DNA of 51,536 nucleotides, from assembly GCA_000993535.1 (NCBI GenBank), contig LBWG01000003.1, positions 1 to 51,536 on the forward strand, given 5' to 3'. The translations under genes were made by a program, and so were the position numbers. Each line of letters starts with the position of its first letter. Position 1 is the first letter of the stretch. The notes under the pieces were generated by a model. That model ran no database searches. It saw only the letters and a program-made list of their open reading frames with translations, and was not told the DNA's origin. Origin of the DNA: Candidatus Uhrbacteria bacterium GW2011_GWF2_39_13. Its GTDB lineage: Bacteria; Patescibacteriota; Patescibacteriia; UBA9934; GWF2-40-263. Below are positions 1-51,536 of the stretch, one piece after another.

Positions 1-140
1 TCTTAAATTACTTTCCAGACCGACACACGAATGCCTCAGCTGAATCCTTCAATGCCAAGCTCAAAGGCTTTCGAGCACTCGTTAGAGGGGTGAGAGACAT
101 AAAGTTCTTCCTCTTTCGAGTTGCTAAGCTTTATGGGTAA
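1..140 (+). mobile_element. C-terminal end of an ISL3-like (IS204/IS1001/IS1096-type) transposase, truncated by the window edge
   Basis: Reading from base 3: LNYFPDRHTNASAESFNAKLKGFRALVRGVRDIKFFLFRVAKLYG*, which resembles the C-terminus of DDE_Tnp_ISL3 transposases (N-A-E-x-x-N-x-x-[IL]-K). Confidence 0.75.
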
Positions 141-166
141 CGGAGGCTACCCCAGCAAATTTACGC

Positions 167-574
167 TTGATCCGTAGCTTTCCCTTTGATGAAAAACAGG
201 AAGTCGTCTTTTTCTACGCCCATCACGGTGTGTGGCTTGAGAGTTTGTGGTCAAGGATCCAGAAGGAAGACCCGACCTGCCGTCAAATGCACACTGATCA
301 GTTGAAGACGTTTTTTTCCGAAAATGAGAGGATTTTGAATCTTTCTGGTTTTCCTCGACTCATCGGAATGCATTGTGCTGCGTGGCTCGTGATAGATACC
401 TATCTCCCTGAGAAACAGGTTTTTCCGGAAATAGGCAAGGAGGGTATTTCCTGTATCCCTGGCATTTCCAGGGAGGATCTTCCGGCAAAGTTGGCAGTTC
501 TGCGGGTGAATAGAATGATTGGTGACCACTTACCGATCCTCATCATGGCGATACGAGACATACGAGACAGTTGA
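167..574 (+). CDS. hypothetical protein, possibly truncated at its 5' end by the adjacent IS (TTG start)
   Basis: 135 aa ORF starting 27 bp after the transposase stop; no recognised domain. Confidence 0.4.
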   Translation: MIRSFPFDEKQEVVFFYAHHGVWLESLWSRIQKEDPTCRQMHTDQLKTFFSENERILNLSGFPRLIGMHCAAWLVIDTYLPEKQVFPEIGKEGISCIPGISREDLPAKLAVLRVNRMIGDHLPILIMAIRDIRDS

Positions 575-642
575 GTTTTTGTGACGGCGACGGCCCTTTT
601 TCTGGGGTCGTTTTTTCTATTCGTATGTTAGAATGTGCGCGT

Positions 643-2748
643 ATGCAAGAGTTCACCCTTCACGATAATTTTGATCTGTCAAAAGCTCGTATTGATTATC
701 AAAAAGAACTGAATCCTCAGCAATTAGAGGTTGTATTAAATGGGGAAGGGGCCGTGTTGGTTTTGGCGGGAGCTGGGTCTGGAAAGACACGAACGATTAC
801 TTACCGTGTTTCTTATTTACTTGAACGTGGGGTCAGTCCAGATAACATCTTGTTACTGACCTTCACCAACAAAGCGGCCAAGGAAATGCTTTCACGCGTG
901 GAAACTCTTTTGGGTTGGTATCCCAAGGGTCTTTGGGGAGGAACGTTTCACTCTATTGCCAATCGTCTTTTAAGAATTTATGCGCCTGAATTAGGGTATC
1001 CATCCAATTTTACGATTTTAGATCAAGAAGATACCAAAGCGCTCGTGAAGGTTTGTATAAAACTTCTTCAGGTAGATACCACATCTCGTCGGTTTCCTTC
1101 CCCTTCTAAAGTTCATAGTCTTATCAGTTACGTTCACAATTCAGGCAAGTCCATTTCAGAGGTGATTGAATCTAAATATCCTCAGTTGACTGAACTAACG
1201 GGGGTTATTGAGCGTATAGCGCAGTTGTATGCTCAACGAAAAAAAGAAGCAGATGCTATGGATTTTGATGATTTATTATTAAAATTAAGAGAACTGCTTT
1301 CAACCAATGAAGGGATCCGACGTCGTCTCTCGCAACAATTTGAATATGTTCTTGTGGATGAATATCAGGATACAAACGTGGTTCAAGCAGACCTTATTAG
1401 GTTTCTTTCAAGCGAACATGGGAATCTCCTGGTGGTGGGAGATGATGCGCAGTCTATTTATTCGTTTCGAGCCGCAGACATTAAAAATATTCTTGGATTT
1501 CCACAAACCTATCCAAAAACGAAGACGTTTCGATTAACGACCAACTATCGTTCCACTCCAGAAATTTTGTCTATTGCCAATGCCATCATTGCTCAAAATA
1601 AGAATCAATTTAAAAAAGAACTTGCCTCTGTCCAACCCTCTTCAGATCTTCCTCATCTTGTTCCTGCTAATAATTCTGCACAGGAAGCCCAGTTTATTTC
1701 TCAAAGAATTTTAGTTCTAAGAGAAGAGGGGGTTCCTTTAAAAGAGGTCGCTGTGTTATTTCGTGCGGCTTTTCATTCTCAAGCGCTTGAGTTTGAGCTG
1801 ATGAAAAGAGATATTCCTTATGAGTATCGAGGCGGATTAAAGTTTTTTGAACGAGCTCATATTAAAGATGTTATTTCTTATCTGCGTATCAAAACCAATC
1901 CCAAAGATGAAATGGCTTGGATGCGCGTTCTGGGATTGTTAAGCGGCGTGGGACTTGCCACAGCACAAAATATCGCTGTCCAAATGAAAAAGCTTAATTC
2001 ATTAGCTGATCTTTTTTCTTCGCCTATAAAAATTCCAAAACGAGCTCAATCAGGTTGGAATCTTTTATTAAAAACAGTGGAGGATCTCGTTGCTGGAAAC
2101 CTCCCTTCGGATCTTATACGAACTGTTGTTGCTGGTGATTATCGAAATTATTTAGAGGCCGAGTATCCAGATTTTATGGACCGTTTGGAAGATTTGGAAC
2201 AGTTTGCCTTGTTTGCTCAAGGCTATACGAGCCTTCAAGTTTTTTTGGATGAAATTTCATTAAGTTTGGATTATGGAGTTCTTCGGGAAGAAGATGGAAT
2301 TAGTGAAGAAGAAAAAATAGTTCTTTCAACGATTCATCAAGCAAAGGGGTTGGAATGGACCGCTGTTTTTGTCATGCATTTGATTGACGGAAAGTTCCCA
2401 AATGAACGAGCTCTTGAGGAAGAAGGCGGTCTTGAGGAAGAACGTCGACTTTTTTATGTCGCGACTACTCGCGCACGCAAACAGCTCTTTTTTACCTATC
2501 CAATAACGTCCGGGTACGATACACTTATGTTGAGTCAGCCCTCCATTTTTTTACAGGAATTACCAGATACATTGTTTGAGAAAATTCTTTTAAAGACGGC
2601 TGTCAAATCTTTTGCCTCTCATTCATCTTCAAATAAACAGTCATGGGACGATGAAGGTCCTACGATCGTATTTGATGAGTTGGGAGAGCGCGTTCAAAAA
2701 CAAATCCCAAAAGGAATGAGTTTTTTAAGAAATATCGATGAATTATAA
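643..2748 (+). CDS. uvrD: UvrD/PcrA-like ATP-dependent DNA helicase
   Basis: Walker A GAGSGKT, DEYQDTN, GDDAQSIYSFRAAD, STIHQAKGLEW and RLFYVATTRA motifs; start at ATG 643. Confidence 0.9.
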   Translation: MQEFTLHDNFDLSKARIDYQKELNPQQLEVVLNGEGAVLVLAGAGSGKTRTITYRVSYLLERGVSPDNILLLTFTNKAAKEMLSRVETLLGWYPKGLWGGTFHSIANRLLRIYAPELGYPSNFTILDQEDTKALVKVCIKLLQVDTTSRRFPSPSKVHSLISYVHNSGKSISEVIESKYPQLTELTGVIERIAQLYAQRKKEADAMDFDDLLLKLRELLSTNEGIRRRLSQQFEYVLVDEYQDTNVVQADLIRFLSSEHGNLLVVGDDAQSIYSFRAADIKNILGFPQTYPKTKTFRLTTNYRSTPEILSIANAIIAQNKNQFKKELASVQPSSDLPHLVPANNSAQEAQFISQRILVLREEGVPLKEVAVLFRAAFHSQALEFELMKRDIPYEYRGGLKFFERAHIKDVISYLRIKTNPKDEMAWMRVLGLLSGVGLATAQNIAVQMKKLNSLADLFSSPIKIPKRAQSGWNLLLKTVEDLVAGNLPSDLIRTVVAGDYRNYLEAEYPDFMDRLEDLEQFALFAQGYTSLQVFLDEISLSLDYGVLREEDGISEEEKIVLSTIHQAKGLEWTAVFVMHLIDGKFPNERALEEEGGLEEERRLFYVATTRARKQLFFTYPITSGYDTLMLSQPSIFLQELPDTLFEKILLKTAVKSFASHSSSNKQSWDDEGPTIVFDELGERVQKQIPKGMSFLRNIDEL

Positions 2749-4345
2749 ACCTATGAACGAAGGCAAAGGTGAATTATATACACCTTCTTTGAGAGGAGGT
2801 ATAAAAGAGAATCGGGAGGAATTAGATGCTGAAATACTCACACAGAAAAATGATGTATTGGAATTTTTAAAGATTCCTAAGACTCTTCAAGAGGCTTTGC
2901 CAAAAAGTATAGATAGGGAGCGCATAAAAATAGATGAACGTCATTTTAATGATTGGAGTAGGGCTTTTACAGAATTGATAAAGGAACTTGTCGCAGAAGA
3001 AGGACAACAGGAAAAGAAAGGGATCGGAAATATTTCTGCGATTCTTGCTCGACTTATGGAGCTGTCTGTTTTTGATAATCCCCGCATGATTCGCCCTAAA
3101 GATGAACCGCCTTATATCTGCATGACAACAAGAAGGGAAGATAGCGCTTTTGATCAAAAATCGCTGATGATTCGAAAGGGGACAGATGGAAAATTAAATT
3201 ATACTTGTTTTGTTTCGCGTCTTACGTCTGTCGTAAATCGATTGCCAAAGATCGAATCTGCAGGTGGAAATGTTACAGCGTGGATTGAACAGCTATTTGC
3301 CGATGTGAATGTTCACATTGGAGTCGAACATTCACGTCCAGGCGGGGTGAGTTTAGAGGGAGGAAATCCAGCACAGGTAGAAAAAATTTCTGTTTCTGCC
3401 CAGCCTTCTACCAAAGAACAAGCTTTCGAGCTTTTTCAGGCATTGAGACTGAGTCAGATATTTATGCGCGGCATAGAATCTGAAGTAGAACGCCGTACTT
3501 CAAAGGTATTAGATACGGATTGGAAAAGAAGCCGCGCGTATGTTACGGAGAATGAAACGTATCTGTATGACGTGATTCATGAAAAAGCGTTAGAAGCATT
3601 TAAAACATTTTTTGAAACAGTACAAGGAAAGGATCTCATGCGCACGATCGTTGATGTGAACGTTATTTTGAGAGAAGGTTCCATGACGCCTGTGATTCAT
3701 TATGAACAAACAGAAGCTATTCTTGGACAAGTATGGACTGTTCGTAAAACTCTTGAATTAGATTCTGTTGCTTTAGGTTTTCATATTCCAGAATTGCGTG
3801 TTGAATCCCTGGAACTTTCTCCTTTGCCGATATACGGACGAGAATCAACGGAGCATCGGCGTATTGAATTAACTGAGGATCAACAGTGTTCTATTGCCAT
3901 TCCTTTTTATCCAGCTATGGATGAACCGCATTTTGGACATCATCCAAAATTAGGGCTGCTCAATGCTCTTGGAAAATGGTTTAAAACTCAGAAAGAGCAG
4001 GAATCCAAAAAAGAGAGAAGGGAAAATAATTTGCAGGAAATAGAAAAATACTTAACGATATTAGGGATAGAGATGGATGATTTGCGCGGTAAAACAAAAT
4101 CTGAACAAGAAATTCTTTTAAAGAAAAAATATCGCAAGCTTGCGAGAGAGTTCCATCCGGATATGAATCCCGATGATTTGCAAGCAGAGGAACAGATGAA
4201 GAAATTAGCGCAAGCCAATCAATTCTTTTTTAAAGAATTCGGATTAGATCTTTTATTTAACATGAATGATGGAATAAATAGTCAAGATACGAGTGATGAT
4301 GAGACAGAAGAAAGATCCTCAGAGAGATTAAGATTTATATCCTGA
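2738..4345 (+). CDS. large uncharacterised protein with C-terminal J domain
   Basis: C-terminus KKKYRKLAREFHPDMNPDD...EQMKKLAQANQFF contains the J-domain HPD motif; the N-terminal ~430 aa are unrecognised. Confidence 0.75.
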   Translation: MNYKPMNEGKGELYTPSLRGGIKENREELDAEILTQKNDVLEFLKIPKTLQEALPKSIDRERIKIDERHFNDWSRAFTELIKELVAEEGQQEKKGIGNISAILARLMELSVFDNPRMIRPKDEPPYICMTTRREDSAFDQKSLMIRKGTDGKLNYTCFVSRLTSVVNRLPKIESAGGNVTAWIEQLFADVNVHIGVEHSRPGGVSLEGGNPAQVEKISVSAQPSTKEQAFELFQALRLSQIFMRGIESEVERRTSKVLDTDWKRSRAYVTENETYLYDVIHEKALEAFKTFFETVQGKDLMRTIVDVNVILREGSMTPVIHYEQTEAILGQVWTVRKTLELDSVALGFHIPELRVESLELSPLPIYGRESTEHRRIELTEDQQCSIAIPFYPAMDEPHFGHHPKLGLLNALGKWFKTQKEQESKKERRENNLQEIEKYLTILGIEMDDLRGKTKSEQEILLKKKYRKLAREFHPDMNPDDLQAEEQMKKLAQANQFFFKEFGLDLLFNMNDGINSQDTSDDETEERSSERLRFIS

Positions 4346-4350
4346 TAAAT

Positions 4351-5499
4351 ATGATTATGAATTACAACGAAAAGTCCCTTGAGTTACATAAACAAAAAAG
4401 AGGGAAGTTAGAAGTTATTTCCACTGTACCTCTTGAGACCAGGGAAGATTTATCCGTTGCGTACACTCCTGGAGTGGCAGCGGCGTGTTTAGCCATTGCA
4501 AAGGATAAAAATCTTGCCCAAGAGTTAACCATGAAAGGTCATATGGTGGCTGTGGTAACGGATGGGTCGGCTGTGTTGGGATTGGGCAATATTGGTGCGT
4601 TAGCGGGTTTGCCTGTGATGGAAGGAAAAGCGATTCTGTTTAAAAAATTTGCGGGAATCGATGCATTTCCTATTTGTTTAGATACGCAAGATGTCGATGA
4701 AATTGTAGAGACGGTCAAACGTATTGCTCCGGGATTTGGTGGAATCAACCTTGAAGATATTGCTGCTCCTGCTTGTTTTGAGGTTGAGCGTCGATTGATC
4801 GAAGACTTGGATATTCCTGTGATGCATGACGATCAACACGGGACAGCCGTTGTTGTCTTGGCAGGATTATTAAATGCTCTTGAAGTGGTAGAAAAAAAGA
4901 TGGAAGAAATTTCTGTTGTTATTTCTGGAGCAGGAGCAGGAGGAATGGGGATTGCTCATCTTTTATTTGAGGCAGGACTTAAGCGCCTTGTCATGTTGGA
5001 TTCAAAAGGAATCATTTCCCCAGGTCGTGAAAGAATGAATGTTTATAAAGAAGAATTAGCTGCACGTATTAATCCACAAGGACGCACGGGAACTCTTGTG
5101 GATGCGCTTAAGGGGACAGACGTGTTTATTGGAGTGAGTCAACCTAATCTCGTGACACGCCAAATGGTTCAAACGATGGCTCCAAAAGCGATTCTTTTTG
5201 CTCTCGCCAATCCCGTTCCTGAAATTATGCCTGAAGAAGCCCTTGCCGGCGGAGCTCTGGTTGTTGCCACAGGACGTTCTGATTTTCCTAACCAAGTAAA
5301 CAATGTTTTGGCATTTCCTGGAATTTTTAAAGGTGTTCTTGAAGGAGGATTAAAGAAAATTACCCCAAAGATGCGTGTGGCAGCAGCCCATGCTCTTGCT
5401 CACATGGTTGCTCATCCAACTCCTGAAAAAATTATGCCATCTCCCTTTGATCCAGGCGTTGCACAGACCGTTGCAGAGGCGGTAAAAGCAGCTGCTTAA
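4351..5499 (+). CDS. NAD(P)-dependent malic enzyme
   Basis: SVAYTPGVA, VTDGSAVLGLGNIG, NLEDIAAP, DDQHGTAVV and GAGAGGMGIA motifs. Confidence 0.92.
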   Translation: MIMNYNEKSLELHKQKRGKLEVISTVPLETREDLSVAYTPGVAAACLAIAKDKNLAQELTMKGHMVAVVTDGSAVLGLGNIGALAGLPVMEGKAILFKKFAGIDAFPICLDTQDVDEIVETVKRIAPGFGGINLEDIAAPACFEVERRLIEDLDIPVMHDDQHGTAVVVLAGLLNALEVVEKKMEEISVVISGAGAGGMGIAHLLFEAGLKRLVMLDSKGIISPGRERMNVYKEELAARINPQGRTGTLVDALKGTDVFIGVSQPNLVTRQMVQTMAPKAILFALANPVPEIMPEEALAGGALVVATGRSDFPNQVNNVLAFPGIFKGVLEGGLKKITPKMRVAAAHALAHMVAHPTPEKIMPSPFDPGVAQTVAEAVKAAA

Positions 5500-5501
5500 T
5501 T

Positions 5502-6056
5502 ATGGTGCGTTCAGGAGCAAAACAAACCACTCGTTGGGGATCAAGTATTGGAACAGGAGTTATTGTTTTATTTTTGTTTCTCCTTTTCATTTTGGCAGTT
5601 AAGTGGTTTCGTTCTGAACCTGTCGAAGAAAAAAGGACCGTTCCTTCTGTTGTGGATGTCCTCACTCCAGATCCTATTTCTCAGACTTTGGTGAATGGAT
5701 TTATCGATACGCAGAGTCGTGAAGCCAGACTGATTTGGCTTGCCACAGGAGGATCGATCGGAACAGCGTTACGAGGAGACAAAGACGGTAAGTATTATCT
5801 GGAATTAAAGACTAATTTACCTGAAATCGATCGAGAAAAAATATATTATCAAGTGTGGCTTCTGCGTCGGTTGCCTTATGATTTTTTCTCCTTGGGAGAA
5901 ATGACAACAGATGAAGAGGGATATTTTGTGCTTCAATGGGAAGCACTAGACGATGAAGATTATCTAGGTTATACCGAGATTATTATTACGAGTAATCAGT
6001 ATGCGGGCAGCACTGATCCTGGAACACATTTAGTTGAAGGACAGTTTGGAATGTAG
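5502..6056 (+). CDS. membrane-anchored protein, anti-sigma-factor (RskA)-like C-terminal domain
   Basis: One N-terminal TM helix followed by YYQVWLLRRLPYDFFSLGEMTTDEEGYFVLQWEA; overall resemblance only. Confidence 0.5.
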   Translation: MVRSGAKQTTRWGSSIGTGVIVLFLFLLFILAVKWFRSEPVEEKRTVPSVVDVLTPDPISQTLVNGFIDTQSREARLIWLATGGSIGTALRGDKDGKYYLELKTNLPEIDREKIYYQVWLLRRLPYDFFSLGEMTTDEEGYFVLQWEALDDEDYLGYTEIIITSNQYAGSTDPGTHLVEGQFGM

Positions 6057-6059
6057 ATT

Positions 6060-6308
6060 TTAGCCATCGGTGTACAATTCAACGAGTCGCCACTCGAGAA
6101 ATTCTGGATCCAGTTTAAGTTTAAAATAGTTGTTTAAATCCGATACAGAAAAATAGAAAACTCGTTTACGACCTTCACGAGAACTTTGAACAAGATTTAC
6201 TGTTTTAATAACATAATTTTGTTCATTCCAGCGCAGAGAACAAGGAAGAATACGATTGTCTTTAAATGAGACAATCACATCAATAGGATCATTAAGCAGT
6301 TCATGCAT
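6060..6308 (-). CDS. hypothetical protein in lexA operon
   Basis: 82 aa; ATG overlaps the upstream stop (ATGCATGA), consistent with translational coupling. Confidence 0.6.
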   Translation of the reverse strand: MHELLNDPIDVIVSFKDNRILPCSLRWNEQNYVIKTVNLVQSSREGRKRVFYFSVSDLNNYFKLKLDPEFLEWRLVELYTDG

Positions 6309-6543
6309 AAGAAAAGATGTTTATATATGAAAGAAGTTCACGGAATGTTCGTCTGATTTGACGACGGCTTGTATGAATACGTAATAGACGTAGACCCTTT
6401 GTTATTCGTTGATCGCGTTGACGTGGAAGGTAGCAAAAGGTATTGAAATGATGACGAAGCGTGGAGGTAGACATAGAAAAAGAGAGTTTAGGGTCATTTA
6501 TCGCAATTAAAAAACTGCCATACGTCTGGGACAACATTCCCAT
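6301..6543 (-). CDS. small basic hypothetical protein in lexA operon
   Basis: 80 aa, Arg-rich, between lexA and the 82 aa ORF on the same strand. Confidence 0.45.
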   Translation of the reverse strand: MGMLSQTYGSFLIAINDPKLSFSMSTSTLRHHFNTFCYLPRQRDQRITKGLRLLRIHTSRRQIRRTFRELLSYINIFSYA

Positions 6544-6608
6544 ACGTAACCGGTGGTATTTGAGTGAAAGAATACTGTCTTGTCTTGCCGGACGTCAGTG
6601 TTTTTTTG

Positions 6609-7223
6609 TTAGACAGGTTGAAATTTACGTATAACAGCTCTTACAACTCCTTGGATAATGCAGTCCTGTACATAAATAGGATCCATGGAGCTGTTTGCAG
6701 GTTGAAGACGGATTCTATTTTTTTCTCGGTAGAATCGTTTGAGTGTAGCAAACGCATTATCTAAGAGGGCCACGACGACCTCACCATTTCGTGGAGAGGG
6801 ATTGCGTTCGATTACGACAAAGTCTCCGTTTAAAATACCGTCTTCAATCATGGAACATCCTTTTACTCTCAACACGTAAGAGTTAGCTCCATCTAGGACA
6901 AAATCAGTTGGAACAGCCATAGCTTCATTGTCTTGTACTGCTTCGATAGGTTCTCCGGCTGTAATAAGGCCTAAGAGTGGGAGCATAATCGACGGACCAC
7001 AAACAGATGATTCTACCAGTTCGATAGATCGGGCTTCTCCATCATCACCATTTTTAATAAGGCCTTTTTCTATAAGCATTTGTATATGTCCATGTACGGT
7101 TGCAGGAGAAGATAAACCGAAATGGTTAGCTATTTCACGATAAGATGGGGCATAACTGTTATCGTTTAGATATTCACGAATAAACTCTAGAACCTCAGTT
7201 TGTTTTTTTGTAAGTGGTGGCAT
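6609..7223 (-). CDS. lexA: LexA repressor
   Basis: N-terminal winged helix (LTKKQTEVLEFIREYL...PSYREIANHFGLSSPATVHGHI), Ala-Gly cleavage site (ITAGEPIEAV), catalytic Ser in VKGCSMIEDGI and Lys in ATLKRFYRE. Confidence 0.93.
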   Translation of the reverse strand: MPPLTKKQTEVLEFIREYLNDNSYAPSYREIANHFGLSSPATVHGHIQMLIEKGLIKNGDDGEARSIELVESSVCGPSIMLPLLGLITAGEPIEAVQDNEAMAVPTDFVLDGANSYVLRVKGCSMIEDGILNGDFVVIERNPSPRNGEVVVALLDNAFATLKRFYREKNRIRLQPANSSMDPIYVQDCIIQGVVRAVIRKFQPV

Positions 7224-7234
7224 AGGAGATTTTT

Positions 7235-7276
7235 GTTCGCCTTATGTTCGTATTGTATTGCGAACAAAAACCGAAC
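7235..7276. promoter_or_regulatory. putative LexA operator region: GTTC-N7-GTTC-N12-GAAC-N7-GAAC
   Basis: GTTCGCCTTATGTTCG TATTGTATTG CGAACAAAAACCGAAC lies between divergent lexA and metK. Confidence 0.65.
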
Positions 7277-7385
7277 GCAAGGGTAAGATGTGGATAATTT
7301 TTTATTCACCAAACATCCCCAAGATTTGCGATGACAGGTGGGTGAAATTTTGTTACTCTGAGGCGGTATTTCTTTGGAGATTTTT

Positions 7386-8432
7386 ATGAAGAAGACCGTA
7401 GAATCTGTGACACAAGGCCACCCAGACAAAGTCTGCGATCAGATCGCTGATGCGATTGTGGATGAGTATTTGCGTCGAGATAAACAAGCACATGTAGATG
7501 TGAATGTATTGGGTTCCCACGGCATGGTCATGATCGGAGGAGAAGTGACTTCTACCGCGGATTTTGATATCGGTGCGCTTGCCAAAAAGGTGTATGAAGA
7601 GATCGGATATAAAGATGATATAGAGGTGTTTGTAAACATCGAAACACAATCGGATGAAATGAAACGAATTACCAATGGGGTAACGGATAATGTGGTGGTA
7701 AATGGATATGCGACAAACCAGACACGCGAGTTATTACCACGATCACTTGTATACGCTCACAATCTCGCTCGTCGCTTGGATGACTTGCGCAAAACAGATC
7801 CTGCTTTTTCTTGGCTCAAGCCAGATGGAAAAGTACAACTCAGTATGGAAGGTGATCGCGTGTGTGCTGTAACGATTCTTGCGTCTCATCATGTGAGTAT
7901 TCAGGAGAAGGAAGTGAAAACCGCGTTGCTAGATCGACTGTTGATTCCCGTAGTGGGAGAGGAGGGTGTTCAGATATATATCAATCCTATCGGTTCGTTT
8001 CATCAAGCAGGTTTTCGTTGTGACTCAGGAGCCAGCGGGCGCAAATTAACGGTAGACACCTATGGAGGTCTTGTGCCTCAAGGAGACAAATCTCTTTCTG
8101 GAAAAGATCCAAATAAAGTGGATCGCGCTGCAGCCTATATGGCTCGGTTTGCTGCTCGATTTCTTGTGGAAAAAGAGCTTGCGACTTCTGCCATGGTCAC
8201 GCTTGTTTATTCTCTGGGACAAGCGCAGCCGATTCATGTCCAGGCTTTAGGAATGGGAGAAAAGTCGCGAGGGAGTAAGATGGATCTTACAAATTTATTA
8301 AAACAGACATTCGATTTTCGTCCTCAAGCGATCGTGGAGTTTTTAGAACTCATTCAACCCGTCTATCGCGCGACGGCTTCGTATGGACATTTTGGAAGGC
8401 AAGGGTTTCCCTGGGAAGATAAAATGCTATAG
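7386..8432 (+). CDS. metK: S-adenosylmethionine synthetase
   Basis: ESVTQGHPDKVCDQIADAIVDE, KVQLSMEG, NPIGSFHQAGFRCDSGASGRKLTVDTYGG and GGLVPQGDKSLSGKDPNKVDRAAAYMAR. Confidence 0.95.
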   Translation: MKKTVESVTQGHPDKVCDQIADAIVDEYLRRDKQAHVDVNVLGSHGMVMIGGEVTSTADFDIGALAKKVYEEIGYKDDIEVFVNIETQSDEMKRITNGVTDNVVVNGYATNQTRELLPRSLVYAHNLARRLDDLRKTDPAFSWLKPDGKVQLSMEGDRVCAVTILASHHVSIQEKEVKTALLDRLLIPVVGEEGVQIYINPIGSFHQAGFRCDSGASGRKLTVDTYGGLVPQGDKSLSGKDPNKVDRAAAYMARFAARFLVEKELATSAMVTLVYSLGQAQPIHVQALGMGEKSRGSKMDLTNLLKQTFDFRPQAIVEFLELIQPVYRATASYGHFGRQGFPWEDKML

Positions 8433-8443
8433 TAGAATAAACT

Positions 8444-8914
8444 ATGGCAGGGAGGAAACAAAAGAAAAAAGAAGGTTGGTCAATCGCGATTGTTATTGCG
8501 ATTATTTTATTTGCAAGTTTATTTTTAATCATACGATCTGCCCCAGAACAAATCATTGCTTTTTCAGAAGATCGGGTTGTTCAAGTAGAAGGAGTCACAC
8601 GGTCTTCCGGGTTTATCGAAATTCAACGGCTCAACGGTATTGAAAAATCTGTTAGGTATCTCTTAAGTCCTGTGTATGAGATAAGTCTTATAGGTCATGG
8701 GACGATTCAAAATGGGGAATTGCGTTTTTTCTTTGAGAGAAAAGAGGAAAATAGCGCAGCACAAGACATCATTCTTTATACATTTAATAATGAGACGCTT
8801 GATTGGGAACCTATTGTTTCTTTCTTTGATTTTTCTACACAGACATTTACGGTTCCTCTGGAGTTTTCTGGCAGCCTTTTGGTTGCGGTGGGATCACGCG
8901 CTAAAGGTGAATGA
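8444..8914 (+). CDS. membrane-anchored hypothetical protein
   Basis: Single N-terminal TM segment (SIAIVIAIILFASLFLII). Confidence 0.55.
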   Translation: MAGRKQKKKEGWSIAIVIAIILFASLFLIIRSAPEQIIAFSEDRVVQVEGVTRSSGFIEIQRLNGIEKSVRYLLSPVYEISLIGHGTIQNGELRFFFERKEENSAAQDIILYTFNNETLDWEPIVSFFDFSTQTFTVPLEFSGSLLVAVGSRAKGE

Positions 8915-9035
8915 CGTTTTGTAAGGGTATCTTTTGTTCGTTGTTTGGTGGGTAGGAAAAACATGTGCTATAATTTGCTCAACAATTTTATAATGTTCTT
9001 TTTTCTCGAGGGGAAACCTGTCGAGGGAGAAACGT

Positions 9036-9542
9036 ATGCCAACCAAAAAACAAATAGATTTTGCAGGGTCTGAGATAAAAGCCGCCAAAAAACCAGCGGC
9101 CAAAAAGAATGTCGCTGTGAAAAAGAAATCGCCAGTCAAAAAAACAGCAAGCGCGACAAAACCATCTGTAAAGAAAGTTTCTCCAAAGAAGGTTACTTCC
9201 AAAAAGACGGCTGCTAAAAAGAACTCTCCTGTATCTGCTATTGAAGTCGATCAACCGATCATGTTCTCTGTTCCATCGGTTGCTATTTTGGAGAATGAAG
9301 TTCATCACGCGAACAAAGCTGTTGAAATTCAACGAAAGATTATTTTAGTTGGAATCTGCCGTAACTGCGATCATATGCCCATGGGAGTAAATAAGCTTGT
9401 CGCTGTCTTATCTCTTGCCATTGCCGTCCTCTCAGGAATGCTTATCTATTCTTCTTCTCCGATGCCGTTTAGAATGCCCTCGATTTCTATGAGTACTCTG
9501 ACAGATTGGGTGACTCCTGCCTCGCATGTCAAAAATTTGTAG
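9036..9542 (+). CDS. Lys/Ala-rich histone H1-like tail protein with C-terminal TM helix
   Basis: AAKKPAAKKNVAVKKKSPVKK... repeats, then LVAVLSLAIAVLSGMLIY. Confidence 0.55.
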   Translation: MPTKKQIDFAGSEIKAAKKPAAKKNVAVKKKSPVKKTASATKPSVKKVSPKKVTSKKTAAKKNSPVSAIEVDQPIMFSVPSVAILENEVHHANKAVEIQRKIILVGICRNCDHMPMGVNKLVAVLSLAIAVLSGMLIYSSSPMPFRMPSISMSTLTDWVTPASHVKNL

Positions 9543-9546
9543 ATAT

Positions 9547-10149
9547 ATGAAACAGTCGTTTCTTGCTCTCTTGAGTCTCTTTCTTCTTCTAGGATCTGGA
9601 TGCGCTCCAGTTGCACAGGAGGAATCTTCAATCACTTTTACTTATCCAGATTCTGTGGAACAAACAACTCAAAATCCAACCTGGACTTTTCCAGGAACTC
9701 TTCCAGAAGCGCAAATCCAGAATAAACAAATTCGTCTTTCCACTAGCAAAGGTGAAATCGTGTTTGAACTTTTTGGGGATACCGCTCCTCAAACCGTTTC
9801 AAATTTTGTCTACTTAACTCAAGGTGGATTTTATAATGGTCTGACATTCCATCGTCGTGAAGAAGGGTTCGTGATTCAAGGAGGAGATCCAAATGGAAAT
9901 GGAACCGGCGGACCAGGATATAAATTCCCAGATGAATTGAATGATTCTTACACCTACGAACGCGGGATTGTAGCTATGGCCAACAGCGGTTCTAATACAA
10001 ATGGCTCTCAATTTTTTATCATGTTGGACGACACACCCTTACCAAAAGCCTATTCCATTTTTGGTCGGGTGGTGCAAGGAATGGATGTGGTAAACGCTAT
10101 TGCGGTAGGGGACGTGATGACACAGGTGACAGTTGAAGATAAACAATAA
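9547..10149 (+). CDS. peptidyl-prolyl cis-trans isomerase (cyclophilin type), lipoprotein
   Basis: Lipobox LLLGSGC; FVYLTQGGFYNGLTFHRREEGFVIQGGDPNGNGTGGPGYKFPDE; GSQFFIMLDDTP. Confidence 0.93.
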   Translation: MKQSFLALLSLFLLLGSGCAPVAQEESSITFTYPDSVEQTTQNPTWTFPGTLPEAQIQNKQIRLSTSKGEIVFELFGDTAPQTVSNFVYLTQGGFYNGLTFHRREEGFVIQGGDPNGNGTGGPGYKFPDELNDSYTYERGIVAMANSGSNTNGSQFFIMLDDTPLPKAYSIFGRVVQGMDVVNAIAVGDVMTQVTVEDKQ

Positions 10150-10234
10150 AAAGAAATCTAAAAACGCAGGAATTGATTCCTGTGTTTTTGATTTAAGAAA
10201 AGAAAAACCACCAAAGAGTGTTTGGTGGTTAGAA

Positions 10235-11104
10235 TTATCTTGAGGACACTTCCATCCTCGCGGCGATTTTGCCGGAAAATTCACGAAGCTCTTCTTGATG
10301 CTTTACGATTTCGCTTAAGCGCCCGTCCATCGCATCGACTATTTCGTCTGCTGAACGGTTGGTCTCTATAGAAGTTCCAAGAGGTCCCTCCAAAAGCAGA
10401 CGCCGGGTATACTCCATCAGATCCATGAGATATTTCTCATCTGATCGCAGGTCAGTGATCAGTTTCGTAATATCCTCCAAAGGGATCAGCTTCAATTCCA
10501 CTTGGTCAATGAGCCGATTGGTTATCTTCACTGTCTGATCCCGGGCTTCCATGTTGTGGAAGAAGGAACACAAGGTGGGGAGACGCTCATCAAGTAATTC
10601 TTTTGGTTTTTCGATTTCCTGTGCTCTTAATTTGAGTGCTTGTGTGTATCGGTAGATCCAATGAAAGAATCCAAAAGTTCTCCACATTACTGAACTGAAA
10701 TGTGAAGATGGAATCCAATTTGTTTCCACGTTAGGGTAAATTAATTTTGGAACAATTAACACCTCCCCGATGTTATCGTCAGGTATGTATTTTTTTATCT
10801 CAAAATATCCATTTGCTACAATCTGAAGACACCAGAACGACCCTACAAGAATCCATGTCCATACAGGCAGACCAAGAAAAAAAATGAAAATCGGACCGAT
10901 CGCATTGACGAATAAGTAGAGAAATACAAGTCCTGCGAGGTCATTTACTTTGAAGTCTTCCCACTCTTTAACGCGTCTCTCTCGTTCTTTTTCTCTCTCT
11001 TGAGATGATTCAATGGTTTTCTTCGCCTGGATGAGATTCTGCGGTAGACGATCTTCAAGTTTTCTGAATTTTTCTGGAAGACTCAAGAGATGCCTCCATT
11101 TCAT
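10235..11104 (-). CDS. hypothetical protein with two TM helices
   Basis: A TTGACA-N17-TAGTTT promoter sits inside the longer listed ORF, so the ATG at 11104 (MKWRHLLSL) is preferred. Confidence 0.55.
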   Translation of the reverse strand: MKWRHLLSLPEKFRKLEDRLPQNLIQAKKTIESSQEREKERERRVKEWEDFKVNDLAGLVFLYLFVNAIGPIFIFFLGLPVWTWILVGSFWCLQIVANGYFEIKKYIPDDNIGEVLIVPKLIYPNVETNWIPSSHFSSVMWRTFGFFHWIYRYTQALKLRAQEIEKPKELLDERLPTLCSFFHNMEARDQTVKITNRLIDQVELKLIPLEDITKLITDLRSDEKYLMDLMEYTRRLLLEGPLGTSIETNRSADEIVDAMDGRLSEIVKHQEELREFSGKIAARMEVSSR

Positions 11105-11179
11105 TGGGGATGGTTGATGTAAAGAACGACCTTTAAAACTAGAATTAAATGTCGAAAATGTCAATAGTTCTAACAAAAA

Positions 11180-11213
11180 ATCCGCCTTTCTCTTGAGAGA
11201 TTTGGGCGGAATA
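11180..11213 (-). terminator. rho-independent-like terminator (TCCGCC...GGCGGATTTTTT)
   Basis: Inverted repeat followed by a T run on the minus strand, downstream of the 11232-11753 gene. Confidence 0.6.
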
Positions 11214-11231
11214 GATCCTCCGACGTTCAGG

Positions 11232-11753
11232 TCACCTGTGATTGGTGCCTGTTTTTTTAAGAGCCGATGTTGTTGTTGCCACTGGTGGCGGCGTTGTCAC
11301 CAGTTTAAGTTTTTGTTCCCCCTTAATTTTTATGAGTATGTCCCGACATACACAATGACTATCAGGACAACGCTCCTCAGAACGAAGGATGTACCTTTCG
11401 CATTCCAAGCACTTCCACCCATCCCTAGAAGAGACTTTTTTTCGCTGACTCCACTCCATCCACCAAGCAGTAAGTATAAGGGTTTCTTCTATCTCTTTAG
11501 ATAGTTCCTTAAGTACATTTTCTTGAGGGATGAAACGATACCGAGAGGTTTGTTTGGGGGTCAGCTCAAACAGCTGGATCTCTCCTTCAAATAGACGCGA
11601 GACAAACGGGTGTAACCGTGTCCAAAGCGGATTCGGAAGTTCTCTTGGCGTGAGAACGTGCCCTATTCCACCATAGACGTGCGTGAATTCGATCCCGTCT
11701 TGGTCCATTTTGATTAGGAGAGGGAAAAGGGTGATACCGGTTCCAGTATTCAT
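11232..11753 (-). CDS. hypothetical protein with Cys-rich putative zinc-binding region
   Basis: WKCLECERY...EERCPDSHCVCRDI; internal ATG chosen because the longer ORF is antisense to the TM0106-type gene. Confidence 0.5.
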   Translation of the reverse strand: MNTGTGITLFPLLIKMDQDGIEFTHVYGGIGHVLTPRELPNPLWTRLHPFVSRLFEGEIQLFELTPKQTSRYRFIPQENVLKELSKEIEETLILTAWWMEWSQRKKVSSRDGWKCLECERYILRSEERCPDSHCVCRDILIKIKGEQKLKLVTTPPPVATTTSALKKTGTNHR

Positions 11754-11801
11754 ATGTCTCCTGTTGCAGTGATGAGCCCAAGAACCTGCTATAATACTAA
11801 C

Positions 11802-13202
11802 ATGCAAGGAACAATAAGTGAAAAAACATTCTATCAGTATCTGAAATGCCCAAATTGGGTTTATTTTGACGCATACGCACAAGCTGCCCGTCCGCATGAC
11901 GTGCTCATGGTCAAACTTCAAGATGATGGACTGATTGAAGAAAAAGAACGCGATCTTCTCACAGATCGTCAAGATTTGGTTGAGGTGACGGCGGAGGATC
12001 CTGATGAAGCGTTTGCTCAAACCCTGACGTTTATGCGGCAAGCGCGTCAAACCATTTATCATGGCGTGCTCGTTGATAAGCATTGGGTGGGACATCCTGA
12101 CATTTTAGAGAAAGTGGAAGGACGCTCTCACTTGGGCAATTATTATTATGTTGCAGCGGATATTAAACGGTCTCGAGAGGTTCGAGATGACTATAAGTTT
12201 CAGGGCTGTTTTTACGCTGAATTATTAGAACGCATTCAAGGCGTTAAACCGGTTCAGGGATATATTGTAACTCCTGAGAATCAGAGTCTCTCTTATTTAA
12301 TTGAAGAGTTTGAAGCCAAGTATGAATTAACTCTTACAGAAATCGAGAAGATTATTGCCGGCAAACGTCCAGCGCACTTTGTAACTTCAGGATGTAAGCA
12401 GTCGCCTTGGTATAAAGAATGCCGACACGAATCAGAACGCTGTGAAGATCTTTCTTTGTTGAATCGTGTCTGGCGCGAAGAGGTGTCTAAATTGGAAGAG
12501 GTAGGCATTCAAACGATTGGAGAGCTTGCACTCAAATCAATTCCAGAATTGGAAAAAATTGCCCCAGAGGTTAATTCCTCTCGTCTTGAAATGATGCGTG
12601 ACCAGGCTATAGCCATTAAAGAAAATCGTTACATTATTCGTGGAAATGTAGACTTGCCAGAGTCCAATATCGAACTGTATTTTGATATTGAAAGCGATCC
12701 ATTACGTGATTTTGACTATTTATTTGGTATATTGGAAGTAACTCCACAAGGGGAACAGTACCATTCTTTTTTTGCACAAACTCCTGAACAAGAAGGGCAG
12801 ATGTGGGCAGAGTTTGTTCATTTTATTGAACGTCATATTGACGCGCCTATTTACCATTACGGCTGGTTTGAAGAGGAGGTCGTTCATCGATTTGCGGCTA
12901 AGTATGGCATTGGAGAGATTGCTCGCGAGGCTCTGGAGACAAACATGATTGATCTTCTTTCTGTGATTCGTCCATCGGTTATTTTTCCTCTTTCTTTTTA
13001 TTCATTAAAGGATATTGCTGGATTTATTGGATTTGAATGGCGTAGTCATGATGCCTCTGGGGCTAATTCTGTTCTCTGGTTCGAAGAATGGCTTGAGAAA
13101 AAAAGTCCAAAACTTATTCAAAAGATTTTGGAATATAACGAAGATGATGTGCGTGCCACGTATCGGCTACAGCGTTGGGTGCGTGAACATGTGATCTTAT
13201 GA
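11802..13202 (+). CDS. TM0106-family RecB-like putative nuclease
   Basis: VAADIKRSREVRDDYKFQGCFYAELLERIQG, CxxxSPWYKECRHESERCEDLSLL and C-terminal RNase H-like ELYFDIESDPLRDFDYLFG...EYNEDDVRATYRL. Confidence 0.8.
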   Translation: MQGTISEKTFYQYLKCPNWVYFDAYAQAARPHDVLMVKLQDDGLIEEKERDLLTDRQDLVEVTAEDPDEAFAQTLTFMRQARQTIYHGVLVDKHWVGHPDILEKVEGRSHLGNYYYVAADIKRSREVRDDYKFQGCFYAELLERIQGVKPVQGYIVTPENQSLSYLIEEFEAKYELTLTEIEKIIAGKRPAHFVTSGCKQSPWYKECRHESERCEDLSLLNRVWREEVSKLEEVGIQTIGELALKSIPELEKIAPEVNSSRLEMMRDQAIAIKENRYIIRGNVDLPESNIELYFDIESDPLRDFDYLFGILEVTPQGEQYHSFFAQTPEQEGQMWAEFVHFIERHIDAPIYHYGWFEEEVVHRFAAKYGIGEIAREALETNMIDLLSVIRPSVIFPLSFYSLKDIAGFIGFEWRSHDASGANSVLWFEEWLEKKSPKLIQKILEYNEDDVRATYRLQRWVREHVIL

Positions 13203-13543
13203 AACATGCGTTTCTTTTATTCGTTTTTCTCCTTCTTTTTGTTTTAGGAGTTTTCTTTTTGTGGAGAGGATCTTTTTCAGAAACTATTGATCAAGGTGTT
13301 GTGTCCACACAAGAGCCAGTCAGGATACCGCCTGCAGACGAATTAACTCCCGCAGAACTCTCGCAATCTTCTTGTGAAAATTCTGGAGGTCGTTGGAATG
13401 AATGCGGTTCGGCCTGCCGTACGCAGCCAGAGGCTCCTTGTATTGAGCTGTGTGTTCCTTATTGTGAATGTCAGACTTCTCAAGAATGTCCTAGTGGATT
13501 TTCTTGTGGGGATGTTATTCAAGAAGTAGGTATTTGTTTATGA
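13199..13543 (+). CDS. membrane-anchored Cys-rich small protein (eight-cysteine-cluster-like)
   Basis: N-terminal TM, then CENSGGRWNECGSACRTQPEAPCIELCVPYCECQTSQECPSGFSC. Confidence 0.55.
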   Translation: MKHAFLLFVFLLLFVLGVFFLWRGSFSETIDQGVVSTQEPVRIPPADELTPAELSQSSCENSGGRWNECGSACRTQPEAPCIELCVPYCECQTSQECPSGFSCGDVIQEVGICL

Positions 13544-14463
13544 CAACATTTCGAAAAGGTTCCATTATCTTTATTCTGATGATTGTTTTTGCTGCAGGGG
13601 TCTATACTCAACGCACACAGATTTTGGATTGGTATAGAACGTTCAGCAAGCCTGATCTTCCCGTTTCTTTGGAGTATCAACAAATGCTGATACAAGATCA
13701 AAAAGAAAAAGATGCTGCACAAGATTTGATTCCTAAACAAGAGGAAGAAATAAAAACAGATGAAGAAGAACCATCATTTGAGGAAACCGTGATTGTTGAG
13801 GAACCAACGTCTACACAGTCTCAAGAACCAGCTGAAGAACCTGTCATCCAACCAAAAGAGGAAACAATACCAGAACCGGCAACGGTTCCTTCTTCGCTTA
13901 ACTTGGCCGTGCCGTTTACCTCACAAGCTCCAGATGGAAATTGGGATGAGCCTTATCAGGAAGCCTGTGAGGAAGCGAGTTTGTATATGACTCAGCAATA
14001 TTATGCAGGACAGCCGGAAGGGAAGATCGATGCAGATCGTGCAAGTGAGGAGCTATTAAATATTGTTGCGTTTGAGCGTGAATTGTTTGGATATTATGAA
14101 GATACAACCGCTGAGCAAACAGGATTATTAGCGGAAACGATGTTTGGACTCACTGCACGACTCATTCAAAATCCTACGATCGACGATGTAAAAAATGAGC
14201 TTGTGTTAGGACATCCTGTCATTGTTCCCGCTGCAGGTCGATTATTGGGGAATCCTTATTTTACGGCTCCTGGACCCATCTATCATATGTTGGTTATTCG
14301 TGGCTATACAGAAAATGATCAATTTATTGTAAACGATCCTGGAACTTCCCATGGAGAGGCGTTCCTTTACGATTTTGATAAACTTTTTTACGCTCTGCAC
14401 GACTGGAACAATGGGGAGGAAATTACGCAAGGAGCAAAGACGGTATTGATCCTTTCTCCTTAA
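13540..14463 (+). CDS. C39-like (peptidase_C39_2) family protein, membrane anchored
   Basis: VPFTSQAPDGNWDEPYQEACEEASLYM, HPVIVPAAGR, YHMLVIRGYTENDQFIVNDPGT. Confidence 0.75.
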   Translation: MTTFRKGSIIFILMIVFAAGVYTQRTQILDWYRTFSKPDLPVSLEYQQMLIQDQKEKDAAQDLIPKQEEEIKTDEEEPSFEETVIVEEPTSTQSQEPAEEPVIQPKEETIPEPATVPSSLNLAVPFTSQAPDGNWDEPYQEACEEASLYMTQQYYAGQPEGKIDADRASEELLNIVAFERELFGYYEDTTAEQTGLLAETMFGLTARLIQNPTIDDVKNELVLGHPVIVPAAGRLLGNPYFTAPGPIYHMLVIRGYTENDQFIVNDPGTSHGEAFLYDFDKLFYALHDWNNGEEITQGAKTVLILSP

Positions 14464-14491
14464 TCCAGTTTTTTTAAATGGCTATAAGCGT

Positions 14492-14977
14492 ATGTTGATC
14501 AATTATGTTCTTGGAGGATCACTAGGGGGACTTGTTGCTTTTATGTTTGCCATACCAGCGATTCTTTTGGAAATCACTGAGTCTGGTAAGGTAAAAAATG
14601 TTCCTCTTCTTGTTGATGTGAAAACAATTTTTGGACTCAAGATTCGTCATAAGCAGGAAGTTTTTTTTATTGGACTGCTTCTTCATTTGATTTTTGGTTT
14701 TCTTTTTGGGTTTGTCTATGTCTTATTCGTTGAGCAAGGATGGCTTTTTATCACGCATGCCCCTTATACAATTTTTTCGTTGATTGTTTTTGCTTTTTTA
14801 AGTTGGGTCGTTGTAGGAGTGATCATTTATCCTCTGTTAGGTTTAGGGATGTTTGGATTAAAAGAAGGTCCTCGTGTCTGGCTTGAAACACTTACTTCTC
14901 ATTTCATTTTAGCTTTTTTTTTATGGCTTTTGGTGCAGTATTTTCAACCATTCTTTTTTAATCCTCCATTATATTAA
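14492..14977 (+). CDS. integral membrane hypothetical protein
   Basis: Four hydrophobic segments. Confidence 0.55.
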   Translation: MLINYVLGGSLGGLVAFMFAIPAILLEITESGKVKNVPLLVDVKTIFGLKIRHKQEVFFIGLLLHLIFGFLFGFVYVLFVEQGWLFITHAPYTIFSLIVFAFLSWVVVGVIIYPLLGLGMFGLKEGPRVWLETLTSHFILAFFLWLLVQYFQPFFFNPPLY

Positions 14978-14979
14978 AC

Positions 14980-16188
14980 ATGTCAACGCAGGTCATTTCC
15001 GTTGGTGAGTATTTAGAGCTCGTCAATCAAACACTCAAATATATTCCCTCCGCGACCCTTCAGGTAGAAGGGGAAGTTTCCGATTATCGGGTGGCTCAGG
15101 GTAAATGGGTGAGTTTTGATTTGAAAGATGAAACCACTGAGGCTGTCTTGAAGTGTTTTATGACCACTTGGCAGTTGAAGACACCTTTAGAGGATGGAAT
15201 GCGCGTACAGGTTAAAGGGTATCCGAAAGTGTATGAGCGTTTTGGAACGTTTAAAATGAATGTTCAAGACGTTGAACTTGTGGGTGAAGGAGCATTACGT
15301 CGTGCTTACGAACTTTTAAAAAAGAAACTTGAAACCGAAGGATTATTTGATATTTCTCGAAAACGATCCTTAACAAGATTTCCCCAGCGAATTGGTCTTA
15401 TTACTTCTCGCGATGCTGCCGCTTATGGAGATTTTATTCGTATTCTCAATAATCGTTGGGGAGGTGTTCATCTTCTCTTTGCTCATGTTCATGTGCAAGG
15501 CAAGGAGGCTGTTGGGGAAATAGTAGAAGCTTTTTCTTTTTTTAATAAACTCTCTTCAGAACAGCGGCCTGATGTGCTTGTCTTGACCCGAGGCGGAGGA
15601 GGTCTTGAAGATCTTCATGCGTTTAATGATGAAGACGTGGCACGTGCGATCTATGCTTCTGTTATTCCTGTGGTGTGTGCCGTTGGTCATGAGCGTGACG
15701 AATCGTTGGCAGATTTTGTGGCCGATGTTCGTGCCTCTACTCCTTCTAACGCGGCTGAGCGCGTGGTTCCTTCTCGTCAGGATGTTCTCTATGAGATTGA
15801 GACATTGACCCGACACATGGAATCTCGTCTTTCTGATGTGATTCAAGACTATAGTTATGTGATTGAACGAGCTACTCAGTTGATTGGTTTTATTCTGGAA
15901 CAACAAAAGCAGCGTCTTTTGCGTGCAACAGAGGGTATTCTTTTCGCAACTCAACAATGGTTTATGCGTATGAAAACCAAACGTGAAGCATACGAAAGGA
16001 TATTGCGACAAGTGGATCCAAAAAGAGTACTTTCCAGAGGATATAGTCTTGTTTTTTCCCATGGCACGGTTGTAAAAGAAGCAACACAACTTGAAGTTGG
16101 CGGTGAAATTACGGTACAATTTGCTTCAAGCCTAGCAGAAGCCCGAGTGTTAAGGATAAATGGAAAAGGACAGCAAAAACTGGTCTAG
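14980..16188 (+). CDS. xseA: exodeoxyribonuclease VII large subunit
   Basis: OB-fold start VSDYR...WVSFDLKD, RIGLITSRDAAAYGDF, VLTRGGGGLEDL, PVVCAVGHERDESLADFVADVRASTPSNAAE. Confidence 0.93.
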   Translation: MSTQVISVGEYLELVNQTLKYIPSATLQVEGEVSDYRVAQGKWVSFDLKDETTEAVLKCFMTTWQLKTPLEDGMRVQVKGYPKVYERFGTFKMNVQDVELVGEGALRRAYELLKKKLETEGLFDISRKRSLTRFPQRIGLITSRDAAAYGDFIRILNNRWGGVHLLFAHVHVQGKEAVGEIVEAFSFFNKLSSEQRPDVLVLTRGGGGLEDLHAFNDEDVARAIYASVIPVVCAVGHERDESLADFVADVRASTPSNAAERVVPSRQDVLYEIETLTRHMESRLSDVIQDYSYVIERATQLIGFILEQQKQRLLRATEGILFATQQWFMRMKTKREAYERILRQVDPKRVLSRGYSLVFSHGTVVKEATQLEVGGEITVQFASSLAEARVLRINGKGQQKLV

Positions 16189-16208
16189 ATCCTATAAATG
16201 AAAAACGT

Positions 16209-16418
16209 ATGAGCGTAAAGAAAAAGCCTATTCATTTCACCACAGCGTTTGAAGAACTGGAACAAATTACGAAGTGGTTTGATTCAGAACAACAGCTTGA
16301 TTTGGATATGGGGTTAAAAAAGTTTGAACAAGGACTTGAATTGGCAGATGCATTGAAGAAAAAACTTGTAGAAGTTGAAAATAAAGTCGAAGAAATTAAA
16401 ACAAAATTTGTAACCTAA
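16209..16418 (+). CDS. xseB: exodeoxyribonuclease VII small subunit
   Basis: FEELEQI...LDLDMGLKKFEQGLELA; position after xseA. Confidence 0.88.
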   Translation: MSVKKKPIHFTTAFEELEQITKWFDSEQQLDLDMGLKKFEQGLELADALKKKLVEVENKVEEIKTKFVT

Positions 16419-16431
16419 TTTAATATCATCT

Positions 16432-16785
16432 ATGGCTTATATCCTTTTTCGATGGATCATTAATGCCGTGGCGCTCCTCTTGGTAGCTAATATTGTTCCT
16501 GGTTTCGCCATTGATTCATTTTATAGCGCTCTGATTGCCGCTTTAGTTCTTGGTCTGGTAAACGCTCTTGTTCGTCCTCTCTTTTTGATTCTGACCCTTC
16601 CTGTCACTATTTTGACTCTTGGTCTTTTTACTTTCGTGATTAACGCTTTCATGATTTGGTTAGTCTCCACCGTTGTCAAAGGTTTCACGATCGATGGATT
16701 TGTTCCGGCGTTGTTAGCGGCGTTGTTGCTCTGGGTTTGTTCTCTTCTTACCAATTGGCTTATTAAACAATCTAAAGAAAGTTAG
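16432..16785 (+). CDS. phage holin family (superfamily IV-type) membrane protein
   Basis: LGLVNALVRPLFLILTLPVTILTLGLFTFVINAFMIWL is typical of the family. Confidence 0.8.
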   Translation: MAYILFRWIINAVALLLVANIVPGFAIDSFYSALIAALVLGLVNALVRPLFLILTLPVTILTLGLFTFVINAFMIWLVSTVVKGFTIDGFVPALLAALLLWVCSLLTNWLIKQSKES

Positions 16786-16789
16786 CATC

Positions 16790-16813
16790 GACGCCGGTGG
16801 GCGTCTTTTTTTA
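16790..16813 (+). terminator. rho-independent terminator
   Basis: GACGCCGGTGGGCGTC followed by TTTTTTT. Confidence 0.7.
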
Positions 16814-16817
16814 AACT

Positions 16818-17528
16818 ATGTCCCATCCAAACTCTCTCAAGCCTTCTACTCTGGTTATTTCTGTTGGCGGATCGCTGGTTGTTCCAAATGGTGGTATTGA
16901 TCATGTCTTTTTGAAAGATTTTAAACACATGGTGACAAAACATGTGAAAAAAGGTTGGAGATTTGTGATTGTAGTTGGAGGCGGGGGTACGGCTCGGGCG
17001 TATCAAGAAGCGTCTAGAAAAGTAGGGAAATTAACACGTGATGATCTTGATTGGCTTGGGATTCACTCTACACGTCTTAATGGTCATTTGGTGCGCACGA
17101 TTCTTCGTGACTTGGCTCATCCTGTGATGATTAAGGATCCCACGAGTAAGTTTAAACACTGGGAAAAACCGATTCTTGTGGCAGCAGGCTGGAAACCAGG
17201 ATGGTCTACCGATTATGTGGCGACATACTTGGCAAAACGATTAAAGAGTCCGTTGGTTGTGAATCTTTCTAATATTGATTATGTGTATGATAAAGATCCC
17301 CGCAAGCATGAAGACGCCGAAGTGATTTGTCATATTTCCTGGGAGGAGTTTCGCAAGATGGTCGGTAATGAATGGGATCCTGGCATGAACGTTCCATATG
17401 ATCCTGTTGCCTCACGTTTGGCTCATCATTCAGGGATTAATGTGGCTATTTTAAACGGAAAAAATATGAAGAATCTCGATAGCCTCCTCAAAGGAGACCG
17501 GTTTATTGGGACGATGATTGGAAATTAA
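16818..17528 (+). CDS. pyrH: UMP kinase, archaeal-like amino-acid-kinase type
   Basis: VISVGGSLVVPNGGID, VIVVGGGGTARAYQ, WSTDYVATYLAKRL, VVNLSNIDYVYDKDPRKH, DPVASRLAHHSGI. Confidence 0.82.
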   Translation: MSHPNSLKPSTLVISVGGSLVVPNGGIDHVFLKDFKHMVTKHVKKGWRFVIVVGGGGTARAYQEASRKVGKLTRDDLDWLGIHSTRLNGHLVRTILRDLAHPVMIKDPTSKFKHWEKPILVAAGWKPGWSTDYVATYLAKRLKSPLVVNLSNIDYVYDKDPRKHEDAEVICHISWEEFRKMVGNEWDPGMNVPYDPVASRLAHHSGINVAILNGKNMKNLDSLLKGDRFIGTMIGN

Positions 17529-17551
17529 AAAAGAGCGTGTAAACAACAACA

Positions 17552-17782
17552 TTGCAGTATAAATTTATGGAATTTTTACGGAGAGATTTTAATTCTGAAC
17601 ATGAGTTTCTGTCTCGTTTGGAAAGTGATCAGACTAATATAGAACACAGATCGTTTGAAATGAAAGATGCAAATGGCGAAGTTCGTTTGCGTTCACAGGT
17701 TGAAACGAAAGAAGTAAATGGAGAGCAACATATTATTACCTTGCGTTTAGAGTCAAAAGACGGTTCAGAAGAAAATTTTTGA
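17552..17782 (+). CDS. small hypothetical protein
   Basis: 76 aa, co-oriented. Confidence 0.4.
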   Translation: MQYKFMEFLRRDFNSEHEFLSRLESDQTNIEHRSFEMKDANGEVRLRSQVETKEVNGEQHIITLRLESKDGSEENF

Positions 17783-17842
17783 ACGGTATAAGAGTTTATG
17801 TTATAGTATCTTTCTACGCTTAATTATTTAAGAAGAAAATTT

Positions 17843-18121
17843 ATGTCAGAAGTAAGAGATTCACTTCCACCTGAGGAACAAAAGGAAAGAGAAAGAATAA
17901 CCATCACGGAGGCACAAATTTTTGAAAAAGATGAAACTTTATCAGAATATGACTACTTAGCTGTACGGGCGGATGGTTCCGTTTTTGAAGAAGTTGCCGG
18001 TGATTCTAGAGAGACTCATTCGAAGTTTATAGGACAAGCAGATCGAAAACTCGGTTGGTCAGACGAATTTAAAGCAAAGTTGCGTGCACAACAAGAAGCT
18101 CGAGGAGTGAAGTTTGAATAA
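17843..18121 (+). CDS. small acidic hypothetical protein
   Basis: 92 aa ORF preceded by AAGAAAA; followed by a terminator hairpin. Confidence 0.5.
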   Translation: MSEVRDSLPPEEQKERERITITEAQIFEKDETLSEYDYLAVRADGSVFEEVAGDSRETHSKFIGQADRKLGWSDEFKAKLRAQQEARGVKFE

Positions 18122-18128
18122 TTTTTTT

Positions 18129-18158
18129 CAACCAAAAATTCTCTGATCACAGAGGATT
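18129..18158 (+). terminator. terminator hairpin
   Basis: TTCTCTGATCACAGAGGATTTTTT. Confidence 0.6.
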
Positions 18159-18172
18159 TTTTATTTTTTTTC

Positions 18173-18201
18173 TTGACACAAACTCTTTCTTTTTCTATAC
18201 T
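18173..18201 (+). promoter_or_regulatory. sigma70-type promoter of rplJL operon (TTGACA-N17-TATACT)
   Basis: Near-consensus boxes with exact 17-nt spacing upstream of the L10 leader. Confidence 0.85.
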
Positions 18202-18221
18202 TTTCCTCGAACTGAAGATTT

Positions 18222-18315
18222 ACCGTAGACCACAGGCGACTCTGTTGAAGAGTAGAAGTCCCGTGCAGGTGAGCATCTTTCCTTTTTAGAAGGGAAAACA
18301 AGTGTTCTACGGCGT
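18222..18315 (+). ncRNA. ribosomal protein L10 leader
   Basis: CCGTAGACCACAGGCGA...AGTCCCGTGCAGGTGAGC...TTCTACGG closes on itself and lies upstream of rplJ, in L10-leader-like arrangement. Confidence 0.72.
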
Positions 18316-18352
18316 AAAATCCGTAGTTTATTTATTTTTAAAGGTCGAACAA

Positions 18353-18480
18353 AGATCTTTCAAAAAATCATGATCTTACGGTTTACGGGCGCCCGTCGAT
18401 CCCACTCTCCCTATTCTAAATAGGGTTCGCGGGACTCGACAGCCCGTGCGCCGTAATCTCATTGATTTTTTGAAAGATCT
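18353..18480 (+). repeat. structured element copy 1 (hairpin with conserved GATCT / ATCTCAT internal loop)
   Basis: Perfect 18-bp outer stem AGATCTTTCAAAAAATCA/TGATTTTTTGAAAGATCT; nested stems TACGG/CCGTA, ACGGGC/GCCCGT, GTCGA/TCGAC, CCCTAT/ATAGGG. Confidence 0.85.
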
Positions 18481-18491
18481 CGATATTCATT

Positions 18492-19016
18492 ATGCCAAAA
18501 ACACGTGCACAAAAATCTGAAATTATTGATGAGCTTGCTGACAAACTTGCTCACATTAAATCCGCGGTATTTACCAAAGTGTCTGGCTACACCATGGAAG
18601 ACGCAAATAGCCTTCGAGAAAAAGGACGTGCTGTAGGAGTCGAGGTTATTGTGGCTAAAAAGACTCTTCTTGTCCGAGCTCTGGAGAATAATGGTTTCAA
18701 GATCGATCGAAAGGATCTCGAGGGCAGTATTCTTACCACGTTTGGATTCAACGATGAGGTGGCGGCTGCCAAACTCATTGCTGATTTTGCCAAAGAGCGT
18801 GAGCAGATGGTTATTGTCGGAGGAATTCTTGAGGGGGCGTTTGTCGGATCTTCTGCCATAAAACAATTAGCCACACTTCCAAGCAAAGAACAATTGCTCG
18901 CGCAACTGGTGCGAACCATCAATGGACCTTTGTCTGGATTCGTCCAAGTCCTTGCAGGTAATCTACGCAATTTCGTTTCTGTCCTTAATGCGATTAAAGA
19001 CACAAAAGGAGTTTAA
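18492..19016 (+). CDS. rplJ: 50S ribosomal protein L10
   Basis: KSEIIDELADKLAHIKSAVFTKVSGYTMEDANSLREKGRAVGVEVIVAKKTLLVRAL; precedes L7/L12. Confidence 0.93.
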   Translation: MPKTRAQKSEIIDELADKLAHIKSAVFTKVSGYTMEDANSLREKGRAVGVEVIVAKKTLLVRALENNGFKIDRKDLEGSILTTFGFNDEVAAAKLIADFAKEREQMVIVGGILEGAFVGSSAIKQLATLPSKEQLLAQLVRTINGPLSGFVQVLAGNLRNFVSVLNAIKDTKGV

Positions 19017-19043
19017 TTTATTCATTTCAATTTAAAAAAGAAT

Positions 19044-19457
19044 ATGTCAGAAGAAACAACCACCAAAGAGGCCGTTGTCGTTCCAGAAAAGTTTAAGAGT
19101 TTAGTAGAGACCATTGAAAAAATGTCTGTATTGGACCTTGCAGATCTTGTAAAGGTTCTCGAAGATAAGTTCGGAGTAAGCGCTGCTGCTCCTGCCATGA
19201 TGATGGCTATGGGTCCTGCTGCCGGCGCCGCCGTTGTTGAAGAACAAACAGAATTTACGGTTGAAATTACCAGTTCTGGAGCCAACAAAATCAATGTGAT
19301 CAAAGCGGTTCGCGCGATCACAGCCCTTGGACTTAAAGAAGCAAAGGATCTTGTCGATGCCGCCCCTTCTGTTGTAAAAGAAGGTCTTTCAAAGGAACAG
19401 GCTGCAGAAATGAAGAAACAGCTTGAAGATGCTGGTGCAACGGTTACTCTCAAGTAA
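19044..19457 (+). CDS. rplL: 50S ribosomal protein L7/L12
   Basis: [67 protein letters not shown]. Confidence 0.97.
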
Positions 19458-19466
19458 ATCAGAAAA

Positions 19467-19502
19467 TAAAAAATCCCAGAGTTTTCACTCCGGGATTTTT
19501 TA
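19467..19502. terminator. bidirectional terminator after rplL
   Basis: AAAAAATCCCAGAGTTTTCACTCCGGGATTTTTT. Confidence 0.75.
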
Positions 19503-19892
19503 TTTTATACGATTGAGTTGAACGCCTTCTAAAAAGAGGATGTCAGGATTATCTGTTGTCCTGATGACCATGACGTACGTCTTTTGATTGTTATCAAATG
19601 TTTTTTCTACCTCGATGGAGCCATCCAAGTAGCGTTGAGTTATTCGATAGGTTCCTTCTTCTTTATAGTCTGTTCCCGTTTTAAGATTATAGGAACCGTT
19701 AGAAAATTCATACTCCATAAACCATTCAAAACCATCTGCACTGGTTCCTCCTGCGTGCCAACGACCTGTCAGCTCATCTTCTACGACAAGAGTAATCGTT
19801 CCTTTTTCAGAATGAATTTTTGGCCACAAGAACAATCCTCCCACGACGAGAATAGTTACAACAAAAACAAGGATGTGATGGTGTCGTTTCAT
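19500..19892 (-). CDS. membrane-anchored hypothetical protein
   Basis: 130 aa, N-terminal TM helix (ILVFVVTILVVGGLFLW). Confidence 0.55.
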   Translation of the reverse strand: MKRHHHILVFVVTILVVGGLFLWPKIHSEKGTITLVVEDELTGRWHAGGTSADGFEWFMEYEFSNGSYNLKTGTDYKEEGTYRITQRYLDGSIEVEKTFDNNQKTYVMVIRTTDNPDILFLEGVQLNRIK

Positions 19893-22111
19893 AATGATTT
19901 GATATGGCTGGCAGCAATGGAATAAAGTTTTGACCCCGCAAGAAGATAGATGGTATAGCCCGCTTCATCAGCAGTGAAATCAGTGAGTCCGATAAAGGCG
20001 TCTGAACGGTATTGAACGACAAACAGTCCTGTTTGTTTATCAAAAACAATAACGCGTTGTGTAGAGGGTTCTAGAATATAGATAAACGGACTCTGAGCAC
20101 TTGTCCAAATTTTTGTTGCAGAACTGATTCTTGGATCTACCGTTCCCGTTTTCCATTCTTCTTCATTTCCATTTGAAAATTTAACCACAGATCCATCTTT
20201 TATAAGAACGAAAATATTTCCGTCGATGGTCAGAGAAACAGCTTGTTCCAATGAAGAGATTTTTGATTTAATCCAAGAAGATTCATCGGTAAAAGAAGAT
20301 CCACTGTGATTAAAACGAATAATTTGACCTTCTATTTCTGATAGATCTGGTTTCAAAAGATAGAGTCTATTTGCGTAGGCTTCCAGATCGACCCATTGGT
20401 CATCCGCGATAGGAAGGGAGCTTACTTCTTTTTTTTCTAGAGAGATTCCATAGACGGATCCGTTTTCACTCAAGACAGAGAACTGACCGTTTTCTTCGTT
20501 TGTTGTGGCTATAGAGGATGACAATCCTTCTGTTGATGTCACAGCAACATCAAATCGTTTTTGAGAAGAATTATAGGTATACACGCGACCATCTGAAGCA
20601 ATGACAGAAATAATTCCAGCATCAAATACAAGATTATTACCGAAAACCCCATCTGCGACGTTTTCTAGATCAGCGAGTAAGGGAGGATTGGGAACTGTAA
20701 TTAAATGACGAATCTCATTGAGCGCGGTCTGAAGATTCTGATTTAATTCTTGATTTTTTTCTTCTCTTGCAGGGGTATTTACAGGGAGAATTTCAATCAA
20801 TGTTTGAGCGTTAACATAAAGGCTGCGTGCTTGATTCTCGTCTTTATAAATGACTGCACCCGCTGCACGTTCCATAATATCTTCAATTTGGGCGAGTTTT
20901 TCTTGATAAGCGGTTTCTTCTTGTGAACGAGCTTGTGACTTTGCCATTGTGGAGATTCCTAGGATGAGAATGAGAATACCAATCACCACGCCTCCTGTGA
21001 GATATTTTGTCGATTGAGGTAGATTGCGCATTCGTTCAGATAAAGATCGCAGTTTCCCTCGTAGGTGGACATGTTTTATTTCAACCTTTTTTTTCAACAT
21101 TTCTCGTTCGTCTTTATTTTTTAAGACAAATATTGTACGTGATACATATTTCAAGACGATTTTTAGGAAAAATAAAAGAAGTTTCCATAAACTCCTTCCT
21201 GTTCGTTTGAGAAAATCTTTAAGGGTTCCTTGATTTTGAAGATCTTTTAAAATTCGTGATCGGGAATCTGTTTTAGATTGAATGAAACTAAAAAGTTTTT
21301 TTAACCAATGAAAGATATTAGGACGTTGATCGTCTAAAAGCCATTCAGTTGTTTGTTCCGTGGAGTTCATTTTTTCTACGGAGAGATTTGATTGTGGAAT
21401 GGCCGTTGATGATTTTTGTTCGTTTGTGGGTTGGGAGGTTTCTTCTCCAATTTTGATAATAGTAAGAAGCATTCCATCATTATGTGGAAAATATTGACGA
21501 ATTTTTTCAACAGAACTGATAGGGGGAAGGGTAGAAAGAATTTCGTTGAGTTCATCAACGGGGAGTGTTCGTTGGAGATCTTTATCTGTGATGCAAAAAA
21601 TATCACCTGGATGAAAATCTCCATCCAGAACCACAGCAAATGTTTTTTCCCATGTTGGAAGAGATTGTTCTGTTTGTAAACCGCGAAAAAGATTAAAGAC
21701 TTGGTATCGCTGAGAAGATTTCTTGTGAAGAAAAAGAGCAACGAGTTCTCCTGTCCCAGAGAGATACATTTCTTGGGATGAAGCAATTCCTACAACAGCA
21801 TGAAGTTGTTCTATAGGAATACTCCAATGACCTTCTCGCACGTGTTTCGCTAAGATTTCATTTAATGCACCCAGGAATTGTTCAAAACGATGTTGGGTAT
21901 TTGCTTCCTTTCCAAAAGATTCAGCAAGTCTGTGTATTTGATCTCCCAGAACCTCTAAAAGTAATTCAGAATCTGCATTCTCTTTTTTGGTGTAGGCGAG
22001 AAGGAAGACAAATCCACTCCGTTCCGCAACGGGAAGAAGTAATGAAATTCCCCGGATACGTTCATCTGGGGTTTGGGGATTATAAGACGCGCCTTTGATC
22101 TCACCTGTCAT
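19889..22111 (-). CDS. large membrane protein; possible PP2C-like N-terminal domain and propeller-like C-terminal domain
   Basis: 740 aa; VVLDGDFHPGDIFCITDKDL; TM segment LTGGVVIGILILILGIST; repeated extracellular motifs. Domain names are tentative. Confidence 0.55.
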   Translation of the reverse strand: MTGEIKGASYNPQTPDERIRGISLLLPVAERSGFVFLLAYTKKENADSELLLEVLGDQIHRLAESFGKEANTQHRFEQFLGALNEILAKHVREGHWSIPIEQLHAVVGIASSQEMYLSGTGELVALFLHKKSSQRYQVFNLFRGLQTEQSLPTWEKTFAVVLDGDFHPGDIFCITDKDLQRTLPVDELNEILSTLPPISSVEKIRQYFPHNDGMLLTIIKIGEETSQPTNEQKSSTAIPQSNLSVEKMNSTEQTTEWLLDDQRPNIFHWLKKLFSFIQSKTDSRSRILKDLQNQGTLKDFLKRTGRSLWKLLLFFLKIVLKYVSRTIFVLKNKDEREMLKKKVEIKHVHLRGKLRSLSERMRNLPQSTKYLTGGVVIGILILILGISTMAKSQARSQEETAYQEKLAQIEDIMERAAGAVIYKDENQARSLYVNAQTLIEILPVNTPAREEKNQELNQNLQTALNEIRHLITVPNPPLLADLENVADGVFGNNLVFDAGIISVIASDGRVYTYNSSQKRFDVAVTSTEGLSSSIATTNEENGQFSVLSENGSVYGISLEKKEVSSLPIADDQWVDLEAYANRLYLLKPDLSEIEGQIIRFNHSGSSFTDESSWIKSKISSLEQAVSLTIDGNIFVLIKDGSVVKFSNGNEEEWKTGTVDPRISSATKIWTSAQSPFIYILEPSTQRVIVFDKQTGLFVVQYRSDAFIGLTDFTADEAGYTIYLLAGSKLYSIAASHIKSL

Positions 22112-22169
22112 AGAGTTGCCCTCATATGCTCATTTGTGTACATTATACCTATATGTTTGGAGGGTGCAA

Positions 22170-22784
22170 ATGAAGAATATGAACAAAAAACCTTTTAAAC
22201 TCGAACAGATGTTTGGCTCTAAGACACGAGCCAGGCTTATGGCGTTGTTTCTTCAACAACCTCAGGACACTTTTTTTGTTCGAGAACTGACACGTAGAAT
22301 AGATGCACAACTGAATTCTGTCAGGCGTGAGCTTAAAAATTTGGTTCAATTAGGTTTTTTATCTGAAAAACAAGGTTTACAAAAAGAGTCAAACCGACTT
22401 TCAGATAAAAAGAAGTATTATTGTGTGAATCAAGATTTTATTCTTTTTGAAGATCTCCGATCACTTTTTCAAAAAGTTCAAATTCTTCTGAAACAAAATC
22501 TTGTCCAAGATATTCAGGAAAGAGGACATATTGACTACTTTGCGTTTACAGGGAGGTTTGTTGATGCCTCTGATATCGCTACGGATATTTTTATTGTGGG
22601 TTCCATTGCACAGGAAGATTTAGAAAAAATGATCAGTAAATTTGAAGAAGAGATTCCTTATGAAATTAACTACACGTTGATGACGAAAGAGGAGTTTCTG
22701 GATCGCCGTCAGGTTGCCGACCGTTTCCTCCTCTCCATTTTAAATGGGGAGCGAGTGGTGATGATCGACCGTATTCGTTCTTAA
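22170..22784 (+). CDS. winged-helix transcriptional regulator
   Basis: GSKTRARLMALFLQQPQDTFFVRELTRRIDAQLNSVRRELKNLVQLGFL. Confidence 0.7.
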   Translation: MKNMNKKPFKLEQMFGSKTRARLMALFLQQPQDTFFVRELTRRIDAQLNSVRRELKNLVQLGFLSEKQGLQKESNRLSDKKKYYCVNQDFILFEDLRSLFQKVQILLKQNLVQDIQERGHIDYFAFTGRFVDASDIATDIFIVGSIAQEDLEKMISKFEEEIPYEINYTLMTKEEFLDRRQVADRFLLSILNGERVVMIDRIRS

Positions 22785-22787
22785 TCT

Positions 22788-23192
22788 ATGTTTCTTGTTA
22801 TTTGCGCTCAGGATATTCAGGCTATTTCTTTTGGGATCCTTCAGGAAGGTCATCTTGTAAAACAGAAACGGTTTGATGCTTTGCCTGAGAAGTACCTTCA
22901 TTCATTAGATGAAACATTGAAAGAATGGGGAGTGATAGATAAGCAAGAATTTGAAGGGGTGATCGTTGTAACAGGTCCTGGTTCTTTTACAGCTAGTCGA
23001 GTCAGTACCACGATTGCTAACGGTTTTGCTTTTACGAGATCTATTCCAGTCATCGGTCTTTCCAATCCAAATCATCTAGATTTAGAATCACTGTTGTCTT
23101 TAAATGATGAGGTGAATACGGGTGTTCATTTTGTTATCCCGACGTATAATCGTCCACCAAGTATTACTGTAGCAAACCATGAGAATTTTTAA
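22788..23192 (+). CDS. tsaB: short TsaB-like protein (tRNA t6A biosynthesis)
   Basis: VVTGPGSFTASRVSTTIANGFAFTRSIPVIGLSN; only 134 aa. Confidence 0.7.
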   Translation: MFLVICAQDIQAISFGILQEGHLVKQKRFDALPEKYLHSLDETLKEWGVIDKQEFEGVIVVTGPGSFTASRVSTTIANGFAFTRSIPVIGLSNPNHLDLESLLSLNDEVNTGVHFVIPTYNRPPSITVANHENF

Positions 23193-23219
23193 TCCCTTTA
23201 TTTTTTTAAGTTATTTTTT

Positions 23220-23900
23220 ATGTCTTTTACCCAACAAATTTTTCAAGGACCTCTCTTAGAGCTTTGGGAGACGATTGTAGCTTATTTGCCAAATCTTATC
23301 GGTGCTCTTTTTGTTTTTTGTATTGGTGTCACCATCGCATTGGTGTTATGTCGTGTTGTTGTGAAGATCATCGCCCTCTTGCGTGTTGACGAGCTTTCAA
23401 AACGTCTTGAGATTACCAGTCAATTTCAACGATTTGGTTTGCGTTTGCATATAGGAGAATTATTGGGTTGGATTGTAAAATGGTTTTTTATTATTATTGC
23501 TCTTATTGCTGCCACAGACATTCTTGGATGGGATCAAGTGACGAATTATTTGCAAAGAGTCGTGTTATTTATTCCAAACGTTATTATTGCCGTGATTATT
23601 CTATTAGCTGGTATCCTGTTAGGGAATTTTGTTCAACGTGTGGTGAAAACAGCCGTAGAAGCAGCACATCTTGCCTCTGCAGATCTTCTTTCTGGAATGG
23701 CAAAATGGGCTATCCTCGTTTTTAGTTTCATGGCGGCACTTGTCCAACTTCAGATTGCTCCAGAGCTTATACGCGTATTATTTACGGGTCTCATTGCCAT
23801 GATCTCTATTGCTGGAGGTTTAGCCTTTGGTCTTGGTGGTAAAGAACACGCTCATCGGTTTTTGGATCGACTTAAAAACGATATTTCTTCAGATCAATAA
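23220..23900 (+). CDS. MscS-like conserved-TM-helix mechanosensitive channel family protein
   Basis: LPNLIGALFVFCIGVTIALVLCRVV; FIPNVIIAVIILLAGILLGNFVQRVVK; AGGLAFGLGGKEHAHRFLDRLK. Confidence 0.75.
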   Translation: MSFTQQIFQGPLLELWETIVAYLPNLIGALFVFCIGVTIALVLCRVVVKIIALLRVDELSKRLEITSQFQRFGLRLHIGELLGWIVKWFFIIIALIAATDILGWDQVTNYLQRVVLFIPNVIIAVIILLAGILLGNFVQRVVKTAVEAAHLASADLLSGMAKWAILVFSFMAALVQLQIAPELIRVLFTGLIAMISIAGGLAFGLGGKEHAHRFLDRLKNDISSDQ

Positions 23901-25385
23901 ATGCATAAACCTTATCGTTACGGTCAGTTACGTTTTTGGGAAATGTTCCCCGGTCTCTTGGTTTGGGGGACTTTTTCCATTGCATTAATACTGACGTTCA
24001 TTAAACCTCTCTGGTTAGTGGTTTTTATTTTAGTTTTTGACCTTCTTTGGTTGTATCGGGTTATTTATTTCAATATTTTTGTCCTTATTTCTTGGAGACG
24101 TTATAAAAAGGTCCAGAAGAAAGATTGGCAGGCTCTCTTGCCATCGCTTCCTGGAGCGAAGAATATTTATCATCTTATTTTTTTACCGACCTATAAAGAG
24201 AGTTACGAGATCGTTCGATCAACTCTTCGTGCGTTAAAGGAGAATGATTTTCCAAATGAACGATTGATGATTTTGTTGGGAGGGGAGGAAGCAGATAAGG
24301 AAGTTTTTGAGAAAGTGAGTCATCGAGCTGAACAAGAATTTGGTTCAACGTTTAAATATTTTGGTGTGACGATTCATCCTAAAGATCTTTCTGGCGAGAT
24401 TCCAGGTAAAGGTTCTAATTTAAATTGGATGGGACATAAAATGGAGGAAAGACTCAAAGAATATTTTTCTGAAATTCCAGATGAAGACATTGTGGTTTCG
24501 GCGTTTGATATTGATACAGTTGCTCATCCGTCCTATTTTTCTTATCTCACCTATCTTTACTGTACGGTTCCCAATCCTACGCACTCTTCCTATCAACCGA
24601 TCGCTCTTTTTTCGAATAATATTTGGACGGCTTCTGCACCCGTTCGTATCGGCGCCTTTGGTACAACATTTTGGCTTTTTGGAGAACTGGCTCGGGCGGA
24701 TCGTCTTTGGACATTTTCATCGCACTCGATGCCATGGAAAATGTTAAAGGATGTACGCTTTTGGCAGAAAGATATCGTCAGTGAAGATTCGCGTATTTTT
24801 ATGCAGGCTTTTTTGCATTATCATGGGGATTATCGTGTGACTCCTATGTTTTTACCGGTCTCTATGGATGCTGTGGCAGGAAAATCTTACCTGGGATCTC
24901 TTAAAGGATTGTATATTCAAATGCGCAGATGGGCTTGGGGGGTTGAGCATCTTCCTTATATCATTGATGGGTTTGCTCATGATAAGCAGATTCCTTTAGG
25001 CAAAAAGATTCGTTATGTCTTTAATCATATTGAGGGAATGTATACTTGGGCTACGGCTCCAATTATCATGTTTGTTCTTGGATGGCTTCCTTTGACTCTT
25101 ACAAGAGGACAAACAAATGTTCTGATCCAATCAGCTCCATTTACCCTTGAACAACTTATGCAATTGGCCATGATCGGTATTTTTACTTCTGCGAGTATTT
25201 CTCTGACTCTCCTTCCGAGACGTCCTGAGAGGGTAGGAAAACACACATGGCTTATTATGGGTTTACAATGGATCTTACTTCCTGTGACCTTTATCTTTTT
25301 TGGTTCCTTTCCAGCTATTGATGCTCAAACTCGTTTGATGTTAGGAAATTATTTAGGGTTTAACGTAACGAAAAAAAATAGATAA
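23901..25385 (+). CDS. membrane glycosyltransferase, GT2-like
   Basis: FLPTYKESYEIVRSTLRALKENDFP, SAFDIDTVAHPSYF, SEDSRIFMQAFLHY, MRRWAWGVEHLPYI, several TM helices. Confidence 0.8.
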   Translation: MHKPYRYGQLRFWEMFPGLLVWGTFSIALILTFIKPLWLVVFILVFDLLWLYRVIYFNIFVLISWRRYKKVQKKDWQALLPSLPGAKNIYHLIFLPTYKESYEIVRSTLRALKENDFPNERLMILLGGEEADKEVFEKVSHRAEQEFGSTFKYFGVTIHPKDLSGEIPGKGSNLNWMGHKMEERLKEYFSEIPDEDIVVSAFDIDTVAHPSYFSYLTYLYCTVPNPTHSSYQPIALFSNNIWTASAPVRIGAFGTTFWLFGELARADRLWTFSSHSMPWKMLKDVRFWQKDIVSEDSRIFMQAFLHYHGDYRVTPMFLPVSMDAVAGKSYLGSLKGLYIQMRRWAWGVEHLPYIIDGFAHDKQIPLGKKIRYVFNHIEGMYTWATAPIIMFVLGWLPLTLTRGQTNVLIQSAPFTLEQLMQLAMIGIFTSASISLTLLPRRPERVGKHTWLIMGLQWILLPVTFIFFGSFPAIDAQTRLMLGNYLGFNVTKKNR

Positions 25386-25397
25386 TATAGAAGGTGT

Positions 25398-26450
25398 ATG
25401 AATGATCCACTGATGAGTATCCATATTGTTACTTGGAATTCGATGAGATTTCTTCCAGAGCTATTGAAATCGATTACAGAACAGACCTTTAAAGAGATAA
25501 ATGTTCTTATTATTGATAATGCTTCAAGTGATGGTGTTGAGAATTTTGTCAAAGAGCATTATCCAGATATTGTTTTTATACGCAATGCCAGAAATCTTGG
25601 TTTTTCAGCAGCTCATAATCAAGGTATCCGCTACGCCATTGAACATTGGTCTGAGGGAGCGTTACAAAATCGATTTATTCTCTTAACCAATCCAGACATC
25701 ATTTTTACTCCTACGTATCTTGAGGAATTAATGAATGCGACACACACACATCCTCACGTTGCGAGTTTTGGGGGCAAACTTCTGAGGGCTTTTGGAGAAA
25801 ATACGGGCGATGAGGTGTTCAAGCAAACCGTTCGTTCTGACCGTTTAGATTCCGTGGGACTTCATCCACACAGAAATTGTACAGTGACTGATCGTGGAGC
25901 TGGAGAATTAGATCAAGGTCAGTATGACGAAGAAACCTTTGTCTTTGGTATTTCTGGAGCTCTTGTCTTACTTCGCGCTGCCTCTTTGGAGGATGTTCGT
26001 TATGAAGATGAAATTTTAGATCACGATTTTTTTGCCTATAAAGAAGATGTAGATCTTGCTTGGCGTCTACAACAAGCAGGTTGGGATGCTCTGTATGTTC
26101 CTCGTGCGGTTGCCTATCATTATCGTGGAATGTATGGTCCAGAAAAAAGCGGTCTTTGGCAGCGTTTGCGTAATCATCGCACAAAATCTTCTTTGCGAAA
26201 TTTTTTTTCAACAAGAAATCACTGGCTGATGCTGATAAAGAATATACGTACTGGTCATTTTTTCCTTGCTCTTCCTTGGATAGGATTGTACGAAGGAGGA
26301 AGGTTTTTCTATGTTTTGTTTTTTGAACATTCAGGTTTTCGAACCATAAAGGAGACGATTCTGTTGTTTCCGGTGATGTTAAAAAAACGTACACAGTTGT
26401 TTAAAAAAGCAAAACGTTCTGCGAAAGAACTTCGTCATTGGTTTGTATGA
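25398..26450 (+). CDS. family 2 glycosyltransferase
   Basis: SIHIVTWNSMRFLPELLKSITEQTFKEINVLIIDNASSDGV; ARNLGFSAAHNQGI; LLTNPDIIF. Confidence 0.88.
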   Translation: MNDPLMSIHIVTWNSMRFLPELLKSITEQTFKEINVLIIDNASSDGVENFVKEHYPDIVFIRNARNLGFSAAHNQGIRYAIEHWSEGALQNRFILLTNPDIIFTPTYLEELMNATHTHPHVASFGGKLLRAFGENTGDEVFKQTVRSDRLDSVGLHPHRNCTVTDRGAGELDQGQYDEETFVFGISGALVLLRAASLEDVRYEDEILDHDFFAYKEDVDLAWRLQQAGWDALYVPRAVAYHYRGMYGPEKSGLWQRLRNHRTKSSLRNFFSTRNHWLMLIKNIRTGHFFLALPWIGLYEGGRFFYVLFFEHSGFRTIKETILLFPVMLKKRTQLFKKAKRSAKELRHWFV

Positions 26451-27280
26451 TTGACGTTTCTATTCTCATTGTTCACCACAATACTCCAGGGTTATTGCGA
26501 CAGACTCTCAAAGGAATTCGTCGGGTTGCCCCTCACCTTTCTTATGAAGTGATTGTCGTTGATAATAATCTTAAGATGCCTGTTGGTCAGATGATCGCCC
26601 AAGAATTTCCAGAAACCATTTATCTGATTCAAGAAGACAATGTTGGTTTTGGCCGTGGGATGAATGCGGCAATGAAAGTTGCCAAGGGGACGTATTTCTT
26701 TATTTTTAATCCGGATATGATCCTGATGCCAGAGGCTCTGGAACATCTGAGAGCCTTTATGGATTCTCATCCAACGGTTGGAATGCTGGGGCCACGACTT
26801 TCTCATCCAGACGGATCGTTACAATATAGTGCCTATCGATTCATGGATCCTTTGGTTATTCTTTATCGTCGTGTTCCATTTTTAAGATCATTGTCTTTTG
26901 CTAAACGCTGTGTTGATGCTTATTTAATGGTTGAAGAAGATCGTGAGAAAACGCGTGATGTTGATTATCTTTTGGGAGCTGCTTTGTTTGTTCGTTCTCA
27001 GGTCGTAAAGGAAGTGGGAGGATTTGATCCCGTTTTTTTTATGTATTTTGAAGATCAAGATTGGTGTCGTCGTTTTTGGGAGGCTGGTTGGAGAGTCGTG
27101 TATTATCCTCGCGTGAGTCTGATTCATTATCATCGTCGTGAGACAGCGGAAGGGGGATTTTTAAAACAGCTTTTAAACCCGTTGACCTGGATCCAGATGA
27201 AAAGTGCTCTTTATTACTATAAGAAGTATCATAAGAGACATGTCGCACACAACAAATTTTCTTCATTCAATAGAGACTGA
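26447..27280 (+). CDS. family 2 glycosyltransferase
   Basis: VSILIVHHNTPGLLRQTLKGI; VIVVDNN; DNVGFGRGMNAAM; FIFNPDM; LGAALFVRSQVVKEVGGFDPVFFMYFEDQDWCRRFWEAGW. Confidence 0.9.
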   Translation: MIDVSILIVHHNTPGLLRQTLKGIRRVAPHLSYEVIVVDNNLKMPVGQMIAQEFPETIYLIQEDNVGFGRGMNAAMKVAKGTYFFIFNPDMILMPEALEHLRAFMDSHPTVGMLGPRLSHPDGSLQYSAYRFMDPLVILYRRVPFLRSLSFAKRCVDAYLMVEEDREKTRDVDYLLGAALFVRSQVVKEVGGFDPVFFMYFEDQDWCRRFWEAGWRVVYYPRVSLIHYHRRETAEGGFLKQLLNPLTWIQMKSALYYYKKYHKRHVAHNKFSSFNRD

Positions 27281-29258
27281 TACCATAAAACAAAAAAAGA
27301 GACGGACACGTCTTGTCCGAATTATTTTTTTATTCTTTTTCTTTGCGATTCTTTTTTGGATCATGTCTCTTCTTGTTGCTTGCGCCTTTGTCGCTGTCCA
27401 AATACTCGATGCAAAAGAGGATATGCTTAAAGCAAAAGCGTTTGCTCAAGAGCTGGTTTTTGAAGACGCACAAACGTCTTTGCAAGAAGCTGTTGATTCG
27501 TTTGACTCTGCAAGAGGAGGTTTGATGGTGATTGATTCTGTGAAGTGGGTTCCTGTTGTTGGGCATTCTATTGAATTATTTGCCGATAGCATTGATTCCA
27601 GCCGGTTATTTATTGAAGCCTTGGTTCCTTTGTTTGAATTAGGAACTGATCTGATGCGTTTGGCAGGTCTTTCAAAGGAGGAACTCGCACAGATTCAAGA
27701 GGGGATTACTCCAGAGATTACCTTTGATGATCTTTCTTCAGAAACCAAACAAGCTATTTTGGCACGGTTAAGTGCTTCTGCGGAAGATTTAGATTTGCTT
27801 CTTGCGCGCATGGATATTGTAAATGAAGAAATTGTTTTGTTATCACAAAATGTCCAGATAGAACCCTTTCTCGTTTTTTTGGATCCAATAAAAAAACAGA
27901 TGGATCAAATGCGAGAATCACTTGGTATCCTTTCTATTGGGGCTCGTCTTCTGCCGGATTTTGCTGGATTAGATCAACCAACTACCTTGTTACTTCTTTT
28001 TTTGAATAATACAGAATTGAGACCTGCGGGAGGATTTATTGGATCTTACGGTGTTCTTGAAACATTTGCCGGAGACATTACTCAATTAGAAACAGCAGAT
28101 ACTTACACGCTTGATGATGCAGCCGCATCTGAGATTGTGCGAATACCTCCCGTGCCTTTACAAACTTACAATGCGACAACTAAATGGTTTTTTCGAGACG
28201 CAAACTGGTCGCCAGATTTTGCGGTTTCTTCACAACAAGCGATTTCTTTGTTTCTTGAAGAAGTAGGTTTTATTAAAGATCTCACAGACATCCCTTCAGC
28301 AGCCCTGTTTCATGGGGTGATTGGAGTCACACCAACATATCTGTCCGATCTTTTGGCTATAACAGGTCCAATCACGGTTGGATCTCAGACATTTACGAGT
28401 GAAAATATTATTGACACGCTCGAATATCAGGTTGAATTTGGATATCAGCTACAAGGGATCCCGGTTCATCAACGAAAAGCTCTTTTGGCTGATTTAGTGA
28501 ATGAGCTTAAAACACGCCTCTATCAACTCCCGTCTAAACGTTGGGAAGAGGTGCTTGCAATCACCCAAAAAGCATTCAAGGAGAAACAACTTCTTCTCTA
28601 TAGTGCAAACCCTCAAACACAAGAGATATTAGTGAATGTAGGCTGGGCTGGTTCTGTCTCTTCTTCTACGAGTGATACCCTTATGGTCGTGGATGCCAAC
28701 CTAGCCAGTTTAAAGTCGGATCCAGCCGTTGAACGTTCTACACAATATGAGGTGTTTAAAAATGCTTCAGATCAGTGGATTGGAAGAATCTCTATTGCCT
28801 ATAATCATAAAGGAACTTTTGACTGGAAAACCACTCGTTATCGAACGTATACTAGAGTCTATCTTCCTTTAGGGTCTAAGCTTATTCGATCTAGTGGAAG
28901 TTGGCTAAATGATAAAACACAAAATCCAACCAAGACTATAGGTTCCGTAGATCAGATGGATGAATTAGGCTTTACTTCTTTTGGTGTGTTTACCTCTGTA
29001 GAGCCGGGTGAACAAAATAATCTTGTATTCGAGTTTCAGCTTTCTCCTCAGGTTATTGAACAGATTGAAACAGGTCAGTATGATTTAACTGTTCTGAAAC
29101 AGGCTGGATCTCAAAATAATGCGTTGACGATTGACCTTGATTTTGATAAGAATGTGACACACGCGAGACCTTCAGAAGATGCTCAAGAATGGGGAGATGA
29201 TATCTATCGATTGAACACCATTTTAGATCACGACCTAGAAATTTACATCTCGCTGTGA
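27240..29258 (+). CDS. DUF4012-like membrane-anchored protein
   Basis: LLLFLNNTELRPAGGFIGSYGVLETFAGDI and WFFRDANWSPDFAVSSQQAISLF motifs. Confidence 0.8.
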   Translation: MSHTTNFLHSIETDTIKQKKRRTRLVRIIFLFFFFAILFWIMSLLVACAFVAVQILDAKEDMLKAKAFAQELVFEDAQTSLQEAVDSFDSARGGLMVIDSVKWVPVVGHSIELFADSIDSSRLFIEALVPLFELGTDLMRLAGLSKEELAQIQEGITPEITFDDLSSETKQAILARLSASAEDLDLLLARMDIVNEEIVLLSQNVQIEPFLVFLDPIKKQMDQMRESLGILSIGARLLPDFAGLDQPTTLLLLFLNNTELRPAGGFIGSYGVLETFAGDITQLETADTYTLDDAAASEIVRIPPVPLQTYNATTKWFFRDANWSPDFAVSSQQAISLFLEEVGFIKDLTDIPSAALFHGVIGVTPTYLSDLLAITGPITVGSQTFTSENIIDTLEYQVEFGYQLQGIPVHQRKALLADLVNELKTRLYQLPSKRWEEVLAITQKAFKEKQLLLYSANPQTQEILVNVGWAGSVSSSTSDTLMVVDANLASLKSDPAVERSTQYEVFKNASDQWIGRISIAYNHKGTFDWKTTRYRTYTRVYLPLGSKLIRSSGSWLNDKTQNPTKTIGSVDQMDELGFTSFGVFTSVEPGEQNNLVFEFQLSPQVIEQIETGQYDLTVLKQAGSQNNALTIDLDFDKNVTHARPSEDAQEWGDDIYRLNTILDHDLEIYISL

Positions 29259-29384
29259 TGATGACGAAACTCGCGATCTTTGCGTTCACGGGCGCCCGTC
29301 GACCCCGCTCTCCCTACGGTGAGTAGGGTTCGCGGGGCTCGACAGCCCGTTCACGCAAATCTCATCGAGTTTCCTCATTCATCA
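29255..29384 (+). repeat. structured element copy 2
   Basis: GTGATGATGACGAAACTCG/CGAGTTTCCTCATTCATCAC outer stem (one bulge, one mismatch); same nested architecture and loop sequences as copy 1. Confidence 0.85.
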
Positions 29385-29397
29385 CTTTCTGTAGCCT

Positions 29398-30402
29398 ATG
29401 TTTCAAAGAAAAATTGGTATTGATTTAGGAACAACGACGGTTCTTGTTTATGTTCCTAAACGGGGAATTATTATTCACGAGCCTTCTGTGGTTGCTGTTT
29501 CGTGTATAGATAAGAAAGTGTTAGCGGTAGGAAAAGAAGCTAAAGACATGTTAGGTCGTACTCCTGATACGATCGTTGCTCGTCGTCCTCTTAAAGATGG
29601 GGTTATTGCAGACTATCGAACCACGGAGGCCATGTTGCGTTATTTTATTAACAAAGCTTTGGGTGGTGTTCGATTATTTCGTCCTGAGGTAATGGTAGCG
29701 GTTCCAGGTGGTATTACCTCAACAGAACGTCGTGCCGTGATTGATGCCACGTTGGCGGCGGGTGCCAAAGCTGCGTACATTATTAAAGAACCCATCGTGG
29801 CGGCTATTGGAGCGAACATTCCGATTGGTTCTCCTTCAGGGCACATGATTATAGATATCGGAGGAGGGACTTCTGAAATGGCTGTGATTTCTCTTGGAGG
29901 GATTGTGGCATCAGAATCCGTCCGTATTGGAGGAGTAAAATTTGATTCTTCTATTTCTGAGTATATTCGCAGAAAGTATGGACTGGCTGTAGGAGAACGC
30001 ACAGCCGAAGACATTAAGATCCAAATTGGAGCTGCCATGTATTTACCAGACAAATTAGTGATGGAAGTTAAGGGTCGTGACATGGTTACGGGACTCCCAA
30101 AAATTATTGAAGTCACATCAGATGATGTTACAGCTGCCATTCAAAATGAACTTGAGGGAATTATTAACACAGTCAAAGAAGTGCTTCATAAGACTCCGCC
30201 TGAACTTTCAGCGGACGTGATGGATAAAGGAATTGTTCTCTCTGGTGGATCTTCCCAGTTGCGAAATTTAGATATGCTGATTGCTGAGGCCACCGGTGTC
30301 CCAACCTTTTTGGCTGAGGACCCACAACAGTGTGTTGCAAAGGGAACAGGAATTGCTCTTGAAAACCTTGAAGCCTATAAACGATCCATTTTTACTTCGT
30401 AG
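29398..30402 (+). CDS. mreB: rod shape-determining protein MreB
   Basis: IGIDLGTTTVLVYVPKRGIIIHEPSVVA, MIIDIGGGTSEMAVISLGGIV, IVLSGGSSQLRNLDMLIAEATGVP. Confidence 0.93.
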   Translation: MFQRKIGIDLGTTTVLVYVPKRGIIIHEPSVVAVSCIDKKVLAVGKEAKDMLGRTPDTIVARRPLKDGVIADYRTTEAMLRYFINKALGGVRLFRPEVMVAVPGGITSTERRAVIDATLAAGAKAAYIIKEPIVAAIGANIPIGSPSGHMIIDIGGGTSEMAVISLGGIVASESVRIGGVKFDSSISEYIRRKYGLAVGERTAEDIKIQIGAAMYLPDKLVMEVKGRDMVTGLPKIIEVTSDDVTAAIQNELEGIINTVKEVLHKTPPELSADVMDKGIVLSGGSSQLRNLDMLIAEATGVPTFLAEDPQQCVAKGTGIALENLEAYKRSIFTS

Positions 30403-30427
30403 CAGTATTTTTTAAATTCTTTTTATA

Positions 30428-30512
30428 CCCTGAGCTTGTCGAAGGGGCAAAGTATTCTTTACTGTTCACCCTTCGACTCCGCTCGCGTTGGTCGCTTCGC
30501 TCAGGGAATATT
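30428..30512. repeat. REP-like composite palindrome (CCCTGAGC...CGAAGGGG / CCCTTCGACTCCGCTC...GCTCAGGGAATATT)
   Basis: Family recurs at 31719, 32948/37017 and 37139. Confidence 0.8.
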
Positions 30513-30520
30513 CACATTTT

Positions 30521-31684
30521 ATGGATTCAGAATTAAATTTTCTTGATTCAAAAGCTTCTGTCGTATATGGCATTGATGCTCTTTCTGCAAATATGCAGAA
30601 ACGAACAGGTGTAGAAAATTACAGTCGCTCTTTGATTCAAGCATTAAAAAACCACCCGCTTCAAAACGATGAACGGGTGGTTTTGTATTCACTTTTTCCA
30701 CTTGACGAGGAATTAAACAAGTTCCCTCAAGGATGGTCTTCGAAGATTCTTTCTTGGTTTTTAAAACGCGGATGGATGCCTGTGCGGATGAGTTGGGAAA
30801 TGATCCGTCATGCTCCAACGGTTCTTTTTGTCCCCGGTCAGGCTCTGCCTTTTTTTTGTCCGCGTAAAGTTCTTACCACTATCCATGACATTGCCTTTGT
30901 TCGCCGTCCTGATCTGTACCAACCTGCTGTACGAAAGCGCCTCATGAGAATGACAAAGCAAGCCTTAAAAAAAGCTACGAGACTTTTGGTTCCTTCACAA
31001 ACAACCAGAGATGACTTGATTGAACTTTACAAGGTTAATCCAGATCGGGTGGTTGTGGTGCCGTTGGCAGCAGATACAACATTGTATCGTCCCTACACCC
31101 AACAAGAGGCTGCACCTGTGTTGCAGAAGTATCGGCTTGGAACCAACTTTTTTCTTGTTGTTGGCCGATTAGAAAAAAAGAAAAATATCACCACACTTAT
31201 TCGAGCTTTTGAATTGTTTAAAAGTCGTCGTGGTATCGGGGATCCATTTGAGCTTGTCTTTGCCGGAGAGCCGGGTTATGGCTATGAAAAAATGAAACCC
31301 TATTTTGATCTTTCCTCTGTTAAATCTCATATTCGCCAGCTTGGGTTTATTCCAGATGAGGATTTGGCTCCTTTGATGAGTCAGGCAACAGCTTATCTTT
31401 TTCCCTCTTGGTACGAAGGATTCGGCATTCCAAGTCTTGAAGCCATGGCCTCTGGAACTCCTGTTCTAGCTTCCTCGATAGCTGTTCATAAAGAAGTGAT
31501 TGTTGATGCAGGAATGTTTATTCCACCGGGAGAATCAGAAGCATGGGCACAAGCCATGGCTGAGATTGTTCATAATACCGTTTTAAGAACGGATTTGATT
31601 ACCAAGGGAAAAGAACGTGTTAAAAATTTTTCTTGGGAAAAAACCGCACAGCAAACATGGGATGTTTTGAGAAATTTGGTATAA
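30521..31684 (+). CDS. GT4-family glycosyltransferase (GT1/GT4 fold)
   Basis: TTIHDIAFVRRPDLY, VVVVPLAADTTLYRP, FLVVGRLEKKKNITTLIRAFEL, ATAYLFPSWYEGFGIPSLEAMASGTPVLAS. Confidence 0.9.
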   Translation: MDSELNFLDSKASVVYGIDALSANMQKRTGVENYSRSLIQALKNHPLQNDERVVLYSLFPLDEELNKFPQGWSSKILSWFLKRGWMPVRMSWEMIRHAPTVLFVPGQALPFFCPRKVLTTIHDIAFVRRPDLYQPAVRKRLMRMTKQALKKATRLLVPSQTTRDDLIELYKVNPDRVVVVPLAADTTLYRPYTQQEAAPVLQKYRLGTNFFLVVGRLEKKKNITTLIRAFELFKSRRGIGDPFELVFAGEPGYGYEKMKPYFDLSSVKSHIRQLGFIPDEDLAPLMSQATAYLFPSWYEGFGIPSLEAMASGTPVLASSIAVHKEVIVDAGMFIPPGESEAWAQAMAEIVHNTVLRTDLITKGKERVKNFSWEKTAQQTWDVLRNLV

Positions 31685-31718
31685 TAAAGACGTATTAGCT
31701 TGTAGCAAGTTTCTCTCA

Positions 31719-31816
31719 ATATTCCCTGAGCGAGGAGTCATCGACGAGTCGAAGGGCACAGATACGCTTAACCCTTCGACTCCGGTTTGTCGAACAAACC
31801 TCCGCTCAGGGAATAT
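31719..31816. repeat. REP-like composite palindrome
   Basis: ATATTCCCTGAGCG...TCGAAGGG-loop-CCCTTCGA...CGCTCAGGGAATAT. Confidence 0.85.
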
Positions 31817-31857
31817 ATAGTGTGATAGTACTTAAATTAAACTCCATGATGAATTCT

Positions 31858-32634
31858 ATGGACGAGTTGAAAAAACAATTAGAACACTTAGGTCTTTCAG
31901 ATAAAGAATCCAAAGTGTATTTAGCTGCTCTTGAACTAGGACCTACACCTGTTCAAGATATTTCACACAAGGCGCATGTGAACCGTGCGACCACTTATGT
32001 GATGATCGAGTCCTTGTCAGCACGTGGACTCATGTCTACGTTTCAGAAAGGAAAAAAGCGCTTTTATGTTTCAGAAAGTCCAGAACGGCTCATGGCTATT
32101 ATTCAGACTCAACAAAAAGAGCTTTCTGAACGTCAGGTGGAACTTGAGGGGATGATGCCGCTGTTGAGCGCTTTATATAATGCCGAAGGAGCCAAACCAC
32201 AGATCCGTTATCTGGAAGGCGTAGAAGGAGTCAAGACTGTTCGGGCATTATTTGAAAAGTTGAGCGGAGATTTTGTCGAGATTGCTCCTTTGGATGACGT
32301 CCATCAAACCAGTGAGTTGATGGGGGAAGAACGCAACCAACATCATGCGGTTTTGCGAACGCGCGGAACCAGTTATCGAGTGCTTGCCATCACGAAAAAT
32401 CAAGATCCAAAATGCTTGCCTGAAATGGGGGATGGTCAATGGCGTATGTTGCCTCCTGAAAAGTTTCCGATTCATGCCAGTATTGTCGTGCGCAAAGATC
32501 ATGTCTTTTTATTTTCTTACCGATCAGCCATTTTGTCGGTGGTCATTCGAAGTCAGGAAATCGCTGATGCCTTGAGAGCTCTTTTTGAACTCGCCTGGGA
32601 TGGAGCAAAAAGTTATCCGTCTAAGGGATGTTAA
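31858..32634 (+). CDS. TrmB-like winged-helix transcriptional regulator
   Basis: LKKQLEHLGLSDKESKVYLAALELGPTPVQDISHKAHVNRATTYVMIESLSARGL. Confidence 0.8.
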   Translation: MDELKKQLEHLGLSDKESKVYLAALELGPTPVQDISHKAHVNRATTYVMIESLSARGLMSTFQKGKKRFYVSESPERLMAIIQTQQKELSERQVELEGMMPLLSALYNAEGAKPQIRYLEGVEGVKTVRALFEKLSGDFVEIAPLDDVHQTSELMGEERNQHHAVLRTRGTSYRVLAITKNQDPKCLPEMGDGQWRMLPPEKFPIHASIVVRKDHVFLFSYRSAILSVVIRSQEIADALRALFELAWDGAKSYPSKGC

Positions 32635-32637
32635 AAG

Positions 32638-32662
32638 AAAAAAAGGACCCGTGTGGTCCTTC
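32638..32662 (-). terminator. minus-strand rho-independent terminator
   Basis: Minus strand AAGGACCACACGGGTCCTTTTTTTC. Confidence 0.75.
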
Positions 32663-32683
32663 TCAGAAGTGATGGGGGAAACG

Positions 32684-32800
32684 TTAGCTTCCCCCTGGGC
32701 AGTGGCAACAAGGTTGGATCCTTCGAGGATTTTCATCGACCGAATGTCGACGTCCTTTTGCCAAAGTCAAAGCGTTTTTCGTTTTTTGCAAATCGTTCAT
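32684..32800 (-). CDS. putative 38-aa small protein with CxHC motif
   Basis: MNDLQKTKNALTLAKGRRHSVDENPRRIQPCCHCPGGS, preceded by AAAGGTGAACC-ATG; has its own promoter and terminator. Confidence 0.4.
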   Translation of the reverse strand: MNDLQKTKNALTLAKGRRHSVDENPRRIQPCCHCPGGS

Positions 32801-32884
32801 GGTTCACCTTTTAAGACACGGGATTCCTCCTTATAATTGGCAGGTCCTGTCTACATATCGTTTCCCCTTTAGAAACGATACTAA

Positions 32885-32913
32885 AATTTAGCAGTAAAAA
32901 CCCTCCAAGTCAA
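32885..32913 (-). promoter_or_regulatory. minus-strand promoter TTGACT-N17-TAAATT
   Basis: Boxes with exact 17-nt spacing upstream of the small ORF. Confidence 0.65.
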
Positions 32914-32947
32914 TCCATATTTGTTGTAGAGGTTAGACAAAAACCCC

Positions 32948-32993
32948 ACATCATATTCCCTGAGCGAGGAGTCCTCGACGAGTCGAAGGGGCA
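32948..32993 (+). repeat. half REP-like element, left flank of GC-rich island
   Basis: ACATCATATTCCCTGAGCGAGGAGTCCTCGACGAGTCGAAGGGGCA. Confidence 0.8.
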
Positions 32994-33010
32994 AAAAATT
33001 TGGTTCAAAC

Positions 33011-33040
33011 AAAAAATCGCCTTCGATGAGGCGATTTTTT
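33011..33040. terminator. bidirectional terminator hairpin just inside the island
   Basis: AAAAAATCGCCTTCGATGAGGCGATTTTTT. Confidence 0.7.
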
Positions 33041-33152
33041 ATTCTCGATTTTTAGGAGAGAGTCGGGTCGTTTAAACCCTCAAAGGGTACGATAATTCTA
33101 GGGGATACGCTTTTGACGCAATAGAATCGTCTTACCATTTGAGCGTTACCTA

Positions 33153-33198
33153 AATTCCTTGGCAGCCCACCATCTCTTTGATGATGTTCTCTCAAGGT
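33153..33198 (-). repeat. motif R copy 1 (candidate structured RNA, followed by a hairpin at 33200-33247)
   Basis: Minus ACCTTGAGAGAACATCATCAAAGAGATGGTGGGCTGCCAAGGAATT; nearly identical to 34651-34695. Confidence 0.75.
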
Positions 33199-33358
33199 TG
33201 GATGAGACAGAGATGATGTGCGAAATTGCAATCATTCTTTCTCATCCGCGTTTAGCACAGTTTTTATGGAGAGTTTGTGCAAGTCTCTCCAACTCACTTC
33301 CTTTTCAGGATTTTCGTTTCAGGTTAACGATAGGACTGTGAGTGCCCTCGGTTGTGGA

Positions 33359-34492
33359 TCAGGCTGCCTTCCTGGGAAGGTTGTTGAACAGGGAGCCGAG
33401 CTCCCCGAGTGATCGGGCCGTCGGAGCGGAGAATCGAGCCTCGTATGCGGCATACGTGTCCTGCCACGCCTGACCCGGCATCTTGGCTCGATTTCCGGCC
33501 GTCTTGCCGGTCGAGCGGGTGTGGTTCCGCTTCGCCTCGGCGAGCTTCCTCGCCTCGGCCTGGAGGCGGATCGACTCGCGTCGCTCCTGCTCGGCGCGGT
33601 ATTCGGCCTGGCGACGGGCGGTCTCGGCCTCATATTCCTCCATCTTGGCTCGTGTATCCACGAGCTTGAAGCTCGGGAGACCGTAGACACATGCCGGATT
33701 GAAGGCGTGCCGCCAGAGATCGACGACCTTGACTCGGTCGCCACCCTGGCGATCCCGCATGTCATCAAATCCCGGTACCCGAGCGAACTCGGGCTTCATG
33801 GACTGCCCACACCCGCACGCGCAGGTGTAACCCCAAACGCCAGGTGCGAGTTCGATCTGACCCAGGTGGTTGGACCCTTCCGGCTTCTCGCTGGGAGCGG
33901 CCGGGATCTGTCGCGGGGTCTGGGCGACGGACTGGCGACGGGGGATGCTGCTGGTCATCTTCTTCCTCTCCTCTTCTTTCTTTTTTTGATTTTCGATCTC
34001 GACGATTCGGGCCGCAATCAGCGTCCCTTTGAAAAATAGAACCTTGCCGATTGAGGGCAGGGTCTGATCCTTATCCTCGATCCCGAGAACCTTGAAGGTC
34101 TCGATCCGACCGAGGGCGGTTGCAAACTCGCAGGCCTCGACCCACACCGACAGGATCGTCGCGTCGATGGGCTTCGGGTTCTCGTAGTCGCTCTGGTCGA
34201 TCAGCTGATCCGGGGCGAAGCCCCACTCGCGTACCAGCTCGTGACCCCCGACGCTTTCCAGCGCCGCATCCAGACGGGAGTAATGGTCCTCGATCTGCGA
34301 CTCCTCCCGAGTCTCGAACACCTCATCGGTGTTCAGACGCGGGGTATTCTGCGCTATCAACACGTCGAGTGCGATCACTCCCCACTGGATAGTCTGCCCT
34401 CGTCCACCACCTCGTCGCCCAAGAGTGGCTGGTAGAATGGGGGGTGAAAAGCGAGAGAAGTTGAGAGCAGCGCGATTTAATGACTTTGACAT
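33359..34492 (-). CDS. GC-rich orphan protein A with CxCGCG motif
   Basis: 377 aa; SD GAAAGGAG-ACGAA-ATG; no recognised family. Confidence 0.65.
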   Translation of the reverse strand: MSKSLNRAALNFSRFSPPILPATLGRRGGGRGQTIQWGVIALDVLIAQNTPRLNTDEVFETREESQIEDHYSRLDAALESVGGHELVREWGFAPDQLIDQSDYENPKPIDATILSVWVEACEFATALGRIETFKVLGIEDKDQTLPSIGKVLFFKGTLIAARIVEIENQKKKEEERKKMTSSIPRRQSVAQTPRQIPAAPSEKPEGSNHLGQIELAPGVWGYTCACGCGQSMKPEFARVPGFDDMRDRQGGDRVKVVDLWRHAFNPACVYGLPSFKLVDTRAKMEEYEAETARRQAEYRAEQERRESIRLQAEARKLAEAKRNHTRSTGKTAGNRAKMPGQAWQDTYAAYEARFSAPTARSLGELGSLFNNLPRKAA

Positions 34493-34650
34493 TTCGTCTC
34501 CTTTCGATCGGCTCTATTTTTCACCGATCGATCTTCGATTTCGTTATCCATTCATTGTGGCTCCTTTCGGGGCCCCTGTCAGAACTATTCCGACACAGGA
34601 CATTGGTGGCATATACCCTCAATGTTCTGGGACGGAAAGTTATTTTTCTT

Positions 34651-34695
34651 AATTCCTTGGCAGCCCACCATCTTTTGATGATGTTCTCTCAAGGT
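34651..34695 (-). repeat. motif R copy 2 (with hairpin at 34696-34726)
   Basis: Minus ACCTTGAGAGAACATCATCAAAAGATGGTGGGCTGCCAAGGAATT. Confidence 0.75.
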
Positions 34696-34850
34696 AAGGG
34701 AAGACATTTTCGTTTTGTCTTCCCTTGCGTGGCCTTCTGGGCATGGAGGTTCTGCTTCCTCTAGGCTCACCACTTACGTCAGGTGACTACGACCGCGTTT
34801 GACCAGGCTTGGTTTTCGCCTGAACTACCTTGCGGTAGGGGGTGTTTCGA

Positions 34851-35550
34851 TTAGCAGGCGACGGCCACCTGCTCATCGGTCTCGACGCTGGATGAGCGAG
34901 CCGCGGCCAGCTGCGCCTTGAACTCCGAATCGTACGTCTCGTTGCCGAGGAATGTACGGATCAGGTTCAAGGCGAACCGCTGGTAGGCGCCCTGGCGACC
35001 GATCACGACCCCACCGAGTTCTTTCTCGAGCGGGGTTCCCTCTGGAACTGCGAAGGCTGATGCCAGCGTCTCGATGACCAGACGCCGCTCGGCTCGGTTG
35101 AGAACCACCACCGTACCCTCGGGGATTCCCCTCAGGACACGGGTATTGGCGGCGCGTATGGCCTCAGTTTTCGCTTTCGCGTTGGCCTTGCCGTCCATAG
35201 AGTGAGCCTTCCGCATGGCTTCCAGATCCGCGGCCTCAGCCTCGTTCATCGCCCGGTTGAAGGCATTGAACTTTGCATCGGCCTCCCGGATCTGACCCTG
35301 GAGTTTCATTTCCGCTACGTAGCAGCGGACCATGAATACCGTATAGTCGATTAACGCCCATGCGGTCATCACCGACTTTTCCGAGAACTCCACGATGGAC
35401 TTCGTCCAGGTCTTGTCCTGACCCAGGAGTTCGGACAGGGTAGCGGAGGCGTGCTCCACCATCCCACGGGTGGGCGGTAGGACTGCCTGACGAACGGGGG
35501 TGGAGGTGGTCTTGGGGGCGGACGGGGCAACACGAGTGGGAATACCCATG
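34851..35550 (-). CDS. GC-rich orphan protein B
   Basis: Start MGIPTRVAPSAPK at 35550 with SD GAAAGGAG-ATCGACC-ATG. Confidence 0.65.
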
Positions 35551-35619
35551 GTCGATCTCCTTTCAAAGAGATTGTGGAGTTTTGTCGTGTGCTGGCGACC
35601 AAGCCCTTGCACGACTCCG

Positions 35620-35719
35620 GGTGACTAAAACTTACTGGAACCTCCTGACAAGGGAGGTTTTGTCTAAACTGACACCGAAAATTCGGCGCAGGAATCCGGA
35701 GAAGATGGTTTTAGTGACC
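35620..35719 (-). ncRNA. candidate structured leader RNA upstream of gene B
   Basis: GGTCACTAAAAC/GTTTTAGTCACC closing helix (one mismatch) enclosing CCGA/TCGG, TGTC/GACA and AACCTCC/GGAGGTT hairpins. Confidence 0.5.
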
Positions 35720-35997
35720 AAAATTGGTATAAAACCTAGATTATCAGGTGTATGAATCAAGTAAGCGAACGGGGAAACCCCGTGCCTAGTTGAATCATTT
35801 GATAATCTATTTCTCTCTCCCCCGAGTTCCTGCTACGAATCCTTATCTCCTCAAAACCTCTGAATCTTTTCAGAGACTTAGTTGGAGGGAGATGAAGTCG
35901 TTTCATCTCCAGTCGCGTTACCCGGTTGGTTGTCCCGGGTCGTTGTGCCAGAGTTTATTTTTCATCCCCTCTGGCGTTGTGGGATTAGCTCCTGTGC

Positions 35998-36390
35998 CTA
36001 GGCGGCGAGGAGCTGGCGGAGCTCGGCCTTGATCCGTTTCTGCGCGGCCGGGGCCCGAAAGTCGCGATGGCTCAGGAGTCCCTGGAGCTCTGCGATTTTT
36101 TGGGCCTGAGCGCGAGCCTCGTCATTTTTTTTGCAGGCTTTGATCATTTCCTCAGCTCTGCAGACGAGAATCCCCGCGTCGGTCAGCCGGGACGCGATCG
36201 GGCGGGCGACGAGCTTCGTCAGCTCTTCGCCCGTCTTCACATCCTTCCGCTCCCTGGCTGCCATCAGCCGACCTGCGGTGTCCGCCAGGTCCCAGGCATC
36301 GTTCGCGAGACGCAGGGCCTCGATCGAGCCCAGGGTGGAGGCGGCGGCAACTGCGGTCTGGGCGCGAGCGATCAGAGTGTGAGTGTTCAT
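35998..36390 (-). CDS. GC-rich orphan protein C (helical, Ala-rich)
   Basis: 130 aa; SD GAAGGAG-TTCGC-ATG. Confidence 0.6.
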   Translation of the reverse strand: MNTHTLIARAQTAVAAASTLGSIEALRLANDAWDLADTAGRLMAARERKDVKTGEELTKLVARPIASRLTDAGILVCRAEEMIKACKKNDEARAQAQKIAELQGLLSHRDFRAPAAQKRIKAELRQLLAA

Positions 36391-36896
36391 GCGAACTCCT
36401 TCGGGACTCGGCTTGTGCCTGTCCCATCAAGTTGGTGTGACCGCATCGACATTCGACACGGTCACGATTTCCAGTAATTCTTTTCTATTTCTTCACCCTT
36501 ATGGAGGTAATGAAGCAGTGATCCGGGACAAGTCCCTGATATGCTTCGTGATCGCAATTGGTGTGGAATGAGTAAGTCCGGCGACAAGCTCAGGACCTAG
36601 TCATCCACTTAGCGATCCACGCTTGAGTTCCTCTTACGAGGTTCTCAGGACGTGTGACTCTCTCCTCCATGAGGCTGAAGAAATTGGTGATGCAAAAACC
36701 GACTGGTTTTATGCATGTGTTCCTGGGTGAGGGAAGTAGCATCGTACCAATCGGTTTTTGATGTGCGCCAAACAGTGACTACTGTATGGTGTACCTCTTT
36801 GACCGTGTATCGTGGTCTAACGAACTCTCTCCCCAGAAAGTTTTTTGTTTTGTTGTGATGTGCGATCTCGTTTGCTTGTGTGATCTTGATAGTCAC

Positions 36897-36925
36897 AGAA
36901 TATCATTTTTTGACAACTTTGTCAA
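36897..36925 (-). promoter_or_regulatory. minus-strand promoter TTGACA-N17-TATTCT with TTGAC-N6-GTCAA dyad over the -35
   Basis: Exact 17-nt spacing; dyad TTGACAACTTTGTCAA at 36910-36925. Confidence 0.7.
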
Positions 36926-36950
36926 GACCTCCACCTAGATAAAATACATT

Positions 36951-36972
36951 ATTTATCTAAATTTAGATAAAT
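36951..36972. promoter_or_regulatory. 22-bp perfect palindrome, putative operator
   Basis: ATTTATCTAAATTTAGATAAAT, about 26 bp upstream of the island promoter. Confidence 0.55.
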
Positions 36973-37016
36973 TGTATAGTACATATTTTGTTTACAAGTA
37001 CGGACATAGATTCGAA

Positions 37017-37069
37017 TATGCCCCTTCGACTCCGCTCCCCTGGGTCGCTCCGCTCAGGGAATATGATGT
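37017..37069 (+). repeat. half REP-like element, right flank of GC-rich island
   Basis: TGCCCCTTCGACTCC...CGCTCAGGGAATATGATGT, reverse complement of the left flank ends. Confidence 0.8.
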
Positions 37070-37138
37070 TTTATGTACTGTTCGTACATCAATACTGGCT
37101 CAGTGAATATAGTGTTTTATGATTCATACAGCAGATAG

Positions 37139-37230
37139 CTCTTCGACTCGTCGAGGACTCCTCGCTCAGGGAATATTTATTTTTATATTCCCTGAGCACA
37201 GGCTCGTTCGACGAGCCGGAGTCGAAGGGT
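37139..37230. repeat. REP-like composite element
   Basis: CTTCGACTCGTCGAGGACTCCTCGCTCAGGGAATATTTATTTTTATATTCCCTGAGCACAGGCTCGTTCGACGAGCCGGAGTCGAAGGG. Confidence 0.8.
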
Positions 37231-37259
37231 TCATTGTCGTGGTATAATCTCTAAAGTCT

Positions 37260-38216
37260 ATGTTTCCAAGTATTATTGGGCACAATCGCATTCAAGAGGT
37301 TCTTTTGCGCATGCTTGAGCACGGCACATTGCCGCATGCTTTGTTGTTTGTGGGCTCACAAGGTCTTGGGAAGACAACGATGGCCCAAGCACTTATTCGT
37401 CACCTTCTTGGTTCTTCGACTCAAGTACAAAACCATCCAGACTATCAAGAAGTACATCGTCTTGTTGATGAAAAGACAGAAAAACGTAAAACGTCCATTT
37501 CTGTAAAGCAAATTCGAGAAGTGACCGCACGTCTTGGACTTACCTCCTTATCTGGAGGATGGAAGATCGTTTTTTTTGAGCAAGCACAGTTTTTGTCACA
37601 AGGGGCAGCGAATGCGTTATTGAAAACACTCGAAGAACCTAAAGGAAAGACCTTGTTTATTTTTTGCACTGAACATCTGGAGCAAATTCCTGCAACCATT
37701 GCTTCCCGTTGCCAGGTAATGCGCTTTAATCAGGTTTCACGTCAGGAAATAGGGGATACTCTTGTGCGTTTGGGATTTAGCCCTGTTGATGCCGCGCTTG
37801 CTGCCTCAATGTCGTTGGGACGACCTGGAAAAGCTTTGCGTTTTTTGAAAGAGAGTCTGTATCGCTGCCAATGGGAGACAAACGTTGGACAAGCTTTAGC
37901 CTTTTTTTCAGCCAGTCTTCCAGAGCGTCTGGCACAGGTGATGACATTGATTCCAAAAACAGACACGCAAAAAAATGAATCTCTCTTAGACCTGCTGGAT
38001 CACTGGGAGCTTGTGTGTCGGGATGTGCTTTTTAAACAGTTACATCTGGAAGAAATTCAGGTTTTTTCTCAAGATGTGCGAATCAACTCCCTTGTCCATC
38101 ATCTGCCTCTGCCTTCATTATTGTCTATCTTTGAACGTCTCAACCAGGTGCGACGGGCGATCCCGCGTCATGTAAATCCACATTTAGCCTTAGAACATAT
38201 TACTATCGGCTTTTAA
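37260..38216 (+). CDS. holB: DNA polymerase III delta prime subunit
   Basis: IIGHNRIQEVLLRMLEHGTLPHALLFVGSQGLGKTTMAQAL; ANALLKTLEEPKGKTLFIFCTEHLEQIPATIASRCQ. Confidence 0.88.
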   Translation: MFPSIIGHNRIQEVLLRMLEHGTLPHALLFVGSQGLGKTTMAQALIRHLLGSSTQVQNHPDYQEVHRLVDEKTEKRKTSISVKQIREVTARLGLTSLSGGWKIVFFEQAQFLSQGAANALLKTLEEPKGKTLFIFCTEHLEQIPATIASRCQVMRFNQVSRQEIGDTLVRLGFSPVDAALAASMSLGRPGKALRFLKESLYRCQWETNVGQALAFFSASLPERLAQVMTLIPKTDTQKNESLLDLLDHWELVCRDVLFKQLHLEEIQVFSQDVRINSLVHHLPLPSLLSIFERLNQVRRAIPRHVNPHLALEHITIGF

Positions 38217-38227
38217 TAATCATTATT

Positions 38228-39280
38228 ATGAAACGTTTTAGTCTTATTGCCTTATCTCTTTTGCTTCTGGGTGCTGGATGTTTTGGTGGTGGAAAAACCA
38301 ACACGGGAAGTGACGGAGGTGTTTTTAAAACAAGCAATGCTGGTCAGGAATGGGGACAGACCGCTGTTGTCCCTACCGCAGCAGGTATTGGAACTCTTGC
38401 GACGACCGATGTGTTGAACATGGAGATGGATCCGCAGGATAAGTCTTATCTTTATCTAGGAACTCGTCAGAACGGAATGCTTTATTCAGAAGATGGGGGA
38501 GTCTCATGGCGTCAACCTCGTTATGACGCTTTTAAAGAAGGTCTGATTTTCGATATTGAGGTAGATCCAAAAGATGTCTGTACGCTCTATATTGCAAAGG
38601 ATTCACGTCTTTATCGGACAACGGATTGTATGCGTTCGTTTAATAACGAAGCGTATGTAGAAAATCGTGCGGGAGTGAGTGTGATCCAGGTGGCTATTGA
38701 TTGGTATAATCCAAAGACGCTTTATGTCGGACTTAGTAATGGGGACGTACTCAAAAGTGAAGACGCTGGAAAAACGTGGCGTACGGTCTTAAAGACAGGA
38801 GCGGAAATTTCAAATTTTTTGATTCATAACACTGACTCTCGACAAGTGCTTGTTTCAACCTTTAAAAAAGGTCTTTGGAAAACGACAGACGCTGGATCTA
38901 CTTGGGAGCAGATTGATGGTGGGTTAAACGATCTTAAAAAATCCGAGTCTATTTTTACTCTTGTTCAATCGGAAGATTCTGGGGTGGTTGTTTCTGCCTC
39001 TGAATATGGTCTGATTCGTTCAAACGATTTTGGTTCAACCTGGAAACCTATCAAACTTTTGACGGCTCCTGGACAAGTATTGATCCGTGCTGTGGCAATA
39101 GATGCACAAAATCCCAATACCTTGTATTACGCCTCTAATGCAACGTTTTATCGATCAACAGATGCAGGTACAACATGGGATACGGAAAAATTTCCGTCCT
39201 CTCGTGTTCCGCGCGTCATGTTGGTTGACCCAGATAATGAATCCGTGTTGTATATTGGTGTAGCAGCAGCAACAGAATAA
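38228..39280 (+). CDS. BNR/Ycf48-like repeat lipoprotein
   Basis: Lipobox LLLGAGC; repeats such as LYSEDGGVSW, LKSEDAGKTW, WKTTDAGSTW, YRSTDAGTTW. Confidence 0.82.
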   Translation: MKRFSLIALSLLLLGAGCFGGGKTNTGSDGGVFKTSNAGQEWGQTAVVPTAAGIGTLATTDVLNMEMDPQDKSYLYLGTRQNGMLYSEDGGVSWRQPRYDAFKEGLIFDIEVDPKDVCTLYIAKDSRLYRTTDCMRSFNNEAYVENRAGVSVIQVAIDWYNPKTLYVGLSNGDVLKSEDAGKTWRTVLKTGAEISNFLIHNTDSRQVLVSTFKKGLWKTTDAGSTWEQIDGGLNDLKKSESIFTLVQSEDSGVVVSASEYGLIRSNDFGSTWKPIKLLTAPGQVLIRAVAIDAQNPNTLYYASNATFYRSTDAGTTWDTEKFPSSRVPRVMLVDPDNESVLYIGVAAATE

Positions 39281-39297
39281 TCCAATCACTTTTCCCT

Positions 39298-39852
39298 ATG
39301 CATTCCATCCTTTCACAAAAAAAACCTGCTTTTGAAGCAGCTCTTGATTATCTTCACAAAGAATTTAATCAGCTTCGCACGGGTCGTGCCACTCCTGCTC
39401 TTGTCGAGGATATTTCGGTGAACGCCTATGATGCCACCATGGAAATTAAAGGTCTTGCTTCTATCCAAACGCAGGATGCAAAGACCATTGTGATTGAACC
39501 TTGGGATAAGGGACTGATGAAGAATATTGAAAAAGGGATTCGTGATGCGGGAGTGGGACTGAGCCCTGTTGTGGATGGGCATGTGATCCGTATCGTGATG
39601 CCTCCGATGACAGAAGATAATCGTAAATCGATGGTGAAAAGAATGAAAGAATTTTTGGAAGATGCGCGTATTCGTGTGCGTCAGGTGCGTGAAGACGCAC
39701 GTGAGCTCATTCTCAAAATGGAAAAAGAAAAAACGGTTTCTGAAGACGAAAAATTCAAACTGTTTGATGAAATCGATAAAATGACCAAGGAGTATCAGGA
39801 TCAAATTGAAAGGATGGGTGATGGTAAAGAAGAGGAGATCATGACCGTATAA
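39298..39852 (+). CDS. frr: ribosome recycling factor
   Basis: FNQLRTGRATPALVEDISVNAYDA; RIVMPPMTEDNRKSMVKRMKEFLEDARIRVRQVREDA. Confidence 0.96.
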   Translation: MHSILSQKKPAFEAALDYLHKEFNQLRTGRATPALVEDISVNAYDATMEIKGLASIQTQDAKTIVIEPWDKGLMKNIEKGIRDAGVGLSPVVDGHVIRIVMPPMTEDNRKSMVKRMKEFLEDARIRVRQVREDARELILKMEKEKTVSEDEKFKLFDEIDKMTKEYQDQIERMGDGKEEEIMTV

Positions 39853-39856
39853 AGAT

Positions 39857-41194
39857 ATGTCCAATACAACAACCGTAACGATGGAAAAACTGGTGGCTCT
39901 TTCGAAACAGCGAGGATTTGTGTATCCAGGTTCAGATATTTATGGAGGTCTTGCGAACTCTTGGGATTACGGTCCGCTAGGAACAGAACTTAAACGCAAT
40001 ATCATGAATGCCTGGTGGCATCACTTTGTGAGTTCGCGTGGGGATATGGTTGGAATTGATGCAGCGATCATCATGAATCCAAAAGTCTGGGAAGCCTCAG
40101 GTCACGTGGAAGGATTCACAGACCCTTTGGTTGAATGTAAAAAATGTCATGAGCGCTTTCGTGCGGATCAGATTGATACTTCTAAACCTTGTGCACGTTG
40201 TGGAAACAAAGATAGCTTTACAGATCCAAAGAATTTTAACCTTCTTTTTAAAACGTTTCTTGGTTCTACAGAAGATTCTTCTTCGGTTGCATACTTGCGA
40301 GGAGAGCTTGCTCAGGCAATGTTTGTGGATTTACCGCAGGTTTTAATGAGCAGTCGCAAACGTTTACCGTTTGGAATTGCCCAACAGGGAAAATGTTTTC
40401 GCAACGAAATTACCCCAGGAAATTTTATTTTTCGTACACGAGAATTTAATCTCATGGAATTTGAATATTTCGTCCATCCATCCGAATGGGAAAAGTGGTT
40501 TGAATATTGGCTTGAACAAATGAAATCTTGGTTGGATTTTTGTGGAGTCAAACGCGAGCATTTGGTTTTTCATGAAATTGAAGATGGCGAGCGCGCTCAT
40601 TATTCTAAGAGGACGGTTGATATTGAATACCTTTATCCTTTTGGTCAGAAGGAATTGTATGGTCTTGCCTATCGCACAAATTTTGATTTGATGCGTCACA
40701 TGGAAAAATCGGGTGCGGATATGCATTACACAGATCCTAAAACGCAAGAAAGATATATTCCACATGTCATTGAACCAACATTCGGTATTGATCGAACAGT
40801 TCTTATGACGCTTTTGGAAGCGTATTGTGAAGAAGAAGCGCCTACTTCAGAAGAAGGGGAGACATCCACACGCGTTGTGTTAAAACTTCCTAAGATTCTT
40901 GCTCCTTTTAAAATTGCTATTTTACCGCTCTCAAAAAAGGAAGAGCTTTCTACCCTCGCGGGACCACTCGCCGATCGTCTGCGTCAGCGATGGGCAACGG
41001 ATTACGACGAAACCCAATCCATCGGCAAACGCTATCGTCGTCAGGATGAGATTGGAACGCCTTATTGTGTCACTGTTGATTTTGATTCATTAAATGATCA
41101 GTCTGTGACTGTTCGAGATCGTGACACCATGCAACAGGTTCGTATCCCTATTGATGTACTGGAGAGCTGGTTTGAAGAGAAATTGTCACACTAA
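39857..41194 (+). CDS. glyS: glycyl-tRNA synthetase (single-chain class II)
   Basis: KQRGFVYPGSDIYGGLANSWDYGPLGTELKRN; FRNEITPGNFIFRTREFNLMEFEYF; PHVIEPTFGIDRTVL. Confidence 0.95.
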   Translation: MSNTTTVTMEKLVALSKQRGFVYPGSDIYGGLANSWDYGPLGTELKRNIMNAWWHHFVSSRGDMVGIDAAIIMNPKVWEASGHVEGFTDPLVECKKCHERFRADQIDTSKPCARCGNKDSFTDPKNFNLLFKTFLGSTEDSSSVAYLRGELAQAMFVDLPQVLMSSRKRLPFGIAQQGKCFRNEITPGNFIFRTREFNLMEFEYFVHPSEWEKWFEYWLEQMKSWLDFCGVKREHLVFHEIEDGERAHYSKRTVDIEYLYPFGQKELYGLAYRTNFDLMRHMEKSGADMHYTDPKTQERYIPHVIEPTFGIDRTVLMTLLEAYCEEEAPTSEEGETSTRVVLKLPKILAPFKIAILPLSKKEELSTLAGPLADRLRQRWATDYDETQSIGKRYRRQDEIGTPYCVTVDFDSLNDQSVTVRDRDTMQQVRIPIDVLESWFEEKLSH

Positions 41195-41211
41195 CCCTCT
41201 TAGTATTTCCT

Positions 41212-42489
41212 ATGTCAATAAAACAATACACGCTTGATAATGGTTTACGGGTTATTCTTGCTCCTGTTGTTGGAACAGATACGGTTTCTGTCCTTACCTT
41301 TGTTCGAGTTGGATCTCGTTATGAATATCAAAAGATCAACGGTTCCTCTCATTTTATTGAGCACATACTTTTTAAAGGAACCAAACGTCGACCTACCGCC
41401 CAGCATATTTCACGAGCACTCGACGCCATCGGAGCTGATTACAATGCCTTTACTGGGAAGAACCTTACAGGATATTACGTAAAAGTAGATAAAAGCCATT
41501 TAGAACTCGGGATTGATATCATCGATGACATGCTTTTTGCCTCTAAGATGGATGCGGACGAAATGAATCGTGAGCGCGGAGCCATTGTTGAAGAGATCCA
41601 TATGTATGAGGACAATCCGATGATGCATGTAAGTGATATTTTGGAGGAAGTCATGTTTGAAGGAAGTAGTCTTGGATGGGAAATCGCAGGAACTCCTAAA
41701 ATCATTCAAGAAGTTGATCGAGATGAAATACATACCTTTTATAAAAAGTACTATCAACCTTCCAACATGGTGCTGGTTGTTTCAGGAAATATTGATCGCA
41801 AGGTTAACACTTGGATTGAAGCTCGTTTTGGAAAAAGAAAAAATTCAAAAGAAGAACTGACCGGATTTGAGTCTTTTATTCAACACGCTCCACATAACAA
41901 ACCTCTTGCTCGTGTTCAAAACAAAGAAACAGAACAGATTCAACTAGCCATAGGTTTCCCTTCCTTTGGCATTCAGGATCCTCGCAACCCAGCGCTTTCT
42001 TTGTTCGGGATTATTCTAGGAGGAAATATGAGCTCACGTTTGTTTGTGGAAGTTCGTGAACGCAAAGGACTAGCTTATTTTGTTCGAGCCGTGAATGATG
42101 CCTATGAGGAAACGGGAAATTTCATGATTCGTGCTGGACTTGATAAGAAACGATTAGATGTGGCAACAACAACGATCATGAAGGAATTGCGCAAAATGGT
42201 TCGTGATGGAGTAACCTCCGCTGAGCTCAAAGCAGCCAAGGCTTATGTTCAGGGACAAATGGCTATTCGTCTTGAGGACAGCTTTGAACGTGCTCAATGG
42301 TTTGCCCGTGAAAAATTATTTCATACGAGTGTCCGAACTCCAGAAATGTATCTGAAAGACATTCAGACTGTGACTGTAAAACAAGTGGCTGAGGTTGCCA
42401 AAGCCGTGTTGGATTTTAAACAAATGAGTGTGGTAGCCGTAGGTCCATTTAAAAATGGGGAAGAGCTAATAAAACAGGCAGGTTTATGA
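41212..42489 (+). CDS. M16 family zinc peptidase
   Basis: GSRYEYQKINGSSHFIEHILFKGTKRR (HxxEH); IVEEIHMYEDNP; ERKGLAYFVRAVND. Confidence 0.92.
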   Translation: MSIKQYTLDNGLRVILAPVVGTDTVSVLTFVRVGSRYEYQKINGSSHFIEHILFKGTKRRPTAQHISRALDAIGADYNAFTGKNLTGYYVKVDKSHLELGIDIIDDMLFASKMDADEMNRERGAIVEEIHMYEDNPMMHVSDILEEVMFEGSSLGWEIAGTPKIIQEVDRDEIHTFYKKYYQPSNMVLVVSGNIDRKVNTWIEARFGKRKNSKEELTGFESFIQHAPHNKPLARVQNKETEQIQLAIGFPSFGIQDPRNPALSLFGIILGGNMSSRLFVEVRERKGLAYFVRAVNDAYEETGNFMIRAGLDKKRLDVATTTIMKELRKMVRDGVTSAELKAAKAYVQGQMAIRLEDSFERAQWFAREKLFHTSVRTPEMYLKDIQTVTVKQVAEVAKAVLDFKQMSVVAVGPFKNGEELIKQAGL

Positions 42490-43262
42490 AAACGTTGATT
42501 GCCAATTGGAAAATGAATGTGGGTATTCGCGAAAGCGTCGCTCTTGCACGTGGAACTCTTTTAACGTTACGAGGTCGTAAACTCATTCCAGAATTGGTGA
42601 TTTGTCCTTCTTTTATTGCATTAAGCGAAGTCAGAAAAATTGTGGCAAGAAGTTCTGTTTCTTTAGGGGCTCAAAATGTGTTTTGGGAGCCTTCTGGCGC
42701 GTACACAGGAGAGACTTCTACTAGAATGTTACAGGAGGTTGGTGTGTCTTACGTGATTTTGGGTCATTCGGAACGTCGACAGGAACTTGGTGAAACAGAT
42801 GAGATGATTCATAAAAAAGTACTGCACGTTTTATCTGAACAAATGACGCCTATCGTGTGCATTGGCGAGAGCAAACAGCAGCATGAAGCAGGGCAGACGC
42901 AAGAAGTGATTCGCACTCAACTTATCAGTGCGTTATCTCAGGTTTATTTGCGTGGGTCAGAGAGAGTGCTTATCGCCTATGAACCTCTTTGGGCGATTGG
43001 TTCGGGTGTCGTTGCTTCTGTGGGGGAGGTGATAGAAGTTCATCAATTTATTCGTTCTCTTCTTCAAGAGCTGTTTGCGGGAGTTTCTTCCCAACAGATT
43101 CCTCTTTTATATGGAGGAAGTGTTGATGGAGAGAATGCCTATGGATTTTTGCGAGAAGAATTGATTGACGGATTATTGGTTGGAGGAGCAAGTGTAAAAA
43201 TTAACCAATTTAAGGATATTGTTGAGGCTTGTGGAGAGGTTTTAGAAGCCCAAGGAATTTAA
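42486..43262 (+). CDS. tpiA: triosephosphate isomerase
   Basis: IANWKMN; VILGHSERRQELGETD; IAYEPLWAIGSG; LLYGGSVDGENAYGFL. Confidence 0.96.
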   Translation: MKTLIANWKMNVGIRESVALARGTLLTLRGRKLIPELVICPSFIALSEVRKIVARSSVSLGAQNVFWEPSGAYTGETSTRMLQEVGVSYVILGHSERRQELGETDEMIHKKVLHVLSEQMTPIVCIGESKQQHEAGQTQEVIRTQLISALSQVYLRGSERVLIAYEPLWAIGSGVVASVGEVIEVHQFIRSLLQELFAGVSSQQIPLLYGGSVDGENAYGFLREELIDGLLVGGASVKINQFKDIVEACGEVLEAQGI

Positions 43263-43264
43263 AT

Positions 43265-44104
43265 ATGTTCAGTTGGATTTTGATCATTTTGATTCTTATT
43301 TGTCTGGGAATTGTTAGTTTGGTTTTTTTTCAAAAAATTCCGCAGCTTCGTGTGATGGATGTCAGTACTCTTTCTAAAGAACGAGAACGTCAAGTAAAGG
43401 AACAAATTATTCTTTCAAAATTACAACGAACAAGTGCAGCAAAATTGATGCGTGTGGCTCGAGCTTCTTCTGGAGTCGTTAAACTTGTTTCAAAACAAGG
43501 ACGACGTGCGGTACAAAAGTTGTACAGAATCGAACAGTATTATCAAAAATTGAAGCGTTCTTCACAAGAGGGTGATCATAGTTATTCTGAAGAAACCATT
43601 CGACAACGACTCGAAACAGCTGCCGAGTTTATTCGTCAAGATGAATTTATTCCAGCAGAAAAGATTTTTATTGATATTATTGGTCATAATCCAAAGAGTG
43701 TTCAGGGATATGAGGCTTTAGGGAACATGTATTTGGCTAGTGATCAGTTGGATCAAGCGCAAGAAACATTTATGTTTGCTTTACGACTTTCTTCAGATGA
43801 CGCGAGTATCAATGTCTCACTTGCAGAAATTGAAATGAAACGAGGTAATGCCAAACAAGCATTGCCTTATATGCAGAGAGCGATAGAAAGACGTCCAAAG
43901 AATCCTCGTTATCTGGATTATTATATAGAGGTTTCCCTTCAAACGGGCTCGTTGAAAGATGCTCGAGCCGGTATTCAAACGTTAAGGGAAGTAAATCCAG
44001 AAAATAAGAAAATTGTTGAATTTGAAGAACGTCTTCAAGAGAAGAAAGCCGAATATATCAGTAAAACATCCTCAGATTCGGATGAGTCTTCACAAGTTGA
44101 ATAG
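43265..44104 (+). CDS. TPR-repeat membrane protein
   Basis: N-terminal TM; SVQGYEALGNMYLASDQLDQAQETFMFALRLSSDDASINVSLAEIEMKRGN. Confidence 0.75.
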   Translation: MFSWILIILILICLGIVSLVFFQKIPQLRVMDVSTLSKERERQVKEQIILSKLQRTSAAKLMRVARASSGVVKLVSKQGRRAVQKLYRIEQYYQKLKRSSQEGDHSYSEETIRQRLETAAEFIRQDEFIPAEKIFIDIIGHNPKSVQGYEALGNMYLASDQLDQAQETFMFALRLSSDDASINVSLAEIEMKRGNAKQALPYMQRAIERRPKNPRYLDYYIEVSLQTGSLKDARAGIQTLREVNPENKKIVEFEERLQEKKAEYISKTSSDSDESSQVE

Positions 44105-44136
44105 GTTTTGTTATTATTTGCGAGCTTTTATATAAT

Positions 44137-44212
44137 GCCGCAGTAGCTCAGCTGGTAGAGCACCACCATGGTAAGGTGGGGGTCTCGGGTTCGATTCCCG
44201 ACTGTGGCTCCA
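44137..44212 (+). tRNA. tRNA-Thr (GGT)
   Basis: Cloverleaf with anticodon loop ATGGTAA, TTCGATT T-loop, encoded CCA. Confidence 0.95.
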
Positions 44213-44219
44213 TATATAT

Positions 44220-44304
44220 GGGTCGGTACCCAAGCGGTCAACGGGGGCAGACTGTAAATCTGCTGGCATTGCCTTCGAAGGTTCGAATCCTTCCCGGCCC
44301 ACCA
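44220..44304 (+). tRNA. tRNA-Tyr (GTA)
   Basis: Anticodon loop CTGTAAA, long variable arm, encoded CCA. Confidence 0.95.
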
Positions 44305-44345
44305 CCCTACGCTTCAACAGTATTATTTAGTGTTGAAGCGTAGGG
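44305..44345 (+). terminator. perfect 15-bp hairpin after tRNA-Tyr
   Basis: CCCTACGCTTCAACA/TGTTGAAGCGTAGGG, directly abutting the CCA. Confidence 0.6.
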
Positions 44346-44558
44346 TGTCACCCATAGCCTCCGAGGCGACGGGTGACGTATTGTTTCCTGTTGAAGCTTC
44401 GGGTGGCCTGTGGCACCTAACTTTACAGGCGACGGGTGGCGTATCTTGCTCATGTCGCTAGAGCTTCCACCTTCGCTAACCGTTCCGCCATAGTGGCTAC
44501 GCGACGGCGAGAGCTACGGTGGACAGGTCGGGTGGTCTCTGGCCAAACAAGTTAACCT

Positions 44559-44634
44559 GCCGAGATAGCTCAGTTGGTAGAGCAACGGTTTTGTAAACCG
44601 TAGGTCACGGGTTCGAGTCCCGTTCTCGGCTCCA
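44559..44634 (+). tRNA. tRNA-Thr (TGT)
   Basis: Anticodon loop TTTGTAA, encoded CCA. Confidence 0.95.
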
Positions 44635-44757
44635 GATTGTTTCAAAAATCGCGATCTTTCGTTTCATGGGGCCCCATTGGCTCGTCACCGTATCTGAATA
44701 CGGCTCTGTCGCCAATCACCCCATTCAACGAAATCTCATCGATTTTTGAAACAATCT
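44634..44757 (+). repeat. structured element copy 3, abutting the tRNA-Thr 3' end
   Basis: Perfect 18-bp stem AGATTGTTTCAAAAATCG/CGATTTTTGAAACAATCT; TTCGTT/AACGAA, ATGGGG/CCCCAT, ATTGGC/GCCAAT, CCGTAT/ATACGG. Confidence 0.85.
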
Positions 44758-44821
44758 TTCAAATCGGGTCTATTGACTTTTTTTCTTAGAATCGTTACGC
44801 TTTTGTCGAAATTATCCTATT

Positions 44822-44977
44822 ATGTCTCAAGACAATCTTATCGGTCTCGAATGTACGATGTGCAAACGAGTGACAAATCACAGCAAAAAGAACAAAAAGA
44901 AGCTCAAAGAGCGTCTTGAACTGAATAAGTTCTGCAATTTTTGTAAAAAACATACAGTACACAAAGAAACCAAGTAA
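44822..44977 (+). CDS. rpmG: 50S ribosomal protein L33
   Basis: [51 protein letters not shown] (not in the supplied ORF list because it is short). Confidence 0.9.
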
Positions 44978-44981
44978 TCAG

Positions 44982-45004
44982 AGCCGCCTCCCAAGGGCGG
45001 TTTT
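44982..45004 (+). terminator. terminator after rpmG
   Basis: GCCGCCTCCCAAGGGCGGTTTT. Confidence 0.65.
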
Positions 45005-45012
45005 GACATACA

Positions 45013-45044
45013 AAAAAGCGAGCCTGTTTCCAAGCTCGCTCGTG
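45013..45044 (-). terminator. minus-strand terminator for the MopE-like gene
   Basis: Minus GAGCGAGCTTGGAAACAGGCTCGCTTTTTTG. Confidence 0.7.
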
Positions 45045-45059
45045 GGACGGATTTGAGAG

Positions 45060-45623
45060 TTACTCGCACCCGCCGTCTTCCGGATTGACGTCCGGATCTG
45101 TGTCATCACAATCCCCGTCATTCTCCGTGAACCCGTCCCCGTCGTTATCGGCGTCAGCGCAGGATAGGTCTTGCCCGTCACAGTCCTGGTCAACACCATC
45201 GGAGCACACCTCGTGCCCTTCTGGGTTGACGGCGGGGGCCTTGTCATTGCAGTCGAGCTCCTCGTAGATCGCGACTGCAAACGGTTCCTCGCAGGACGAA
45301 ACGGGAATTCCGTACCCGTCTTCATCGGCATCTGCAAAAAAACTCTGCTGACCCGTGACCGAGGGGTCTTCGTCATCTACCAGATCGTCGCAGTCGTCGT
45401 CGATCCCGTTACAGATCTCGACAGCGATCTGACTGACCTCTGGATTATCCGGGTCGCAGTCATAGGCGTCATCAATCCCATCTCCATCCCCATCAGGATT
45501 TGGAGTTTGAGTGACAACGACAACCGCACTTTCCCAATCGCCTTGGGCGATTATCTGACGGTTGCCTTCACATCCGATCTCCATCAGAGAGATGACAAGG
45601 AGAACGATTGTTATCAATTTCAT
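45060..45623 (-). CDS. MopE-like lipoprotein with Asp-rich putative metal-binding repeats
   Basis: Lipobox-like LMEIGC; NPDGDGDGIDDAYDCDPDNPEV..EICNGIDDDCDDLVDD; SDGVDQDCDGQDLSCADADNDGDGF. Confidence 0.8.
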   Translation of the reverse strand: MKLITIVLLVISLMEIGCEGNRQIIAQGDWESAVVVVTQTPNPDGDGDGIDDAYDCDPDNPEVSQIAVEICNGIDDDCDDLVDDEDPSVTGQQSFFADADEDGYGIPVSSCEEPFAVAIYEELDCNDKAPAVNPEGHEVCSDGVDQDCDGQDLSCADADNDGDGFTENDGDCDDTDPDVNPEDGGCE

Positions 45624-46609
45624 CGTGAACCTCCATTATTTCCAAAGGTAATATTGAAGCTGCCATCGGCTGCGCGCCAAACATGGCCGGTAAACCAGAA
45701 CGTTCCCGCGAATCCACCGGCGAACCCAGCTCCAGCAGCGATGAATTCAGGTATGTCGACATCCCGGTAACTTTCATAATGACCTCCACCGGAGGTCCTT
45801 ATATCCTCGTTATGAACATCCGCGAGGTATGTCACCCCGGCAGATCCTGAGGCCGTTACCAGTCCCACGATTGTGGAAGCAAGAATTCGCTGACCCAGGG
45901 TCCAGGAACGATCCTTGACTTCCATTCGAGGAGGTTCAGTAGTGAGATCGGTATGCGACCGCGTACACGTGGGAGGACGCGACATCTGATACGTGTTCAC
46001 GGATATGTCCAAGTCCAATATGTCCAAATCCAATGTGCGTTCTTCCTGGCAAAAATTTTTTCCTTCAGCCTCAGATGAGTCACACATAGGTGGAGGAGAT
46101 CCGTTCTCAATGATGAAGTACCCTCCATCAATGTAGAACCGGACCGTCATGTATTCTGGCCCCCTACCCATGTCGTATTCGCCACTGCCCGCAGCCTTAA
46201 CTCTGATCTTCGACAATTTCTTGCCGTTGTTGTAGGTCTTGTTGAGCAGATAGGCAACAACTGTCTTTGCCCGTCTTTGTGACAGGTCAAGGTTATCAAG
46301 GTCAGGTCCAACTTCGTCGGCCGTTCCCCAAGCGACGATGTTTAGACGAGGATACTCGATCAACGTCAAAAAGACTTGATCAAGTTGCGTTTTCGCTGCG
46401 TCATCCAGGGTTGATGACCCCTGTTGGAAATGAATCACCTGATCCAGACGCACGACTCGTACATGCGGGTCATTATTGATCGTCGTGGATGGTGAAGATT
46501 TTTCCATCACCTCCTCTGTGATCACCGCTTTCGCTTCCTCAGCGCGGATCTGGTTCGAGAACAAACAACCAACCAACAGGGTGAGAACAAGAACAGCTCG
46601 TTTCATCAT
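45620..46609 (-). CDS. OmpA-like-domain secreted/envelope protein
   Basis: Signal peptide; IHFQQGSSTLDDAAKTQLDQVFLTLIEYPRLNIVAWGTADEVG...LSQRRAKTVVAYLL; SD AAAGGAG-ACGGCAA-ATG. Confidence 0.75.
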   Translation of the reverse strand: MMKRAVLVLTLLVGCLFSNQIRAEEAKAVITEEVMEKSSPSTTINNDPHVRVVRLDQVIHFQQGSSTLDDAAKTQLDQVFLTLIEYPRLNIVAWGTADEVGPDLDNLDLSQRRAKTVVAYLLNKTYNNGKKLSKIRVKAAGSGEYDMGRGPEYMTVRFYIDGGYFIIENGSPPPMCDSSEAEGKNFCQEERTLDLDILDLDISVNTYQMSRPPTCTRSHTDLTTEPPRMEVKDRSWTLGQRILASTIVGLVTASGSAGVTYLADVHNEDIRTSGGGHYESYRDVDIPEFIAAGAGFAGGFAGTFWFTGHVWRAADGSFNITFGNNGGSR

Positions 46610-46749
46610 TTGCCGTCTCCTTTTTCAGGATGAATTGTGAATAGAACAGAAAGCTAAAACGTATTTTTGCCTCCTATAGGCAAGAACAACGTCTGCGCAA
46701 GTTCAGGACGCCTGAATTCGCGTAGAGGTTTTTCAGAAAAGAACAGATG

Positions 46750-46778
46750 AGCATACTGTATTTTGACGAAAAAGTCAA
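46750..46778 (-). promoter_or_regulatory. minus-strand promoter TTGACT-N17-TATGCT with TTGAC-N6-GTCAA dyad
   Basis: Dyad TTGACGAAAAAGTCAA at 46763-46778; exact 17-nt spacing. Confidence 0.7.
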
Positions 46779-46794
46779 GGTAAAACGTCTAAAT

Positions 46795-47991
46795 ATGGTA
46801 AAATGGAGTCCTATGGAACATATGCCCGTCGTGATTGTCGGGGGTGGATTTGCTGGAGTTTTTACAGCAAAGTACCTTCTTTCTCGAGGAATTTCTGTTG
46901 TTTTGATTAGTGAAACCAATCATTTTACGTTTATTCCTTTGCTTCACGAGGTCGCCACTGGGGCTTTGATTAGCCATGACGTTACATTCGAGTATAAACA
47001 GTTTTTTCGATCCAAGCTGTTTCGATTTATTCGTGGACGAGTTACATCTATTGATCGGGAACACAAGCAGATTTTGATAGGAGATAAGAAGTTAGCCTAT
47101 GATTTTTTAATCATTGCCACAGGTTCTATTACTCATTTTTTTTCGATGAAAGGGGTGGAACACGCGTTTGTCTTGAAGAATATGGATGATGCGATTGCTC
47201 TTAAACGTGCGATTTTAACAAAGGCTCAGGATGTCGATCGTCATGTTTGCGTTTCGGTTGTTGGGGGTGGTCCTACAGGACTTGAATTGATTTTTGATAT
47301 TGATAAAATGCTTCGTTCATTGAAGAAAAAAGATCCCGAAACCAATTATGATTTGAGACTTATTCACGCGACGGATATTTTTTGTCGAGGTGAAGTAGAT
47401 GCAGTCCAACAGTACATTGTTCACGCTTTTCAAAAAGCTGGGATAGAGGTTTTGTGCAGTGTTACGGCTCTTGGCGTGACTCCTTCTGAAGTTCAAACAA
47501 CAATCGGATCTTTTCATTCCGATGTTACGGTGATGTGTACGGGAGTCAAACCCAACACAGACGTTTTTAAGGAGACTCTTAAACTTGATGAACGGGGACA
47601 TATCCCGGTCTATAACACCCTTCAGAGTGTGGAAGATCCTTCCGTGTTTGCTCTTGGGGATGTGATTTCCATCAATAACGAACCTGTTCCAAAGCTGGCT
47701 CAAACAACTGTTCGCGAAGCGTCTATTCTGGCAGAAAATATTTCAAGACTGATTCTTTCTTCAAAAGCTCAACTCGAATCCTATCAACCAAAGATTGTCG
47801 GCATGTTATTTTCTTTGGGATATGGAGACGGGGTTGGAACCATTGGTCCTGTGATGGTGAAGGGGATTCTTGCCTGGTATCTTTGGCGCACAATTTATTT
47901 ATTTAAAATACCTGGCTTGAATAATAAACTTCGCGTGGCCTTTAGTTGGACTATGGATTTATTTCAGGGCAGGAATTTAACAGAATTTTGA
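46795..47991 (+). CDS. type II NADH dehydrogenase-like FAD-dependent oxidoreductase
   Basis: VVIVGGGFAGVFTAKYL; VSVVGGGPTGLELIFDI; SVFALGDV; start uncertain (46795/46813/46822). Confidence 0.88.
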   Translation: MVKWSPMEHMPVVIVGGGFAGVFTAKYLLSRGISVVLISETNHFTFIPLLHEVATGALISHDVTFEYKQFFRSKLFRFIRGRVTSIDREHKQILIGDKKLAYDFLIIATGSITHFFSMKGVEHAFVLKNMDDAIALKRAILTKAQDVDRHVCVSVVGGGPTGLELIFDIDKMLRSLKKKDPETNYDLRLIHATDIFCRGEVDAVQQYIVHAFQKAGIEVLCSVTALGVTPSEVQTTIGSFHSDVTVMCTGVKPNTDVFKETLKLDERGHIPVYNTLQSVEDPSVFALGDVISINNEPVPKLAQTTVREASILAENISRLILSSKAQLESYQPKIVGMLFSLGYGDGVGTIGPVMVKGILAWYLWRTIYLFKIPGLNNKLRVAFSWTMDLFQGRNLTEF

Positions 47992-47997
47992 TATTCT

Positions 47998-48816
47998 ATG
48001 TTTAAGCAATTATTTCCGGTTCTTTTAGTTCCAATGATTCTTGTGGGTGCAGGTTGTACACAACCACAAGAAACTCCAGAACCTCTCACAGAAGAAGGTA
48101 CTTCCGAAATCCATTTTGTTGATGGGACGTATCTATTAGATCTTCAAACAGGATTGATGAATTGGGAAGCGGCAAAAATCGTTACCAAACACAATGGAAC
48201 CATTCAAGCACAAGACGGATCTCTACAGATTGAAAATAGTCAGGTTGTTTCAGGAACATTGTGGGTCTACATGAATTCTATTAAAAATTTGGATATAAAG
48301 GATGAAAAGATGAATACCACGCTTGTTAAACATTTAGAGTCTGAAGATTTTTTCTCTGTTGCAAACAACCCTATAGCAATGTTTTCCCTCTTAGAGGTTG
48401 TCTCTGTTGAAGGACTTTCAGGGGTGACTCATCGCATAACAGGAAACATGACGATTAAAGGAATAGAAAATAAGATCTCTTTTCCAGCCAAGATTGAAAC
48501 CAGTCAAGAAGGGATTCATTTAGCCGGAACGATGGAATTAGATCGAACGCTTTGGGATATTAAATACGGATCTGAAAAATTTTTCGATAATCTGGGAGAT
48601 AACTTGATCAATGATATCTTTATGCTCAAGGTAGACATGCTCTTCAAATCATACGTGGAGGATTACGAGTATGATGACTCAACGGAACGAGTCTGTTTTT
48701 ATCAAGACAAGATGCTTTTGGCAGGTGAAAGTTATGACGACGGTTGCAATACCCACACATGCCAAAGAGATGGAACCATTTTCAGTACAGAAAAAGCTTG
48801 TGAGACAGATAAGTAA
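47998..48816 (+). CDS. YceI-domain lipoprotein
   Basis: Lipobox ILVGAGC; SGTLWVYMNSIKNLDIKDEKMNTTLVKHLESEDFF; GNMTIKGIENKISFPAKI. Confidence 0.8.
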   Translation: MFKQLFPVLLVPMILVGAGCTQPQETPEPLTEEGTSEIHFVDGTYLLDLQTGLMNWEAAKIVTKHNGTIQAQDGSLQIENSQVVSGTLWVYMNSIKNLDIKDEKMNTTLVKHLESEDFFSVANNPIAMFSLLEVVSVEGLSGVTHRITGNMTIKGIENKISFPAKIETSQEGIHLAGTMELDRTLWDIKYGSEKFFDNLGDNLINDIFMLKVDMLFKSYVEDYEYDDSTERVCFYQDKMLLAGESYDDGCNTHTCQRDGTIFSTEKACETDK

Positions 48817-48865
48817 GAAAAAATAATTTATAAAAGAGCCGTTTGGCTCTTTTTTGTTATAACTA

Positions 48866-49390
48866 CTAGGCAGCAAGTTTTTCTTGTCTTTGATATGTTC
48901 GTACGAATTCTTCAAATTGCTTGCAGCTTTCTATTCCTTCCTCGATCGTTGTCGGATAGATGAGTTTTGGCCATTTCATTTGGGTTTGGTATTCGAACTC
49001 TTCATCAAAGAAGAGTCCTTCTTTGTCATACCGATCACGAATGGCATCCAGTGCTTTAAACAGAGCTTCACCAAATCGGTTGTCCCAAAATTGTTCTTCT
49101 TGTTCATCTCTGCGATATTTTTGTTGATAGTAGATACGATCCCATAACTCATCGATTTTTCTTAACACACGATAACGTTCAAGGCGTTTTTCAATATTTA
49201 ATCGTGATCTTTCTTCGTTAAAGTGTTCCGAGTTTTTCTTTTTTGCGGCTTCCAAAAGAGCTCGAGCAAGACGCTGCTCGTCAAAGATAGCTGTTTCAAT
49301 GAAAACTCCTTTTGTCGTTTGGGTGGGGGAATGTTCTGTCGGGATATAGTTTACTTCTGCGTGAACTGGAATCACTCCGGCATTTACCAT
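48866..49390 (-). CDS. hypothetical protein
   Basis: 174 aa; start uncertain because the frame is open upstream (KIHETYPDTDVERM). Confidence 0.5.
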   Translation of the reverse strand: MVNAGVIPVHAEVNYIPTEHSPTQTTKGVFIETAIFDEQRLARALLEAAKKKNSEHFNEERSRLNIEKRLERYRVLRKIDELWDRIYYQQKYRRDEQEEQFWDNRFGEALFKALDAIRDRYDKEGLFFDEEFEYQTQMKWPKLIYPTTIEEGIESCKQFEEFVRTYQRQEKLAA

Positions 49391-49431
49391 TCGTTCAACA
49401 TCGGTGTCGGGATAAGTTTCATGAATTTTGT

Positions 49432-50043
49432 TTATAAACCATATCCGTTTTTTTCTCTTGAATATAAATCCGAATGAATAAATCTTCGAATATCGAGATG
49501 TTCTCCAAATGAATCTATCATTTCTGTGTCATGTGTCACCCATAGCATGAGTTCATTGTAACCATCTTTAGCTCCCACATAAACTCCTCGATCATCATGG
49601 ATTCGTTGTTCCCAAGTAAGATCATAGACAGGATCCATCATCGCATCGCGTTTAGCTCTGAGCTCTGGATTTCCCTTAACATTTTTTGCAAGGGTTACAG
49701 GACGGCCTGCTTTGAAGTCAAATGAGGAGCCGTCTTTTTTCATTCGAGGGTCATAAGACGTTTCGATCCGCACAACAAGATCAGGAAGAGCGTCGCTTAT
49801 GAGTCGAGATTCATAAGAGATCACTTTGTGCCAAAAAGGGGAGACAGACGTTTTCCATTCGCTTGTTTCAGAATATCCAGGACCTGTTTTATGAGATTCC
49901 CGATAATGTCTTGAGCGCCACTTTTTAGCAAAATAGCTTTCATTGTTTAGGGTGATTTTGTGGAGCGTTCCCTCCTCACCGATCTTTTTTTGTTCTGTTT
50001 TTTCTTCAATCCGTCGATAGATTTCTCCAGGAAGTCGTGGCAT
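49432..50043 (-). CDS. hypothetical protein
   Basis: 203 aa ORF, same strand as the downstream 174 aa ORF. Confidence 0.5.
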   Translation of the reverse strand: MPRLPGEIYRRIEEKTEQKKIGEEGTLHKITLNNESYFAKKWRSRHYRESHKTGPGYSETSEWKTSVSPFWHKVISYESRLISDALPDLVVRIETSYDPRMKKDGSSFDFKAGRPVTLAKNVKGNPELRAKRDAMMDPVYDLTWEQRIHDDRGVYVGAKDGYNELMLWVTHDTEMIDSFGEHLDIRRFIHSDLYSREKNGYGL

Positions 50044-50129
50044 AGATAACTATCATAACATGAAAAATCAGTTAAAATGGAAGCTACCTGTGTAAAAAAG
50101 ACCAAAGAAAGGGTGTTTTCAAATTAGAT

Positions 50130-50364
50130 TTTTCATGTATAATGCCAGCGGAAATTGATTTAGGGGCGTGATCCCGCTCATGGTCTAAGACGTCTTTCTG
50201 AACATCATCAAGGGAAGGTTTATTACACAAAACGATATCGACCATGGATTCTTGTATATTACGAAGCTTATCTTGATGAGGTCCAGGCAAAGAAACGTGA
50301 ACGGAAGTTGAAACAGTACGGTGCGTCTTATTGTCAGTTATTGAAACGTCTTGGATACAAATAA
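50130..50364 (+). pseudogene. remnant of GIY-YIG endonuclease family gene
   Basis: Open frame GRDPAHGLRRLSEHHQGKVYYTKRYRPWILVYYEAYLDEVQAKKRERKLKQYGASYCQLLKRLGYK*, preceded by an in-frame TAG; the GIY-YIG N-terminus is missing. Confidence 0.7.
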
Positions 50365-50368
50365 ATAT

Positions 50369-50443
50369 AGGGGCGTGATGTTAATGGTAGCATGCAGGTC
50401 TCCAAAACCTGTCGTCAGGGTTCGAATCCCTGCGCCCCTGCCA
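50369..50443 (+). tRNA. tRNA-Trp (CCA)
   Basis: AGGGGCG/CGCCCCT acceptor, anticodon loop CTCCAAA, encoded CCA. Confidence 0.95.
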
Positions 50444-50482
50444 TCTCAAAAACTCCAGATATCGTTCTGGAGTTTTTGAGAT
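50443..50482. terminator. perfect 17-bp hairpin after tRNA-Trp
   Basis: ATCTCAAAAACTCCAGA-TATCGT-TCTGGAGTTTTTGAGAT. Confidence 0.65.
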
Positions 50483-50552
50483 GGCAATGAAAAGAAACAA
50501 CCCCGCGAGACAGCGAGCCATCCGTTGGGGATGTTTCTCGCTGACCACGGGG

Positions 50553-51092
50553 TCAGAGTTCGTTTCGAGGCTTCATGTTGACCGAGAATGTGCCATTCTC
50601 GAACGAGAGTATGGGCAGCACATTGGGATCACCGCTGCTTGCCACATACGCTCGATAGGCCTTGATAGCCTCGAGTGCGACGTTGGCGCACAGGTCGGCC
50701 TCGGTCTGCTGGGTGTGAAATTCGCCATCGAGGTTGAGATGGCGTTCCAACTGCCCTTCGGGTCGGGCTTTGTTCGTCCATGCGTCGTAGGCTTGATCGC
50801 CGTCGTCGTCACTTTGCTCGACATCATCGCGTTCGAAAGGGTATTCTCCCTCCTCCCACCACCCAAAGGTCGTGAGGTTTCGGACGAACACCTCTTCAGG
50901 TGTTAGGTTTTTGTTGAGAGTGGACATGATTTTATCGAACAGAAACCAGTCGTACATCTGATCGCGCGTAAGCGGATTGGAGATGTACTTGGCAACCTGG
51001 CTGTCCCACAGTCGATAGCGCTCGCCTTCAGGGGTGTCGAGAAGATGCCAGCTTGACTCGCCACTGTTAAACACATGTCGGGTAATGGTCAC
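50553..51092 (-). CDS. GC-rich orphan protein F
   Basis: GTG start with SD AAAAGGAG-ATCAAA-GTG; 179 aa, no family recognised. Confidence 0.6.
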   Translation of the reverse strand: MTITRHVFNSGESSWHLLDTPEGERYRLWDSQVAKYISNPLTRDQMYDWFLFDKIMSTLNKNLTPEEVFVRNLTTFGWWEEGEYPFERDDVEQSDDDGDQAYDAWTNKARPEGQLERHLNLDGEFHTQQTEADLCANVALEAIKAYRAYVASSGDPNVLPILSFENGTFSVNMKPRNEL

Positions 51093-51204
51093 TTTGATCT
51101 CCTTTTGTGTAGGGGTTATAAATGAAGATGCCCTAAAAATCGAGCTGTTGCTGCGTTCTCATTTTTTAGGGCACCTCCATTTCCTCCTTCGAATTCAAGA
51201 TAGA

Positions 51205-51233
51205 AAAATATCACAAAATAGGGCTTTTGTCAA
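51205..51233 (-). promoter_or_regulatory. minus-strand promoter TTGACA-N17-TATTTT
   Basis: Exact 17-nt spacing upstream of gene F. Confidence 0.65.
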
Positions 51234-51235
51234 GC

Positions 51236-51279
51236 TATTGATGTAATGTTATTGATGTAATGTCCATCGATGCAATGAT
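51236..51279. repeat. tandem 14-bp repeats (TATTGATGTAATGT x2 plus diverged third)
   Basis: TATTGATGTAATGT TATTGATGTAATGT CCATCGATGCAATGA. Confidence 0.7.
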
Positions 51280-51383
51280 TGGTCGATCGTAAACAAACGC
51301 ATCATTCATTGCAGTACAATCGTTCGCACGTCGAGTACGAGTGGCAAGGCAAGATCTAACTTTATTGGTAGAATATCGATATT

Positions 51384-51479
51384 ATGCAACAAACGAAAAC
51401 TATTCTCGTGTTTGGTCCACCTGGGTCTGGGAAATCGGGAATAAAGGACAAAAACGTCGTGATAAAAAAGCAAATTTAA
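51384..51479 (+). pseudogene. truncated P-loop (adenylate-kinase-like N-terminus) mini-ORF
   Basis: MQQTKTILVFGPPGSGKSGIKDKNVVIKKQI*; the Walker A motif is followed by an abrupt out-of-family sequence. Confidence 0.55.
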
Positions 51480-51516
51480 AACTAAAATAACCGCAGAAAT
51501 GCGGTTATTTTAGTTT
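51479..51516. terminator. terminator hairpin
   Basis: AACTAAAATAACCGCA-GAAA-TGCGGTTATTTTAGTT. Confidence 0.75.
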
Positions 51517-51536
51517 TATCTGTAAGATTGAAGGTC

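Follow-up and report, generated by a model that had tools for sequence, protein, structure and literature searches.

The ERIC and Correia repeats of bacteria are short imperfect palindromes, mostly intergenic, with tens of copies per genome (PMC10969869). REPs (PMC3733652) are 20-40 bp long and are tagged at one end by GTAG/CGTC. For the double-hairpin elements of Allomyces mitochondria, no flanking duplication was reported and an RNA route was proposed (PMC2800124). Some retrotransposons of Dictyostelium and yeast, whose genomes are compact, choose sites beside tRNA genes, in one type about 4 bp upstream (PMC5006619). Here, we describe an element family of Candidatus Uhrbacteria that shares features with these systems and differs from all of them. 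We consider it, with a probability of roughly 0.7, to be a family of non-autonomous mobile DNA hairpins moved by a trans-acting factor that recognises the folded hairpin.

Three copies lie in the window, that is, in the whole stretch of 51,536 nt that was analysed (table 1). The earlier note, made from the letters alone, had described them as plus-strand elements with particular stems and loops, and all of this was confirmed at the places given there. Each copy forms one long hairpin, and DNA folding parameters returned the same fold as RNA parameters. The RNA minimum free energies were -69.4, -75.9, and -53.2 kcal/mol for copies 1, 2, and 3, with fold z-scores of -11.4, -9.9, and -9.0, respectively, and 0 of 200 shuffles folded as well. 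In an Rfam search of the window, only tRNAs exceeded the gathering threshold and the best subthreshold matches over copies 1 and 3 were at chance level; the elements belong to no Rfam family. A literature search that left out most subscription papers found no published description of the element.

Table 1. Positions of the three window copies, their parts, and the tRNA gene next to copy 3
Feature	Position	Strand	Context
Element copy 1	18353..18480	+	Upstream of ribosomal protein L10 gene (18492; Pfam Ribosomal_L10)
Copy 1, 5' outer arm AGATCTTTCAAAAAATC	18353..18369	+	
Copy 1, 5' invariant motif TGATCTT (family consensus CGATCTT)	18371..18377	+	
Copy 1, 3' invariant motif AATCTCAT	18455..18462	+	
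Copy 1, 3' outer arm TGATTTTTTGAAAGATCT	18463..18480	+	
Element copy 2	29255..29386	+	Between DUF4012 gene stop codon and mreB (29398); right end 11 bp before mreB
Copy 2, 5' outer arm GTGATGATGACGAAACTCG	29255..29273	+	DUF4012 stop TGA (29256-29258) falls within this arm
Copy 2, 3' outer arm CGAGTTTCCTCATTCATCAC	29366..29385	+	
Element copy 3	44634..44757	+	Directly 3' of encoded CCA of tRNA-Thr; first base is the A of CCA
Copy 3, 5' outer arm AGATTGTTTCAAAAATCG	44634..44651	+	
Copy 3, 3' outer arm CGATTTTTGAAACAATCT	44740..44757	+	
tRNA-Thr gene with encoded CCA	44559..44634	+	Insertion landmark of copy 3; Rfam tRNA match 44559-44631, 77.7 bits; 3' end placed at CCA by ARAGORN

From the outside inward, the element consists of an 18-nt outer arm, CG pairs, a C/AT loop, a GA:TC clamp, a TC/TC 2x2 loop, and a stem of about 7 bp of free sequence. 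In most copies a second TC/TC loop comes next. A GGGC or GGGG stem then follows, and most copies carry a 4-nt bulge complementary to that stem (GCCC or CCCC, with ACCC also common); the innermost part is a hairpin of variable length. The size is about 130 bp (range 73-235 bp), and the ends are sharp, GAGA.. on the left and ..TCTC on the right. The mismatched internal loops (C/AT and TC/TC) are invariant in about 130 of 181 distinct copies. The outer stem differs between copies while still pairing, as noted before, but it follows a consensus, GAGAYYTYTNCAAAACTCG, and is not free throughout. Several variants were also observed. An extra GC-rich arm of about 33 nt (CGACCCGCCCGAACGAACGTTCGACGGTCGGGCGGGC) is present in a subset of copies (L008, L010, L011, L012, and L014). 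Within the sister-species genome G005, the second TC/TC loop is nearly or fully paired (TTGACGTTTTCGGGC/GCCCGAAAACGTCAA) in a subfamily at C15:63667, C10:38390, and C22:4229, from which this loop seems to be dispensable, and two larger variants (C15:86391-86625 and C2:3488-3722) contain nested palindromes (CTTCGATAAACTCAG...CTGAGTTTATCGAAGGG; GCCTCCGCCAGAGGCGGATCTGCC), looking as though the tip of the hairpin had received insertions of other repeats.

Searches by BLASTN and with a ten-copy covariance model turned up additional homologues that carry compensatory changes. The element is not limited to three copies: all three are real, and the assembly that contains the window (G000, 68.6% complete) holds about 26 distinct copies, in both orientations, so that the uniform plus strand noted before is true of the window only. 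The most copies of any genome were found in G005 (at least 73 distinct copies, found in 1.05 Mb; 96% complete). Matches occurred in 29 of the 39 sampled genomes, including all six members of the genus, the majority of the family, and some of the order, and in 12 of 292 genomes of a wider sample of the class, two of them outside the order. Nearly all named records with matches were Candidatus Uhrbacteria, and no element was found in the viral contigs, phages, and plasmids searched. Spread beyond Uhrbacteria was considered and rejected, because the sequences matched in Opitutae, Desulfobacteraceae, and Geothrix lack the fold of the element. One further element-bearing contig (L248, MHBF01000199.1), filed as Lentisphaerae GWF2_44_16, matches Uhrbacteria DNA at 78% over 1.9 kb and is probably mis-binned Uhrbacteria DNA. 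A second, seemingly unrelated palindromic repeat family also resides in the window (31715-31822, 37135-37240, 30415-30530, and 32940-33005; e.g., TTCGACTCGTCGAGGACTCCTCGCTCAGGGAATAT), with strong folds at 31715 and 37135 and further copies elsewhere in G000 and G005.

The behavior of the stems was then informative about the level at which pairing is maintained. In an alignment of ten copies, both sides had changed in 29 of 50 pairs, with almost no one-sided changes; doubly changed cells numbered 90, compared with 30 +/- 4 in shuffles and 25 or fewer in slid controls, and the covariation score was 0.488 (0.162 in shuffles). Together with the z-scores of -9 to -11, these values uphold the original description of a covarying structured element. 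Among 181 distinct elements, the 18-bp outer arms were 94.0% Watson-Crick, and at arm position -9 in G000 and G005 the bases A, C, G, and T each accounted for about 25%, yet 90% of copies were paired there. A selected RNA read in the given orientation should prefer GU over AC. However, the arm mismatches comprised 35 GT, 71 AC, and 90 others, AC being twice as common as GT (p = 0.0006), which is a strand asymmetry, and the GU share of paired cells was 1.8% in the element against 12.0% in RNase P RNA from the six genomes of the genus. Since wobble is not favored, unlike in RNase P, the pairing departs from that of ordinary RNAs and points to the DNA level; covariation is present without the wobble tolerance that characterizes a structured RNA. 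Of the possibilities raised earlier, a functional RNA transcribed from the given strand is therefore disfavored, and the pairing agrees better with selection on folding as DNA or with one arm being copied from the other. The AC excess equals GU on the opposite strand, which leaves room for weak RNA selection on that strand.

Template switching can create and maintain hairpins (PMC8794818), and an explanation by mutation only would hold that switching during replication makes and perfects quasi-palindromes that have neither function nor dedicated mobility. The many paired changes at orthologous sites agree with it: the 11 sites at which G000 and G005 each carry an element showed 39 double Watson-Crick arm changes against 14 one-sided ones, and the five most similar pairs 8 against 5, with the limits that part of these 11 sites may reflect separate insertion events and that the pair at G000 C9:36541 is poorly registered. 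We regard this explanation as very improbable, given that the copies are homologous members of a single family, most of them with invariant mismatched loops that perfect correction would erase, and that they insert as a unit.

This last point was derived from mapping the flanks of G005 and G000 elements onto the other genome. At 11 clean empty sites, the flanks meet within -6 to +3 bp with no more than 5 bases unaligned, and the inserted DNA includes both outer-stem arms, the whole element being about 130-235 bp. The element is gained or lost precisely as a unit. Consequently, the earlier view of a "selected structure rather than copied DNA" is half right: the structure is real, and it is also copied, the whole element being absent at clean empty sites. 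The possibility that the outer stem was a palindrome pre-existing at the target was rejected, as both arms are missing at most empty sites. A target duplication of fixed length was not found, the overlap at empty sites being 0-6 bp with a weak excess at 3-4 bp (z ~4). For the 73-bp case at G005 C2:11054, the empty site retains GAGATCTC and looks like a deletion between palindromic AGATCT arms. With regard to the window copies, G001 and G004 lack copy 2 and have a gap of about 25 bp ahead of mreB; the corresponding gap of G005 holds a different element in reverse orientation, and a 95% identical relative of copy 2 lies in another context at G005 C17:926. The orthologous sites of copies 1 and 3 are both occupied in G005, the former at C15:58106-58236 and the latter by a 235-bp variant.

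The placement of the elements was strongly polar. The left end was -2 to 12 bp from a tRNA gene in 39 of 181 distinct elements; 30 of these lay on the 5' side, antisense and mostly 2-7 bp away, and 9 on the 3' side, sense and mostly directly after CCA. In contrast, the right end nearest to any tRNA gene among the 181 elements was 50 bp away. In G000 and G005, 25 of 99 elements were within 8 bp of a tRNA gene (several of these sites are orthologous between the two genomes, and the independent events there were estimated at about 19), whereas only 1.6% of random intergenic points were within 40 bp. The tRNA-end placement was repeated in an independent set from other species, genera, and families, including distant families with few copies. 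A probable exception to the polarity, judged from coordinates, is G004 C41:504-634 (-), whose right end is about 8 bp after tRNA-Thr. Other copies fill their spacers tightly, starting at stop codons and ending 9-25 nt ahead of the following start codon; this fit to stop codons and ribosome-binding sites may be explained by selection in short spacers. A sense bias was seen in operons (30 vs 16), and the replication-strand bias was absent at tRNAs (9 vs 15) and weak elsewhere (43 vs 28). The constant orientation of the elements on either side of tRNA genes points to an insertion mechanism that, to our knowledge, is known from no bacterial repeat, here in the CPR, a lineage with very small genomes.

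Two other explanations bear on this placement. A structured RNA acting in cis on tRNA or mRNA transcripts, for example a processing hairpin related to RNase III or RNase P that spread by duplication and was kept where useful, would account for the strong conserved fold, the exact position at tRNA ends even in distant families with few copies, and the operon sense bias; the excess of AC over GT could be its wobble on the opposite strand. Nevertheless, it would have to be transcribed from one strand on the 5' side of tRNAs and from the other on the 3' side, the wobble share is far under that of RNase P, and presence is patchy, with clean empty orthologous spacers, and we think such an RNA unlikely. 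In the other explanation, a reverse transcriptase would link the element to the CCA at the 3' end of an RNA and, at the RNA's 5' end, to the end of the cDNA. The geometry at both tRNA sides would fit end-to-end template jumping, and the absence of target duplication agrees with it; however, RVT_1 (PF00078) had no match in G005, with its high completeness, or in G032 and did not track copy number, and how the chimera reaches its own locus is left unexplained, making retrotransposition very improbable. The Dictyostelium and yeast retrotransposons that insert beside tRNA genes carry the genes for their own proteins and are directed to the Pol III machinery, whereas the present element is noncoding, bacterial, and uses both tRNA ends. 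The mitochondrial mobile hairpins (Allomyces, sponge RHE), compared by description rather than by sequence, are likewise small and mobile, and those of Allomyces share the absence of flanking duplication; the likeness is one of workings only, as our element is bacterial, about 130 bp long, and has fixed internal loops and tRNA-end polarity.

No mobiliser could be assigned from gene content. Across the sampled genomes, neither Y1/RAYT (PF01797) nor the DDE_1 and rve families tracked element copy number: G032 and G018, with 13 and 14 matches (counts that include double hits from both strands), lack Y1, DDE_1, and rve, G022 also bears elements without Y1, and G017 has 8 Y1 matches and no element. 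The tyrosine recombinase is nearly universal, often in one copy, and gives no information. A scan for lone end motifs, which covered 796 kb of G000 as well as 1.05 Mb of G005, gave no recognisable autonomous copy among the matches listed. The single-stranded DNA hairpin for a recombinase that had been offered as an alternative fits better than an RNA, and no enzyme was found for it. As for integron attC sites, no obvious RYYYAAC/GTTRRRY core was visible by eye in the consensus ends GAGAYYTYTNCAAAACTCG.

These results also bear on whether the family is an ordinary MITE or a palindromic repeat like ERIC, Correia, or REP, mobilised by a DDE or Y1/RAYT transposase of the host and sited where purifying selection allows. 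The elements are short, noncoding, and intergenic, with terminal inverted repeats, high copy number, and variability between sister species, and starts at stop codons and ends 9-25 nt before start codons are what selection in compact spacers would produce. On the other hand, the termini change in sequence yet still pair, insertion leaves no target duplication of constant length, none of Y1, DDE_1, and rve tracks copy number, and selection alone does not yield 39 versus 0 at tRNAs. Compared with ERIC and Correia, moreover, no parent insertion sequence was recognised among the matches listed, and the element sits at tRNA ends in one polarity, whereas the text of the review (PMC10969869) makes no mention of tRNA. 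The likeness to REP/BIME and RAYT lies in being palindromic, extragenic, and thought to act as folded DNA; the element differs in its length of about 130 bp, its nonconserved flank, and the PF01797 distribution. In its workings the family resembles a MITE; an ordinary MITE is possible but doubtful.

Accordingly weighted, a mobile hairpin recognised in folded form remains our preferred reading. The element would move as a folded single strand, and the trans-acting factor would recognise the fixed internal loops. The left end may be joined a few nucleotides 3' of a foot resembling an acceptor stem, a rule that covers both the class after CCA and the antisense class in 5' leaders and leaves non-tRNA copies unexplained; a hairpin-foot target was not generally supported for the latter, and the rule may hold for tRNAs only. 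Two processes may together preserve arm complementarity: movement restricted to copies that fold well, and correction of one arm on the template of the other through template switching within the hairpin. As a more tentative version, the hairpin may be mobile without a dedicated transposase, housekeeping machinery acting on folded tRNA gene ends while each arm serves as template for the other, which would let the terminal repeats drift and always match.

Covariation is usually read as proof of a functional RNA, and here it is strong, with very few wobble pairs, in what behaves as mobile DNA. The element family therefore offers a natural test between template switching and DNA folding as the keeper of paired stems.
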